The notes below the pieces were generated by a model. The model did no database searches and was not told the origin of the DNA. It was given only the letters and a program-made list of their open reading frames with translations. Below are positions 1 to 62,144 of a stretch of 62,144 bases of DNA, in pieces. Made by a program: the position numbers and the translations under genes. The stretch is from contig CACCFV010000002.1 in NCBI GenBank assembly GCA_902544985.1, forward strand, positions 81,177 through 143,320, given 5' to 3'. Position 1 is the first letter of the stretch. The number at the start of each line of letters is the position of its first letter. This stretch comes from an uncultured Pelagibacteraceae bacterium (GTDB taxonomy: Bacteria; Pseudomonadota; Alphaproteobacteria; Pelagibacterales; Pelagibacteraceae).

Positions 1-2
1 TA

Positions 3-917
3 AAATCTTTAGGTGAGCAAAATAATATATTAACTCTCCCAATAATTGAAGGTCAACAACCCAGTGATATTTGTCGAAGAGCAATTAGTGCAGCAAACTT
101 GAATGGTGCAGATATTATCTTATTCGATACGGCTGGTAGAACACAAATAGATTTGCAGATGATGAGTGAAATTAAACAAATTGAAAATACCATCAAACCG
201 GCAGAGACATTTTTAGTTGCTGACTCGCTTACTGGACAAGTGGCTGCATCAATAGCAAAAGAATTTAATAATACAGTAAATTTATCCGGGATTATTTTAA
301 CAAGAGCAGATGGTGATGCTAGAGGCGGAGCTGCTGTGAGTATGAAATTTGTTTCACAGGTTCCAATTAAATTTTTAGGTATTGGTGAAAAGATTGAAAA
401 TCTTGAAGTTTTTCACCCAGACAGAATTGCAAACAGAATTCTTGGTATGGGAGATATTGTTTCTCTTGTTGAAAAAGCAGCACAAGATCTTGGGGAAGAA
501 AATATAAAAAAAACAGAAGAAAATTTAAAAAAAGGACAATTCTCTATGCAAGATTATTTAACTCAACTGAGACAAATGAAAAAAATGGGAGGGATCGAAG
601 GCATTATGTCTTTCATGCCAGGAGTTTCAAAGGTTAAATCTCAAATGGATGCGGCGGGCATTGATGAGAGTGTTATTACAAAAAATGAAGCTATAATTTT
701 ATCAATGACCAAAAAAGAAAGAGAGAACCCAAAAATAATTGATGGTTCTAGAAAAAAAAGAATTGCTAATGGTTCAGGAACTGATCCAGCCACTATCAAT
801 AAATTGTTAAAACAATTTAAAATGATGTCTGAAATGATGAAAAAGATGTCAAAAGGAAATCTGAAAGGTATGTCTGATAAAGGAATACCTCCAGAATTAT
901 TTAACCAATTAAAATAA
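3..917 (+). CDS. ffh: Signal recognition particle protein Ffh, C-terminal part (5' end outside window)
   Basis: SRP54-type GTPase that binds 4.5S RNA and signal peptides and brings ribosomes to FtsY at the membrane. The reading frame is open from base 3, so the gene starts upstream; about 305 codons are visible. The G3-type motif DTAGRTQID (near bases 127-153) and the later TRADGDARGG motif belong to the GTPase domain. The C-terminal part is the methionine-rich M domain, ending in clusters such as MMSEMMKKMSKG. It is followed 12 bp later by rpsP, as usual in alphaproteobacteria. The first ATG-like start inside the frame (a TTG at 99) lies within the GTPase domain and is not the true start. 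Confidence 0.95.
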   Translation, partial: KSLGEQNNILTLPIIEGQQPSDICRRAISAANLNGADIILFDTAGRTQIDLQMMSEIKQIENTIKPAETFLVADSLTGQVAASIAKEFNNTVNLSGIILTRADGDARGGAAVSMKFVSQVPIKFLGIGEKIENLEVFHPDRIANRILGMGDIVSLVEKAAQDLGEENIKKTEENLKKGQFSMQDYLTQLRQMKKMGGIEGIMSFMPGVSKVKSQMDAAGIDESVITKNEAIILSMTKKERENPKIIDGSRKKRIANGSGTDPATINKLLKQFKMMSEMMKKMSKGNLKGMSDKGIPPELFNQLK

Positions 918-920
918 AAA

Positions 921-925
921 GGAGA
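921..925 (+). promoter_or_regulatory. Shine-Dalgarno sequence of rpsP
   Basis: GGAGA lies 4 nt before the ATG at 930. It is one of the few clear ribosome binding sites in the window and fixes the rpsP start. Confidence 0.7.
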
Positions 926-929
926 GTAA

Positions 930-1367
930 ATGTTAAAATTAAGATTATCTAGAGGTGGCACAAAAAAGAGACCTGTTTATAAGGTTGTTGTAGCCGACAG
1001 TCGATTTGCTAGAGATGGTAGATTTATAGAGAAAGTAGGTTTTTTTAATCCATTGTTACCAAAAGAAAAAAAGGAAAGAATTGGATTAGAGGCTGAAAGA
1101 ATAAAATACTGGCTTGGTCAAGGTGCACAACCTACAACAAGAGTAGCTAGAATCTTAGGTGAGAATGAATTAATGCCTATGCCTGCTAATGGAAACAACC
1201 CACAAAAAGCAATTCCAAAAAAAGATAGAAAAAAAGAAGGTTCTGAAGAAGCTCCAAAAGCTGATGCAGCACCAGCAGCAGAAGCTAAAAAAGAGGAAGC
1301 TCCAAAAGCAGAAGCTAAAAAAGAGGAAGCTCCAAAAGCAGAAGCTAAAAAAGAAGAGAAGAAATAA
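930..1367 (+). CDS. rpsP: 30S ribosomal protein S16 with long Lys/Glu/Ala/Pro tail
   Basis: Small-subunit protein S16. The first 80 or so residues match the family (LRLSRGGTKKRPVYKVVVAD, then the RFIEKVGFFNP region). At 145 aa it is much longer than the 80-90 aa core; the rest is a low-complexity tail built from repeated EAPKAEAKKE units. Acidic/basic Ala-Lys-Glu tails on S16 are known in alphaproteobacteria, and their role is unclear. It has a strong ribosome binding site and is followed after 14 bp by trmD, without the rimM that usually sits between them. Confidence 0.97.
   Translation: MLKLRLSRGGTKKRPVYKVVVADSRFARDGRFIEKVGFFNPLLPKEKKERIGLEAERIKYWLGQGAQPTTRVARILGENELMPMPANGNNPQKAIPKKDRKKEGSEEAPKADAAPAAEAKKEEAPKAEAKKEEAPKAEAKKEEKK
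1281..1354 (+). repeat. 30-bp tandem repeat in the rpsP tail
   Basis: Two exact 30-bp units (1281-1310 and 1311-1340) are followed by a partial third that matches to 1354. Each unit encodes EAKKEEAPKA. The exact DNA identity suggests recent slippage expansion, so the copy number may vary between strains. Confidence 0.9.
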
Positions 1368-1381
1368 AGCAAAGAATATTT

Positions 1382-2068
1382 ATGTTGCAAGCTCAAGTAT
1401 TTACACTTTATCCAGATATTTTTCCTGGGCCTTTAGGCAAAGGTCTTTACGGCAAAGCAATGTCTAAAAAATTGTGGAGTTTGAATGTGATAAATATTAG
1501 AGATGCAGCTACAGACAAACATAAAACAGTTGATGATACTCCCTATGGTGGTGGAACTGGCATGTTATTAAAACCAGATGTTTTAGCAAATTCTATCGAT
1601 CAAAACATTAATAAAGGAGATAGGATTTTGTATCTTTCACCGAAAGGTAAAGTTTTTAATCAAAAACTTGCGCAAGATCTATCATTAGAAAAATCCTTTT
1701 CCTTAATTTGTGGTCATTTTGAAGGTGTTGATGAGAGAGTATTATCTACAAGAAATATTGAAGAGATTAGTGTAGGAGACTATGTATTGTCAGGTGGAGA
1801 AACTGCTGCGCTGGTAGTGCTTGATAGTGTATTGAGACTTTTACCTGGAGTCTTAGGGAATGATAAATCAGCTTCAGAAGAAACTTTTGAAAATGGTCTT
1901 TTGGAGTATCCACAATATACCAAACCCCAGATTTGGGAGGAAAAATCAGTTCCAGATGTGTTATTATCTGGTGATCACGCTAAAATTAAAGACTGGCGTT
2001 TATCTCAATCTGAGGCTATAACACGCGACCGAAGACCAGATTTGTGGCATAAATATAAAAAGAATTAA
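1382..2068 (+). CDS. trmD: tRNA (guanine-37-N1)-methyltransferase TrmD
   Basis: SAM-dependent SPOUT methyltransferase making m1G37 in tRNAs that read CNN/GGN codons, which prevents +1 frameshifting. The 228 aa product has the family start ([13 protein letters not shown]), the [11 protein letters not shown] motif, the trefoil-knot SAM motifs [12 protein letters not shown] and [15 protein letters not shown], and the C-terminal [10 protein letters not shown]. It stands between rpsP and rplS, its usual place. Confidence 0.97.
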
Positions 2069-2084
2069 TTTGTTAAATATTAAA

Positions 2085-2669
2085 ATGAAAACAATAGAAG
2101 AAATAAACCAAAATAACGTTAAAAAAATTTTGTCAGAAAAAAAGATCCCTGATTTCTTTCCTGGTGATGTTGTTAAAGTTGGCGTCAGAATTACAGAGGG
2201 AAAAAAAGAGAGGATTCAATATTTCGAAGGTGTTTGTATAGCTAAAAAAAGTAGAGACATAAACTCATCTTTTACTGTTAGAAAAATATCTTTTGGAGAA
2301 GGTGTTGAAAGAACTTTCCCATTGTATGGAACTGTTATTGACTCAATCAAAGTAATTCGTTCAGGAAAAGTAAGAAGAGCTAAACTGTATTATTTAAGAG
2401 ATAGAACTGGAAAATCTGCGAGGATCGCTGAAAAAATAAGAAAAAAAATTGGTATTGATATTGACGTCAAGCCCGAGACTGTTACTGAAGAAAATCTAGC
2501 GCCAGCTGAAAAAGAAAGTGCACCAGAATCTCCAAAAGAGGCTAAAGAGGCTACCCCAACTGTAGAGCCTAAAAAAGAAGAAGCCCCAAAAACAGAGATG
2601 AAGAAAGAGGCACCCAAAGCTGAAACTAAAACTGAAAAAAAACTTGAAAATTTACAGGAAAAAAAATAA
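2085..2669 (+). CDS. rplS: 50S ribosomal protein L19 with extended tail
   Basis: Large-subunit protein L19, located at the interface with the 30S subunit. The conserved core runs from the N-terminus to about residue 115 ([60 protein letters not shown]). About 80 further residues form a Lys/Glu/Pro/Ala tail ([18 protein letters not shown]) resembling the S16 tail. A TTG at 2070 would add five residues, but the ATG at 2085 fits the family start (MKTIEEINQ) better. Neither has a clear ribosome binding site. leuC follows after 11 bp. Confidence 0.93.
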
Positions 2670-2680
2670 TTTTTTTCTCA

Positions 2681-4084
2681 ATGCCCAATACTCTTTACGA
2701 TAAAATTTGGAACGAGCATTTAGTTCATCAGCAAGAAGATGGAACAGCTTTATTGTTTGTTGACAGACATTTAGTTCATGAAGTCACTAGTCCGCAAGCC
2801 TTTGAGGGATTAAGAAATTCTAAACGTAAAGTAAGACACCCAAAATTGACATTAGCCGTTGCAGATCATAATGTTCCAACAACGGATAGGTCAAAAGGTA
2901 TTTCAGACCATGAATCTAAAATTCAAGTTGAAACTTTAGAGGCTAATTGTAAAGAGTTTGGTATTAAACTTTTTGGAATGAGCGATAAGAGACAAGGAAT
3001 TGTTCATGTCACAGGGCCTGAACAGGGCTTTACTCAACCCGGTACAGTTATTGTTTGCGGCGATAGTCATACAGCAACACATGGAGCATTTGGTGCATTA
3101 GCTTTTGGTATTGGAACTTCAGAAGTAGAACATGTTTTAGCAACTCAAACATTAGTTCAAAAAAAAGCAAAGAATTTTAGAATAAATGTCAACGGCACAC
3201 TTCCATTAGGTGTTACATCAAAAGATGTAATTCTTCAAATAATTGGAAAAATTGGAACTGCGGGAGGAACAGGATGTGTAATAGAATATGCAGGTGATCT
3301 AATTAAATCGCTTAGTGTTGAGAATAGAATGACAATTTGTAATATGACAATTGAAGGTGGTGCAAGAGCAGGATTAATTGCTCCTGATGAAAAAATATTT
3401 AAATACTTAGAAGATAGACCGATGTCTCCTAAGGGAGATGATTGGGATAAAGCACTAGATAATTGGAAAAATTTAAATACTGATGAGGGTGCAAAGTTTG
3501 ATAAAGAGGTAAACCTAACTGCTAATGAAATTTCGCCAATGATAACTTGGGGAACTTCACCTCAGGATGTTATTACGATAGATGAAAGAGTACCAAATCC
3601 AAAAAATGAGAAAGATGAGGATAGAAAAAATTCTTTGGAACGAGCCTTAAATTATATGGGCTTGAAACCAGATATGGCAGCTAAAGATATTAAAATTGAT
3701 AAAGTTTTCATCGGGAGCTGTACTAATGGGAGAATTGAAGATTTAAGAGAGGCTGCAAAAATTTTAAAAGATAAAAAAATTGCCTCTCATGTTCATGCTA
3801 TGGTTGTACCTGGATCAGGGCTAGTTAAAGAACAAGCAGAACAAGAAGGATTAGATAAAATTTTTGTGAAGTCAGGATTTGAATGGAGAGAGCCAGGTTG
3901 TTCAATGTGTTTAGCTATGAATGCAGATAAGTTAAAACCTGAAGAAAGATGTGCATCTACATCAAATAGAAATTTTGAAGGTAGGCAAGGTAGAGGTGGA
4001 AGAACCCATTTAGTAAGCCCAGGTATGGCAGCAGCAGCAGCAATATCTGGAAACCTTGATGATGTAAGGAAATATCAAAATTAA
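2681..4084 (+). CDS. leuC: 3-isopropylmalate dehydratase large subunit LeuC
   Basis: Aconitase-family [4Fe-4S] enzyme that, with LeuD, isomerises 2-isopropylmalate to 3-isopropylmalate in leucine synthesis. The length, 467 aa, is normal. The three cluster cysteines are present: Cys347 in GSCTNGR, and Cys407 and Cys410 in GCSMC. The N-terminal [17 protein letters not shown] and the [19 protein letters not shown] motif are typical. It is first of the tightly packed leuCDB set and directly follows the ribosomal genes. Confidence 0.97.
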
Positions 4085-4085
4085 C

Positions 4086-4691
4086 ATGCAAAAATTTAAC
4101 ACCTTGAAGAGTATACCAGCGTATTTGCCAATAGTTAATATTGATACAGATATGATTATTCCAAAACAATTTTTAAAAACAATTAAAAGAACTGGACTGG
4201 GCAAAAATTTATTTTTTGAGATGAGATATGATGATCAAGGTAAAGAAATAAATGACTTTGTTTTAAACACAGATCCTTACAATAACTCAAAAATTCTAAT
4301 TGCTGGAAAAAATTTTGGTTGTGGTTCTTCAAGAGAACACGCTCCATGGGCATTATTAGATTTTGGTATCACGTGTGTGATAAGTTCTAGTTTTGCAGAT
4401 ATCTTTTATAACAACTGTTTTAAAAATGGAATTTTACCAATAATTTTAGATGATGATAAAATTAAAGAGCTATCAGAGTATGCAAAAAGAAAAGAGGAAA
4501 TTTTTATAGATCTTAAGGAAGAAAAAGTTATTTTTGGAAATAATGAATTAAAATTTAAAGTAGACTCGTTTAAAAAAAAGTGTTTGTTAGAAGGATTAGA
4601 CGATATAGCTCTTTCATTAAAAAAATCTGATAAAATAGAAATTTTTGAAAAAGATTTAAAAGTCAAAAAGCCCTGGGTGTTTAATGATTAA
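4086..4691 (+). CDS. leuD: 3-isopropylmalate dehydratase small subunit LeuD
   Basis: Small (swivel-domain) subunit that completes the active site of LeuC. The 201 aa product has the typical [13 protein letters not shown] start and the substrate-binding [17 protein letters not shown] motif. It begins 1 bp after leuC, and its end overlaps leuB by 8 bp, so translation is probably coupled. Confidence 0.97.
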
Positions 4692-5790
4692 AGTTAAAAA
4701 AAGAAGAGTGTTATTGTTACCAGGTGATGGAATAGGTCCTGAAGTGATTGCAGAGGTCAAAAAAGTAATCAATTGGTTCAATGATAAAAAATCTTTAGAT
4801 TTTGAAATTGATGAGGATTTAGTTGGAGGAATTTCTTTTGATAAGCATGGAACACCTCTTACTGATGAAGTTTTTTATAAAGCATTAGAGAGCGCTGTAA
4901 TAATGTTAGGTGCAGTTGGTGGACCAAAATGGGATGGTGTAGAATTTTCAAAAAAACCTGAGAGAGCCCTTTTAAAACTTAGAAAAGAACTAAAACTTTT
5001 TGCTAATTTAAGGCCGGCAATATGCTTTGAACAATTGGTAAATGCTTCAACTTTAAAACCAGAAATTGTATCAGGTTTAGATATTTTAATAGTTAGAGAA
5101 TTAACTGGTGGAGTATATTTTGGTGAACCAAGAGGAATTAAACCAATAGAAAATGGAGAAAGAAAAGGAGTAAACACTCATACTTATACTAGTAGTGAAA
5201 TTATTAGAGTAGCTAGAGTTGCTTTTGACTTAGCCAAAAAAAGATCAAATAGAGTCATATCTTGTGAAAAATCTAATGTAATGGAAGCGGGTCAACTTTG
5301 GAAAGAAGAAGTGCAATCATTACATGATAAAGATTATAAGGATGTCGAGTTAAGTCATATGTTGGCTGATAATTGTGCAATGCAATTAGTAAGAAACCCA
5401 AAACAATTTGATGTAATCTTAACTGATAATTTATTTGGTGACATGTTATCAGATGAGGCTTCTATGTTAACAGGTTCTCTTGGATTACTACCTTCTGCAT
5501 CATTAGGTGCAAAAAATAAGGATGGCGAAATGAGAGCTATGTATGAACCTATTCATGGTTCAGCTCCAGACATTGCTGGAAAAGGAGTTGCTAATCCCAT
5601 CGCCTCAATTTTGAGTTTTGCTATGGCACTAAGATATTCTTTAGATTTAGATAAAGAGGCAGAGGCCCTAGAAAAGGCTGTACAAGAGGCTCTTAATGAT
5701 GGATTAAGAACAAAAGATATAATGTCTGATAAAATGAAAGAGGTTTCTACTTCTCAAATGGGTGATGCGATCATTTCAAAATTGCAATAA
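4684..5790 (+). CDS. leuB: 3-isopropylmalate dehydrogenase LeuB
   Basis: NAD-dependent beta-decarboxylating dehydrogenase converting 3-isopropylmalate to 2-oxoisocaproate precursor. The 368 aa product shows [14 protein letters not shown] at the N-terminus, [10 protein letters not shown], the metal-binding [15 protein letters not shown] and the nucleotide-site motif [16 protein letters not shown]. Its start lies inside leuD. In many alphaproteobacteria leuB is close to asd; here the DMSP genes lie between them. Confidence 0.97.
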
Positions 5791-5810
5791 TTAATTAATT
5801 ATCTTAAAGT
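5782..5810 (+). promoter_or_regulatory. Weak candidate promoter before the DMSP operon
   Basis: TTGCAA at 5782-5787, overlapping the leuB stop, and TAAAGT at 5805-5810 are 17 bp apart, each matching 4 of 6 consensus positions. Transcription would start at about the ATG at 5817. In DNA this AT-rich a match of this quality can arise by chance. Confidence 0.25.
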
Positions 5811-5816
5811 CATACT

Positions 5817-7580
5817 ATGCCAAGCTATACCGCCCCTGTTGACGATATGATGTTTCTATTCGAGAAACTTAGAAATAATCAAAAATATAATGAGTTAGAA
5901 AAATATAAAGAGGTAACCACTGATTTAGTAAAAGATATTTTACAGGAGGCAGCGAAGATTAATCAAAATTTAATTTTACCGTTAGCTAAAGCTGGTGACG
6001 AAAATCCTGCAGTTTTAGAAAATGGAGTAGTAAGAACTCCTCCAGGTTATAAAGAAGCTTACAAAAAATACATTGAGGACGGATGGACTTCATTATCTTG
6101 TGATCCAAAATATGGGGGTCAAGGTATGCCAAAAACTGTAAGTGCATTTTTTGATGAAATGCTTTCCTCAGCAAGTTTGTCTTTTAAATTATACAGCGAA
6201 CTAAGTATAGGTGCATATAATTGTATTAATCATCATGCTACAGATGATATAAAAAATAAATATTTACCTAAAATAGTTGAGGGAAAATGGAGCGGCACTA
6301 TGTGTTTAACTGAGCCAGTATGTGGTACCGATTTGGGTTTACTAAGAACAAAAGCTAAGAAACAAACTGACGGAACTTATAGAATAAGTGGTCAAAAAAT
6401 ATTTATTACATCTGGCGATCATGATTTAACTGAGAATATTATTCATCTAGTTTTGGCAAGAGCTGACGACTCTCCAGCAGGCACAAAAGGAATAAGTTTG
6501 TTTTTAGTTCCAAAATTTGTGGTTAAAGACGACGGAACAATTGGACCAAGAAATGGGATATCTACAGGATCTATAGAGACTAAGATGGGAATAAAGGGAT
6601 CAGCAACTTGTGTATTAAATTTTGATGATGCTACTGGATACATGATAGGTGCTAAAGAAAAAGGATTAAGTGCAATGTTCACCATGATGAATCTTGAAAG
6701 AATAGTTGTTGGTATACAAGGATTAGGTATTTCAGAAATTGCCTATCAAAATTCACTTACTTATGCAAAAGAGAGAAAACAAGGAAAATCAAATAATTCT
6801 AATTCAAAAAATGGTGCAGATTTTATAATTGAACACGCTGACATTAGAAGAACCCTACTTAATATGAAATCAATTATTGAAGGTGAAAGAGCTTTATGTT
6901 TTTGGTTGTCGCAGCAAACTGAAGTAAGTTTAAATCATCCAGATGAAAAAACCCGTCAGGAAGCCTCAGATTATGTTTCCCTCATGACTCCTGTGGTAAA
7001 ATCATTATTCACAGATTTAGCAATGGAAATCACAAGTGATGCTATGCAAATACATGGTGGATACGGATACACTAAAGATCAAGGAATAGAACAATTATAT
7101 AGAGATAATAGAATTACACCTATCTATGAAGGTACAAATTCGGTTCAAGCTTCAGACCTAGTTTTCAGAAAATTATCAAATAAAAACGGCAATATAATAA
7201 ATAAATTTTTAGACCAGGTTAAGTCAGAGTGTGAAACTGACAATGAAAAAATTAAACCATTTTTATCAGAATTTAATAAGAATTTAGACACTCTTAAAAA
7301 ATTTAGTGATTGGATGACAGATAAAGCAACTACATCAAGAGATGATGTTAGTGCAGCAGCTAATGATTACCTTAAAACTTTAGGTTATGTATCTATTGCA
7401 TATGCATGGATTAAGGTTTTAGAGGTAAGTTTTAAAGATTATGAGGAAAATAAAAATTTTTATAATGATAAAATAGACACTGCTAGATTTTATTTTGATA
7501 AAGTATTACCTAGAGCTGAACATCATTATAAGTCTGCAATCTCTGGAAGTTCAAATATAATGAATTTCAAGTTCAATTAA
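5817..7580 (+). CDS. dmdC: Acyl-CoA dehydrogenase, probable methylmercaptopropionyl-CoA dehydrogenase DmdC
   Basis: FAD-dependent acyl-CoA dehydrogenase. DmdC oxidises 3-methylmercaptopropionyl-CoA to methylthioacryloyl-CoA in DMSP demethylation. The 587 aa length fits the long DmdC-type subfamily rather than the ~380 aa fatty-acid enzymes. Seen motifs are CLTEPVCGTDLG, ETKMGIKGSATCVLNFDDA, GGYGYTKDQGIEQLYRDNRI and the catalytic glutamate in IYEGTNSVQA (about residue 437). It is first of four packed genes ending in dmdA, which supports the DmdC role. A generic long-chain acyl-CoA dehydrogenase is the alternative. Confidence 0.82.
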   Translation: MPSYTAPVDDMMFLFEKLRNNQKYNELEKYKEVTTDLVKDILQEAAKINQNLILPLAKAGDENPAVLENGVVRTPPGYKEAYKKYIEDGWTSLSCDPKYGGQGMPKTVSAFFDEMLSSASLSFKLYSELSIGAYNCINHHATDDIKNKYLPKIVEGKWSGTMCLTEPVCGTDLGLLRTKAKKQTDGTYRISGQKIFITSGDHDLTENIIHLVLARADDSPAGTKGISLFLVPKFVVKDDGTIGPRNGISTGSIETKMGIKGSATCVLNFDDATGYMIGAKEKGLSAMFTMMNLERIVVGIQGLGISEIAYQNSLTYAKERKQGKSNNSNSKNGADFIIEHADIRRTLLNMKSIIEGERALCFWLSQQTEVSLNHPDEKTRQEASDYVSLMTPVVKSLFTDLAMEITSDAMQIHGGYGYTKDQGIEQLYRDNRITPIYEGTNSVQASDLVFRKLSNKNGNIINKFLDQVKSECETDNEKIKPFLSEFNKNLDTLKKFSDWMTDKATTSRDDVSAAANDYLKTLGYVSIAYAWIKVLEVSFKDYEENKNFYNDKIDTARFYFDKVLPRAEHHYKSAISGSSNIMNFKFN

Positions 7581-9197
7581 ATGAGCCATTACGAAACTAA
7601 TCTTAATAAAAATGATGCAAATTATGTTCCATTAACACCTTTGACTTTTTTGAAAAGAGCTTATGAGATTTATCCCAATTATGAAGCAGTTATTTATGAA
7701 GATAGGAAATATACTTGGTCTCAAGTTTATAAACGTACTGTAAAATTTGCTAGTGCACTTAATAAAATTGGAGTTAGTAAGGGTGATACTGTTTCATTTT
7801 TAGCTTTTAATACCCCTGAAATTTTTGAAGGACACTATTCGGTTCCTATGACAGGTGCAGTTCTTAATACTATTAATATAAGATTAGATGCTAAAACAAT
7901 TGCGTATATTTTAGAACATAGTGAGGCAAAAGTTTTAGTTGTTGATAGGCAACTTCATGTTGAGGTTAAAAAGGCCTTAAATACTTTAAAAAGAAAAATC
8001 ATAATAATCGATATCAATGATAAATTCGCAGACCAATCTAAGTGTGAGCAAATTGGAGAATTAGAATATGAGAGTTTTTTAAACACTGGTGATGAAAATT
8101 ATGATTGGAAAATGCCAGAAGATGAATGGCAAGCATTATCACTTAGTTATACTTCAGGAACAACTGGAAACCCTAAAGGTGTAGTTTATCATCATAGAGG
8201 ATCATATTTAATGTCAACTGGAAGTGCAGTTGCATGGAATATGCCAAATAGGTTAAATTTTTTAACAATTGTACCTATGTTTCATTGTAATGGTTGGGGT
8301 TATCCATGGACTGTCCCTATGTTAAATGGAAGAACTATTTGTTTAAGAAATATTGATATAAAAAAAATATTTGAATTAATTGATAAATATGATGTTACCC
8401 ATTTTGGTGGAGCACCGATTGTATTGAATATGATCACCGGAGCTCCAGAGTCGGATAGAAAAAAATTAAAACAAAAAGTTTATGTATTAACTGCTGGTGC
8501 GCCACCACCAAGTATTATATTTAAAAAAATGAAAGAGCTTGGATTCGAGGTAATGCATGTCTATGGATTAACAGAAACTTATGGCCATGTTACCCAATGT
8601 GCTTGGAACGATTCTTGGAATGAATTTGATGAAGAAAAACAAAATGAAATAAAGGCAAGACAAGGTGTAAGATATCCTAATACAGAGGGGATCACAGTTA
8701 TGGACCCTGAAACTATGAAAGAAGTTCCAAAAGATGGAAAAACGATTGGTGAAATTATGATTAAAGGAAACGTCGTTATGAAGGGTTATTTCAAGGATAA
8801 AAATGCTACAGATAAAGCGATGAATGGTGGTTGGTTTCATTCTGGAGATTTGGCAGTTATGCATCCGGATGGATATGTTAAAATTCAAGACAGATCGAAA
8901 GACATCATTATTTCTGGAGGTGAAAATATTTCTTCAATCGAAATAGAAAACACTTTAGCAAAGCATCCATCAGTTTCTATTGCAGCGGTAGTAGCAAAAC
9001 CAGATGAAAAATGGGGCGAAGTCCCATGTGCATTTATTGAGATGGTCCAAGATAAACCAGTCACAGAAAAAGAATTAATAAGTTTTTGCAAAGAAACTCT
9101 TGCTGGTTTTAAAGTGCCGAAAAAAGTTGTTTTTTGTGAATTACCAAAGACTTCAACAGGTAAAATTCAAAAATTTGAGTTAAGAAAAAAATTTTAG
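7581..9197 (+). CDS. dmdB: AMP-forming acyl-CoA ligase, probable methylmercaptopropionate-CoA ligase DmdB
   Basis: ANL-superfamily ligase that would activate methylmercaptopropionate (the product of DmdA) with ATP and CoA. The 538 aa product has the P-loop-like YTSGTTGNPKGV motif near residues 189-200, the VYGLTETYG motif, GWFHSGDLAV, the hinge region KIQDRSKDIIISGGENIS and the C-terminal catalytic lysine in PKTSTGKIQK. The ATG directly follows the stop of the upstream dehydrogenase. Context favours DmdB over a general medium-chain acyl-CoA ligase. Confidence 0.83.
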   Translation: MSHYETNLNKNDANYVPLTPLTFLKRAYEIYPNYEAVIYEDRKYTWSQVYKRTVKFASALNKIGVSKGDTVSFLAFNTPEIFEGHYSVPMTGAVLNTINIRLDAKTIAYILEHSEAKVLVVDRQLHVEVKKALNTLKRKIIIIDINDKFADQSKCEQIGELEYESFLNTGDENYDWKMPEDEWQALSLSYTSGTTGNPKGVVYHHRGSYLMSTGSAVAWNMPNRLNFLTIVPMFHCNGWGYPWTVPMLNGRTICLRNIDIKKIFELIDKYDVTHFGGAPIVLNMITGAPESDRKKLKQKVYVLTAGAPPPSIIFKKMKELGFEVMHVYGLTETYGHVTQCAWNDSWNEFDEEKQNEIKARQGVRYPNTEGITVMDPETMKEVPKDGKTIGEIMIKGNVVMKGYFKDKNATDKAMNGGWFHSGDLAVMHPDGYVKIQDRSKDIIISGGENISSIEIENTLAKHPSVSIAAVVAKPDEKWGEVPCAFIEMVQDKPVTEKELISFCKETLAGFKVPKKVVFCELPKTSTGKIQKFELRKKF

Positions 9198-9199
9198 GA
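9196..9199 (+). promoter_or_regulatory. Ribosome binding site supporting a TTG start
   Basis: AGGA overlaps the dmdB stop codon and stands 6 nt before the TTG at 9206. It supports that TTG as the start of the hydrolase gene; no in-frame ATG exists near the family's N-terminal region. Confidence 0.6.
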
Positions 9200-9205
9200 A
9201 AATAA

Positions 9206-9982
9206 TTGATATTCCAACTAGAAAACAAAAACATTCATGCATCCGACTCTGGCCAGGGTATAGATACAAATAAAGATACGATAGTATTTTTACATGGAAG
9301 TGGTCTCTCACATATTGTCTGGTCGCTAGCTGAACAATTTTTTTCATCAAAAAATTATAATGTATTATCTATAGATTTACCTGGACATGGAAATTCAGAT
9401 GGTCCTTGCTTAGATAGTGTTGAAAAAATTGCTGATTGGATGGAAAAAGTATTTGATAAATTAAAATTAAAAAACTTAATTTTAGTTGGTCATTCTCAAG
9501 GATGTTTAGAAATACTCGAATATTCTTCAAGATATAAAGAGAAACTAAAAAAATTAGTTTTTGTTGGAGGTTCAAATAAAATGCCAGTACATCCGGATTT
9601 AATTGAATTAGCTCAAAGCGGACACTCAGACGCTGTTAAATTAATGATGAAATGGGGATATGAGGGTTCAAAAAAGTTTATTGGTGGTAACCCAGTAGAA
9701 AAAATCATTCAATCGCCGAGAGATATAAGTGAAATTTTGGCTGTTGATTTAAATGCATGTAACAATTATTTAAATGGCTCAAAGGCTGCAAAAGAAATTG
9801 ATCTACCATCAATGCTTATATTTGGAGAATTAGACAAAATGGTTAATTTAGAAGCAGGAAAAAAATTCTCTAATTTGATTAAAAATTCAACTACTCACGT
9901 GATCAAAGGATGTGGCCATATGATAATGATTGAAAAAGCATTCGAAATGAGAGAAAAGATTTTAGAATTCTTAAATAAATGA
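9206..9982 (+). CDS. Alpha/beta-hydrolase fold protein of the DMSP operon, substrate unknown
   Basis: The 258 aa product is a cytoplasmic alpha/beta hydrolase with no signal peptide. It shows the oxyanion region [12 protein letters not shown], the nucleophile elbow GHSQG (Ser near residue 97), the acid in FGELDKM and the histidine in GCGHMIM, so the triad looks complete. It starts with TTG behind an AGGA site and overlaps dmdA by 4 bp (ATGA), so it should be co-translated with the demethylase. No hydratase of the DmdD (crotonase) family is present in the operon. A thioesterase or C-S-bond role on a pathway intermediate is possible but is inference only. Confidence 0.8.
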
Positions 9983-11088
9983 AAAGTTATCCAATAGCTA
10001 AATCAAGAAGAGTGAGAAGTACTCCGTATACTTCAAGAATTGAAAATCAAGGTGTGACTGCCTACACAGTTTATAATCATATGCTGTTACCAGCAGCATT
10101 TGGATCTTTAGAAGAATCCTGTGATCATTTAAAAAAAGATGTTCAAGTATGGGATGTATCAGCAGAAAGACAGGTTGAAATTTCAGGCAATGATGCAGCG
10201 AAACTTGTTCAACTTATGACCTGTAGAGATTTATCCAATTCCAAAATTGGCAGATGTTATTATTGCCCAATAATTGATGAAAGTGGAAATTTAGTAAATG
10301 ATCCAGTTATTTTAAAGCTAGCTGAAGATAGATGGTGGATCTCAATTGCTGACTCCGATGTTATTTTTTTTGCAAAAGGATTAGCATCAGGTAATAAATT
10401 CAATGTAAATATTTTTGAGCCTAATGTTGACATCCTAGCAATTCAAGGACCCAAATCTTTTGATTTGATGGAAAAAATTTTTGGTAAGGAGATAAAAGAG
10501 TTAAAATTTTTTGGATTTAATTATTATGATTATAAGGGTGTAAAACATTTAATTGCTAGATCTGGTTGGTCAAAACAAGGAGGTTTTGAGATCTATGTTG
10601 AAAATACTAAATCCGGATTAGATTTATATGATCAACTCTTTGTATTAGGAAAAGAATTCAATGTAAAAGCTGGATGTCCAAATTTAATTGAAAGAATAGA
10701 AAGTGGTTTACTTTCTTATGGAAACGATTTTGACAATAATGATAATCCATTTGAATGTGGTTTTGAAAAGTATGTAAATCTAGATACAGATATAGATTTT
10801 TTAGGTAAGGAAAGACTGAAAAAGATTCAAAAAGACGGGATCAAAAGAAAATTAATGGGTGTTCAGATTGATACTAGTAGAATTAATTTAACTAAATCTC
10901 TTAATATTAAAGATGAAAAAGGAAATTTAATTGGGGATTTAAGATCTGCCTGTTATTCACCTCATTTTAAAAAGTCTATAGGTATTGCGATGATAAATGA
11001 GCCACATTGTAAAGCATCCGCTTCAGGATTATTGGAAATTGATGGAAATTTAATAGCTGTAAAAGTTTGCGATTTACCTTTCATCTAG
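9979..11088 (+). CDS. dmdA: Dimethylsulfoniopropionate demethylase DmdA
   Basis: GcvT-family enzyme that moves a methyl group from DMSP to tetrahydrofolate, giving methylmercaptopropionate and 5-methyl-THF. The 369 aa length matches known DmdA proteins. Recognisable blocks are [50 protein letters not shown] and [16 protein letters not shown]. The DmdA-type N-terminus and the dmdB/dmdC partners separate it from aminomethyltransferase and other GcvT relatives. It is last of the operon; asd follows after 15 bp. Confidence 0.95.
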
Positions 11089-11103
11089 TATAAAACCTAC
11101 ATC

Positions 11104-12111
11104 ATGAATATAGCAATAGTAGGAGCAACAGGTAATGTTGGAAGAAAAACTCTGGAAGTTCTCGAAAAAAAAGGACTTACTTCAGGAAATCTTTACTTAG
11201 TTGCTTCGTCTAAAAGCGCTGGAAAAAAAATTCATTTTCAAGGTAAAGATATTATAGTGAGTGAATTAGAAAATTTTGATTTTTCCAAAGTTAAAATCGC
11301 TTTTTTTGCAGCAGGTGGTAAAATTTCTGAAAAATTTGCAGAAAAAGCAGCCAAGCATTGTCTAGTAATAGATAATTCAAGTTTTTTCAGAATGGATCCG
11401 GATGTTCCTTTAATAGTCCCACAGGTAAATTCAGATGCTTTAAACAATATTAAAAAAAATATTATTGCAAATCCTAATTGTTCAACAGCACAATTAGTAA
11501 TCGCATTAAAGCCATTACATGATTTATTTGTAATTAAAAGAATAGTTGTTTCAACATACCAATCCGTTTCTGGTGCTGGCAAAGCATCAATGGATGAATT
11601 GATTAAACAAACTAAATTAGCTTTAGATGGTAAAGATATTAAATCTGAAAATTTTACAAAACCAATTGCTTTTAATGCAATCCCGCATATCGATGTTTTT
11701 TCAGAAGATGGCTACACGAAAGAAGAATTAAAAATGAGAAACGAGACTAAAAAAATCTTAGATGACAAAATCGATCTAACAGCAACATGTGTTAGGTTAC
11801 CAATATCTGTTTCTCACTCAGAATCGGTAAATATTCAATTTGAGAAAACTTTTTCTTTAGAGCAAATAAATAAAGCACTGAATAGTTTTGATGGTTGCAA
11901 AGTAATTGATGAAAGAATTGATGGAGGTTACTCGACACCATTAGAGGCAGAAGGAAAAGATGAAACTTTTATTTCAAGGATTAGAGAAGATAAAACAATA
12001 AAAAATGGATTAAATTTGTGGATTGTATCTGATAATCTTCTAAGAGGCGCTGCATTGAATGCAGTTGAAATAGCTGAAACATTAATTAAAAATAATTTTT
12101 ATGGAAAATAA
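11104..12111 (+). CDS. asd: Aspartate-semialdehyde dehydrogenase
   Basis: NADPH enzyme reducing aspartyl phosphate to aspartate semialdehyde, the branch point to lysine/DAP, threonine and methionine. The 335 aa product begins with the Rossmann motif IAIVGATGNVGR and carries catalytic Cys126 in NPNCSTAQLV. The substrate motif VSGAGKASMDEL and the later RLPISVSHSESVN are present. Its 3' end overlaps sdhC by 11 bp. Confidence 0.96.
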   Translation: MNIAIVGATGNVGRKTLEVLEKKGLTSGNLYLVASSKSAGKKIHFQGKDIIVSELENFDFSKVKIAFFAAGGKISEKFAEKAAKHCLVIDNSSFFRMDPDVPLIVPQVNSDALNNIKKNIIANPNCSTAQLVIALKPLHDLFVIKRIVVSTYQSVSGAGKASMDELIKQTKLALDGKDIKSENFTKPIAFNAIPHIDVFSEDGYTKEELKMRNETKKILDDKIDLTATCVRLPISVSHSESVNIQFEKTFSLEQINKALNSFDGCKVIDERIDGGYSTPLEAEGKDETFISRIREDKTIKNGLNLWIVSDNLLRGAALNAVEIAETLIKNNFYGK

Positions 12112-12484
12112 ACCTCCTCTATCACCACATATTCAAATTTATAGATGGCATATTTCCTCTTTGGTTTCCATTACTCATAGAATTACAGGAGTGATAAATA
12201 TTATTGGAATTACTTTTATTTGCATTTGGTCTTGTTTACTTCTTCTTGGTGAAAATAATTATGAAGTAATTAATTTATTTTTAAAATCATTATTTGGGAA
12301 ATTTATCATTTTAGGAATCACATGGTCTTTTTCATTTCAAATATTAAGTGAAATTCGACACTTGATAATGGATCTAGGTTATGGTTTTGAACTGAAGATA
12401 ACTAGGATCACGGGTTTAATAGTAATATTTGGATCAATAATTTTGACGATTATTTTTTTTACATTAGGAAAAAATTTTATTTAG
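12101..12484 (+). CDS. sdhC: Succinate dehydrogenase cytochrome b556 subunit SdhC, usual heme ligand missing
   Basis: Membrane anchor of complex II. The 127 aa product has the family N-terminus (LSPHIQIYRWHISS), the quinone-site signature SITHRITGV (Ser23, Arg27) and three hydrophobic segments. The block FQILSEIRHLIMDLGY aligns with E. coli YHVVVGIRHMMMDFGY. The axial heme b ligand, E. coli His84, is Gln80 here (codon CAA at 12338-12340), while the later His (E. coli 91) is kept as His87. It starts inside asd; sdhD follows after 1 bp. Confidence 0.93.
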   Translation: MENKPPLSPHIQIYRWHISSLVSITHRITGVINIIGITFICIWSCLLLLGENNYEVINLFLKSLFGKFIILGITWSFSFQILSEIRHLIMDLGYGFELKITRITGLIVIFGSIILTIIFFTLGKNFI

Positions 12485-12485
12485 T

Positions 12486-12809
12486 ATGATTAGTGCGACT
12501 AAAAAATGGATTTTTTTAAAGATCAGTGGAGTTTTGTTAGTGCCATTGATGACATGGTTTATTTTAAATTTCACAATGATTTATGATAAAGAATACTTAA
12601 ATCTAATAGAATTTTTTACAATGCCTTTATCTAAATTTTTATTTAGTATTTTTATAATAAATGCTTATTTTTTTTCAGCTTTAAGTATAAGTGAGGTTTT
12701 TGAGGATTATATTAAAAATGATAAAATCAAAAGTGTCGCAAATAAGCTTTTATATGCATCAGCAGTAGTAATTCCTCTAATTACAATTATATTAATCTCT
12801 AGCTTATGA
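12486..12809 (+). CDS. sdhD: Succinate dehydrogenase membrane anchor SdhD, no histidines
   Basis: Second membrane anchor of complex II, 107 aa with three hydrophobic segments (about residues 10-32, 51-70 and 85-105). The [11 protein letters not shown] block aligns with E. coli MWQVLTDYVK, keeping the quinone-site Tyr (Tyr75 here, Tyr83 in E. coli). The heme ligand equivalent to E. coli His71 falls on Phe63 (12672-12674), and the whole protein contains no histidine. Identification rests on position between sdhC and sdhA plus the EDY motif. It overlaps sdhA by 4 bp. Confidence 0.9.
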
Positions 12810-14581
12810 GTTCATATAAAATAATAGATCATGAATATGACGTTGTAGTCCTAGGTGCTGGTGGTTCTGGCTTAAGAGCCGCTGTTGGTTTAAGTGAAGC
12901 AGGATTAAAAACTGCATGTATTTCAAAAGTATTTCCAACAAGAAGTCATACTTCTGCTGCGCAAGGTGGAATTTCAGCTGCCCTTGGAAACATGGGCGAA
13001 GACGACTGGCGTTGGCATATGTATGATACTGTAAAAGGAGCAGATTGGTTAGGAGACCAAGATAGCATTGAGTACCTTTGTAAAGAAGCTCCTAAAGCAG
13101 TGATTGAATTGGAAAAATATGGTGTCCCATTTAGCAGAACAGAGGATGGCAAAATTTATCAAAGACCTTTTGGTGGTATGACCAAAAATTATGGAAATGG
13201 AATAGTCCAAAGAACATGTGCTGCAGCCGATCGAACAGGACACGCAATTTTGCACACTTTATATGGTCAAGCTTTAAAACATAAGACAGAGTTTTTTATT
13301 GAGTATTTTGCTCTCGATCTTTTAATGAAAGATGGGGAATGTAAAGGATTGATAGCATGGAATTTAAATGATGGAACTATTCATCGATTTAGATCTCATA
13401 TTGTTATTATAGCTACAGGCGGCTACGGAAAAGTTTACTATTCTGCAACATCTGCTCATACATGTACTGGCGATGGAAATGCAATGGTGCTAAGAGCAGG
13501 TCTACCGTTACAAGATATGGAGTTTGTGCAATTTCATCCAACCGGAATTTATGGACACGGTACCTTAATAACAGAAGGTGCGAGAGGTGAAGGAGGTTAT
13601 CTTACAAATTCTAAAGGCGAAAGATTTATGGAAAGATACGCGCCTAAAGCTAAGGATTTAGCATCACGTGATGTTGTAAGTAGGTCAATGTCAATTGAAA
13701 TTAATGAAGGAAGAGGAGTTGGAAAAGATCAAGATCATGTTCATTTGAACTTAAGTCATCTAGATAAAGAAATTATAGAAAGTAGATTGCCAGGTATTAC
13801 AGATGCAGCAAGATTATTTGCCAATGTAGATGTTACTAAGGAGCCAATTCCAGTTGTACCTACAGTTCATTATAACATGGGTGGTATACCAACAAATTAT
13901 AAAGCAGAAGTTTTGACTGTAAATGGTTCTGAAAAAACTGTTCCAGGACTTATGGCTATAGGGGAAGCAGCTTGTGTTTCAGTTCATGGAGCAAATAGAT
14001 TGGGCTCTAACTCTTTGATTGATCTTGTTGTTTTTGGAAGAGCAGCTGCAAAAAGAGCTGCTGAACTAATTAAACCTGGTACACCACATGAGGAGATCAG
14101 TGAATCAGAAACTCAAAAATGTTTAGATCGTTTTGATAAGATTAGAAACTCTGATGGAGATATTGGTACTGCTGAACTAAGACTGTCCATGCAAAAAACA
14201 ATGCAATCAAAATGTGCGGTTTTTAGAACAGAGAAAACACTTAAAGAGGGTGTTGATGAAATACGACAAACATTTGATGGATTGGATTCTTTATCAGTTA
14301 AAGATAAATCATTAATATTTAATACTGACCTAGTAGAAACTTTAGAATTTGATAATTTAATTAGACAAGCTGTTGTGACAGTTGACTCCGCTTATAATAG
14401 GAAAGAAAGTAGAGGAGCTCATGCAAGAGAAGATTATCCAAAAAGAGATGATGAGAAGTTTATGCAACATACATTAGCTTGGTGTGATGGAAAAAAATCA
14501 AAAATAAGTTATAGAGATGTTCATAAGTCTACATTAACCAATGAAGTACAGTATTTTCCACCTCAGGAGAGAGTATATTAA
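12806..14581 (+). CDS. sdhA: Succinate dehydrogenase flavoprotein subunit SdhA
   Basis: Covalent-FAD subunit oxidising succinate to fumarate. The 591 aa product shows the dinucleotide-binding [14 protein letters not shown], the FAD-linked histidine in [18 protein letters not shown], substrate residues in [11 protein letters not shown] and [16 protein letters not shown], and [17 protein letters not shown]. Length and motifs are normal. The stop and the sdhB start share one base (TAATG). Confidence 0.98.
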
Positions 14582-15360
14582 TGGTACAAATCAGTTTACC
14601 TGAGAATTCCAAAACAAAAAAAGGTAAATATTTTAAGGACAAAACTGGCTCAAAAAATTTAAGAAAAGTTAATGTTTATAGATGGGATCCATCTTCAGGA
14701 GAAGGTCCAAGAATCGACACTTATGAAGTTGATATGGATAACTGTCCATCCAAAGTATTGGATATTTTAAATAAAATTAAAAATGAAATAGACCCCACCC
14801 TTGCTTACAGACGATCATGTGCTCACGGTGTATGTGGATCGTGTGCAATGAATATAGGTGGTAAAAATGGTCTTGCTTGCACAACTCCTCATGAAAATAT
14901 TGATGGAGATATTGATATTTATCCGTTGCCACACTTAAAAGTTAAAAAAGATCTAATCGGAGATTTAGATGGATTATACAAGCAATATAAATCTATTGAA
15001 CCTTGGTTAAAATCAAGTTCAAAATCTGAGTCAGCTGAGTTAATTCAGTCAAAAGAAGATAGAGCTAAGCTTGATGGTGCTTATGAATGTATTATGTGCG
15101 CATGTTGTTCTACTTCTTGCCCAAGTTATTGGTGGAATGGAGATAAGTACTTAGGACCAGCAGTTTTATTACAAGCTTATAGATGGATTATTGATAGTAG
15201 AGATGAGGAAAGACAAGCTAGATTAAAAAAAGTAGCAGATGAACTTAAATTGTATCGTTGTCATACTATTTTGAACTGTACTAGTGCATGCCCTAAAGGT
15301 TTAAACCCTGCAAAAGCAATTGCTGAAATAAAGAAAATGTTAGCAACAGCCAATATTTAA
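14581..15360 (+). CDS. sdhB: Succinate dehydrogenase iron-sulfur subunit SdhB
   Basis: Electron-transfer subunit linking FAD to the quinone site. The 259 aa product has the [2Fe-2S] cysteines in [16 protein letters not shown] plus a following Cys, and the [4Fe-4S]/[3Fe-4S] motifs [16 protein letters not shown] and [17 protein letters not shown]. All iron-sulfur ligands look intact, so electron transfer should work even though the anchors lack the usual heme ligands. Confidence 0.98.
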
Positions 15361-15402
15361 ACAATAGACTAATAAGAATTTTTACTCTAAAAGATCCTAT
15401 TC

Positions 15403-16896
15403 ATGAAATTAATTGAACATTTTGTAGGTGGAAAAATAATTCCCGGAAGTTCAGATAAAAAAGGAAAAGTTTTTAATCCCGCTACTGGTGAACAGGAAAA
15501 GGAAGTAAGACTTGCCTCCTCTAGTGACTTAGACCAAGCAGTAGTAATTGCAAAAAAAGCTTTTGAGACATGGTCATTAAAACCTTCACTTCAAAGAGCA
15601 AGGATAATGTTTAAATTTAAAGAGTTAATTGAAAAAAATTCTGATGAATTGACACAATTAATTGTTTCTGAACACGGAAAAGTTTATGAGGATGCAAAAG
15701 GCTCATTAACACGAGGATTAGAAGTTGTAGAATTTGCTTGTGGAATTCCACATTTACTTAAAGGAGAATTTTCAGAAAATGTAGGGACAGATGTTGACAG
15801 CTGGTCAATTCGTCAACCACTAGGAGTTGTTGCTGGAATAACACCATTTAATTTTCCAGCTATGGTTCCAATGTGGATGTTTCCAATTGCTATTGCATGT
15901 GGAAATACATTTATATTAAAGCCATCAGAAAAAGACCCCTCTTGTGCAGTAAGATTAGCAGAATTATTGAAAGAAGCTGGTCTTCCAGACGGTGTATTTA
16001 ATGTGATAAATGGAGACAAAGAAGCAGTAGATGCAATTTTAAATAACAAAGATATTAAAGCAGTTAGTTTTGTTGGTTCAACTCCTATTGCTAAATATAT
16101 TTATGAAAATTCAGCAAAAAATGAAAAAAGAGTTCAGGCATTAGGAGGAGCTAAAAATCATTTAGTAGTAATGCCAGACTGTGATTTAGATGGTGCTGTG
16201 AATGGCTTAATGGGTGCAGCTTATGGCTCCGCTGGAGAAAGATGTATGGCTCAGTCAGTGGCTGTAGCAGTTGGTGATATTGGAGATGAATTAGTGTCTA
16301 GATTATCAAAAAAAGCAGAGGCTTTAAAAGTTGGACCAGGAATGGACAAAAACTCAGAAATGGGCCCTTTAGTCACTAAAGAACATTTAGAAAAAGTAAA
16401 AAGTTATGTTGATTTGGGTGTAAAAGAGGGTGCGAAATTAGTTGTCGATGGAAGAAATTTAAAGTTACAAGGATATGAAAATGGCTTTTACATTGGTGGC
16501 TGTTTATTTGATAACGTGAAAAAAGATATGAGGATTTATAAGGAGGAAATATTTGGCCCAGTTCTATCTGTAGTTAGAGTTAAAACTTTTGAGGAAGCTT
16601 CTAAATTAATAAATGATCATGAATACGGAAATGGCGTAAGTATTTATACAAGAGATGGAGACGCTGGAAGAACATTTGCAAGCAAGATTCAAGTTGGAAT
16701 GGTTGGTATAAATGTACCAATACCTGTTCCGATGGCTTTTCATAGTTTTGGTGGTTGGAAGAGGTCTTTGTTTGGAGATAGTGCGATGCATGGGATGGAA
16801 GGAATAAAATTTTATACTAAATTAAAAACTATAACTTCAAGATGGCCCTCAGGAATTAGATCTAATGCTGAATTTGTGATGCCAACAATGAAATAA
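15403..16896 (+). CDS. mmsA: CoA-acylating (methyl)malonate-semialdehyde dehydrogenase
   Basis: Aldehyde dehydrogenase that converts methylmalonate semialdehyde (or malonate semialdehyde) with CoA and NAD to propionyl-CoA (or acetyl-CoA). The 497 aa product has the MmsA-type region GVVAGITPFNFPAMVPMW, the glycine motif FVGSTPIAKYI, catalytic Cys281 in GERCMAQS and the C-terminal SFGGWKRSLFGD. It may serve valine, inositol or 3-hydroxypropionate-type breakdown, including C3 units from DMSP; that link is inference. The 42-bp gap before it shows no convincing promoter. mdh follows after 6 bp. Confidence 0.92.
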   Translation: MKLIEHFVGGKIIPGSSDKKGKVFNPATGEQEKEVRLASSSDLDQAVVIAKKAFETWSLKPSLQRARIMFKFKELIEKNSDELTQLIVSEHGKVYEDAKGSLTRGLEVVEFACGIPHLLKGEFSENVGTDVDSWSIRQPLGVVAGITPFNFPAMVPMWMFPIAIACGNTFILKPSEKDPSCAVRLAELLKEAGLPDGVFNVINGDKEAVDAILNNKDIKAVSFVGSTPIAKYIYENSAKNEKRVQALGGAKNHLVVMPDCDLDGAVNGLMGAAYGSAGERCMAQSVAVAVGDIGDELVSRLSKKAEALKVGPGMDKNSEMGPLVTKEHLEKVKSYVDLGVKEGAKLVVDGRNLKLQGYENGFYIGGCLFDNVKKDMRIYKEEIFGPVLSVVRVKTFEEASKLINDHEYGNGVSIYTRDGDAGRTFASKIQVGMVGINVPIPVPMAFHSFGGWKRSLFGDSAMHGMEGIKFYTKLKTITSRWPSGIRSNAEFVMPTMK

Positions 16897-16899
16897 TAA

Positions 16900-17864
<965 letters not shown>

Positions 17865-17865
<1 letters not shown>

Positions 17866-19025
17866 TGGATATACACGAGCATCAGGCAAAACAAATTTTA
17901 AAAAAATTTGGTGCGACTGTACCAGAAGGTGTATTTGGTTTAACGGTTGAGGAACTTTTAAAGAAATGTAAGTCATTAAAAACAGAAAAATATGTTTTAA
18001 AAGCTCAAATTCATGCAGGTGGAAGAGGGAAAGCGGGAGGTGTTAAAATTCTGAATAATCTCGAAGAACTTGAGAAATCAGCCAAAGAACTTTTAGGAAA
18101 AAAATTAATAACTCATCAGACAGGACCTGAAGGAAGAGAAGTTAAAAGATTATATGTTGAAGTTTCATCAGATATCGAGAAAGAATTTTATTTATCATGT
18201 TTGGTAGATAGAGCTACTTCAAAAATTGCTTTTATCTCTAGTGATCAAGGTGGAATGGACATTGAGGATGTAGCAAATAAATCACCTGACAAAATTTTGA
18301 CAACTAAAGTAGAATTAAAAGACGAAATTTCAAATGAGGAGTGTGAAAAGATTATTCAAATATTTAAATTAGAGAACAATCCAAAAAACGAGGCAATATC
18401 TTTAGTTAAATCAATCTATAAGATGTTTGTTGAAACTGATGCAAATATGGTTGAAATAAATCCTTTAATACTCACAAAAGAAAAGAAAATTATTTGTTTA
18501 GATGCAAAGGTAAATTTTGATAGTAACGCTTTATTTAGACATCCTGAAATTTTAGAACTTAGAGATTTGAATGAGGAAGATCCTACTGAAATTGAAGCTA
18601 GTAAACATGACCTAGCTTATATCAAATTAGATGGCAGTATTGGATGTATGGTTAACGGAGCTGGTTTAGCAATGGCTACAATGGATATAATAAAATTATA
18701 TGGAGAAGAGCCAGCAAATTTTTTAGATGTTGGCGGGGGAGCATCAAAAGAAAAGGTCTCAGCGGCTTTCAAAATAATTTTGTCAGATAAAAATGTAAAA
18801 GGTATATTAATAAATATTTTTGGTGGCATAATGCGATGTGATGTTCTAGCTCAAGGCGTTGTAGATGCTGCAAAAGAAATGAAAATCAATGTTCCTTTGG
18901 TAGTCAGACTAGCTGGTACAAATTTTAAAGAAGGTAAAGAAATATTAGATAATTCAGGTTTAAAATTAATATCTGCTGAAAATTTAGATGACGCAGCCAA
19001 AAAAATTGTTGAGGCAATTAAGTAA
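17865..19025 (+). CDS. sucC: Succinyl-CoA ligase beta subunit SucC
   Basis: Nucleotide-binding subunit of succinyl-CoA synthetase. The 386 aa product starts MDIHEHQAKQILKKFG and has the ATP-grasp motif AQIHAGGRGKAGGVK, the METDANMVEINPL-type segment (VETDANMVEINPLI) and GSIGCMVNGAGLAMATMDI. It is immediately followed by sucD with no gap. Confidence 0.98.
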
Positions 19026-19901
19026 ATGTCAGTTTTAGTCAATAAAAATACTAGATTAATCTGTCAAGGATTTACAGGTTCCCATGGAACATTTCACTCT
19101 GAGCAAGCAATAAAATATGGAACAAATTTAGTAGGTGGAGTGACACCAAAAAAAGGTGGCCAAAAACATTTGGGCCTTCCAGTTTTTAATACAGTGAAAG
19201 AGGCAAGAGAATCCGAGGGAGCTAATGCAACTATGATATACGTCCCAGCTAAATTTGCAGCCTCAGCAATTATTGAAGCAATAGATGCATCTATAGAACT
19301 AATTGTATGTATAACTGAAGGGATTCCCATTCAGGATATGTTAAAAGTTAAACAGAGATTGAATAACTCAAAAAGTAGACTGATTGGCCCCAACTGTCCA
19401 GGTGTCATAACTCCTGATGAGTGTAAAATTGGCATAATGCCCGGCAGCATTCATAAAAAAGGAACAGTTGGAATAGTTTCAAGATCAGGGACTTTAACTT
19501 ATGAAGCAGTAGCTCAGACTACAGAAAATGGATTAGGACAATCAACTTGTATTGGAATTGGAGGTGATCCTATCAATGGTACAAATTTTATAGATTGTCT
19601 AGATCTATTTTTAAACGACGCGGATACTCAATCAATTTTAATGATTGGTGAAATTGGAGGGACAGCTGAGGAAGAGGCTGCAGATTTCATTAAAAATCAT
19701 AAAATAAAAAAACCAATTGTTGGATTTATAGCAGGTGTTACTGCCCCACCAGGACGAAGAATGGGTCATGCAGGAGCCATAATTTCAGGTGGCAAAGGTG
19801 GCGCAAAGGAAAAGATTAAAAAAATGGAGGATTGTGGAATAACCATGGCCAACTCTCCATCAAAGATTGGAAAAACATTATTAAATAAATTGTCTAATTG
19901 A
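19026..19901 (+). CDS. sucD: Succinyl-CoA ligase alpha subunit SucD
   Basis: CoA-binding subunit carrying the phospho-histidine. The 291 aa product has the CoA site [17 protein letters not shown], the [20 protein letters not shown] block and the active-site histidine in [16 protein letters not shown]. The stop codon overlaps a candidate -35 box for sucA. Confidence 0.98.
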
Positions 19902-19925
19902 AAAATTTCTTTCTAGGTCTATATT
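19898..19925 (+). promoter_or_regulatory. Candidate promoter for sucAB-lpd
   Basis: TTGAAA (19898-19903) and TATATT (19920-19925) are 16 bp apart; each box matches 5 of 6 consensus bases. The -35 overlaps the sucD stop. The expected transcription start near 19932 leaves only about 5 nt before the sucA ATG at 19937, which has no ribosome binding site. Confidence 0.5.
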
Positions 19926-19936
19926 AACTAATAGCG

Positions 19937-22810
19937 ATGTCATCCTCTAAAAATCTTGAATTTGAAAAGACTGCTTTCTTAAGTAAATCCAATAGTGCTT
20001 TTATTGAGGAGATGTATCTTAAGTTTGTTAATAATGATCCATCTTTGCCTGATAGCTGGAAAATATATTTTAATCAGATCGGTGATGAGGCAGACATAAT
20101 TGTAAATGAAATAAATGGTCCATCCTGGAGTCCATCAAAAAAAGTATCAATCAAAAAATTACAAAATTTGAATAATGGTAACGAAAATCAAGGTAAATTA
20201 GTTTCAAAACAATCTAATGCAAATTCTATAAAAGCTGTTGCTATGATTAGATCTTACAGACAGAGAGGTCATTTGATTGCTAAATTAGATCCTCTAGGTC
20301 TTTTAAAAGCCGATTATTTAGAAGAACTCCATCCTGAGTCATATGGATTTAAGAAGGACGAATATAATAATAAAATTTTTTTAGACGGAGTCATTAATAG
20401 ACAATACTCTAGCATTTATGAAATTTTAAAATTTTTAAGAGAAAAATATTGTGGATCCTTAGGTTTTGAGTATATGCATATCTCAAATCCAACTGAAAGA
20501 AAATGGTTTAGAGACAGAGTTGAAAAAGCAGATGATTTTAAATTCACTCAGAATGGAAAAGAAGCCATTCTTAAAAAATTAATTCAAGCTGAAGGTTTTG
20601 AAAAATTTTTACACACAAAATACGTTGGTACAAAAAGATTTGGTTTAGATGGAGGTGAAAGTTTAATCCCCGCCCTTGAGCAAATAATTAAAATTGGTGG
20701 TCAATCAAAAGTAAAAGAAGTTAAAATAGGAATGTCCCATAGAGGAAGATTGAACGTTTTAGCCAATGTCTTACAAAAATCATATAAAAGAATTTTTAAT
20801 GAATTTGCTGGAGAGATTAGTTCAAAATCAGAGGACGACACAGGAGATGTCAAATATCATTTAGGCGCGTCGTCAAATAGGGAATTTGATGGAAATCAAG
20901 TTCATGTAAGTCTCACAGATAATCCATCTCATCTTGAAGCAGTGAATCCTGTAGTTTTAGGACAAACAAGAGCTAAACAATATTTCCATAAGGATAAAGA
21001 GAGAAATAAAGTTATACCAATTTTGATTCATGGAGACGCAGCTTTTGCGGGACAAGGAGTTGTTGCAGAATGTTTTGCGATGTCCGGTCTTCCAGGTCAT
21101 AATACAGGTGGAACTATCCATATTATAGTGAACAACCAAATAGGATTTACTACTAGTCCAAGATTTGCAAGATCATCACCTTACCCCTCTGATATTGCTA
21201 AAATGGTTGAAGCACCAATCATCCATGTTAACGGTGATGATCCCGAGGCAGTTGTTTATGCTGCAAGAATAGCAACTGACTTTAGATTAAAATTTAATAG
21301 AGATGTCGTTATAGACTTAATTTGTTATCGAAGATTTGGTCATAATGAGGGGGATGAACCGTCTTTTACTCAACCACTAATGTATAAAAAAATCCGTTCA
21401 CACCCTTCACCCATCAAGGTTTATGGTGAAAAATTAATAAATGAAGGATCAATTACAGATGACTATTTTAGAGGATCTATAAAAGAATTTAAGGAATTAC
21501 TTGATGATCAATATAAGAATGCAAAAAATTATAAGCCTAAAATTGAATGGTTTGAAGGTACATGGTCAAGATATAAACCAGCGAGAGGAAAAGATAAAAG
21601 AGGCGTTACAGGTTATGATGTTAAAAAATTAAAAGATATTTCTGAAAAAATAAATACAATACCTAAAGAAATTAACATTCATAAAACTATCGCTAAAGTC
21701 TTAGAAAATAGAAAATCAAACGTTAATAGTGAGGAAAAAATTGATTGGTCTACAGCTGAAGCTTTGGCGTTTGGATCTTTGTTAGAGGAAGGGTACCCAG
21801 TAAGATTGGTTGGTCAGGACTCAGGAAGAGGTACATTTAGTCAAAGACATTCAGTATTAAGAAATCAAATAGATAATTCTCGATATGTTCCTTTAAACAA
21901 AATATCTAAAAATCAAAAGAATTTTGAAATTGTAGATAGTTTCTTATCTGAATTAGCTGTTTTAGGCTTTGAATATGGTTACAGTTTAGTTGAACCTAAT
22001 ACACTTACAATTTGGGAAGCCCAATTTGGTGATTTTGCTAATGGTGCTCAAGTAGTTATAGATCAATTTATTGCTTCAGGAGAAAGAAAATGGTCAAGAG
22101 CTTCTGGATTAGTTATGTTATTACCTCACGGCTACGAAGGTCAAGGTCCTGAACATTCTTCTGCTAGATTAGAAAGATTTTTACAATTATGTTCAAATGA
22201 TAATATGCAGGTAATGAATTGCACAACACCCGCAAACTACTTTCATGCACTAAGAAGACAAATGCATAGAGATTTCAGAAAACCTCTAATAATAATGACT
22301 CCCAAATCTTTACTTAGACATAAACATTGTGTTTCAAGCTTAAGCGATTTTAGTAAAAAAAATACATTTCATAGAGTATTATGGGATCACGCAATAGATC
22401 CAAAGGTAAAAGGTTTTATCAAATTGAAAAAAAAGGAAAAAATTAAAAAAGTAATTTTATGTTCAGGAAAAATTTATTTTGATTTGCTTGAGGCTAGAGA
22501 AAAATTTAAAAGAGATGATTTGATATTTTATAGAATTGAGCAACTTTATCCTTTTCCAGCTAAGGCACTTGCAAAAGAGCTAAAACCTTATGCAAAAAAA
22601 GCTAAATTTTATTGGTGTCAGGAAGAGCCAAAAAATATGGGAGCATGGTTTTCTGCTAGAGATTATATCCAATGGACATTAGATAATATAAAGGCTAATA
22701 ATAAAAAGATTTCTTATATTGGAAGAAGTCCAGATGCATCACCAGCCACTGGTTATGCAAAAAGACACATTTCACAACAACAAGAAATTATTAAGAAGGT
22801 TTTTGAATAA
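19937..22810 (+). CDS. sucA: 2-oxoglutarate dehydrogenase E1 component
   Basis: Thiamine-diphosphate-dependent decarboxylase of the oxoglutarate dehydrogenase complex. The 957 aa product has the N-terminal E2-interacting segment, the active-site region MSHRGRLNVLANVL, the LTDNPSHLEAVNPVV block, the ThDP/metal motif HGDAAFAGQGVVAE with NNQIGFTT, and the C-terminal DSGRGTFSQRHSV and LPHGYEGQGPEHSSARLERF. It appears to start its own transcription unit (see 19898-19925). sucB follows after 6 bp. Confidence 0.98.
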   Translation: MSSSKNLEFEKTAFLSKSNSAFIEEMYLKFVNNDPSLPDSWKIYFNQIGDEADIIVNEINGPSWSPSKKVSIKKLQNLNNGNENQGKLVSKQSNANSIKAVAMIRSYRQRGHLIAKLDPLGLLKADYLEELHPESYGFKKDEYNNKIFLDGVINRQYSSIYEILKFLREKYCGSLGFEYMHISNPTERKWFRDRVEKADDFKFTQNGKEAILKKLIQAEGFEKFLHTKYVGTKRFGLDGGESLIPALEQIIKIGGQSKVKEVKIGMSHRGRLNVLANVLQKSYKRIFNEFAGEISSKSEDDTGDVKYHLGASSNREFDGNQVHVSLTDNPSHLEAVNPVVLGQTRAKQYFHKDKERNKVIPILIHGDAAFAGQGVVAECFAMSGLPGHNTGGTIHIIVNNQIGFTTSPRFARSSPYPSDIAKMVEAPIIHVNGDDPEAVVYAARIATDFRLKFNRDVVIDLICYRRFGHNEGDEPSFTQPLMYKKIRSHPSPIKVYGEKLINEGSITDDYFRGSIKEFKELLDDQYKNAKNYKPKIEWFEGTWSRYKPARGKDKRGVTGYDVKKLKDISEKINTIPKEINIHKTIAKVLENRKSNVNSEEKIDWSTAEALAFGSLLEEGYPVRLVGQDSGRGTFSQRHSVLRNQIDNSRYVPLNKISKNQKNFEIVDSFLSELAVLGFEYGYSLVEPNTLTIWEAQFGDFANGAQVVIDQFIASGERKWSRASGLVMLLPHGYEGQGPEHSSARLERFLQLCSNDNMQVMNCTTPANYFHALRRQMHRDFRKPLIIMTPKSLLRHKHCVSSLSDFSKKNTFHRVLWDHAIDPKVKGFIKLKKKEKIKKVILCSGKIYFDLLEAREKFKRDDLIFYRIEQLYPFPAKALAKELKPYAKKAKFYWCQEEPKNMGAWFSARDYIQWTLDNIKANNKKISYIGRSPDASPATGYAKRHISQQQEIIKKVFE

Positions 22811-22816
22811 TTTAAA

Positions 22817-24142
22817 ATGAGTGAAAAAATATTAGTCCCAGTTTTAGGTGAAAGCATTACAGAAGCCACAGTATCTAAATGGTTAAAAAACAAAGGCGAA
22901 ACGGTTGATGCAGATGAGCCAATCGTTGAATTAGAGACCGACAAGGTTAATTTGGAAGTACCGTCTCCAGTTACAGGAAAACTAATTGAAATTAACTCTC
23001 AAGATGGTTCAACTGTTAAAGTGGGAGAAATTTTAGGTTTAGTTACTGAAATTGAAGGTGAGGTTAAAAGATCAAATAAAATAGAGAAAATCCAGCCATC
23101 AAATTTACAAAAAAAAGAAGAGATTAAAGAAAAAGACAATGTAATCAAGTTAGATCCAATTAAAGAACAAGCGGAATTAGATATATTTGAAGAGGAGAAT
23201 AATAGTAACGAGTTAAAAGAGGAGCCACTGGTTTTAACAGAGGAAATAAAAAACAGTCACACGGAGAATAATTCTTCTGAGGAAAGTCAAACATTATCCC
23301 CAGCTGTAAGAAAAATGGTAGATGAAAACAATATTGATGTTAAGTCAGTAAAAGGATCTGGTAAAGATGGACGAATACTTAAAGGTGATTTAATAAGCTT
23401 GATGGGAGTCAATCCTCCACCTTCAGAGAGAAAAATTAAATATGGTCAAGAAGAGCGTATTAAAATGACTAGGTTAAGGCAAACTATAGCAAAAAGACTG
23501 AAACAAGCCCAGGAGAATGCAGCTTTACTTACTACTTTTAATGAAGTGGACATGACAAATATAATTAACATGAGAAAAGACAACCAGGAAGATTTCCAAA
23601 GTCGATATGGTATCAAGCTTGGCTTTATGTCATTTTTTGTTAAGGCTTGTATAGTAGCCTTAAAAAATTTTCCAGCTGTAAATGCTGAGATAGATGGAGA
23701 CACTATTGTTTATAAAAATTATTATAACATAAGTTTTGCAGTTGGAACAGATAAAGGTCTTGTAGTTCCAGTTTTAAAAAACGCGGATGAACTATCTTTT
23801 GCAGATATTGAAAAAAATATTAAAGAAATTTCTGAAAAAGCAAAAGATGGAAAACTTGTAATTGAAGATCTTCAAGGAGGTACCTTTACTATTAGCAATG
23901 GCGGAGTTTATGGGTCAATGCTTTCAACTCCAATTCTAAACTTACCTCAATCTGGAGTATTAGGGATGCATAATATTGTTGAAAGACCTATTGTAGTGGA
24001 TGGTGAAATCAAGATAAGACCAGTAATGTATTTAGCTTTATCTTATGATCATAGAATAATTGACGGTAAAGAGTCTGTATCCTTTCTTAAAATGATCAAA
24101 GAAAGCCTTGAGGACCCTAGAAGGTTATTTTTGGATATTTAG
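22817..24142 (+). CDS. sucB: 2-oxoglutarate dehydrogenase E2 component (dihydrolipoamide succinyltransferase)
   Basis: Core of the oxoglutarate dehydrogenase complex. The 441 aa product has one lipoyl domain (lipoylated Lys in [13 protein letters not shown], about residue 43), an acidic, charged linker near residues 80-155, a peripheral subunit-binding domain ([20 protein letters not shown]) and the acyltransferase domain with catalytic [12 protein letters not shown]. lpd begins 1 bp after its stop. Confidence 0.98.
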
Positions 24143-24143
24143 G

Positions 24144-25544
24144 ATGTCAGAAAAATTTCAAGCAGTAGTTATAGGAGGTGGCCCAGGAGGTTATGTTTGC
24201 GCAATTAGACTTGCCCAACTAGGTTTAAAAACTGCATGTATAGAATCCAGGGGATCTCTTGGTGGTACATGCCTGAATATTGGTTGTATCCCTTCAAAAA
24301 GTTTACTTAATTTGTCTGAGGAATTTCACAAAGTTAAAGGTTTGGCAAATAAAGGTATTGAAATAGGAGAAGTAAAATTAAATCTCGATAAAATGATGAA
24401 GAGTAAGGACAAAGCAGTTACTGTTCTTACAAAGGGTGTAGAATTTCTTCTAAAAAAAAATAAAGTTACTTACTTTAAGGGCCACGGAAGTTTTAAATCA
24501 AATAATGAAATTTTAATAAAAGATGATCAAAAAAAAGAAACAATAATTCAAACTGAAAAAACAATTATAGCCACAGGATCTGTACCAGTATCTTTACCAG
24601 GTGTTGAAATAGACGAGAAAATAATAGTTTCATCAACTGGAGCTTTAAAACTAGAAAAAGTGCCTGATAAAATGGTAATTGTTGGTGGAGGTTATATCGG
24701 CTTAGAGATGGGTTCAGTATGGTCAAGACTTGGTGCAAAAGTAGAAGTTGTTGAGTTTTTGGATCATATAACACCTGGTATGGATAAAGAAATTTCATCT
24801 GAGTTTATGAAAATTCTTAAAAAACAAGGCATTAAGTTTAATATGCAAAATAAAGTTGAAACAATTCAAAAAAATAATTCAGGTGCAGTGGTCTCAACAA
24901 TTGATAAAGATGGTAAAAAAAATAATTTTGAATGTGATGTAGTTTTAATTTCAGTTGGCAGAAAGCCAAATACAGAAGGTTTAAATTTAAAAAATGCAGG
25001 TGTGAGTTTAGATGAAAAAAATAGAATTAAAACTGACAAGAAATTTAAAACAAATGTTGAAAATATTTATGCAATAGGTGATGTGATTGTTGGGCCCATG
25101 CTTGCACATAAGGCTGAAGATGAAGGTATAGCAGTTGCAGAAAATATTGTAGGTCAATCAGGTCATGTAAACTATGATACGATACCAGGTGTGGTGTATA
25201 CCTCACCAGAGGTTGCCTCAATTGGGAAAACAGAGGAGCAATTAAAAGAATTAAATAAAAGTTATAAGGTTGGTAAATTTTCATTCATGGCCAATTCTAG
25301 AGCTAAAGCTATAGATGATGCAGAAGGTTTTGTGAAAATTCTTGCAGATGCTCAGACAGATAAGGTTTTAGGCGCACATATAATTGGCCCTCATGCTGGA
25401 GAATTAATTGCTGAAATCGGTGTTGCAATGGAATTTGGTGCAAGCGCCGAGGATATAGCAAGAACCTGCCATGCTCACCCAACTTTTTCTGAAGCTGTCA
25501 AAGAAGCTGCGTTATCAGTAGATAAAAGAGCAATACACTCTTAA
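24144..25544 (+). CDS. lpd: Dihydrolipoyl dehydrogenase (E3)
   Basis: Flavoprotein that reoxidises dihydrolipoamide with NAD. The 466 aa product has AVVIGGGPGGYVCAIR, the redox-active disulfide GGTCLNIGCIPSK, a second NAD-binding GGGYIGLEMGSVW and the C-terminal HAHPTFSEAVKEAAL with the catalytic His. An upstream start at 24108 lies inside sucB and adds 12 non-homologous residues, so the ATG at 24144 is preferred. It is last of the TCA block. Confidence 0.97.
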   Translation: MSEKFQAVVIGGGPGGYVCAIRLAQLGLKTACIESRGSLGGTCLNIGCIPSKSLLNLSEEFHKVKGLANKGIEIGEVKLNLDKMMKSKDKAVTVLTKGVEFLLKKNKVTYFKGHGSFKSNNEILIKDDQKKETIIQTEKTIIATGSVPVSLPGVEIDEKIIVSSTGALKLEKVPDKMVIVGGGYIGLEMGSVWSRLGAKVEVVEFLDHITPGMDKEISSEFMKILKKQGIKFNMQNKVETIQKNNSGAVVSTIDKDGKKNNFECDVVLISVGRKPNTEGLNLKNAGVSLDEKNRIKTDKKFKTNVENIYAIGDVIVGPMLAHKAEDEGIAVAENIVGQSGHVNYDTIPGVVYTSPEVASIGKTEEQLKELNKSYKVGKFSFMANSRAKAIDDAEGFVKILADAQTDKVLGAHIIGPHAGELIAEIGVAMEFGASAEDIARTCHAHPTFSEAVKEAALSVDKRAIHS

Positions 25545-25566
25545 TTTTTTTTCATATTATAAAAAT

Positions 25567-27522
25567 ATGAAATACCCGATTCTACTACCTAATATTTTTA
25601 ATCATCCTTTTACTTATGAAAGTGAAATTGATCTTAAGCTAGGTGAATTTGTTCTAGTCCCTTTTGGAAAATCTAAAATAACAGGTGTGGTATGGGATGA
25701 ATTTGAAAAAAACGACAATAAGAAATTTAAAATAAAAAGTATTCAAAAAAAATTAGACGTAGCTCCACTAAAGAAAGAAACAATAAATTTTTTAAATTGG
25801 TTTGCCGAGTATAATTTAATACCAAAGGGAATGGCGTTAAAACTAGTTTTATTGAGCAGTAATGCAATAGAGAAAATGGAAAAAAAAATTTATGAACCGT
25901 ATAATAATAAAATAAAAAAAAATTCCTTTAAACTATCTATTAATCAAATCAAATCCTTAGAAAAAATGAGTTATTCAAACCAAAAATTTAGAGTTCATGT
26001 TTTACAAGGAACAACAGGATCGGGTAAGACTTTAGTTTATTTTGAGGCGTTAAAATCTTTAATAGAGAAGGGTTTTCAATCATTAATTCTTTTACCAGAA
26101 ATAGGTTTGACCAGTCAGTTTGAGCAAAAATTTTCAGAATATTTCGGATTTAAACCAGCGATTTGGCACTCTGGTATCTCAAAAAAGAAAAAAGAAATAA
26201 TTTGGAGTGGTATTTCCTGTGGTGAAATTAAAGTTGTCATTGGTGCTAGATCTTCTTTATTTTTACCGTTTAAAAAATTAGGAATAATAATTGTTGATGA
26301 GGAACATGATCAATCTTTCAAACAAGATGAAGGTGTTACATATAATGCACGAGATATGGCAATTTCAAGAGCATCATTTGAAAACATTCCTGTCAACTTG
26401 ATCACAGCAGTTCCTTCTATAGAAACCTTTGAAAATATTAAAAAGGGAAAATATGAGGTCTCCAGACTAAGTGAAAGGTATAGAAATGCTGCACTACCTA
26501 ATTATGAAATCATTAATTTAAATAATACAAAACTTGAGAAGCAATCATGGTTATCAGCAAAAATAATTGAAAAAGTTAATCTACATCTTGAAAAAAAAGA
26601 TCAAGTATTGTTTTTTTTGAATAGAAGAGGTTTTTCGCCTAACGCATTATGTAACAAATGTTTTTCAAGCTTCACATGCCCAAATTGTACAATAAATTTA
26701 GTTTATCATAAGAATAAAAATAATTTGATATGTCATTATTGTGGTTTCAAATCACAGTTAAAAAGAAATTGTAAGAAAGGTGATAATTGTGAATTTGTCT
26801 TTAGCGGACCAGGTGTTGAAAGAATTTCTGAGGAAGTTAAAAGAAAGTTTCCTGGTAAAAAAATTGATATTTTCTCAAGTGATACGATGAATAAAAAAGA
26901 CTCAAAAGAAAAAATTAGAAAAATAATTAATAACGAAATTCAGATTTTAGTAGGAACTCAATTAATATCAAAAGGTTTTCATTTTCCTCACTTGAATTGT
27001 ATTGTTGTTGTAGATATTGATCTTTCATCTCATGGTCACGATCTAAGAGGGGCTGAAAAGAATTTACAACTTTATCATCAACTTTCAGGAAGAGCTGGTA
27101 GAACTGGAAAACCAGCGACAGTTTATTTTCAAACCTATGAAAATAATTCTAAAATGATCTCTGAAATAACAAATGAAAATCCAGATATCTTTTTAGAAAG
27201 AGAGTTAGAAATAAGAAAAAAAAATAAACTTCCTCCTTATCAAAGATTTATTTCTTTAATCCTCACAGGAGAAAATGAAAAAAAATTAGAAAAAGAAGCT
27301 TTTAATTTCAAGAATTTTATTGAAAACAAAATTAACGGAAAAATTTTGGGTCCTGTGAATGCACCAATATTTAGAATAAAAAAAAAATTTAGGATAAGAC
27401 TTTTAATAAGAGGATCAAAATCTATGAAAATGCAAAATTCTTTAGCTAAAATTATTCCAAAATATAAATTTTTTAAGGGAATAAAACTTTCAGTTGATGT
27501 TGATCCAATAAACTTCAATTAA
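25567..27522 (+). CDS. priA: Primosomal replication-restart helicase PriA
   Basis: 3'-5' superfamily 2 helicase that reloads the replisome at stalled forks. At 651 aa it is shorter than E. coli PriA (732). Walker A is GTTGSGKTLVYFEAL, Walker B IVDEEHDQSFKQDE, and a zinc-binding insertion with paired cysteines follows (CNKCFSSFTCPNC, CHYCG). The last cysteine pair is spaced CKKGDNC rather than CxxC. Motif III, normally SATP, reads TAVP with Val282 in place of the threonine. It stands 22 bp after lpd on the same strand. Confidence 0.95.
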   Translation: MKYPILLPNIFNHPFTYESEIDLKLGEFVLVPFGKSKITGVVWDEFEKNDNKKFKIKSIQKKLDVAPLKKETINFLNWFAEYNLIPKGMALKLVLLSSNAIEKMEKKIYEPYNNKIKKNSFKLSINQIKSLEKMSYSNQKFRVHVLQGTTGSGKTLVYFEALKSLIEKGFQSLILLPEIGLTSQFEQKFSEYFGFKPAIWHSGISKKKKEIIWSGISCGEIKVVIGARSSLFLPFKKLGIIIVDEEHDQSFKQDEGVTYNARDMAISRASFENIPVNLITAVPSIETFENIKKGKYEVSRLSERYRNAALPNYEIINLNNTKLEKQSWLSAKIIEKVNLHLEKKDQVLFFLNRRGFSPNALCNKCFSSFTCPNCTINLVYHKNKNNLICHYCGFKSQLKRNCKKGDNCEFVFSGPGVERISEEVKRKFPGKKIDIFSSDTMNKKDSKEKIRKIINNEIQILVGTQLISKGFHFPHLNCIVVVDIDLSSHGHDLRGAEKNLQLYHQLSGRAGRTGKPATVYFQTYENNSKMISEITNENPDIFLERELEIRKKNKLPPYQRFISLILTGENEKKLEKEAFNFKNFIENKINGKILGPVNAPIFRIKKKFRIRLLIRGSKSMKMQNSLAKIIPKYKFFKGIKLSVDVDPINFN

Positions 27523-27620
27523 TCTATAAAAAGAGGCATTTTTGACATATCAGTCACTTGAAGACACAAGGGTCATATGCTAATTAAAGCCTGAATTTTA
27601 AATAATCTTCAACATTATAT

Positions 27621-27624
27621 AGGA
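27621..27624 (+). promoter_or_regulatory. Ribosome binding site for the TTG start of atpH
   Basis: AGGA lies 6 nt before the TTG at 27631. The 108-bp gap 27523-27630 has a perfect TTGACA at 27542-27547 but no good -10 box 16-18 bp downstream, so no promoter is called there. Confidence 0.55.
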
Positions 27625-27630
27625 AACAAG

Positions 27631-28188
27631 TTGAGCAAAGATACAGGATTTTCAATTTCATCAGCTGAAAGGTATTCTCTTGCACTTTTTGAGCTTTCAG
27701 AAGAAAATAATCTATTGAGCCAGATAGAAGAACAATCTTTATCTGTATTAAATCTAATTAATCAAAGTAAAGATTTTTTTAATTTGATTAAAGATCCCAC
27801 TACTAGCCAAGAGGATCTCTCAAAGGTGATAAATAAAATAGCTGCTAGTAATAAATTTGATAATTTATTTAAAAATTTTTTAAATTTCTTAATTCAAAAG
27901 AGACGTTTCTTTTTTATAGAACGAATTCTTAAAAGTTTTATTGAAATTTGTTCCAAAAAAAGAGGTGAGCTTATAGCTGAATTGAAATCAGCAAAAAAAC
28001 TATCAAGTGATGAAATTAAAAAAATTACAGATGAGTTATCAATGAATTTTAGCTCTAAAATAAAATTAAACTATAAATACGATGAAAGTTTAATAGGAGG
28101 TCTGGTAGTTCAAGTTGGAAGTACTATGGTTGACTCCTCAATTAAAAATAAATTACAGCAAATTGAAAATAGAATGATAGAGGCATAG
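27631..28188 (+). CDS. atpH: F1 ATP synthase delta subunit
   Basis: Peripheral-stalk subunit joining F1 to the b subunits. The 185 aa product has the delta-family N-terminus (SAERYSLALFELSEENN) and the C-terminal YDESLIGGLVVQVGSTMVDSSIKNKL. It starts with TTG behind an AGGA site. It opens atpHAGDC; the Fo genes (a, c, b) are not in this window, matching the split Fo/F1 arrangement usual in alphaproteobacteria. Confidence 0.96.
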   Translation: MSKDTGFSISSAERYSLALFELSEENNLLSQIEEQSLSVLNLINQSKDFFNLIKDPTTSQEDLSKVINKIAASNKFDNLFKNFLNFLIQKRRFFFIERILKSFIEICSKKRGELIAELKSAKKLSSDEIKKITDELSMNFSSKIKLNYKYDESLIGGLVVQVGSTMVDSSIKNKLQQIENRMIEA

Positions 28189-29724
28189 ATGGAAATAAAT
28201 CCTTCAGAAGTTACAAAAATATTAAAAGAACAAATCAAAAATTTTGGTGAAAAAGCTGAAGTTGCAGAAGTAGGGCAGGTATTATCAGTTGGAGATGGTA
28301 TCGCAAGAATTTATGGTTTGGATAATGTACAAGCTGGTGAAATGGTGGAATTTGCAGATGGATCAAAAGGAATGGCTCTTAACTTAGAAAGTGAAAATGT
28401 TGGTGTTGTAATTTTTGGTGACGATAGAAATGTAAAAGAGGGTGATGTAGTAAAACGTACAGGTAACATTGTTGATACTCCTGTTGGAAAGGAATTGTTA
28501 GGAAGAGTTGTAGACGGTTTAGGTAATCCTATTGATGGAAAAGGTTCATTTGATAAAAATATTAAAAAAACTAGAGTAGAAGTAAAAGCACCAGGAATTA
28601 TTCCTCGTCAATCAGTCAATGAACCAATGCAAACAGGATTAAAATCAATCGATAGTTTGGTTCCAATTGGAAGAGGTCAAAGGGAATTAATTATTGGTGA
28701 CAGACAAACGGGTAAAACTGCAGTTGCTGTGGATGCAATTATTAATCAAAAAAAAATAAATGAATCTGGTGATGAAAAGCAAAAATTATATTGTATTTAT
28801 GTTGCAGTTGGACAAAAAAGATCAACGGTAAGACAAATTCAAAAAACTTTAGAAGAAGCAGGTGCAATGGAGTACACAACTATTGTTGCAGCTACAGCAT
28901 CAGATTCTGCGCCATTACAATTTTTAGCACCATATACAGGATGTGCTATGGGTGAGTATTTTAGAGATAATGGAATGCATGCACTTATTATCTATGATGA
29001 TTTATCTAAACAAGCTGTTGCGTACAGACAAATGTCTCTATTATTGAGAAGACCTCCAGGCCGTGAGGCTTATCCGGGAGATGTATTTTATCTACATAGT
29101 AGATTACTAGAAAGAGCCGCAAAGTTAAGCGACGAGCACGGTGGTGGTTCATTAACAGCACTTCCAATTATTGAAACACAAGGAGGAGATGTTTCTGCAT
29201 TTATTCCTACTAATGTAATTTCAATTACTGATGGTCAAATATTCTTAGAAACAGAATTATTCAACCAAGGTATAAGACCAGCAATTAACGTCGGGTTATC
29301 AGTATCTAGAGTTGGATCATCAGCTCAAACAAAAGCTATGAAAAAAGTTTCGGGATCGATGAAACTAGAATTAGCTCAATACAGAGAAATGGCAGCATTT
29401 GCTCAATTTGGATCTGATTTGGATGCATCTACACAACAACTTTTAAATAGGGGCTCAAAACTAACTGAACTTCTAAAACAAAAACAATACTCACCATTGA
29501 CCGTTGCTGAACAAGTAATATCGGTTTTCTGCGGTGTAAAAGGATATCTCGATGATATTGATTTAAAAGATGTATCGGAGTTTGAAAACAAAATTATTAA
29601 TAAATGTAAATCAGATAAACCTGAGATAATTGAAGCAATTCAAAGCACTGGAAAACTTGATGAAGATAAAGAAAAGCTATTGGTAGAAGTTATTACTCAG
29701 CTGAAAGGAACCTTTAAATCTTAA
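28189..29724 (+). CDS. atpA: F1 ATP synthase alpha subunit
   Basis: Non-catalytic nucleotide-binding subunit of F1. The 511 aa product has the P-loop [11 protein letters not shown] (about residue 170), the arginine-finger region [17 protein letters not shown] and the [19 protein letters not shown] block. It starts directly after the atpH stop. Confidence 0.99.
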
Positions 29725-29730
29725 TGTAAT

Positions 29731-32023
<2,293 letters not shown>

Positions 32024-32024
<1 letters not shown>

Positions 32025-32416
32025 TGAGTGAAGAGTTTAAAATTGAAATTGTAAACCCAGAAAAATCTTTTTTAGTAAAAGAGGATGTTTTAGAGGTTGT
32101 TGTACCTGCATTTGAGGGTGAAATGGGGATTTTAAAAGATCACATATCAATTATTTCTTTTTTAAAACCTGGAATAATTAAAGTATTTTCGAAATCAGGT
32201 GATGAAAATTATTATGTAGAAGATGGAATCATTGAATTTAAAAATAACAATTTATCTATCTTAACAAGCACAATATTTGCTGTCGCAGATTTAGATAAAT
32301 CTAAACAAGGGGACTTACTCAAAAAAGCTGAAGCGGAAGCAAGTAAATCTGAGATAAGTGATCAGGCTAAATATCTAGCAGATCAAAAAGTTGAAGTTCT
32401 AAGATCGATTAACTAA
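32024..32416 (+). CDS. atpC: F1 ATP synthase epsilon subunit
   Basis: Regulatory/rotor subunit at the foot of gamma. The 130 aa product has the beta-sandwich domain (VVVPAFEGEMGILKDH, VEDGIIEFKNNNLSIL) and a C-terminal helical part rich in Lys/Glu. The last 18 bp overlap the convergent rppH gene, leaving no room for a classical terminator between them. Confidence 0.96.
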
Positions 32417-32884
32417 TAATAACTCTAATTTTTTTTTAATTTCTTGATAGACGTGTAATTTAAAATCTACCACAACTTTTGTTAAGGATTCTAATTCAAT
32501 CCATTTCCATTCGAGAAATTCAGGTTTTTTTGTTTTAATATTTATTTCACTATCCTCTCCAGTAAACTTCATTATAAACCATTTCTGTTTTTGTCCTTTA
32601 TACTTACCCTTCCAAATTATACCCAATAAGTGATCTGGTAATTCATATGTTATAAAACCATCTAATTCTTTAATAAGCTCTACTTTTGTAATACTAGTCT
32701 CTTCCTTTAACTCCCTGTATGCGGCGGTAAGAAAATCCTCACCTTCATCAATACCTCCTTGTGGCATTTGCCAAAAGTTTTTTGGGTTGTCTATTCTTCT
32801 TGCAACGAAAATTTTATTTTCTTGATTAAGAACAACAATGCCTACACCACTGCGGAGTGGTAGATGTTTATATTGCTCTTTCAT
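32399..32884 (-). CDS. rppH: RNA pyrophosphohydrolase, Nudix family
   Basis: Removes pyrophosphate from the 5' end of triphosphorylated RNA and so starts decay of mRNA. The 161 aa product starts LPLRSGVGIVVLNQENKIFV and has the RppH-type WQMPQGGIDEGED. The Nudix box reads GGIDEGEDFLTAAYRELKEE followed by TSI, so the final Gly of the consensus is Ser. It is last of the rplU-to-rppH series and starts right after the ctpA stop. Confidence 0.9.
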   Translation of the reverse strand: MKEQYKHLPLRSGVGIVVLNQENKIFVARRIDNPKNFWQMPQGGIDEGEDFLTAAYRELKEETSITKVELIKELDGFITYELPDHLLGIIWKGKYKGQKQKWFIMKFTGEDSEINIKTKKPEFLEWKWIELESLTKVVVDFKLHVYQEIKKKLELLLVNRS

Positions 32885-34024
32885 TTAACCGTTTAAAAGT
32901 TTTAATGTGTAGCTTAGTTGATTATCAGTGTCTGTCTTAATCCTAAATTCATCCGTATCTTCATCAATCTCAATGTCAGGACTTACTCCAACTTCAGAAA
33001 TTGATTTGCCTGACGGTAGGTAATATTTTGCAACAGTGAGTCTTATTGCTCCTTTATTCTTTAGTGGAATAATTGATTGCACTGAACCCTTTCCATAACT
33101 ATTTTCGCCTAAAATAATTGCTCTTTTATGATCTTGTAGTGCTCCAGCAACTATTTCTGAAGCAGATGCAGAACCGTAATTAATTAATACAACCAAAGTT
33201 TTGCCACCTATCAAATCTCCTTTTTTGGCAAACCATTTTCTATTTTCAGAGGCTTTTCTACTTTTGGTAGATACAATCTCACCATTATCTAAAAAAAAAT
33301 CTGATATCCTTATAGCTTGTGATAACAACCCTCCAGGATTATTTCTTAAATCTAGTATATATGAATTTATATTTCCATTTTTTTCAAATTCTCTAATTTG
33401 CTCTCTTATTTGATCACCACTATTTTCGTTGAAAGATGTCAATCTAAGATAACCAACGTCATTTTTTAAAAGATCAGCTTTGACTGATTTAATTTGTATT
33501 ATTTCTCTAACAATTTCAAATGTTAAAGCTTTCTTTTGTCCAACTCGTCTTACAGTTAAAATAATTGATGAGCCCACAGGTCCTCTCATCAAGTCTACAG
33601 CCTCACTTAGAGATTTACCTTGTACCTGAATATCATCTATCTTTATGATGTAATCACCAGCTTTAATACCAGCTCTAGATGCTGGAGTATCATCAATTGG
33701 GGAAATTACTTTTACAACCCCAGACTCCATATTTACTTCTATTCCTAAGCCACCAAACTCACCACTTGTCTCAGTCTGCATTTCGTTAAAAATTTCAGGA
33801 GACATGTATGCGGAATAAGGGTCTAATGATTGAAGCAAACCATCTATAGCAGCATCCATACTTTCAGACTGATTTATTTCATCAACATATTCTTTATTGA
33901 TTTTTTCTAATACTTCCCCAAATAAGTCTATTTTTTTATAGACATCATTCTCAGCTGCAATGACAGGACTAAAAATTGAAAACTTTAAAAAAAATATACA
34001 TATAGTAAAAAAAATTTTCTTCAT
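32885..34024 (-). CDS. ctpA: C-terminal processing peptidase, S41 family
   Basis: Periplasmic serine protease that trims C-termini of exported proteins. The 379 aa product has an N-terminal signal peptide (hydrophobic residues 4-22, likely cut after VIAA), a PDZ domain near residues 85-165 (GGLGIEVNMESGVVKV, AGIKAGDYIIKI), and the S41 catalytic pair Ser287 (GSASASEI) and Lys312 (SYGKGSVQ), 25 residues apart as expected. It overlaps rsfS by 4 bp. Confidence 0.94.
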   Translation of the reverse strand: MKKIFFTICIFFLKFSIFSPVIAAENDVYKKIDLFGEVLEKINKEYVDEINQSESMDAAIDGLLQSLDPYSAYMSPEIFNEMQTETSGEFGGLGIEVNMESGVVKVISPIDDTPASRAGIKAGDYIIKIDDIQVQGKSLSEAVDLMRGPVGSSIILTVRRVGQKKALTFEIVREIIQIKSVKADLLKNDVGYLRLTSFNENSGDQIREQIREFEKNGNINSYILDLRNNPGGLLSQAIRISDFFLDNGEIVSTKSRKASENRKWFAKKGDLIGGKTLVVLINYGSASASEIVAGALQDHKRAIILGENSYGKGSVQSIIPLKNKGAIRLTVAKYYLPSGKSISEVGVSPDIEIDEDTDEFRIKTDTDNQLSYTLKLLNG

Positions 34025-34371
34025 ATTATAAGTTTTTCTTTTGGAATAAATTCAGACCACATTTTTTCTAATTCGTAAAATTTTCTTTTCTCTGGGTGAA
34101 ATATGTGGACAATTAGATCTATTCCATCCACTAGTTTCCACTCAGTGCTATCTTTTCCCTCAATTTTTGAGTCTTTCATCCCATAATCTTTAAGCTTTTC
34201 TAAAACTTGCTCAGAAAGTGATTGGATATGTCTAGATGATGTACCACTTGCAATAATCATGTATTCAGCCATTGAGCTTTTATCTTTAAGATCGATGCTA
34301 ACAATGTCTAAAGCCTTATTGATATCTAAAGTTTGAATTATGGTTTTTTTTAAATCAGAAATTTTGTCCAT
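34021..34371 (-). CDS. rsfS: Ribosome silencing factor RsfS
   Basis: Binds L14 and blocks 30S-50S joining when nutrients are short. The 116 aa product has the family features IDLKDKSSMAEYMIIASGTSSRHI (split here only by reading) and the WKLVDGIDLIVHIFHPEKRKFYELEKMW region, each within normal spacing. It sits downstream of nadD as in most bacteria; the rlmH gene that often follows is absent. Confidence 0.94.
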   Translation of the reverse strand: MDKISDLKKTIIQTLDINKALDIVSIDLKDKSSMAEYMIIASGTSSRHIQSLSEQVLEKLKDYGMKDSKIEGKDSTEWKLVDGIDLIVHIFHPEKRKFYELEKMWSEFIPKEKLII

Positions 34372-34388
34372 TAATTATTTAAACCATA

Positions 34389-34931
34389 TCAAATTTTTCT
34401 CAATTGAGAAGAAGAAATATTGACCTTCTCAAATTCGATAAATTTTAAATTTTCTCTATTTAATCTTTGATATGTAGTTGAATTTAACGATTTTTTTTTA
34501 TAACCATGCCTATCAAACACTATTATCTTACATTTCTGTGAAATTAATTTCCATTTATACCATTTATGAAATTTAATTAAATTATCAGCTCCCATTATAA
34601 AATAAATTTTGTTTTTTTTGTTCTTTGAAATATGATTTATTAAATCATAAGTTTTATTTGATTTAATTGTGTCTTCATAAAACTTTACTTTAATCAATTT
34701 ACTTGATCCAATAATTTTTTTGCAATGCTTGATTCTATTATTCAAACTTGTATGCGTCTTTTTTTTAAAAGGATTTTTTTTTGTTATTGCCCAAATAACA
34801 TTTCGTAATTTAAATCTTTTCATCGCTTCTTTTGAGATTGTTAAGTGACCTTTGTGTGCAGGATCAAAGGATCCACCCAGGATCCCAATTCTATTTCTTC
34901 TTATAACCAATTTACTTTCTAATTTTACCAT
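34389..34931 (-). CDS. nadD: Nicotinate-nucleotide adenylyltransferase, short C-terminus
   Basis: Makes deamido-NAD from nicotinate mononucleotide and ATP. The 180 aa product has the nucleotidyltransferase motif GILGGSFDPAHKGHL (HxGH-type), FIMGADNLIKFHKW and the C-terminal ISSSQLRKI. The protein stops right after this SSxxxR motif, where many relatives carry another helix. The start overlaps the end of proA by 20 bp. Confidence 0.92.
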   Translation of the reverse strand: MVKLESKLVIRRNRIGILGGSFDPAHKGHLTISKEAMKRFKLRNVIWAITKKNPFKKKTHTSLNNRIKHCKKIIGSSKLIKVKFYEDTIKSNKTYDLINHISKNKKNKIYFIMGADNLIKFHKWYKWKLISQKCKIIVFDRHGYKKKSLNSTTYQRLNRENLKFIEFEKVNISSSQLRKI

Positions 34932-36162
34932 TACTTGTTACTTGATATTTGTAGGAAATTAATTGTCCAAGTCCTACTGGGCCTCTTGGTGGAAGAACAT
35001 TTGTCGAAATTCCAACCTCTCCACCAAATCCAAATTCACCACCGTCTGCAAATTGTGTAGATGTATTGTGCATCGCTATTGAACTTTTAACTCCCATTAA
35101 AAATTTTTTAGCAGTTTTTTTGTTTTTAGTAATAATACAATCAGTATGCATAGTTCCATATTTATTAATATGAGAAATAGCCTCTTGTAAGTTTTTGACA
35201 GATTTTACAGAAACGGTAGCAGACAAATATTCTTTTGACCAATCTTTGATTGATGCTTTTTTGATTTTACCTTTATAAATTTTTCGTATTTTATTATCAC
35301 CAATAATCTGACAACCTTTTTCCTCTAATATCTTTAATATATGAGCTCCAAACTTTTTGATTATACGCTCATTAAGCAAAATTGTTTCAGTTGCTCCACA
35401 AATCGCTGTATTTCTTAATTTTGCATTTACTATTACTTTGGTAGCAATTTTGGGATCCGCATCTTTATCTATATATGAATGACAAACACCTTCTAAGTGA
35501 CCAATAGTTGGAATTTTAGAAATGTTTTGTACTTTTTTAACTAAATTTCTACCCCCTCTTGGTATGAGTACATCAATAAAATTAGTCATTTTAGTGAGTA
35601 AAAAATCTACCACTTTTCTATTCTTTATATCGATGAATTGAACAAAGTTTTGATTAACTTTATTAATCTTCAAAGCTTTTCTGAATAAATTTGATAAAAT
35701 TTTATTAGAATAAAAGGCCTCAGAACCACCTTTTAAAATAACTGGATTTCCAGATTTAAAACATAATGATGCTACATCTGAGGTTACATTTGGTCTACTT
35801 TCATAAATTACACCTATTACTCCTATCGGGATTGATATTTTTGAAAATACAAGTCCATTAGGTCTTTTCCATTTTTCAATAACATTATAAGTTGGATCCT
35901 TTAACTTAATTATTTTTTGGATTGAATTAATAATACCCAAGATTTTTTTTTCATTTAAAATAAGCCGATTTATTAAATTATCTCTAAGCTTAATTTTGAT
36001 AGCCCGATCTACATCTTTTTTATTTTCTCTAAGAATTAAATGCTTATTTTTTTTTATCATTTTAAGATAATCACTTAAAACTTTATTTTTTTTATAAGTA
36101 TTTATTGGTTGAGCAAAAGCTTGTTTTGACCTTTCTCCAATATTAATTAATATCTTTCTCAT
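34912..36162 (-). CDS. proA: Gamma-glutamyl phosphate reductase
   Basis: NADPH reduction of gamma-glutamyl phosphate to glutamate semialdehyde, the second step of proline synthesis. The 416 aa product has PIGVIGVIYESRPNVTSD, GNPVILKGGSEA, LIPRGGRNLV and the catalytic Cys in RNTAICGATETILL. It shares one base with the proB stop (TAATG on the minus strand). Confidence 0.96.
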   Translation of the reverse strand: MRKILINIGERSKQAFAQPINTYKKNKVLSDYLKMIKKNKHLILRENKKDVDRAIKIKLRDNLINRLILNEKKILGIINSIQKIIKLKDPTYNVIEKWKRPNGLVFSKISIPIGVIGVIYESRPNVTSDVASLCFKSGNPVILKGGSEAFYSNKILSNLFRKALKINKVNQNFVQFIDIKNRKVVDFLLTKMTNFIDVLIPRGGRNLVKKVQNISKIPTIGHLEGVCHSYIDKDADPKIATKVIVNAKLRNTAICGATETILLNERIIKKFGAHILKILEEKGCQIIGDNKIRKIYKGKIKKASIKDWSKEYLSATVSVKSVKNLQEAISHINKYGTMHTDCIITKNKKTAKKFLMGVKSSIAMHNTSTQFADGGEFGFGGEVGISTNVLPPRGPVGLGQLISYKYQVTSNGKIRK

Positions 36163-37268
36163 TAGATTTCTACCATATCATCTTTATGCACTACCTCAGA
36201 TTTCGACACATATCCTAAAATTTTTTGTATTTCATTCGAATGACAGCCCATAATTAAATTTATTTCTTTGGATGAAAAAGAGCTAAGTCCACGAGCAAAC
36301 TCTTTTTTTTTATTATCTAAAATTTTAATATGATCTCCCTTATTAAATCTACCGACCACTTTTTTAATTCCAGCCGCCAATAAACTTTTTCCACTATGAA
36401 GAGCTTTTTTTGCTCCATCATCAATTATAAGTTCACCCTTAGGAGAAATTGAGCTAATTATCCACTTTTTCCTTGCATGCATTTTAGATATTTTAGAAAT
36501 AAACCAAGTGCAGTTATTTCTACTCCGGATACGATCGATAGGATTAAGACCTAACCCATTTGCTATTACCATATTGCAACCAGCTAAGTTACAAATTTTA
36601 GCAGCTTCGATTTTTGTATTCATGCCACCACTTCCTAATTCTGTCATACCTTTGATATTTATACTTTTAACAACTTTGTCTAAATCAATCACTTTCTTAA
36701 TTAATTGAGCATCTTTGAATTTTTTTGGATTTTTTGTGAATAAACCATCCACATCTGAGAGTAATATTAAGGTATCTGCATTTGTAATTTGAGCTACTCT
36801 AGAAGCAAGTCTATCATTATCTCCATATTTAATTTCAGATGTTGCAATAGTATCATTTTCATTAACAATAGGGATGAAATCAAGATCGAATAAGTTTTCA
36901 AAAGTTCTTTTTGCATTAATTGATCTTCTTCTTTCCTCGGTGTCATCAAGAGTAAGTAAAATTTGAGAAATATTTAATTTATATTTTGAAAACGTTTCTA
37001 AGAACAAATTCATCAATTCAATTTGCCCAATAGATGCAATTGCTTGACTTTTATCTAGCTTGAGATTTTTTTTATTATAATTCATTTTTTTACATCCAAG
37101 GGCTATTGCGCCTGAAGAAACAATTATAATTTTTTGATTATTCGATCTTAATTTTTTTATATCTTTCGCAAAGCTAGAGAGCCATTTTTTTCTTATTTTC
37201 TTTTCTTGGTCAACTAAAAGTGAAGATCCGATTTTGATAACAATTTTTTTTGAGTTTTTAAGATACAT
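36162..37268 (-). CDS. proB: Glutamate 5-kinase
   Basis: Phosphorylates glutamate in the first, normally proline-inhibited, step of proline synthesis. The 368 aa product has the amino-acid-kinase N-terminus IVIKIGSSLLVD, VSSGAIALGC, IVNENDTIATSEIKYGDNDRL (in two adjoining blocks) and GTGGM-type GSGGMNTKIEAA, plus a C-terminal PUA domain from about residue 275. Start overlaps obgE by 11 bp. Confidence 0.96.
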   Translation of the reverse strand: MYLKNSKKIVIKIGSSLLVDQEKKIRKKWLSSFAKDIKKLRSNNQKIIIVSSGAIALGCKKMNYNKKNLKLDKSQAIASIGQIELMNLFLETFSKYKLNISQILLTLDDTEERRRSINAKRTFENLFDLDFIPIVNENDTIATSEIKYGDNDRLASRVAQITNADTLILLSDVDGLFTKNPKKFKDAQLIKKVIDLDKVVKSINIKGMTELGSGGMNTKIEAAKICNLAGCNMVIANGLGLNPIDRIRSRNNCTWFISKISKMHARKKWIISSISPKGELIIDDGAKKALHSGKSLLAAGIKKVVGRFNKGDHIKILDNKKKEFARGLSSFSSKEINLIMGCHSNEIQKILGYVSKSEVVHKDDMVEI

Positions 37269-38241
37269 AATTCAATAATTTTGATTTGATTTTTGATACT
37301 GAAGATTTATTGAATGTTGATAAAGCAATAACTTCTGATTTAGTATTCTTTTTAAAATCTTTAATTATGTGATTAACCTCTTTTTCATCAATAAGATCTA
37401 TTTTGTTCAACACGATTAATTCTTTTTTTTTAGTGAGCTTGTTACTATATTTTTTAAGCTCATTTTTTACTTGTTGATAGCTTTTTTTTAAATCCTCACT
37501 TGTAATATCAATTAAATGTAAAAGAGATTTACATCTTTCAATATGTTTCAAAAACTGAATTCCAAGGCCTGTACCTTTATGAGCCCCCTCTACTAATCCT
37601 GGTATATCTGCTATTGTAATTTCTTTATCATCATAACTTGCTACTCCTAAATTTGGATTTAAAGTGGTAAATTGATAGTTTGCAATTTTAGGATTTGCAT
37701 TAGTAACTGATGCTAATAAACTTGACTTACCTGCATTAGGTAATCCTATAATCCCAATGTCAGCTATTGTTTTCAATTGAAGCCAAATTGTAAACTCTTC
37801 TCCTTGAGTTCCTTTTGTAAATTTCCTTGGAGCCCTATTGGTAGAACTTTTGAATCTTGTATTACCCAATCCACCTTTACCACCTGCAGCAGCGACAAAT
37901 TCCTCACTAATTTTCGTAAAGTCGTAAATTAATGTTTTGTTGTCCTCTTCAAAAACTTGCGTTCCTATGGGAACCTTTAAAATTAAATCTTCACCACTCT
38001 TACCTGTTCGGTTTTGTCCTGCACCATTCTCACCTCTTTTTGCTTTATGATGTTGCTGATATTTAAAATCAATAAGGGTATTTAAATTCTGTTCAGCTTT
38101 TAATATTATTGAACCGCCTTTCCCACCATCACCACCATCTGGACCACCAAATTCTATAAACTTTTCTCTTCGAAAACTTGGAGAGCCATCTCCACCGTTT
38201 CCAGCTTTAATATAAATTTTTACTTGATCTAAGAATTTCAT
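37258..38241 (-). CDS. obgE: GTPase Obg/CgtA
   Basis: Ribosome-associated GTPase acting in 50S maturation. The 327 aa product has the glycine-rich Obg fold at the N-terminus (FIEFGGPDGGDGGKGG, GENGAGQNRTGKSGED) and the G domain with GLPNAGKSSLL, DIPGLVEGAHKGTGLG and NKIDLI. It lies downstream of rplU-rpmA in the standard order. Confidence 0.97.
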   Translation of the reverse strand: MKFLDQVKIYIKAGNGGDGSPSFRREKFIEFGGPDGGDGGKGGSIILKAEQNLNTLIDFKYQQHHKAKRGENGAGQNRTGKSGEDLILKVPIGTQVFEEDNKTLIYDFTKISEEFVAAAGGKGGLGNTRFKSSTNRAPRKFTKGTQGEEFTIWLQLKTIADIGIIGLPNAGKSSLLASVTNANPKIANYQFTTLNPNLGVASYDDKEITIADIPGLVEGAHKGTGLGIQFLKHIERCKSLLHLIDITSEDLKKSYQQVKNELKKYSNKLTKKKELIVLNKIDLIDEKEVNHIIKDFKKNTKSEVIALSTFNKSSVSKIKSKLLNYVS

Positions 38242-38268
38242 AATACAACAATAGTTTAAGTTGTACTA

Positions 38269-38523
38269 TTAATTGGGTTTTACTGAAACAAAAGTTCTAT
38301 CTGACTTTGTTTTTTTAAAAACTACTTTACCTTTTATTACTGAAAAAATTGAGTGATCTTTACCCATTCCTACGTTTTCTCCAGGAAATATTTTCGTACC
38401 CCTTTGTCTTACAATAATGTTTCCAGGTATAACAGATTGTCCACCATACTTTTTGACACCAAGTCTTCGCCCAGCACTATCACGTCCATTTCTAGATGAT
38501 CCACCTGCTTTTTTTGTTGCCAT
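38269..38523 (-). CDS. rpmA: 50S ribosomal protein L27
   Basis: L27 reaches the peptidyl-transferase centre with its N-terminus. The 84 aa product starts [20 protein letters not shown] and continues with [19 protein letters not shown], both standard. It lies between rplU and obgE. Confidence 0.98.
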
Positions 38524-38536
38524 AATTAATTCCTAG

Positions 38537-38935
38537 TTATTTACTAGCCTCTTTTTTTGTTTCTGTCTTATTTGTTAACTTAGAAACTTTTTCTGCCTCT
38601 GAGAGAATTTTACCATCTTTAGAAAAAATTTTATTTATTCTAATCATTGAATATTCCTGTCTATGTCCATTTTTTCTTCTTGAATTATGTCTTCTTCTTT
38701 TTTTGAAAATTAAAACAGTCCTATTTTTACTATTTTTAATTAAGTCAGCTTCAACTTTTGCACCACTTACAATTGGGGCTCCAACCTCTATTTTACTGTC
38801 ATCTCCATAAGCTAAAATTTCATTAAATTCTATTTTTGAATTAGCTTTAATATCTGTTAATTTCTCTATTTTCAAAATCTCTCCAGATTTGACTTTGTAT
38901 TGTTTACCACCTGTTTTTATTACTGCGAATGACAT
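38537..38935 (-). CDS. rplU: 50S ribosomal protein L21 with basic/acidic tail
   Basis: The 132 aa product has the family start FAVIKTGGKQYKVKSGEIL and the IFKKRRRHNSRRKNGHRQEYSMIRI block. A tail of about 25 residues (KVSKLTNKTETKKEASK) extends the roughly 103 aa core, like the tails on S16 and L19. It heads the rplU-rpmA-obgE-proBA-nadD-rsfS-ctpA-rppH series and has its own candidate promoter. Confidence 0.97.
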   Translation of the reverse strand: MSFAVIKTGGKQYKVKSGEILKIEKLTDIKANSKIEFNEILAYGDDSKIEVGAPIVSGAKVEADLIKNSKNRTVLIFKKRRRHNSRRKNGHRQEYSMIRINKIFSKDGKILSEAEKVSKLTNKTETKKEASK

Positions 38936-38961
38936 ATAAATACTCTAAATTTTGTTAAGGC

Positions 38962-38989
38962 AATATAGTCTGAGCAAGCTTATAGTCAA
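38962..38989 (-). promoter_or_regulatory. Candidate promoter of the rplU operon
   Basis: On the minus strand TTGACT (38989-38984) and TATATT (38967-38962) are separated by 16 bp. Each box matches five of six consensus bases. The expected start near 38955 gives a leader of about 20 nt before the rplU ATG. Confidence 0.6.
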
Positions 38990-38999
38990 GTTTTATAAA

Positions 39000-39719
39000 T
39001 CAAAAATTGTCCTTTAAATCTCTCAATTTTGAAAAACTTTTAACATCTTTAGCTTTAAGAAATATATTGCATTCTATTTCATCAGATAAAATTGATGGAA
39101 TGGTGGGTTGGCCATCTTTTATTTTTTCTTTAATTTCTTCAATTTTATTCTTCAAATTTGAATTATCAGGATCATTTGTCTCACAAAATTTTGAATTTTG
39201 TAAAGTATATTCATGACCACAATATATAAGTGTATCTTTTGGAAGTTTCTTTATTTTTTTTAATGAATTGAACATCTGCTCATAAGTTCCCTCAAAAATT
39301 CTACCACATCCTAAAGAAAATAAGGTATCCCCAGTAAAAATTTTTTTTTCCAAAAAAAAATGAAAGGCAATATGCCCACTTGTATGACCTGGTATGTGAT
39401 AAATTTTCGCCTCAAAATTTTCGCCTTTCCATTTTTGATTATCTTCCACAAGCACGTCAATTTCTGGAATACGATCTTTATCTTCTTTAAATCCAACTAT
39501 TTTAGAATTATATCTTTTCTTTAATTCTAAGTTGCCACCCACATGATCATAATGATGATGAGTATTAAGAATATATTTTAACTCAACATTATTACTTTCA
39601 ACATATTCTATAATTGGAGCTGCCTCACCAGGGTCAACAACACATCCAATACTTTTAGTGTCATCGATTATCAAGTAACTATAATTATCTTGTAAACACT
39701 TAATTATTTCTATTCTCAT
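39000..39719 (-). CDS. gloB: Hydroxyacylglutathione hydrolase (glyoxalase II)
   Basis: Metallo-beta-lactamase-fold thioesterase that hydrolyses lactoylglutathione. Metal motifs are complete: NTHHHYDHVGG, PGHTSGHIAFH, FTGDTLFSLGCGR and CGHEYT. The ATG at 39719 fits the family N-terminus (MRIEIIKCLQDNYSYLI, 239 aa). An upstream TTG would add four residues inside metW and is less likely. It follows metW after 1 bp. Confidence 0.93.
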   Translation of the reverse strand: MRIEIIKCLQDNYSYLIIDDTKSIGCVVDPGEAAPIIEYVESNNVELKYILNTHHHYDHVGGNLELKKRYNSKIVGFKEDKDRIPEIDVLVEDNQKWKGENFEAKIYHIPGHTSGHIAFHFFLEKKIFTGDTLFSLGCGRIFEGTYEQMFNSLKKIKKLPKDTLIYCGHEYTLQNSKFCETNDPDNSNLKNKIEEIKEKIKDGQPTIPSILSDEIECNIFLKAKDVKSFSKLRDLKDNF

Positions 39720-39720
39720 C

Positions 39721-40317
39721 TTATTTTTCAATTAAGAATATACCTAATTCTGCGAATAAATTTTTATAAAATAAATTAGAATTATTAATATTTGATATAT
39801 TTCTATTAGTCAGAGCTAAAGATTTAAAGATTTTAAAGTTTATAATTTTTGAAAATTTAACAAAGTCTTTAATCGTACACATATGAATATTTGGTGTGTT
39901 ATACCAATCATTTGGTAATGATTTTGTGATTGGCATTGTTCCTTTGATAAGCAAATTTAATCTTACTTTCCAATTACCAAAATTTGGAATTGTTATGATT
40001 GTTTTCTTTCCAACTCTCAAAAGTTCTTTTATGACAACTTCAGGATTTACGAAAGCTTGTAAAGTTTGACCTAGGACAACATAATCAAAAGAATCATTTG
40101 GAAATTGTTTTAAATCAAATTCCGCGTTTCCTTCAATTACAGTAAGTCCTTTTGAAACGCAGGTTTGAACTTTATCCTTTGAAATCTCAATTCCTCTCGC
40201 ATCAACATTTTTATTTTTTTTTAATGACTCCATTAATGTTCCATCATCGCAGCCAACATCCAAAACTCTTGTTTTTTCCTCTATTAAATCGACTATTATT
40301 TTATATTCTGTTTTCAT
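39721..40317 (-). CDS. metW: Methionine biosynthesis protein MetW
   Basis: SAM-methyltransferase-fold partner of the homoserine acyltransferase MetX in proteobacteria. The 198 aa product has the MetW pattern RVLDVGCDDGTLMESLKK, ARGIEIS, VLGQTLQAF and the IPNFGNWKVRLNLL block. It starts 2 bp after metX and should be under the same SAM riboswitch. Confidence 0.95.
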   Translation of the reverse strand: MKTEYKIIVDLIEEKTRVLDVGCDDGTLMESLKKNKNVDARGIEISKDKVQTCVSKGLTVIEGNAEFDLKQFPNDSFDYVVLGQTLQAFVNPEVVIKELLRVGKKTIITIPNFGNWKVRLNLLIKGTMPITKSLPNDWYNTPNIHMCTIKDFVKFSKIINFKIFKSLALTNRNISNINNSNLFYKNLFAELGIFLIEK

Positions 40318-40319
40318 TA

Positions 40320-41438
40320 TTATCTCTCTGAGTAAGACTTATCTAAAAAATTTTTAAGGGTTTTCAAAAAGTCTGGAACATCTAATAAAAAAGAATCATG
40401 ACCTTTGTCAGATTTTATTTCAACAAATCCAACATCAGCACCAATTGCATTAAGAGCGATAACTATCTCTTTATTTTCTTGAGTTGGATAGAGCCAGTCC
40501 GAGGTGAAAGATATTACAAAAAACTTAGCTCTGGTTTTTTTAAATGCATTAGATAAATTACCATCAAATTGTCCAACTAGATCAAAATAATCCATCGCTC
40601 TTGTTATATAAAGATAACTATTAGCATCAAATCGATCTACAAAAACTGATCCTTGGTATCTTAAATAACTTTCTATTTGAAAATCTGCATCAAATCCGAA
40701 TTTAAGAGCATCTCTTTCTTGAAGTTTTCTACCAAATTTTTCTTGTAAACCTTTTTTAGACAAATAAGTAATATGAGCAGCCATTCTTGCTACTGATAAT
40801 CCCTTATCGGGAAGAGTATTATTAGATAAATATTTTCCATTAGACCAGTTATGATCTGATGCAATCGCTTGTCTACCTAGCTCATTAAAAGCAATATTTT
40901 GAGCAGAATGACTAGAGGTACATGCGATTGGTACCACTGTACAAGCTTTATCTGGATAATTGCTAATAAATTGCAAAACTTGCATTCCTCCCATCGATCC
41001 ACCAACAACTGAAAAAAGTTTTTTTATGTTAAAATGATCTAATAAATTTACTTGTGCGTTGACCATGTCGTTTATAGTAATTACAGGAAAATCGGTGCCA
41101 TAAATTTTATTTGTATCAGGATTTTTGTGGCCTGGACCATATGAGCCCATACAACCACCTAAAACATTTGCACAAATAACAAAATATTTATTTGTATCTA
41201 TTGATTTGTTAGGACCTACTGCATAAGACCACCAACCATCTTTTTTTGTGACAGGATTAATACCCGTAACAAATTGATCACCAGTAAGGGCATGAAAAAC
41301 AAGGATTGCATTATCTTTGTTTTCATTAAGCGAACCATAAGTTTCATATGCTAGTGGAAAATTATTGATACTTTTACCACAATCAAGTTTCAATGGTTTT
41401 TTTATAACAAGCGTTTTTATATTCTCTTTTATGTTCAT
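40320..41438 (-). CDS. metX: Homoserine O-acetyltransferase MetX
   Basis: Alpha/beta-hydrolase-fold acyltransferase that activates homoserine for methionine synthesis. The 372 aa product has nucleophile Ser148 in VGGSMGGMQ, Asp314 in SDWLYP and His347 in GHDSFLLD. The adjoining metW and the SAM-II element argue for homoserine rather than serine as substrate. The acyl donor (acetyl- or succinyl-CoA) cannot be fixed by eye. No ribosome binding site is obvious before the ATG. Confidence 0.95.
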   Translation of the reverse strand: MNIKENIKTLVIKKPLKLDCGKSINNFPLAYETYGSLNENKDNAILVFHALTGDQFVTGINPVTKKDGWWSYAVGPNKSIDTNKYFVICANVLGGCMGSYGPGHKNPDTNKIYGTDFPVITINDMVNAQVNLLDHFNIKKLFSVVGGSMGGMQVLQFISNYPDKACTVVPIACTSSHSAQNIAFNELGRQAIASDHNWSNGKYLSNNTLPDKGLSVARMAAHITYLSKKGLQEKFGRKLQERDALKFGFDADFQIESYLRYQGSVFVDRFDANSYLYITRAMDYFDLVGQFDGNLSNAFKKTRAKFFVISFTSDWLYPTQENKEIVIALNAIGADVGFVEIKSDKGHDSFLLDVPDFLKTLKNFLDKSYSER

Positions 41439-41473
41439 AATTATTAATGCTGTTATTGAATTGTGAGAAAAAA

Positions 41474-41526
41474 AACTTTTTTAGCGGTTTTTTTAGAGCG
41501 CTCGCAATTCAGGTAAATCAGCGCAT
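41474..41526 (-). promoter_or_regulatory. SAM-II riboswitch upstream of metXW
   Basis: Read on the minus strand, this segment contains the SAM-II landmarks in order: GCGCTGATTTA, then TTGCGAGCGC whose GCGC can pair with the first GCGC (P1), then an A-rich loop, then CCGCTAAAAA. The SAM-II class is known from alphaproteobacterial metA/metX leaders and Sargasso Sea metX. A good promoter ends just upstream, so the aptamer would be the very 5' end of the RNA. About 35 nt separate it from the metX ATG. The aptamer runs into an A6-G-T6 segment. Confidence 0.88.
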
Positions 41527-41530
41527 AAAT

Positions 41531-41559
41531 TTTGTACAAGATGTTATTTAGTATGTCAA
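41531..41559 (-). promoter_or_regulatory. Promoter of metXW
   Basis: Minus-strand TTGACA (41559-41554, perfect) and TACAAA (41536-41531) are 17 bp apart. The predicted start falls at about 41524, the first base of the SAM-II P1 stem. Confidence 0.7.
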
Positions 41560-41631
41560 TTTTTTAAATATTTGAACTAATACTATATGAAAAATTGTCA
41601 TTTTATCTATAAAGAGGCTAAAATTTAAAAA

Positions 41632-42717
41632 ATGACAACTATGAAATTTAAGAGATTTAATATTGAGGCTTATCAACCTGGCAAATCAACTGTTAAAAGA
41701 TTGAAAAAAATTATTAAACTTTCAGCAAATGAATCGGCTTTAGGAGTAAGCGCAAAGGCTAAAAAGGCAATATCAAATAAAAAATTAAGTCTTTTCAGAT
41801 ATCCTGACGGAAAGTCTAAAAAACTAAGAAGCCAAATCTCAAAAAAATTTAATTGTGACAAAGAAAAAATAATTTGTGGAGCTGGCTCAGACGAAGTTAT
41901 TCAAATGTTATGTCAGCTTTTCCTTAAACCAAAAGATGAAGTAATTCTTCCTCAATTTAGTTTTTTGATGTACAGAATATATTCAAAAATAGTTGGGGCA
42001 AAAGTTGTTTTTGCTAAAGAAAAAAATTTTAAAGTTTCTGTTTCGGAAATAATTAAAAAGGTAAGCAATAAAACTAAAATTGTATTTCTTGCTAATCCAA
42101 ATAATCCAACTGGTACTTACTTGAATAGCTCTGAATTAATTGATTTAAGAAAAAAATTAAGAAAAAATGTCTTACTTGTCGTAGATGATGCTTATGCAGA
42201 GTATATGCAAAATAAAGATTATAAATCTGGTTTAGATTTATTTAAAAATAAGCAGAATGTTTTTATATTAAGGACATTCTCAAAAATCTATGGACTATCA
42301 TCTTTAAGAATTGGTTGGGGATATGGTTCAAAGAAAATAATTGATGCTTTAAATATCATTAAACCTCCATTCAATGTTAATGAAGTAGCTCAAAAGGCAG
42401 CTATTGAGTCACTTAAAGATAAAAAATTTATTTCACGCTCTGTAAAACATAATTATCTTTATGCAACAAAATTGAAAGATTTTTTAAACAATTATGATAT
42501 TAGTTCCAATAAAGTTTCTGCTAACTTTTTATTATTGAATTTTGATAAATGTAAACTAAGAGCTAAAAGTTTTTATGAAAAATTAAAAAAGAAAGGAATT
42601 ATTTTAAGGCCTACTGAAGAAGGTTATAAAATAAAAAATATGCTACGATTAACCATTGGATCAAAAGATGAAAATATAAAATTTATCAAAGCAACACAAA
42701 ATATATTTAGAAAATGA
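41632..42717 (+). CDS. hisC: Histidinol-phosphate aminotransferase
   Basis: PLP-dependent class I/II aminotransferase, 361 aa. Motifs are LSANESALG, the FRYPDG block, FLANPNNPTGTYL, VVDDAYAEYM and the PLP lysine in RTFSKIYGLSSLRIGWGYG. Placed next to tyrA, it may also transaminate aromatic precursors (prephenate or aromatic keto acids), as proposed for similar alphaproteobacterial pairs. It is divergent from metXW; a GAGG at 41613-41616 lies rather far (about 15 nt) from the ATG. It overlaps tyrA by 4 bp. Confidence 0.9.
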   Translation: MTTMKFKRFNIEAYQPGKSTVKRLKKIIKLSANESALGVSAKAKKAISNKKLSLFRYPDGKSKKLRSQISKKFNCDKEKIICGAGSDEVIQMLCQLFLKPKDEVILPQFSFLMYRIYSKIVGAKVVFAKEKNFKVSVSEIIKKVSNKTKIVFLANPNNPTGTYLNSSELIDLRKKLRKNVLLVVDDAYAEYMQNKDYKSGLDLFKNKQNVFILRTFSKIYGLSSLRIGWGYGSKKIIDALNIIKPPFNVNEVAQKAAIESLKDKKFISRSVKHNYLYATKLKDFLNNYDISSNKVSANFLLLNFDKCKLRAKSFYEKLKKKGIILRPTEEGYKIKNMLRLTIGSKDENIKFIKATQNIFRK

Positions 42718-43610
42718 GAAACGTATTAATTATAGGCTGTGGATTATTGGGCTCTTCTTTAGTTAGAAAGATTTCGAAAAAAAAAATAGCAAAAAAAATA
42801 TTTATTTATGAAAAATCAAAATCTAATATCGCTAAAATAAAAAGTCTCAGATTACCCGGAACTATTGTTAAGTCGCTTAAAGATGGTTTGGTAAATTCAA
42901 ACTTAGTGATTGTTTGCACATCAACGAGTGAATATAAAAAACTCATTCTTAAAATTAATAAAATTATTTCGCCAAAGACACTGATTACTGATGTCGGATC
43001 TTCAAAAATAGAGTCATCAAAAATTATTAAAAAATTTTTGAAGCGTGGTATAAATTGGATAAGGAGTCACCCTATCGCTGGATCAGAGGTGAGTGGACCA
43101 GAATTCGGAAAAGCAGACATGTTTGAGGATAAATGGTGTGTATTAATCAAGGATAAAAAAACAAGTTCTAAGAATTTAAAAATTTTAATTTCTTTTTGGA
43201 AAAAGATGGGTTCAAAAACTGTTATTATGAACTCTGAAAAACATGACAAAGTTTTTTCTATCACAAGTCATTTACCACATTTAATTGCCTACAATTTAGT
43301 TAAATCGGCTCAAGATTTTGAAAAAATACTTAAATTTGGTCTTATTAAGTACAGTGCTGGGGGGTTGAGAGATTTTTCAAGAATAGCTGCTTCAAATGAA
43401 ATTATGTGGAGAGATATTTTCTTTGACAATAAGGTTAATGTTACAAAAGCGATAGACTTATTTATCAAAAACTTAAAATCTTTCAAAAAAGATATAAATT
43501 CTAAAAATAATAAATCAATTTTAAAAAAATTATCTCAGACTAAAAAAGTTAGGTCTAAAATTATTAAATTAAAACAGGATGTAAACAAACCTGACTTTGG
43601 TAGAGATTAA
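42714..43610 (+). CDS. tyrA: Prephenate/arogenate dehydrogenase
   Basis: NAD(P)-dependent oxidative decarboxylation leading to tyrosine. The 298 aa product has the Rossmann start VLIIGCGLLGSSLVRK, DVGSSKIESS, the active-site HPIAGSEVSGPEFG and the ITSHLPHLIAYNL helix. Whether prephenate or arogenate is preferred is not visible. Its stop shares a TTAA with the convergent NlpC/P60 gene. Confidence 0.93.
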   Translation: MRNVLIIGCGLLGSSLVRKISKKKIAKKIFIYEKSKSNIAKIKSLRLPGTIVKSLKDGLVNSNLVIVCTSTSEYKKLILKINKIISPKTLITDVGSSKIESSKIIKKFLKRGINWIRSHPIAGSEVSGPEFGKADMFEDKWCVLIKDKKTSSKNLKILISFWKKMGSKTVIMNSEKHDKVFSITSHLPHLIAYNLVKSAQDFEKILKFGLIKYSAGGLRDFSRIAASNEIMWRDIFFDNKVNVTKAIDLFIKNLKSFKKDINSKNNKSILKKLSQTKKVRSKIIKLKQDVNKPDFGRD

Positions 43611-44359
43611 ATATTACTAATATTACTCACTTTTTTAATTTTCAGATTTGCGGTTTTATCAATTAATTTAATTGTTTGTCCTGTTGGCATTATTATCACC
43701 TTCTTTTTTGGTCCATAGGCATGAATAAATCTAGACTTATTTAGACATATACCAACATGTCCTTTCCAAAATACGATATCTCCTTTAAGTCGATTTTTAC
43801 TTCTTTTTCTTTTACAAAATCTTATTTGATCTTTTGTATCTCTTGGAAAAAATATTCTGTTGTAATAAAAATAGATTTGAATTAATGCTGAACAATCAAT
43901 CCCATCACAGGTTTTTCCGCCCCATATGTATTTTGTGTTTAAAAAGAATTTGAATATTTTGATATAATTTTTCTCATGATGATCAATATTTTTGATATCA
44001 CTTTTTTTGATCCATTTATTTTTTTCAAATTCTATATACTTTTTATTTTCATTTCGTTTACACACACCAGATCCATAATATAGACAATGTTTTGAGGACA
44101 AAAATCTTTTATCTCTTTTAAAGAAAATTCTAGATTTAATTTTTGAAATTTTATATGAGGGTTTAAAATTTTCTAAAAATTTATCTTTTTTTATATATCC
44201 AATATAATTGTCATAATGAGTTTTTATTTTTATATATTTTTTTCTTTTCAATAGAATCTTAAATTTCTCTCCATATAAAATTTGTGAAACTACCTCAGAA
44301 TTATGAGATGGTTTAAAGTAAATGTTAGCTACAGGTTTATTTAAAAAATTATTTTTCAC
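43607..44359 (-). CDS. NlpC/P60-family peptidase with SH3-like N-terminus, cytoplasmic
   Basis: The 250 aa product has SH3-type segments in the first 120 residues (NIYFKPSHNSEVVSQILYGE, YDNYIGYIKKDKF) and a C-terminal NlpC/P60 domain with Cys156 (CDGIDCSALIQIYF) and His201 (GDIVFWKGHVGICL). No signal peptide or membrane segment is visible. This resembles the gamma-D-glutamyl-meso-DAP peptidases that trim recycled wall peptides in the cytosol. It starts with GTG inside ampG (11-bp overlap), which supports a recycling role. Its base composition is especially AT- and Lys-rich. Confidence 0.85.
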   Translation of the reverse strand: MKNNFLNKPVANIYFKPSHNSEVVSQILYGEKFKILLKRKKYIKIKTHYDNYIGYIKKDKFLENFKPSYKISKIKSRIFFKRDKRFLSSKHCLYYGSGVCKRNENKKYIEFEKNKWIKKSDIKNIDHHEKNYIKIFKFFLNTKYIWGGKTCDGIDCSALIQIYFYYNRIFFPRDTKDQIRFCKRKRSKNRLKGDIVFWKGHVGICLNKSRFIHAYGPKKKVIIMPTGQTIKLIDKTANLKIKKVSNISNI

Positions 44360-45725
44360 TTAGTTGTAGTTTATTTTTCATGATCCATAGGATTATTAAT
44401 GAAGGAATTACCATTAGCGCAGTCAAAATGAAAAATATTCCCCAATCACCATTTAACCAATCAACAAGGGCACCAGAGGAGGAGGCTAAAGTTGTTCTAC
44501 CAGCGGTGCCTATTGAGGCTAAGAGCGCATATTGAGTTGCTGTATAGGCTCTGTCTACGAGCATAGATATAAAGGCTACAAAAGCTACTGTTGCAAATGC
44601 AGCAGCTATATCATCAAAAATAACTGCAATAGCAAATAAAAATTCTGATTTATCGCTCCAGGCCAATACACTGAACAAAAGGTTTGTACTTGCCATCATA
44701 ACTCCAGCAAAAAACATTGCTTTTAACACTCCGGATCTTATTACAAAAAGCCCACCTAAAAGAGTAAACGTCACAGTAGTAATCCAACCTAACGTTTTAG
44801 AGTAAATAGCGATATCTGATTTACTAAAACCTATTTCTTTATAAAAAATTATAGACATCCTTCCAAGAAATGCCTCTCCCACTTTAAATAAAAAAACAAA
44901 TCCTAAAATTCCTAAAGCAATCGAAAAGCCATTTTTTTTAAAAAAACTAATGATTGGGCCACTTATTGTTCCAGCAACCCAGGTTATCAATTTTGTAAAT
45001 ATATTTTGATTTTTAAATTGAGATGATATTAATTTGTCATTTTCTTTTTGTTGATCTTGTCTTTCTAAATTTCCAGACTCGTCAATGAACATTAAGCCAA
45101 TGTTCATCAAAATTACTAAAATCCCCAAAATTAAGAAAGTTAGTTGCCAATAATTTTCAAAACCAATGTTTTGAAGAATATCTGCCGCAAATAATGATAG
45201 TACCCCACCTAACTTATATCCTGTCCACCAACCGACAACCGCCATTGCGGCTCCAGCAGCCATGGATTTTCCCTCATCCTCACCAATCTGTTCAATTCTT
45301 AAAGCATCAACTGTTATATCTTGAGTTGATGATGCTATAGCAATCATTAAGCCTACTGAAACAACTAATGCTAAATTTTCAGATGGATTGAGTAAACTCC
45401 AAAGAGCAAGTGAGAGTAAGATGATAATTTGCATCAAAACAATCCATCCTCTTCTGTGACCTATTTTTTTTGTTAAATATGGTATTTGTATTCTATCTAT
45501 TAAAGGTGCCCATAAATAATTAAATGCGTAAACTGCAAAAATTAATCCAGCCCATCCAACAGTTGATCTGCTTAGTCCATCTTCTTTTAACCATAAACTC
45601 AGACTACTTCCAATCAAAACCCATGGAAAACCTGATATTGCACCAAGCAATAAAATTTTGAGCATTCTTTTGTCGAAATAAACCGAGAACATTTCAGACA
45701 AAGAGTTTTTTTTAATTTCTATCAA
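44349..45725 (-). CDS. ampG: AmpG-type muropeptide permease (MFS)
   Basis: Major facilitator transporter of anhydromuropeptides into the cytoplasm. The 458 aa product has about 12 hydrophobic segments, the N-terminal LLGAISGFPWVLIGSSLSLW, the APLIDRIQIPYLTKKIGHRRGW loop and ASSTQDITVDALRIEQIGE, all AmpG-like. The start is a TTG at 45725, directly after the trkH stop and 8 nt after a strong GGAGG. An upstream ATG at 45815 would run 88 bp into trkH with unrelated residues. Confidence 0.88.
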   Translation of the reverse strand: MIEIKKNSLSEMFSVYFDKRMLKILLLGAISGFPWVLIGSSLSLWLKEDGLSRSTVGWAGLIFAVYAFNYLWAPLIDRIQIPYLTKKIGHRRGWIVLMQIIILLSLALWSLLNPSENLALVVSVGLMIAIASSTQDITVDALRIEQIGEDEGKSMAAGAAMAVVGWWTGYKLGGVLSLFAADILQNIGFENYWQLTFLILGILVILMNIGLMFIDESGNLERQDQQKENDKLISSQFKNQNIFTKLITWVAGTISGPIISFFKKNGFSIALGILGFVFLFKVGEAFLGRMSIIFYKEIGFSKSDIAIYSKTLGWITTVTFTLLGGLFVIRSGVLKAMFFAGVMMASTNLLFSVLAWSDKSEFLFAIAVIFDDIAAAFATVAFVAFISMLVDRAYTATQYALLASIGTAGRTTLASSSGALVDWLNGDWGIFFILTALMVIPSLIILWIMKNKLQLSEK

Positions 45726-45727
45726 AT

Positions 45728-47167
45728 TTAATTCCTCCAAAAAGATGGTAAAAATAATACAAGAATTGCAAATAATTCTAATCTCCCCAAAATCATACCA
45801 AAACTTAAAATCCACTTAGAGATATCAGGTAGTGATGAAAAATTTCCGTTTGGCCCAATAGTCGAACCTAGGCCAGGTCCTACATTTGAGATAGATGTTG
45901 CAGCACCAGAAATTGAAGTAATAAAGTCAAGACCTGTCAAAGATAATAATGCTGTAATCACAAAAAAAATTACCAGGTACATATAAATGAAAGAGATAAT
46001 TGATGCGGTAAATTTATCATCAACAGGACTTTGGTTATATTTTAGAACGAAAATTCCCTTGGGATAAATAATCTTTTTAAGTTGATTCAAAACAAATGAG
46101 TAAAGTATTTGAAATCTAAATATTTTAATACCACAGGTCGTTGAGCCAGCACATCCACCGATAAACATTAAACCTATAAATATAATTAAAGGAAATCCAC
46201 CCCAGTTATCAAATTGTGCATTTACATATCCAGTACCTGTCAAAATTGATATTACATTGAATAAAACTGTTCTGAAGTTAAGTTCAGACGATTTATCTAA
46301 AAACAAATAAATTGATAAGATCAGAATACTTATTAAGATTATTTTCAAAAAAGTTCTAATTTGAATATCTGAAAAAAATATTCTTCTATTACCGTTTAAG
46401 AATTTGATATAAGCGATAAAAGGCAAACTTCCCAAGATAATAAAAATCATTGCTGAAATTTCTATTGAAAAACTATTAAAGAAACCAATAGACTCATTAT
46501 AGTTTGAAAAACCCCCAGTTGCTATTGTTGTCATAGAATGGGTTATACTATCAAAAGTATTCATCCCAAGAATTTTATATGATAGTGCGCAAAGAGTAGT
46601 GAGACCTGAATAAATGTAAATTAATCTCAACGCAATTTCTTTCGATTTAGGAAGAATTTTTTCTGATGAGTCACTGTTAGAAATTTTGAATAATTGCATA
46701 CCACCAACATTCATTATTGGCATCAAAGTGATCGCCATAACAATTATTCCAATACCACCCAACCATTGAAGAATTGCTCTCCAAAGCAAAATTGCTTTGG
46801 GCATCTCCTCTAAGTTTGGAATGATTGTTGAACCAGTTGTTGTAATGCCTGACATACTCTCAAAAAATGCATTGGTAAACGAAAAATTGACTTCAGAAAA
46901 TATTAGAGGAAGTGAACCAAAAATTGCGATACTTAGCCAAGATAACGCGGTCAATAAAAAAGCTTGCTGTAAATTTAACTTCTTATCATGATCAAGATTA
47001 GATAAAAAAAATAGCGTACCAAAAATAATTGTAATAATTGAGGCACCAAAAAAAGAGGAGTCAATTTCATTAAAAAAAAATTGAACAAATATTGGGATCA
47101 ACATAAAAATTCCAAGAATTATTTGAAGAATTCCAAGTGTAAAAAAAACAGTTTTATAATTAGACAT
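45728..47167 (-). CDS. trkH: Trk-type potassium transporter membrane subunit TrkH
   Basis: Membrane pore of the Trk K+ uptake system. The 479 aa product has four pore-loop repeats with the expected glycines (SGITTTGSTII, IATGGFSNYNES, LTGTGYVNAQF, NVGPGLGSTIGP) and many hydrophobic helices. The cytoplasmic partner TrkA is not in this window. It is first of trkH-ampG-NlpC/P60 and divergent from lysK across an 87-bp gap without an unambiguous promoter. Confidence 0.94.
   Translation of the reverse strand: MSNYKTVFFTLGILQIILGIFMLIPIFVQFFFNEIDSSFFGASIITIIFGTLFFLSNLDHDKKLNLQQAFLLTALSWLSIAIFGSLPLIFSEVNFSFTNAFFESMSGITTTGSTIIPNLEEMPKAILLWRAILQWLGGIGIIVMAITLMPIMNVGGMQLFKISNSDSSEKILPKSKEIALRLIYIYSGLTTLCALSYKILGMNTFDSITHSMTTIATGGFSNYNESIGFFNSFSIEISAMIFIILGSLPFIAYIKFLNGNRRIFFSDIQIRTFLKIILISILILSIYLFLDKSSELNFRTVLFNVISILTGTGYVNAQFDNWGGFPLIIFIGLMFIGGCAGSTTCGIKIFRFQILYSFVLNQLKKIIYPKGIFVLKYNQSPVDDKFTASIISFIYMYLVIFFVITALLSLTGLDFITSISGAATSISNVGPGLGSTIGPNGNFSSLPDISKWILSFGMILGRLELFAILVLFLPSFWRN
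45734..45738 (-). promoter_or_regulatory. Strong Shine-Dalgarno that fixes the ampG TTG start
   Basis: GGAGG on the minus strand, within the last trkH codons, lies 8 nt before TTG 45725. It is among the strongest ribosome binding sites in the window and decides between the TTG and the distal ATG. Confidence 0.75.
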
Positions 47168-47255
47168 TTTGATAGAACATTATTTTATGGTAAATAAATT
47201 TCAACTCTATAAGAATAAGTTAAAGCGTTAATTTAAGATTTTATTTGAATTAATC

Positions 47256-48818
47256 ATGATTAAAAAAGAGAATTTTGATAAAACAAGTGCATGGCCTTTC
47301 GTTGAAGCAAAAAAAATACTTCGAGAAAGAAAATCTTTTATAGAAAAAAAAGGCAAAATAATTCTCCAAACAGGATATGGTCCTAGTGGCCTTCCACATA
47401 TAGGAACTTTTGGAGAAGTTGCAAGGACATCAATGATTGTAAATGCACTAAAACATTTGACTGATTTACCAACTGAAATCATTACTTTTTCAGATGATAT
47501 GGATGGTCTTAGAAAAGTACCTGACAACGTTCCACAAAAAGAATTATTAGAAAAAAATTTGCACAAACCGCTTACTAATGTGCCTGATCCCTTTCAAAAA
47601 TTTAATAGTTTTGGTGAGCATAATAATGAAATGCTAAAAAAATTTTTAAACAATTTTAAATTTAAATATAATTTTAAAAGTTCAACATCACTTTATAAGT
47701 CTGGTTTCTTTAACTCTTCTCTCCAAGTTATTTTAGAGAATTATGATGGTATAATGAATATAATACTTCCTACACTAGGAAAAGAGAGACAAAAAACGTA
47801 TAGTCCATTTCTTCCAATTTGTCCGGTTACAGGTCATGTTCTAGAAATACCTGTAAAAAATATTAATAAAGAAAAATCTATTATTGTTTTTGATAATAAT
47901 GGAAAAGATTTGGAAACAAGCATTTATGATGGAAATTGTAAATTACAGTGGAAAGTTGATTGGGCTATGAGATGGTATGCACTAGATGTTGATTTTGAAA
48001 TGTATGGAAAAGATCTTATAGAGAGTGCAATACTTTCAACAAAAATTATCAAATTGATTGGAAAAACAAATCCCTCAGGGTTTGCATATGAACTATTTTT
48101 GGATGAAAAAGGAGAGAAGATTTCAAAATCAAAGGGAAACGGCATTACTATTGATCAATGGCTAGAGTATGCTTCTCCTGAAAGTTTGTCGCTGTATATG
48201 TATCAAAATCCAAAAAGAGCAAAAAAACTTTACAAAGAAATAGTTTCAAAAACTGTCGATGATTATTTGGATCTGATTGAGAAAGCAAAAAATCAAAATG
48301 AGTTGCAGCTACTTATGAATCCTGTGTGGCATGTTCATAATAGTTTGGTGCCTAAAGAAAATATGATTATGTCGTTTTCGATGTTATTAAACTTGGTTGA
48401 AACAAGTAATGCTGACAGCAAAGAACTTCTTTGGAAATTTGTTAAAAAATATAAAAAAGACATTTCTGAGAAAGATAACCCTATCTTTGATAATTTAGTA
48501 GGCTATGCAATAAAATATTTTAACGACGTAATAAAATTGAAAAAAAAATATAAAAAGCCTAATGGTGAAGAAAAAAAAGCTTTAGAAGCTCTGGTAAAAA
48601 CTTTAGATAAATGTGACGACAAAATGAAACCAGAAGATATTCAAACAATGATATATTCGACTGGTAAAGAAAATGGATACACTGAGAACCTTCGAGATTG
48701 GTTTAAATTAATTTATGAAGTAGTTTTTGGAGACGAAAATGGACCAAGGATGGGTTTTTTTATAAGTTTTTTTGGTGTGAAAGAAACAAAAGATCTTATA
48801 TTAAATAAAATTAAATAA
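47256..48818 (+). CDS. lysK: Lysyl-tRNA synthetase, class I
   Basis: Class I (archaeal-type) LysRS, found in most alphaproteobacteria in place of the class II lysS enzyme. The 520 aa product has the HIGH-like motif in GYGPSGLPHIGTFGEV, the DDMDGLRKVP block and the KMSKS-like KISKSKGNGI. The alpha-helix-cage C-terminal region follows. Its stop shares one base with the pyrD start. Confidence 0.96.
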   Translation: MIKKENFDKTSAWPFVEAKKILRERKSFIEKKGKIILQTGYGPSGLPHIGTFGEVARTSMIVNALKHLTDLPTEIITFSDDMDGLRKVPDNVPQKELLEKNLHKPLTNVPDPFQKFNSFGEHNNEMLKKFLNNFKFKYNFKSSTSLYKSGFFNSSLQVILENYDGIMNIILPTLGKERQKTYSPFLPICPVTGHVLEIPVKNINKEKSIIVFDNNGKDLETSIYDGNCKLQWKVDWAMRWYALDVDFEMYGKDLIESAILSTKIIKLIGKTNPSGFAYELFLDEKGEKISKSKGNGITIDQWLEYASPESLSLYMYQNPKRAKKLYKEIVSKTVDDYLDLIEKAKNQNELQLLMNPVWHVHNSLVPKENMIMSFSMLLNLVETSNADSKELLWKFVKKYKKDISEKDNPIFDNLVGYAIKYFNDVIKLKKKYKKPNGEEKKALEALVKTLDKCDDKMKPEDIQTMIYSTGKENGYTENLRDWFKLIYEVVFGDENGPRMGFFISFFGVKETKDLILNKIK

Positions 48819-49864
48819 TGTTTTCAAATTTAAGATCTTTAATTTTTAAATTAGATCCCGAGACGGCTCATAGTATAGCGATAAAGTCACTTAAATTCAA
48901 TTTTATTCCAAATATTTTAGATGAAGAAAAAAATAATCCTCTTTTTAAGACTAAATTATTTAATAAAGAAATAGAAAATCCAATTGGTATGGCAGCAGGA
49001 TTTGATAAGAATGCCGAGGTATATAATTCATTGTTTAATTTAGGGTTTGGTTTCGTCGAAGTAGGAACTGTTACACCATTAGAACAATACGGAAATCCCA
49101 AACCTAGAGTTTTTAGACTAGTAGAAGATGAGGCCCTGATAAATAGACTTGGTTTCAATAATCAAGGTTCAAAAAATATTGCAGATCGAATTAAAAGAAA
49201 TAATCCAACTGGATTACTTGGAATAAATATTGGACCTAATAAAGACTCAGAAGATAGAACAAATGATTATATACAGTGTTTAAAAATGTTTAATGGGGCC
49301 TCTGATTATATCACTGTTAATATTTCCTCACCAAACACCGAAGATTTAAGAAACTTTCACGATCAAAAAAAATTAGATGATCTTTTAAAACTAATAGAAA
49401 AAGAGAAGAGAAAACTTAACTCTAAAACACCTATAGCGGTAAAAGTATCACCAGATATTAATGATAAAGAAATTATGAAAATTTCTGAAGTGCTTTTAGA
49501 TAACGAGATAGAAGCTGCTATAATTTCTAACACATCTGATACAACAAGAGAAAATTTACAAAATACTCAAAGTCATCAAAAAGGAGGATTATCCGGGAAA
49601 CCTATTGAGTTAAAGTCCTCAGAGTTAATCAGAAAATTTTATAAAGTTTTAAAAGGCAGAATTAAAATTATAGGCGTAGGTGGTGTGGACTCTGGCAGAT
49701 CTGCTTATCAAAAATTTTTAGCAGGAGCTGATTATTTACAACTTTATACAGGCATGGTTTTTAGAGGTCCAAATATTGTTGGTCTAATTAAAAAAGAACT
49801 AAAGGAAATACTATTAAAAGATGGTGTAAAAAACTTTAATGAAATAGTAGGAAAAAAGGATTAG
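48818..49864 (+). CDS. pyrD: Dihydroorotate dehydrogenase (quinone), class 2
   Basis: FMN enzyme oxidising dihydroorotate to orotate with quinone. The 348 aa product has the class 2 N-terminal helices (LDPETAHSIAIKSLK), NPIGMAAGFDKNAEV, GFGFVEVGTVTP, RLGFNNQG, the catalytic-Ser region TVNISSPNTEDLR and IIGVGGVDSGRSAYQK. It joins the pyrimidine pathway to the membrane quinone pool. Confidence 0.97.
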   Translation: MFSNLRSLIFKLDPETAHSIAIKSLKFNFIPNILDEEKNNPLFKTKLFNKEIENPIGMAAGFDKNAEVYNSLFNLGFGFVEVGTVTPLEQYGNPKPRVFRLVEDEALINRLGFNNQGSKNIADRIKRNNPTGLLGINIGPNKDSEDRTNDYIQCLKMFNGASDYITVNISSPNTEDLRNFHDQKKLDDLLKLIEKEKRKLNSKTPIAVKVSPDINDKEIMKISEVLLDNEIEAAIISNTSDTTRENLQNTQSHQKGGLSGKPIELKSSELIRKFYKVLKGRIKIIGVGGVDSGRSAYQKFLAGADYLQLYTGMVFRGPNIVGLIKKELKEILLKDGVKNFNEIVGKKD

Positions 49865-49879
49865 AATAATCTAATAAAC

Positions 49880-49908
49880 TTGACGCCATCAATATCTCAC
49901 TTTATATA
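49880..49908 (+). promoter_or_regulatory. Candidate promoter of rpmB
   Basis: TTGACG (49880-49885) and TATATA (49903-49908) are 17 bp apart, with five of six matches in each box. The expected start near 49915 leaves about 6 nt before the ATG at 49921, and no ribosome binding site is present. Confidence 0.6.
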
Positions 49909-49920
49909 GTCGAACAAATT

Positions 49921-50235
49921 ATGACAAAAAAATGTGAATTAACTGGGAAAAATCCAATGAAAGGTCATAATGTTAGTCATGCTAATAATAAGACAAAAAG
50001 AAGATTCTTACCTAATTTAAAAAAAGTAAAATTTACAAGTGAACTTTTAAAAAGAAGCTTAAAATTAACAGTGAGTAATGCAGGGGTTAGATCAGTAGAT
50101 AAAAAAGGTAGTTTTGATGAATTTCTAAAATCTGTAAAAAATAAAAATTTATCTCCTAGATTAAAAAAACTAAAAAAAAGTTTATTAATTAAATCTCCAT
50201 TTCAGAAAAAAACTGCACAATCTAAAACAGCTTAA
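49921..50235 (+). CDS. rpmB: 50S ribosomal protein L28
   Basis: The 104 aa product starts with the standard [20 protein letters not shown] and [12 protein letters not shown]. The C-terminus ends in a lysine-rich extension ([19 protein letters not shown]). Its stop overlaps the VUT transporter start by one base (TAATG), so the two are likely co-translated. Confidence 0.97.
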
Positions 50236-50789
50236 TGAGTAAATCATTTTTACTTCTATCATTTTTGATGGGTGTTGTTGTCCTATCCTCAAATTATCTT
50301 GTTCAATTTCCAATTAATTATTATGGTTTAAATGAAATATTAACCTACGGAGCTTTCTCTTATCCGATCGCTTTTTTGATTACAGATTTAGCTAATAGAT
50401 CTTATGGAAAAAGAGTTGCAAGAAAAATTGTATATTTTGGCTTTGTACTAGGAATTGGTTTTACAGTTTTATTTTCTACTGATTTTGCAGATCTTATATC
50501 TATTCGTATAGCTATTGGGTCTGGAATTGCATTTTTAACTGCACAATTATTAGATGTGCAAATATTTGACAGATTAAGAAAGAAAGAATGGTTTGTTGCA
50601 CCATTAACATCTTCAATGATTGGTTCAACAATCGATACATTTTTGTTTTTTTCAATATCATTTTATGGGACTGGCGTGCCATGGGTTACACTTTCTCTCG
50701 GAGATTTGATTGTGAAAGTAATAGTAGCTTTGATCATGTTAATACCATTTAGATTACTCTTAAAAACTTTTAAGCCAATTAAAGCTTAA
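50235..50789 (+). CDS. VUT-family transporter, probable queuosine precursor uptake
   Basis: Integral membrane protein of the VUT (vitamin uptake, DUF165) family; members of this family such as YhhQ import queuosine precursors for tRNA modification. The 184 aa product has about five or six hydrophobic segments. Characteristic blocks are YPIAFLITDLANRSYGKR and AQLLDVQIFDRLRKK, followed by SMIGSTIDTFLFFSISFYG. The exact substrate (preQ0, preQ1 or another) is not visible. It ends on a TTAA shared with the convergent ureohydrolase gene. Confidence 0.87.
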   Translation: MSKSFLLLSFLMGVVVLSSNYLVQFPINYYGLNEILTYGAFSYPIAFLITDLANRSYGKRVARKIVYFGFVLGIGFTVLFSTDFADLISIRIAIGSGIAFLTAQLLDVQIFDRLRKKEWFVAPLTSSMIGSTIDTFLFFSISFYGTGVPWVTLSLGDLIVKVIVALIMLIPFRLLLKTFKPIKA

Positions 50790-51661
50790 ATCAAAAACTT
50801 ATAAGACAATATTTTATAAGCGAGCTTTGCGACAAGAAAGTTGTATGAATTAAAACCTTTAATAGGTGCTAATTCATTGATGTCAGCACCAACAATGTTT
50901 GAATTTTTTGCAGCAATCTTAATTATATTGAGTGTCTCATCCCATAATAATCCACCAGGTTCAGGAGTCCCAGTGGCTGGCATGATACTTGAGTCGAAAC
51001 CATCGACATCAAATGTTAAATAAACTGTCTTATTTTTTATAAGTTTTTTAAATTTTGTTAAATCCCACTTTGATTTATCTTTTGCCCAAAAAATATTTAT
51101 TCTTGATTTATTCTTTTTTAAAAATGGAATTTCACTCTCTGATATATTTCTGATTCCAAAAGATATTAATGATATATTTTTATGGTCTAAGCACCTTCTA
51201 ATTGCTGATGCATGAGAGAACTTTTCACCATTGTAACTATTTCTTAAATCAGCATGGGCATCGAAATGTAAGAGACAAATTTTTTGGTATTTTTTAACAA
51301 ATGGATAAATACATCCGGGTGTAATTGAATGTTCTCCCCCAAACGTGATTGGAAAAAGTCTTTTATCTAAAATTTCTTTATTTATATTTGACATTTTCTC
51401 GAGAGCCTTTTTGATATTTCTATGAATCTTAAAGGGCTTTAATGTTTTAATCCCAATTTTTTTATAAGGTTCACAATTTAGCTCTTCATCATATAATTCC
51501 ACTTGATGAGAAGCCTTTATAATTTCTTTAGGTCCATTTCTGGTGCCACCACCATAACTAACAGTTTTCTCAAGTCCAAATGGAACCACAACAACCTTTT
51601 CTTTGAAATTAAATTTATTGTCGACTCCTAAAAATCCATTTCTGTTTGATAAATATTTCAA
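50786..51661 (-). CDS. speB: Agmatinase-type ureohydrolase
   Basis: Binuclear manganese ureohydrolase. The 291 aa product has all metal motifs: TFGGEHSITPG, LLHFDAHADLRNSY and the agmatinase-like FDVDGFDSSIMPATGTPEPGG. It starts with TTG 3 bp after the DHS-like gene, without a clear ribosome binding site. The neighbours are an ornithine decarboxylase and a DHS homologue, so a polyamine role is likely. However, no arginine decarboxylase is in the window, and other guanidino substrates are possible. Confidence 0.85.
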   Translation of the reverse strand: MKYLSNRNGFLGVDNKFNFKEKVVVVPFGLEKTVSYGGGTRNGPKEIIKASHQVELYDEELNCEPYKKIGIKTLKPFKIHRNIKKALEKMSNINKEILDKRLFPITFGGEHSITPGCIYPFVKKYQKICLLHFDAHADLRNSYNGEKFSHASAIRRCLDHKNISLISFGIRNISESEIPFLKKNKSRINIFWAKDKSKWDLTKFKKLIKNKTVYLTFDVDGFDSSIMPATGTPEPGGLLWDETLNIIKIAAKNSNIVGADINELAPIKGFNSYNFLVAKLAYKILSYKFLI

Positions 51662-51664
51662 TTT

Positions 51665-52708
51665 TTACTCAAAAATTTTTGTGAATTTTTTCTTATCCCT
51701 ATTTTTCCACTCACCTCTGTGATAAGCGTCGCTAGCTATTAGGGGTAGTACACTAGTGGCTTCGGCAAATACCATTTGTTCTTTTGTGACATCAACTTTA
51801 CCCCATGAACTTGCTTCTTTTAATGTTGAACTACTGCATGCACCGTCTCTAGAGTCGGCTACTGTGATTTGCACCGCATATTTATGCATGTCAACTTCCT
51901 TGCCTAATAATTCAGCACAAATTACGGTGTCTTGAATAAAATTTTTTGGAACACCACCACCAATCATAAATAGACCTGATCCCTTCGAGCGTATTTTAAT
52001 TTCAGTCAATTCTCTAAATTCTCTTATAGAGTCAATTGTCATATGCTTTTTTGGATTTTTTTCTTGATGCATGACTAAACCAAATCCAGCGCTGGAGTCG
52101 GTGAAAGCTGGGCAAAAAATTGGAACATCATTATCATATGCTGTTTCAATCAAAGAGTCTTTTTTAATAGAATTTTTTTTTAAATATTTACCCATTTCTT
52201 TAATGAATTCTCTGGACGTATAGCTTCTAGGCTCCAAGGTATTTGCGATTTCACATATTTTTTTATCACAAATCTGTAACTCATCTTCGTCTATGTATGT
52301 GTCGTAAATTCTATCGATATAATTTTTTCTTAATTCAGTATCATCTTGGAATTGAGACCCTTGATAGTGTTTAAAACCAAGAGCTTCAAAAAAATCCATA
52401 TCAATTATTGAAGCGCCAGTCGCTACTATTGCATCAACCATATTATATTTAACTAAATCTTTATAAATATTCATACAACCGGCAGCAGATGTTGAACCTG
52501 CTAATGTTAAAAAAATTGTACATTCTTTGTCTTTCAACATTTCATTATAAATATTGGCTGCGTTTGCTGTTTCTCTTGAAACAAAAGACATTTTTTCCAT
52601 GGAAGAGATAATTTTTCTAGAATCGAAAGATGTAATATCAATATGCTCTACAGGTTTTTTTAAGAAATCTTTTTTACTGTTGTGACCAAGATTTTTATTT
52701 TCTGACAT
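51665..52708 (-). CDS. Deoxyhypusine synthase family protein, probable polyamine aminobutyltransferase
   Basis: The 347 aa product is a clear homologue of eukaryotic/archaeal deoxyhypusine synthase, which moves the aminobutyl group of spermidine with NAD. The catalytic lysine is kept as Lys304 in EASSWGKV, together with LAGSTSAAGCMNIYKDLV, VATGASIIDMDF and IGGGVPKNFIQD. Bacteria lack the eIF5A substrate, so another amine acceptor is likely, for example putrescine to give homospermidine; this is inference. Start and odc stop share one base (TAATG). Confidence 0.88.
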   Translation of the reverse strand: MSENKNLGHNSKKDFLKKPVEHIDITSFDSRKIISSMEKMSFVSRETANAANIYNEMLKDKECTIFLTLAGSTSAAGCMNIYKDLVKYNMVDAIVATGASIIDMDFFEALGFKHYQGSQFQDDTELRKNYIDRIYDTYIDEDELQICDKKICEIANTLEPRSYTSREFIKEMGKYLKKNSIKKDSLIETAYDNDVPIFCPAFTDSSAGFGLVMHQEKNPKKHMTIDSIREFRELTEIKIRSKGSGLFMIGGGVPKNFIQDTVICAELLGKEVDMHKYAVQITVADSRDGACSSSTLKEASSWGKVDVTKEQMVFAEATSVLPLIASDAYHRGEWKNRDKKKFTKIFE

Positions 52709-53892
52709 TAAGCAACTAGAGTAGCTTTGTCTGAATTCTTATCATACATAGACATTATTGGTTTATCCTCAACCTCATAAATCTCATTAGAGTAATAACC
52801 ATTAAATTGAGTTCTAAAAGTTAAACCATATGATCCTAATTGACCAAGTTCAATGTAATCATTTTCTTTAATATTATTTGGAAGTAGGAAAGGACCTTTC
52901 ATATAATCCATACTATCACATGTTGGTCCATAAAAATCAAATGCAGTCATTTTCTTTGAAATAATCTTACTTGAATTTTCTTTAATTAATTTTGATGGAA
53001 AAACTATATTAGGTGTCCCAGCATCAAAAAGTGTGCCGTAAGTTCCATCATTAATATAAAGTTTTTGTTTTTTTCTTAAATTAACTCTCACGATTGTTGA
53101 ACCACTTTCTGCAACCAAAGCTCTCCCAGGTTCACAAATTATTTGAGGTATATTCTTTAGATTTAAATTTTCTAAACTTCTTTTAATTTCCTCCATATAG
53201 CTTTCCAAAGATAGAGGCACAAGATCAGGATAAATTGTCGGGAAGCCTCCACCGATATTAATATAATCTGGAATTATTTTAGTTTTTTTAATTATATTTC
53301 CCACTTCATTAATTCCTTTAGAGTATGAAATTGGGTGCATACATTGGGAACCAACATGAAAACTCAAGCCAATTTTTTTTGAATGAAGTTTTGCAAGTCT
53401 TAACAGTCCTGAAGCTTCAGAATTCAAAGCACCAAATTTTTTTGATAAATCTATTTCAGCATGCTCATTGGAAACAGCAACTCTAATAAATAATTCTAAA
53501 TCTTTAGCATTACCTGTCGTTTCAATAATCTTAATTAATTCGTCTTTAGTATCTAATGCGAAGGTTTTTATTCCAAAATTGTAATAAGCTTCCTTAATAC
53601 TTTCTCTACTTTTAACAGTATGCATAAAAGAACATTTAACAGATCTGTCAAATTTTCTTACAGCTTTTATTTCTTCTATGGATGCAACGTCGAACTGATT
53701 AATTCCACTTTTTATCAAAGTTCTTATTACTTCTGGATGAGGATTAGTTTTAACAGCATATAGTATTTCGCCTGGGAACTTATTCTGAAAGAATTTTGAT
53801 GCAGAAAGAATAGAATTCTTTCTTATACAATAGACAGGTTTTTCCGGTTTCAGTTGATTAACTAATTCTTCAACTGACTTAAATTTTTGCAT
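52708..53892 (-). CDS. Ornithine decarboxylase, PLP fold III (eukaryotic-type)
   Basis: Alanine-racemase-fold decarboxylase making putrescine from ornithine. With the ATG at 53892 it has 394 aa. It shows PLP Lys48 (LYAVKTNPHPEV), FHVGSQC, the phosphate-binding GGGFPTIYP, EPGRALVAESG, and Cys325 in YGPTCDSMD, the ODC dimer-partner cysteine. A TTG at 53922 would add ten residues, but a GGGGGG run 5-10 nt upstream of the inner ATG and the family N-terminus favour 53892. Lysine decarboxylation is a possible side activity. Confidence 0.9.
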   Translation of the reverse strand: MQKFKSVEELVNQLKPEKPVYCIRKNSILSASKFFQNKFPGEILYAVKTNPHPEVIRTLIKSGINQFDVASIEEIKAVRKFDRSVKCSFMHTVKSRESIKEAYYNFGIKTFALDTKDELIKIIETTGNAKDLELFIRVAVSNEHAEIDLSKKFGALNSEASGLLRLAKLHSKKIGLSFHVGSQCMHPISYSKGINEVGNIIKKTKIIPDYINIGGGFPTIYPDLVPLSLESYMEEIKRSLENLNLKNIPQIICEPGRALVAESGSTIVRVNLRKKQKLYINDGTYGTLFDAGTPNIVFPSKLIKENSSKIISKKMTAFDFYGPTCDSMDYMKGPFLLPNNIKENDYIELGQLGSYGLTFRTQFNGYYSNEIYEVEDKPIMSMYDKNSDKATLVA

Positions 53893-53966
53893 TTTAAATG
53901 CCCCCCAAAAAAAATTTAACAAAAAAAAAGTCTTTTATTTAAAAAAACTTTAATAATCGAGCAATT

Positions 53967-54012
53967 AATTCAATAGTTATTCAATGTAAAGCAAATAATG
54001 GCCTATTGAATT
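53967..54012. promoter_or_regulatory. Inverted-repeat candidate operator between odc and regA
   Basis: AATTCAATAG (53967-53976) and its exact reverse complement CTATTGAATT (54003-54012) are 26 bp apart. A third half site ATTCAAT lies at 53979-53985, 11 bp after the first, about one helical turn. The right arm overlaps the candidate -35 of regA. The binding protein is unknown. Confidence 0.45.
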
Positions 54013-54035
54013 GTTGAAAAAAATATCCATATACT
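54006..54035 (+). promoter_or_regulatory. Candidate promoter of regA, leaderless type
   Basis: TTGAAT (54006-54011) and TATACT (54030-54035) are 18 bp apart. Only four bases separate the -10 box from the ATG at 54040, so the RNA would begin at or next to the start codon. No ribosome binding site is present. Confidence 0.5.
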
Positions 54036-54039
54036 TTTC

Positions 54040-54603
54040 ATGAAAAACCAAGCTCCATTACAAAATCTAGCTGATTTTGACAATAAATCCTTATTAATAG
54101 TGGATGATGACAATCCTTTTAGGGAGAGATTAGCGAGAGCAATGGAAAAAAAGGGGTTTGAGGTCTTACAAGCTGAGAGTGTGCAAAAAGGTAAAGACAT
54201 GGTTAAAGTGAAAAAACCAGGTTTTGCGGTAGTTGACCTCAGGTTAAATGATGGAAATGGATTAGAGGTTGTAAAAGAAATTCAATCGTCAAATTCACTA
54301 AGTCGAATCATAATGCTAACTGGATATGGAAATATTCCAACTGCTGTAGCTGCAATCAAAGAGGGTGCTATTGACTATTTAGCTAAACCAGCAGATGCAG
54401 ACGATGTGGAAAAAGCATTATTAGCAGATCCATCAAAAAAAGCTGCACCACCTGAAAACCCAATGTCAGCAGATCGAGTTAAATGGGAACATATTCATAG
54501 AGTATTTGAATTATGCAATAGAAATGTTTCCGAGACTGCAAGAAGGCTTAAAATGCACAGAAGAACTCTTCAAAGAATACTGTCGAAAAGATCGCCTAAA
54601 TAA
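54040..54603 (+). CDS. regA: Response regulator RegA/PrrA/ActR family
   Basis: Redox-linked global regulator with a receiver domain and a Fis-type helix-turn-helix. The 187 aa product has the acidic pocket VDDD (residues 21-24), phospho-acceptor Asp66 in FAVVDLRLNDGNG, the TGYGNIPTAVAAIKEGA block, and the near-invariant RegA C-terminus (PPENPMSADRVKWEHI, NVSETARRLKMHRRTLQRIL). The partner kinase RegB is not in this window. The last 8 bp overlap the convergent bioY. Confidence 0.95.
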   Translation: MKNQAPLQNLADFDNKSLLIVDDDNPFRERLARAMEKKGFEVLQAESVQKGKDMVKVKKPGFAVVDLRLNDGNGLEVVKEIQSSNSLSRIIMLTGYGNIPTAVAAIKEGAIDYLAKPADADDVEKALLADPSKKAAPPENPMSADRVKWEHIHRVFELCNRNVSETARRLKMHRRTLQRILSKRSPK

Positions 54604-55147
54604 ATTTTCTAAATTTTATAATTTTTTTTGTTATTAAAGTAAGTAGACAAATTTTGAAAATTTCAGCAACTAAAAAAGGCAATACACCTAATTTTAAAAT
54701 AGGTTTATCCCAACCAATTAATGTACCTAGCCATAGAATACCTAGAATATAAATTGTTGAAACTGAAAATATTAATTTTAAAAAAATTAAAAAATAATTA
54801 TCATCATTTTTTACGAATGAGGCAAAAAAACACGCTGATAGAAAACCAATTAAATATCCCATTGTTGGACCTGTAAAATAAGCCAAACCAATTCCTCTTT
54901 CAGGAGAATTAGAAAATACTGGTAAACCCAATATACCTTCTAATAAGTATAAACTCACAGTGGTTAGAGCTATTTTATATCCAAAGCTAATACCTAAAAA
55001 TAAAACTATGAATGTTTGCATAGTCATTGGAACTGGATAAAAAGGTATCTTGATTTTGGCTGAAATTGTGAGAATTATTGAACCTATAAAGATAATCAAT
55101 AATGATTTTACAAGCTGGTTTTGAGTATTTTGCTTTATAAGTTCCAT
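54596..55147 (-). CDS. bioY: BioY-type biotin transporter (ECF S component)
   Basis: Membrane protein for biotin uptake, 183 aa with about six hydrophobic segments. Typical blocks are IPFYPVPMTMQTFIVLFLG, YLLEGILGLPVFS and YFTGPTMGYLIGFLSACFF. No ECF ATPase or T component is next to it; BioY alone can work in some bacteria. It is divergent from polA and suggests dependence on external biotin. Confidence 0.93.
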   Translation of the reverse strand: MELIKQNTQNQLVKSLLIIFIGSIILTISAKIKIPFYPVPMTMQTFIVLFLGISFGYKIALTTVSLYLLEGILGLPVFSNSPERGIGLAYFTGPTMGYLIGFLSACFFASFVKNDDNYFLIFLKLIFSVSTIYILGILWLGTLIGWDKPILKLGVLPFLVAEIFKICLLTLITKKIIKFRKFI

Positions 55148-55179
55148 AAAAAATAATACTCTTATTTTTATCTTTAATC

Positions 55180-55185
55180 TATATT
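55180..55185 (+). promoter_or_regulatory. Candidate -10 box of polA
   Basis: TATATT lies 8 bp before the polA ATG at 55194, giving a predicted start within a few bases of the ATG. No convincing -35 box is seen, so this is weak. Confidence 0.3.
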
Positions 55186-55193
55186 AAATTTTA

Positions 55194-57968
55194 ATGAATC
55201 AGATTCAAAAAACAGATCATTTTTATCTAATTGATGGATCAGGTTATATATTTAGAGCATATTATGCCTTACCACCATTAACTCGAAAAAGTGATGGATT
55301 ACCGACTGGAGCAGTAAGTGGTTTTTGCAGCATGTTGTTTAAACTTCTTGAAGACTCAAAATCAAATGAAAATCTACAGAAACCAACTCATTTTGCTGTT
55401 ATTTTTGACTCAGCGAGAAAGACTTTTAGAAATGAAATCTATAGTGATTACAAAGCTAATCGATCTGAGGCACCAGATGACTTAGCACCACAATTTGAAT
55501 ATATAAGAAAATCAGTTTTAGCCTTTAATTTACCCTCTGTTGAATTAGTTAATTATGAAGCAGATGATTTAATAGCAACTTATGTTGATCAGATTTTAAA
55601 AAAAGGAGCAAAGGTAACAATAGTTTCATCAGATAAAGATTTGATGCAATTGTATAGAAAAGATGTTCGTATTTTTGATCCAATGAAAAATAAGTTCATC
55701 TCTAATGAGGATGTAAAAAATAAATTTGGAGTAGATCCAGATAAAGTTATAGATGTTCAGGCTCTAGCTGGGGATAGCAGTGATAATGTTCCTGGCGTTC
55801 CTGGTATCGGTGTAAAAACTGCAGCAGAATTGATTAATAAGTATGGCGATTTAGAGACACTTTTAAAATCGGCAGATGAAATCAAACAAAATAAGAGAAG
55901 AGAGACTTTATTAAACAACAAAGATAAAGCTTTAATAAGTAAAAAATTAGTAACATTAAAGCACGATGCTCCAATTGAAATGAAACTCAATGATTTTGAA
56001 TTAAAAAGAATTGATAAAGATAAACTTTATAAATTTCTAAGAGAAATGGAGTTTAATAGGTTACTTAGCTCTGCCATTTCTGCTTATGGGGAACCAGATT
56101 TTAATGGTGAGAAAAAGGATGTTCAGATAAAGGATAAAAAAGTTGAAATTGATAAGAAAAATTATTTTTTAATAACAGAACACAGTAAAATTGATGCATG
56201 GATCAAGGAAGCTGAGGAAATAGGAGAAGTTGCAGTTGATACAGAAACAAATTCTTTAGATCCTCATCAAGCAGATTTAGTTGGAGTATCTTTGAGCTCT
56301 AAGATTGGAAAAGCTTGTTATATACCAATAGGACATAATTCAAAAAAATGCATTGATAAAGACATAGTGCTTAAAAAATTAAAACCTTTACTTGAAGATC
56401 CAAGTATCAAAAAAATAGGTCAGAACATTAAATTTGATTTTATTGTATTTTTCAATCACGGGATAACACTATCAGCTATGGAGGATACCATGCTCATGTC
56501 TTATGTGCTAGATGCTGGAAAAAATAGACACAATATGGATACGTTATCTGAAATTCATCTGAATCATAAAACAATAAAATTCAAAGAATTAGTTGGTTCT
56601 GGAAAGAAACAGATAAATTTTAGTGAAGTCGATTTAGAAAAAGCAAAAGATTATGCCGCTGAGGACGCTGACATAACTTATAGACTATATAAAAAATTCT
56701 ATAAAAGTTTGAAAGAAGAAAAAATGATTAATATTTATGAAATTTTTGAAAAGCCATTACTTAGAATTTTAGCTGATATGGAAATACAGGGTATTAAAGT
56801 TGATAAAAAGTTTCTCAAAACATTATCTACCAAATTTGAAAAAAAGATTGAAAAAATTCAGAAAGAAGTTTTTAAACTCTCCAAGAAAGAGTTTAATATT
56901 GCTTCTCCAAAACAACTAGGTGAAATTTTATATAATGATCTTAAGATTGCAGACTTAAAAAAAACTAAAAAGGGAAGCTTTGCAACAAGTGCCACAGTGT
57001 TAGAAGATCTTGCTTTTAAAGGTCATAAATTTCCACAATTAGTCTTAGACTGGCGGCAAGTTTCAAAACTAAAAAATACTTATTCAGACTCATTACCTGA
57101 ACATATTAATCCCGATACAAAAAAAGTTCATACTTCTTTTTTATTAGCAGCAACGACTACAGGACGATTAGCTTCAAGTGATCCTAACTTGCAAAATATT
57201 CCAATTAAATCAGAAGATGGCAAAGATATTCGTAAAGCTTTTGTTGCTGACAAGGATAATATTTTAATTTCAGCAGACTATAATCAAATTGAAATGAGAA
57301 TTTTAGCTGATTTGGCTGATGTTAAAGAATTAAAAAAAGCTTTTCAAAATAATGAGGATATACACTCTTTAACTGCTAGCCAAATTTTTAATATTGATAT
57401 TAATAAGGTGAATCAAGATCAAAGAAGAAAGGCTAAAGCCATAAACTTTGGAATAATTTATGGAATTTCGCAGTATGGATTAGCGAAGCAAATAAATGTC
57501 TCTAATTTTGAAGCGGAAGAGTTTCTAAATTCATATTTCTCAAAGTTCCCCGAAATAAAAGTTTATATGGATCGAACAATTAAATTTTGTAGAAAAAGTG
57601 GTTATGTAAGTAATATTTTTGGAAGAAGATCTCATTTTATAAATATAAATGATAAAAATTATAATGTAAGAAACTTTCAAGAACGTGCAGCAATTAATGC
57701 TCCAATACAAGGGTCGGCTGCTGAAATAATGAGATTAGCAATGATAAGAATTGATAAAAAATTAAAGGAGCAAAAACTCAATAAAACAAAGATGTTACTT
57801 CAAATCCATGATGAACTAATTTTTGAAAGTCCCAAAAATGAAGTAAAAAAAATATCCAAAGTGATAATTGAAGAAATGTCTAGCGTTGCTGAGAGTGATC
57901 AACATTCTTTCTCAATACCTCTTACAGTAGATTTAAACACCGGAGAAAATTGGGGTACATTACATTAA
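55194..57968 (+). CDS. polA: DNA polymerase I
   Basis: Repair and Okazaki-fragment polymerase, 924 aa. The 5'-3' exonuclease domain (LIDGSGYIFRAYYALPPLTR, YEADDLIATYV, DNVPGVPGIGVKTA) spans about the first 300 residues. The proofreading domain is kept (VDTETNSLDPHQAD, NIKFDF, and Exo III with Tyr/Asp in YAAEDADITYR). The polymerase has DYNQIEMRIL, the O helix RRKAKAINFGIIYG, and LQIHDELIFE. All three activities look intact despite genome streamlining. Confidence 0.98.
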   Translation: MNQIQKTDHFYLIDGSGYIFRAYYALPPLTRKSDGLPTGAVSGFCSMLFKLLEDSKSNENLQKPTHFAVIFDSARKTFRNEIYSDYKANRSEAPDDLAPQFEYIRKSVLAFNLPSVELVNYEADDLIATYVDQILKKGAKVTIVSSDKDLMQLYRKDVRIFDPMKNKFISNEDVKNKFGVDPDKVIDVQALAGDSSDNVPGVPGIGVKTAAELINKYGDLETLLKSADEIKQNKRRETLLNNKDKALISKKLVTLKHDAPIEMKLNDFELKRIDKDKLYKFLREMEFNRLLSSAISAYGEPDFNGEKKDVQIKDKKVEIDKKNYFLITEHSKIDAWIKEAEEIGEVAVDTETNSLDPHQADLVGVSLSSKIGKACYIPIGHNSKKCIDKDIVLKKLKPLLEDPSIKKIGQNIKFDFIVFFNHGITLSAMEDTMLMSYVLDAGKNRHNMDTLSEIHLNHKTIKFKELVGSGKKQINFSEVDLEKAKDYAAEDADITYRLYKKFYKSLKEEKMINIYEIFEKPLLRILADMEIQGIKVDKKFLKTLSTKFEKKIEKIQKEVFKLSKKEFNIASPKQLGEILYNDLKIADLKKTKKGSFATSATVLEDLAFKGHKFPQLVLDWRQVSKLKNTYSDSLPEHINPDTKKVHTSFLLAATTTGRLASSDPNLQNIPIKSEDGKDIRKAFVADKDNILISADYNQIEMRILADLADVKELKKAFQNNEDIHSLTASQIFNIDINKVNQDQRRKAKAINFGIIYGISQYGLAKQINVSNFEAEEFLNSYFSKFPEIKVYMDRTIKFCRKSGYVSNIFGRRSHFININDKNYNVRNFQERAAINAPIQGSAAEIMRLAMIRIDKKLKEQKLNKTKMLLQIHDELIFESPKNEVKKISKVIIEEMSSVAESDQHSFSIPLTVDLNTGENWGTLH

Positions 57969-58002
57969 TTTATTTGCCCAAATTAGAACAATTTAGTATT
58001 TT

Positions 58003-58008
58003 TATAAT
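58003..58008 (+). promoter_or_regulatory. -10 box of chvI, leaderless type
   Basis: A perfect TATAAT ends 5 bp before the chvI ATG at 58014. No good -35 box lies 16-18 bp upstream. The predicted RNA would start at about the ATG. Confidence 0.45.
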
Positions 58009-58013
58009 TAAGT

Positions 58014-58721
58014 ATGCAAAAACAAACAATTGCCTTAGTAGATGATGACAGAAATATTCTAACCAGTTTAAGTATTGCTCTTGAAAAAGAAGGGTTTAAA
58101 GTTCAGACTTACATTGATGGAGAGAGTGCATTAATTGGATTAACCAGGACACCGCCAGATCTAGCTATTGTTGATATAAAAATGCCAAAAATGGACGGTG
58201 AGGAATTGCTCAAGAAATTGAGAAAAAAAACCTCATTACCAGTTATTTTTTTGACTTCTAAAGATGATGAAATTGACGAATTACTAGGACTAAAATTAGG
58301 TGCTGATGATTTCGTAAAAAAATCAGGTGGTTTTTCAATTAAAGTTTTAATTGAAAGAATTAGAGTTCAACTAAGAAAAAAAGATTCCAAAGAAACTCTT
58401 GAAGAAAACAAAAGTATTATATCGCATGGAAAATTAAAACTTGATCCGTCCCAATTAGAGTGCGAATGGAATGGGAAACAATTGCCTGATAAATTGACTA
58501 CTACAGAATTTTTACTGGTAAAAGAGCTAGCCAAAAGACCAGGAATTATAAAAGAGAGAGCTCAATTAATGGATATAGCTTATAGAGAAGACACAGATAT
58601 TGAGGATAGAACAATTGATAGTCACGTTAAAAGAATCAGAAAAAAATTCAAAAAAGTTGATCCTGAATTTTCAGCTATAGAAACTAGATATGGAAGCGGA
58701 TATAGATGGAATGTTAGTTAA
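58014..58721 (+). CDS. chvI: Response regulator ChvI, OmpR family
   Basis: Receiver domain plus winged helix, 235 aa. It has the acidic DDDR (residues 10-13, VDDDRN), phospho-acceptor Asp54 in AIVDIKMPKMDGEE, LGADDFVKKSGGFSIKVLIERI with the conserved Lys region, and the C-terminal DRTIDSHVKRIRKKFK and RYGSGYRWN. The ChvI call rests on the KSGGFS-type segment, the adjacent ChvG-like kinase and nearby ahcY. Its stop shares one base with the chvG start. Confidence 0.88.
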   Translation: MQKQTIALVDDDRNILTSLSIALEKEGFKVQTYIDGESALIGLTRTPPDLAIVDIKMPKMDGEELLKKLRKKTSLPVIFLTSKDDEIDELLGLKLGADDFVKKSGGFSIKVLIERIRVQLRKKDSKETLEENKSIISHGKLKLDPSQLECEWNGKQLPDKLTTTEFLLVKELAKRPGIIKERAQLMDIAYREDTDIEDRTIDSHVKRIRKKFKKVDPEFSAIETRYGSGYRWNVS

Positions 58722-60262
58722 TGCTCAGCAATTTTCTTAAGAACTTATCTATTTTAAAAAAATTTTTATTCATAAATTCTATTTTTTTCACAATAATAGG
58801 CCTGTTCACATTCGTTTATTTGAAAAATGTCCAACCAAATTTAATTAAAAAAAAATCCTCAAATCATATTGAGGTTATCAATAATACAATTGATAATCTA
58901 ACAAGATTAAATGTAAAATTTGTTGAAAAAGATATAAGAACATTCTTGTTTTCAACAAGATTTCTTTTTCAGAACTTGGATAGAGTAATATTTTTTGATA
59001 ATAAACTTAATCTAATAGGAGACACTGATACATTAGACTTAGATCCAAGATCCTTTTCACAAAGGTTGGATACTATTGAGTTAGAGGTGTTGGACTCAAC
59101 AACAACAAAAAAAATCACTGAAGAAAAAAATATAGATATTGGAAATGAAAATAATGTGTCTTTAAATGATGTTCTTTTAAATTACGCAACGTCTAAAAAT
59201 TTTGGAATCCCTTTTACATTTACCGAGGAAGAATTTAATAAATTTAAATTGACTACCATCAAAAACGTGATGAAGGATGGAGAAAATATAGGATATTTAG
59301 CAATAACAGAGAATGCCAATGATATAAAAGCTGCTATAGATGAAAGAAAAACTTTTGTAATTAGGACTGCAATCGCAGTTGGGATCGTAATATTGATCTT
59401 TTCGTTTGTTTTAAATAGATATTTTTTAAAACCAATAAAAAATTTAGTCAGTTATACTAAAATCATAAAAAATAAAGACACAAAAAAAACAAATATAGAT
59501 ACATTAAAATTAAGAAATGATGAACTTGGTTTACTCTCTAATTCTTTGGATGATATGACTTTAGAATTACAAAAAAGAATTTCACATGCAGAAAATTTTT
59601 CAACTGATCTTGTACACGAAATTCGTAATCCATTGGCATCATTGAAAAGCGCATCAGAAATTTTACATGATGCACAAGACTCTGAACAGAGACTTAAATT
59701 GATTAACATTTTAAGCCACGATGTACAAAGAATTGAAAGACTGATCACTGATTACTCACAAATGTTAAAAGATGAAGTTGCATTAAGTAAAGAAAAAATA
59801 AAAAAAATAGATATTGAGCCAATAATTAAGTCAGTAGTTGATGATTTTAATAATATTTATAAAGTAAAAAGAGGAATTAATATTTCTTATAAAAATGATG
59901 GTAAAAATAAATATTTAATTAATGGAATCGAAAACAGAATTGAACAAATAATTGCAAATCTTTTAGATAATGCGATTTCTTTTAGTGATGATAATAAAGA
60001 TGTAATTGTGCAAGTTTCGAAATCGGAGGATAATAAAGTATACATAAAAATATTAGATGAGGGACAGGGTTTTAAAGAAATAGACACGAATAAAATATTT
60101 AAAAGATTCTACAGTAACAGACCAGATAAATTTGGACAGCATTCTGGTCTAGGGTTAAATATAGTAAAAAATTTAGTTGATTTACATAATGCCACAATCA
60201 AAGCATCTAATAGAGAAGATAAAAAAGGAGCGAGTATGGAAATAGAATTTCCAAAAGTTTAA
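58721..60262 (+). CDS. chvG: Sensor histidine kinase ChvG
   Basis: Membrane sensor kinase, 513 aa. It has TM1 near residues 15-35, a periplasmic sensor region of about 175 residues, TM2 near 212-234, a HAMP linker, phospho-acceptor His299 in LVHEIRNPLASLKSA, and the ATPase boxes with N (IIANLLDNAISFSDDN), DEGQGF, and GLGLNIVKNLVDLH. In other alphaproteobacteria ChvG responds to envelope or acid stress. hprK and PTS genes, often found after it, are absent. Confidence 0.88.
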   Translation: MLSNFLKNLSILKKFLFINSIFFTIIGLFTFVYLKNVQPNLIKKKSSNHIEVINNTIDNLTRLNVKFVEKDIRTFLFSTRFLFQNLDRVIFFDNKLNLIGDTDTLDLDPRSFSQRLDTIELEVLDSTTTKKITEEKNIDIGNENNVSLNDVLLNYATSKNFGIPFTFTEEEFNKFKLTTIKNVMKDGENIGYLAITENANDIKAAIDERKTFVIRTAIAVGIVILIFSFVLNRYFLKPIKNLVSYTKIIKNKDTKKTNIDTLKLRNDELGLLSNSLDDMTLELQKRISHAENFSTDLVHEIRNPLASLKSASEILHDAQDSEQRLKLINILSHDVQRIERLITDYSQMLKDEVALSKEKIKKIDIEPIIKSVVDDFNNIYKVKRGINISYKNDGKNKYLINGIENRIEQIIANLLDNAISFSDDNKDVIVQVSKSEDNKVYIKILDEGQGFKEIDTNKIFKRFYSNRPDKFGQHSGLGLNIVKNLVDLHNATIKASNREDKKGASMEIEFPKV

Positions 60263-60307
60263 AGAGTTTTATTGATTAATTAATTTTTAATTGTTAGAAG
60301 AGCCACG

Positions 60308-61594
60308 ATGGAAGATTATAAAGTAAGAGATTTATCACAAGCAGAATTTGGACGAAAAGAAATTTCAATTGCTGAAAGTGAAATGCCAGGACTTATGGCT
60401 TTAAGAGAGGAGTACGCTGGAAAATCTCCTTTAAAGGGTGCAAAAATTATAGGTTGTTTGCATATGACAATACAAACAGCAGTATTAATTGAAACCTTAG
60501 TAGATTTAGGTGCAGAAGTTAGATGGTCATCTTGTAACATTTTTTCTACTCAAGACCATGCAGCAGCAGCGATAGCAAAAGCTGGTATTCCAGTTTATGC
60601 GTGGAAGGGAGAAACAGAAGAGGAATATGTTTGGTGCATAAAACAAACCATTGAGGGTAAGAAAAGTTGGAAACCTAATATGCTTTTAGATGATGGTGGG
60701 GATTTAACAGCAATGATGCACAATGAATATAAAGATTTATTAAAAGATGTTAAAGGAGTTTCGGAAGAGACAACTACAGGGATAAAAGCTTTGAATAAAA
60801 TGGAAAAAGAAAATTCTTTGTTGGTTCCAGCAATAAATGTGAATGATTCTGTTACTAAATCAAAATTTGATAACTTGTATGGGTGTAGAGAAAGTTTAGT
60901 TGATGGAATTAGAAGAGCCACTGATGTAATGATGTCAGGAAAAATTGCAATTGTTGCAGGCTTTGGTGATGTTGGAAAAGGAAGTGCTGCATCATTAAGG
61001 CAGAGTGGGGCTCGTGTGTTGGTTACCGAAGCAGATCCAATATGCGCATTGCAAGCTGCAATGGAAGGTTACGAAGTTGTTTTAATGGATGAAGCAATTA
61101 GTAAAGCAGATATAGTTGTAACTGCGACCGGTAATAAAGATATTGTTACAGCTGACCATATGAGAGATATGAAGGATAGAGCAATCTTATGTAATATCGG
61201 ACATTTCGATAATGAAATCCAGGTTGAAGCTTTGAAAAATTACAAATGGACTGAAGTAAAACCTCAAGTACATGAAATTGAACTACCTAGCAAAAAAAGA
61301 ATAATTTTATTGGCAGAAGGTAGATTAGTAAATTTGGGTTGTGCTACAGGGCATCCAAGTTTTGTAATGAGCGCTTCTTTCACAAATCAAGTTATTGCTC
61401 AAATAGAACTATGGAATAATCATAAAAATTACAAAAACAAAGTTTATGTTTTACCAAAACATTTAGATGAGAAAGTAGCTACACTTCATCTTAAAAAAGT
61501 TGGTGCTAAATTAACTAAACTTTCTAAAGATCAAGCAGATTATATCAGTGTAGGGGTAGAGGGACCTTTCAAACCTAATGCCTATCGCTACTAA
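60308..61594 (+). CDS. ahcY: Adenosylhomocysteinase
   Basis: NAD-dependent hydrolysis of S-adenosylhomocysteine to homocysteine and adenosine, clearing the product of SAM methylation. The 428 aa product has [37 protein letters not shown] motif [36 protein letters not shown] and the C-terminal PFKPNAYRY. The 45-bp leader is too short for a known SAH riboswitch. An AGAAGAG lies 5-6 nt before the ATG. Its end overlaps tsaE by 17 bp. Confidence 0.97.
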
Positions 61595-62039
61595 AAGTGA
61601 TTTTGTCAATTTATCTTCAGAAAAAAAAACAAAGGAATTAGCTAAGCAGATTTCAAAGAAATTGAAATTAGGACATGTAGTTTTTTTTGTGGGTGAGATG
61701 GGTGTCGGAAAAACTACTTTTATTAGATATCTAATCAACAATTTTCAAAAACAAAATGGACTTAAAATAACTGAAGTAACAAGTCCTACATTCAATTTAT
61801 TAAATGAGTATCAAATTAAACAAATCAAAATTAATCATTATGATTTATTTAGAATAAATAGTTTAGATGAAATTCACAATCTAGGATTATTTGATGATAT
61901 TACTAATGCTATTACATTAATTGAATGGCCACAAAAAATAAAACCAAAACCAAAAAATTTGATAGAATTAAATTTTGAATATGGAAATGATTACAAGAAA
62001 CGAATATTAAAAATTAAGGGTTTAAATTTGCAATTATAG
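61578..62039 (+). CDS. tsaE: tRNA threonylcarbamoyladenosine synthesis ATPase TsaE
   Basis: P-loop ATPase that works with TsaB and TsaD to make t6A37 in tRNA. The 153 aa product has Walker [13 protein letters not shown] near residues 39-50, [13 protein letters not shown] and the [20 protein letters not shown] block. No other start is available downstream, so the start inside ahcY is accepted. The next gene begins 4 bp later. Confidence 0.94.
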
Positions 62040-62043
62040 ATAA

Positions 62044-62144
62044 ATGCAAAATCTTAAAAAATTAAAAGGAGACGCGTCACATAGAAAGTTTTTTAGAAAG
62101 AAATCCAATTATGGTAATTCTATTGTAATTCAAGCAAAAAAGGA
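62044..62144 (+). CDS. amgK: AmgK-like phosphotransferase, N-terminal fragment (continues past the window)
   Basis: About 33 codons are visible. The GDASHRKFFRKK segment matches the GDASxRxFxR start of the AmgK family (aminoglycoside-phosphotransferase fold, N-acetylmuramate/GlcNAc anomeric kinase) normally found after tsaE in alphaproteobacteria. AmgK works in cell-wall sugar recycling, which fits the ampG gene earlier in the window. The call is limited by the short visible length. Confidence 0.65.
   Translation, partial: MQNLKKLKGDASHRKFFRKKSNYGNSIVIQAKK

Follow-up and report, generated by a model that had tools for sequence, protein, structure and literature searches.

Loss of heme b ligands from the succinate dehydrogenase anchors of a Pelagibacteraceae bacterium and its relatives points to a type C complex II without heme

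Results

The sdhCDAB Locus

The DNA analysed, referred to below as the window, is a stretch of 62,144 nucleotides from an uncultured Pelagibacteraceae bacterium (GenBank assembly GCA_902544985.1, contig CACCFV010000002.1, positions 81,177 to 143,320). An intact sdhCDAB operon was found in it, in which sdhC and sdhD are uninterrupted open reading frames. The asd gene lies upstream of the operon with an 11-base overlap, and the genes for methylmalonate-semialdehyde dehydrogenase and malate dehydrogenase lie downstream. The four genes are the following:

12101-12484, + strand: sdhC, cytochrome b556 anchor subunit, 127 aa (open reading frame; TIGR02970, PF01127)
12486-12809, + strand: sdhD, membrane anchor subunit, 107 aa (open reading frame; TIGR02968; fold match to Escherichia coli SdhD)
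12806-14581, + strand: sdhA, flavoprotein (TIGR01816, 958 bits; flavin His48 kept)
14581-15360, + strand: sdhB, iron-sulfur subunit (curated family above the cut-off; all 11 Cys kept)

Each of the four products scored above the cut-off of the curated family expected for it; for the anchors, SdhC reached 119.5 bits against the curated NCBIfam model TIGR02970 (cut-off 52.3) and 95.8 bits against PF01127, and SdhD reached 47.8 bits against TIGR02968 (NCBIfam, cut-off 41.8). In pairwise alignments with E. coli K-12, identity was 314/584 for SdhA, 117/233 for SdhB, 37/115 for SdhC and 18/102 for SdhD. The histidine that links the flavin in E. coli SdhA (His45) corresponds to His48, the 11 cysteines of E. 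coli SdhB that hold the three iron-sulfur clusters are all present, as the earlier note on this DNA had stated, and Pro160, Trp164 and His207 of E. coli SdhB are conserved as well.

The flavin histidine of SdhA, the iron-sulfur cysteines of SdhB and the quinone-site residues are those of a type C enzyme. The presence of two separate anchors, each with three membrane helices, was indicated by the TIGR02970 and TIGR02968 scores, by the helices in the structural models and by the fold match of SdhD, that of SdhC being weak. The one type C character missing from SdhC and SdhD is the ligation of heme b by two histidines (His84 and His71 in E. coli). Anchors of type D (Frd-like) were rejected, since the FrdD model PF02313 reached only 17.1 of the 25 bits required and the SdhC and SdhD equivalog models pass.

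A single full-length sdhA was found in the window genome, which is 77% complete, and one full-length SdhA in each of 10/10 near-complete genomes of the genus; hence, no second enzyme appears to take over the function.

Heme-Ligand, Propionate and Quinone Sites

The positions of interest in the two anchors, all assigned by alignment with E. coli K-12, are as follows:

12338-12340, + strand: SdhC Gln80 (CAA), at the position of the E. coli heme ligand His84
12672-12674, + strand: SdhD Phe63 (TTT), at the position of the E. coli heme ligand His71
12350-12352, + strand: SdhC Glu84 (GAA), equivalent to E. coli Gly88 (ligand + 4), proposed substitute of a heme propionate
12359-12361, + strand: SdhC His87, equivalent to E. 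coli His91 (propionate contact), kept
12167-12169, + strand: SdhC Ser23, equivalent to E. coli Ser27, quinone site, kept
12179-12181, + strand: SdhC Arg27, conserved equivalent of E. coli Arg31, which belongs to the quinone site and contacts a propionate
12519-12521, + strand: SdhD Lys12, proposed to pair with Glu84, at the position of E. coli Arg20 (propionate contact)
12684-12686, + strand: SdhD Ser67, equivalent to E. coli Gly75 (ligand + 4; position of yeast Glu112)
12708-12710, + strand: SdhD Tyr75, equivalent to E. coli Tyr83, quinone site, kept

The replacement of His84 by Gln80 had been described in the earlier note with the right residue, codon and coordinates, and the alignment also bore out its reading of Phe63 in place of His71 and of an SdhD devoid of histidine (none along the 107 aa). 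Four histidines are present in SdhC (His10, His17, His26 and His87). Its register at the ligand was fixed by ungapped flanking motifs and was the same when vertebrate SDHC was used for the alignment.

No relative of the window SdhD was found in the PDB by sequence search, but the fold comparison did find matches. The AlphaFold model of SdhD (mean pLDDT 86.5) aligned through residues 3-107 with residues 11-115 of E. coli SdhD (105 residues, Z 13.0, rmsd 2.0), so that Phe63 coincides with His71 and Lys12 with Arg20. The model of SdhC was of modest confidence (pLDDT 74.4, pTM 0.52). Its four best Foldseek matches were E. coli SdhC chains (E 0.1 to 0.24), and in a second alignment E. coli SdhD chains came out on top (Z 8.5, rmsd 5.7), ahead of the SdhC chains, for which Z was 6.7-7.6 and rmsd 7-9. 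Little weight was therefore given to the SdhC model.

Distribution of the Ligand Loss in SAR11

In the genus of the window (g1), SdhC was read in 108 of the 114 genomes with an SdhC match (unread: G250, G279, G281, G282, G285 and G294). The ligand position was occupied by Gln in 107 and by His in one (G037), and Glu was found at ligand + 4 in 108/108. Among the 107 genomes with a readable SdhD, its ligand position held Phe in 86, Tyr in 16 and His in five (G042, G040, G272, G277 and G246). Both histidines were absent from 101/107 pairs, so the loss, whose fixation in the clade the earlier note had left to an alignment, turned out to be near-general in the genus and short of perfectly fixed, 6/107 pairs retaining one His. 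The 40 genus genomes added later, the most divergent among them, had Glu in 40/40 and Gln in 39/40. Gln was also present in 80/80 of the best of 453 loci encoding relatives; these 80 were titled Pelagibacteraceae, Pelagibacterales or Pelagibacter, which places the window organism in SAR11, and comprised one locus, L338, that was read by eye. They included the cultured isolate Candidatus Pelagibacter ubique HTCC9565, which has the combination Gln, Glu and Phe. Wherever the ligand codon of SdhC was read, Gln was encoded by CAA or CAG and His by CAT or CAC, one base apart. A change from Tyr to His at the SdhD ligand is likewise a single-base change.

Other genera of the family showed a variety of states. 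In g4, SdhC carried His with Glu in 21 genomes and Gln with Glu in 4, and SdhD carried Phe in all 25. In g2, Gln with Glu was found in 14 genomes and His with Glu in 4 (with Phe in SdhD in the 3 readable), one further genome, G180, was of the bis-His type, and G084, G121, G140, G174, G188, G192 and G198 matched and were left unread. One genome each represented g14 (Gln, Glu and, in SdhD, Asn) and g7 (Tyr, Glu and Asn). Two histidines with Gly were found in 37/37 genomes of g3, g5, g6, g8, g9 and g12. In the sister family f2, of which 24/41 matching genomes were read, SdhC had Tyr and SdhD had retained His in 18/18 genomes of g15 and g17; the one genome of g18 had Asn in SdhC, Asp at ligand + 4 and His retained in SdhD; and g16 was bis-His (SdhC in 5, SdhD readable in 4). 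In a relative from Baikal (L338/L474), Gln was found at the position of His87.

Duplicate loci of one genome were removed (243 loci reduced to 229 genomes), and 6 weakly matching loci without SdhC were excluded, as were rows without a readable SdhD (8/299 SdhC rows, and 1/40 added rows, L458). The two methods of naming SdhD residues disagreed in G342, G461 and G382, and the alignment column was used. Genomes without an SdhC match amounted to 12/61, 30/147, 18/147, 36/191 and 5/65 in the successive samples, of which 1, 1, 7, 28 and 2, respectively, had a completeness of 90% or more and low contamination.

Ferrochelatase (hemH) was present in 18/18 genomes tested, with altered and with bis-His enzymes alike. 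This indicated that heme is made and that any loss of heme is specific to complex II; an inability to synthesize heme was ruled out as the cause of the ligand loss.

An Acidic Residue Four Positions After the Ligand

When genomes of the family were grouped by their ligands alone, Glu occupied the position of SdhC Gly88 in 112/112 that had lost a ligand, as against Gly in 38/38 of the bis-His type. A previous column-change test had defined the altered group by Glu88 and was circular for that column, which the recount by ligands was not. The replacement of Gly88 by Glu, which does not appear in the earlier note, was the most constant change of all. At the position of E. coli SdhD Arg20, Lys was found in 109/111 Glu-bearing genomes of the family vs. 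Arg in 38/38 bis-His ones, and Lys in 38/39 of the added genus genomes. The equivalents of His87 and Arg27 were retained in 112/112 Glu-bearing genomes of the family and that of His26 in 109/112; the position of E. coli SdhD Val19 held mostly hydrophobic residues.

Altered ligands were also found in alphaproteobacteria of other families. Among 330 alphaproteobacterial SdhC/SdhD pairs, counts dominated by related genomes, an acidic residue four positions after the ligand, in SdhC or SdhD, was present in 0/152 bis-His pairs vs. 157/178 of the others (118/139 plus 39/39 added genus pairs), and 21/178 altered pairs lacked it. The Ser27, Arg31 and Tyr83 of the quinone site (E. coli numbering), whose retention in the window as Ser23, Arg27 and Tyr75 the earlier note had correctly described, were present in 330/330. 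The 330 pairs include 70 further alphaproteobacterial loci and the 39 readable added genus pairs; the class-level sample (54, then 70 loci) was non-random, being made up of best-scoring, low-scoring and matching members of one order. Outside SAR11, SdhC Tyr was accompanied by Glu at SdhD position 75, i.e., ligand + 4, in G382, G431, G407, G362 and G552 (the residues of the last taken from L400), and L402, L404 and L436 were altered and lacked an acidic residue at ligand + 4. When sampling was extended around G362, its order yielded no further genome.

In a tree-aware pair test of the loss of any ligand against an acid at ligand + 4, 6 pairs were available, of which 5.1 on average went in the same direction and 0 in the opposite one (median p 0.06), so that by this measure the coupling is suggestive and not proven. 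The test of SdhD His loss against Glu88 had 3 pairs only, 2 of them in the same direction. When the His losses of SdhC and SdhD were compared with each other, 1.7 of 7 pairs agreed in direction and 5.3 showed no difference, indicating that the two ligands are not strictly lost together. A rank test found no excess of change at the heme-site columns taken from the literature in the two subunits together (p = 0.31; 0.63 without the two ligands), because the residues contacting propionates and quinone are mostly invariant. Within SdhD, a view chosen post hoc, 4/5 of these columns were among the 5 most changed of 112.

Evolutionary History of the Ligand Positions

On a tree built from 224 rows of SdhA fragments (33/200 inner branches well supported), at least 11 changes were counted at the SdhC ligand and at least 5 at the SdhD ligand. 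In a tree of SdhC and SdhD built without the ligand columns, the Glu-bearing rows of g1, g2, g4 and g14 formed one group (SH-aLRT 98), which in a set of 26 genomes had a support of 98/98. On the RpoB tree (26 rows), bis-His g6 was sister to g1 and g14, and g2 and g4 formed another clade. The RpoB data rejected a single Glu-bearing clade (p-AU 1.5e-7), and the SdhC/SdhD data rejected the RpoB grouping (p-AU 1.3e-8). Given this conflict, a history with a single event, as one gene alone would suggest, was rejected. The simplest account of it is the exchange of sdh operons within SAR11; in the SdhC/SdhD tree, g3-like operons were found in g6, and the operon of G180 (g2) grouped with that of the g3 genome G102. 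The trees, AU tests and pair tests predate the 40 added genus genomes.

The combination of SdhC His and Glu with SdhD Phe in g4 and part of g2 suggests that, in these lineages, the SdhD ligand and the glycine were gone before the SdhC ligand changed from His to Gln. The five g1 genomes with His in SdhD indicated that this order is not universal. Their histidine, which may be ancestral or regained, may reflect a position freed from the need for one particular residue, or these strains may have a one-sided heme.

Discussion

Comparison With Known Complexes

The closest precedent is the complex II of Saccharomyces cerevisiae, in which, according to the available portion of PMC13066397, no heme was seen by cryo-EM. 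As described there, the ligand histidine of Sdh3 is kept and hydrogen-bonded to Tyr108, which occupies the ligand position of Sdh4, and Sdh4 Glu112, which replaces the glycine at ligand + 4, takes over the propionate's contact with Sdh3 Arg97; Sdh4 Lys73 is given as a residue not conserved among heme-containing enzymes. The yeast and window enzymes appear from their sequences to have in common the type C composition, the quinone site and a Glu for Gly four residues past a lost ligand, the mark of the heme-free yeast sub-group. They differ in that yeast has the Glu on Sdh4 (the SdhD side) and keeps one His, whereas the window enzyme has it on SdhC and has Gln and Phe instead of any ligand His. 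If helix 1 is aligned without gaps, Lys12 would fall within one residue of yeast Sdh4 Lys73.

With E. coli SdhCDAB, the window enzyme shares operon order, subunits, iron-sulfur and FAD ligands and quinone-site residues, and differs in having Gln, Phe and Glu where E. coli has His84, His71 and Gly88. In the accessible text of PMC3290573, SdhC His91, SdhC Arg31 and SdhD Arg20 of E. coli contact the heme propionates, the role of the heme is called "highly ambiguous", and a heme-free SDH variant remains significantly active, at about half the normal level, and allows growth on succinate. Heme loss is thus survivable, and the path from the [3Fe-4S] cluster to the quinone does not depend on heme. 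Natural membrane domains without heme are described, in the parts available, for Tetrahymena thermophila (PMC10227065) and Perkinsus marinus (PMC13066397), the former resembling in this respect the enzyme proposed here but being very divergent, with many extra subunits and cardiolipin at the heme position. The E. coli fumarate reductase (type D) also has two anchors and no heme, but it is a fumarate reductase with Frd-type anchors.

A Probable Heme-Free Type C Enzyme and Its Alternatives

The reading that best fits these data, to which we assign about four chances in five, is that of a type C succinate:ubiquinone oxidoreductase that lacks heme b, still reduces ubiquinone and has a Glu84-Lys12 bridge in place of a propionate; about one chance in five is left for a heme that is still bound or for something else. 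A heme-free, quinone-reducing complex II had been proposed in the earlier note, and the proposal is now well supported at the level of sequence and by the yeast precedent; the 6/107 genus pairs that keep one His count against it. Electrons would pass from succinate to FAD, through the three iron-sulfur clusters of SdhB and directly to ubiquinone, at the conserved site of SdhC Ser23 and Arg27, SdhD Tyr75 and SdhB Trp185 and His228. In E. coli the heme is not part of the electron path; here, contacts of SdhC with SdhD would take its place. Glu84 of SdhC would replace a heme propionate and most likely pair with SdhD Lys12: in the consulted part of PMC3290573, SdhD Arg20 is related to SdhC Arg31 about a pseudo two-fold axis, which makes Lys12 the expected partner. 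Such a bridge would be the pseudo-symmetric counterpart of the one between Glu112 of Sdh4 and Arg97 of Sdh3 in yeast, and Phe63 and its neighbours would fill the space of the porphyrin. The former ligand positions vary (Gln or His in SdhC; Phe, Tyr, Asn or His in SdhD) and the Glu is constant, as would be expected with no iron to hold.

A heme b held by unusual or one-sided ligation, through His87, His26, Gln80 or water together with the propionate contacts, is an unlikely alternative, though one with several points in its favor. Glutamine is able to ligate heme in a peroxidase mutant. The propionate contacts at His87 and Arg27 are kept in 112/112 Glu-bearing genomes of the family and His26, at the edge of the heme in E. 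coli, in 109/112; the ligand position is still a histidine in the SdhD of five genus genomes and in the SdhC of one (G037); and the title of a paper cited in PMC13066397 and PMC3290573 states that E. coli mutants in a single axial ligand keep heme. These points are outweighed by the replacement of Gly by Glu at ligand + 4 throughout, a position at which none of the 152 bis-His pairs has an acid, and by an SdhD without histidine. His87, suggested in the earlier note as a fallback ligand, has so far found no support in that role, as its E. coli equivalent contacts a propionate, it lies about two helix turns away from the ligand position and the Baikal relative has lost it too. Yeast, moreover, is heme-free despite its one kept His, as stated in the excerpted text of PMC13066397. 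Somewhat better placed, though still improbable, is the occupation of the heme site by a different molecule (for instance, a phospholipid or an additional quinone), a variant of the heme-free enzyme whose odds overlap with those of the preferred reading. The cardiolipin of the Tetrahymena complex (PMC10227065, in part) and a conserved phospholipid buried deeper in yeast complex II (PMC13066397, in part) speak for it, and against it the Phe or Tyr at the SdhD ligand and the mostly hydrophobic Val19 position would fit a site filled by side chains.

The small genomes, the variable ligand positions and the ligand loss in several lineages could also be taken as signs that the anchors decay through drift as the genome shrinks, with an impaired or replaced enzyme. 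This is very improbable, given that the equivalent of Glu84 is found in 108/108 genus genomes, the quinone-site residues in 330/330 pairs, and the FAD and iron-sulfur ligands are kept; the single full-length SdhA in 10/10 near-complete relatives, together with the conserved active sites, ruled out a degenerate or duplicate enzyme. An artefact of sequencing, assembly or alignment, for which the single incomplete assembly (77%) of the window genome might be invoked, is practically negligible, being refuted by the presence of Gln in 107/108 genus genomes and 80/80 of the best named loci (of 453) and by a register held by the ungapped SdhC motifs and the SdhD fold alignment.

Regarding the heme-free reading at a broader scale, we consider it slightly favored over its negation that respiration in the Pelagibacter lineage relies on a complex II without heme and that heme has been lost repeatedly from alphaproteobacterial complex II, often with loss of a ligand and a Gly to Glu change at ligand + 4, in SdhC or SdhD, that would substitute for the propionate, mirroring yeast, with bis-His, one-His and no-His enzymes coexisting in SAR11. 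The saving of iron or heme, suggested in the earlier note, is a plausible candidate motive in the ocean but has so far found no support, ferrochelatase being present in 18/18 genomes tested.

Significance

Among the listed matches from titles and abstracts of the open-licence literature, a body outside which most subscription papers lie, no ligand-altered or heme-free complex II was found for SAR11 or Pelagibacter, and the available portions of PMC4013037, PMC8879329, PMC5953543 and PMC11069385 hold nothing on a heme-free SAR11 complex II. Since heme-free type C enzymes are already known in yeast and protists, the SAR11 enzyme would be a new bacterial variant and, if the reading is true, the first bacterial type C enzyme reported to lack heme by nature, as far as the open-licence literature searched shows.

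The bacteria of the SAR11 clade, to which Pelagibacter belongs, dominate the ocean plankton and are among the most numerous bacteria of the ocean. An acid at ligand + 4 would provide a sequence marker to predict heme-free enzymes elsewhere. Furthermore, as bis-His, one-His and no-His enzymes coexist in SAR11, close relatives with two, one or no heme ligands would offer a natural and direct test of the long-debated function of the complex II heme.

Genes upstream of the sdhCDAB operon

Two of the genes preceding the complex II operon were assigned as follows:

9979-11088, DMSP demethylase gene, two genes upstream of sdhCDAB (NF009133; score 573.5 bits, cut-off 410)
7581-9197, acyl-CoA synthetase gene, four genes upstream of sdhCDAB

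Ligand residues within the family

A single heme-ligand histidine, either ancestral or regained, was present in six members of the window's genus, all of them carrying the Glu four residues after the SdhC ligand position (Glu84 in the window). Five had the SdhD His together with an SdhC Gln (loci L451, L453, L470, L477, and L478, from genomes G042, G040, G272, G277, and G246, respectively), and one had the SdhC His together with an SdhD Phe (L455, G037). A Lake Baikal Pelagibacteraceae genome is represented by two locus entries:

L338, 3001-3381, SdhC of the Baikal genome
L474 (G286), the Baikal genome

In its SdhC the IRH motif was replaced by IRQ, so that the equivalent of E. coli His91 was also gone, and helix II was devoid of any His.

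Ligand residues in the sister family and outside SAR11

In the sister family f2 (L201-L218 and L220), the SdhC ligand was Tyr (Asn in genus g18), and the SdhD His was retained. This Tyr/His arrangement resembles the His/Tyr pair of the heme-free yeast complex II (Sdh3 His, Sdh4 Tyr108; PMC13066397), swapped between the subunits. Among alphaproteobacteria outside SAR11, L402 and L404 (G503 and G496) combined SdhC Gln with SdhD His, and L436 (G439) combined SdhC His with SdhD Tyr, the latter being the yeast arrangement. Lys at SdhD position 20 was common to these three loci (3/3).

Distribution and inheritance of the operon

Neither SdhC nor a full SdhA was found in G271, G290, G292, and G078 (estimated 92-98% complete), which may reflect a gap or a real loss. 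A second SdhA-like protein (32-36% identity), probably, at a guess, an L-aspartate oxidase, was detected in G065, G069, G082, and G100, from the bis-His genera g5, g9, and g12, and was not found in the ten genomes searched from the window's genus (g1).

The sdh genes of G180 (L076) and of the g6 genomes (L084, L089, and L113) clustered with those of g3, whereas RpoB, read for G180 as well as for two of these g6 genomes, placed G180 with g2 and g6 with g1. This discordance between sequences suggests that the operon was exchanged horizontally or, for G180 alone, that the contig was mis-binned.
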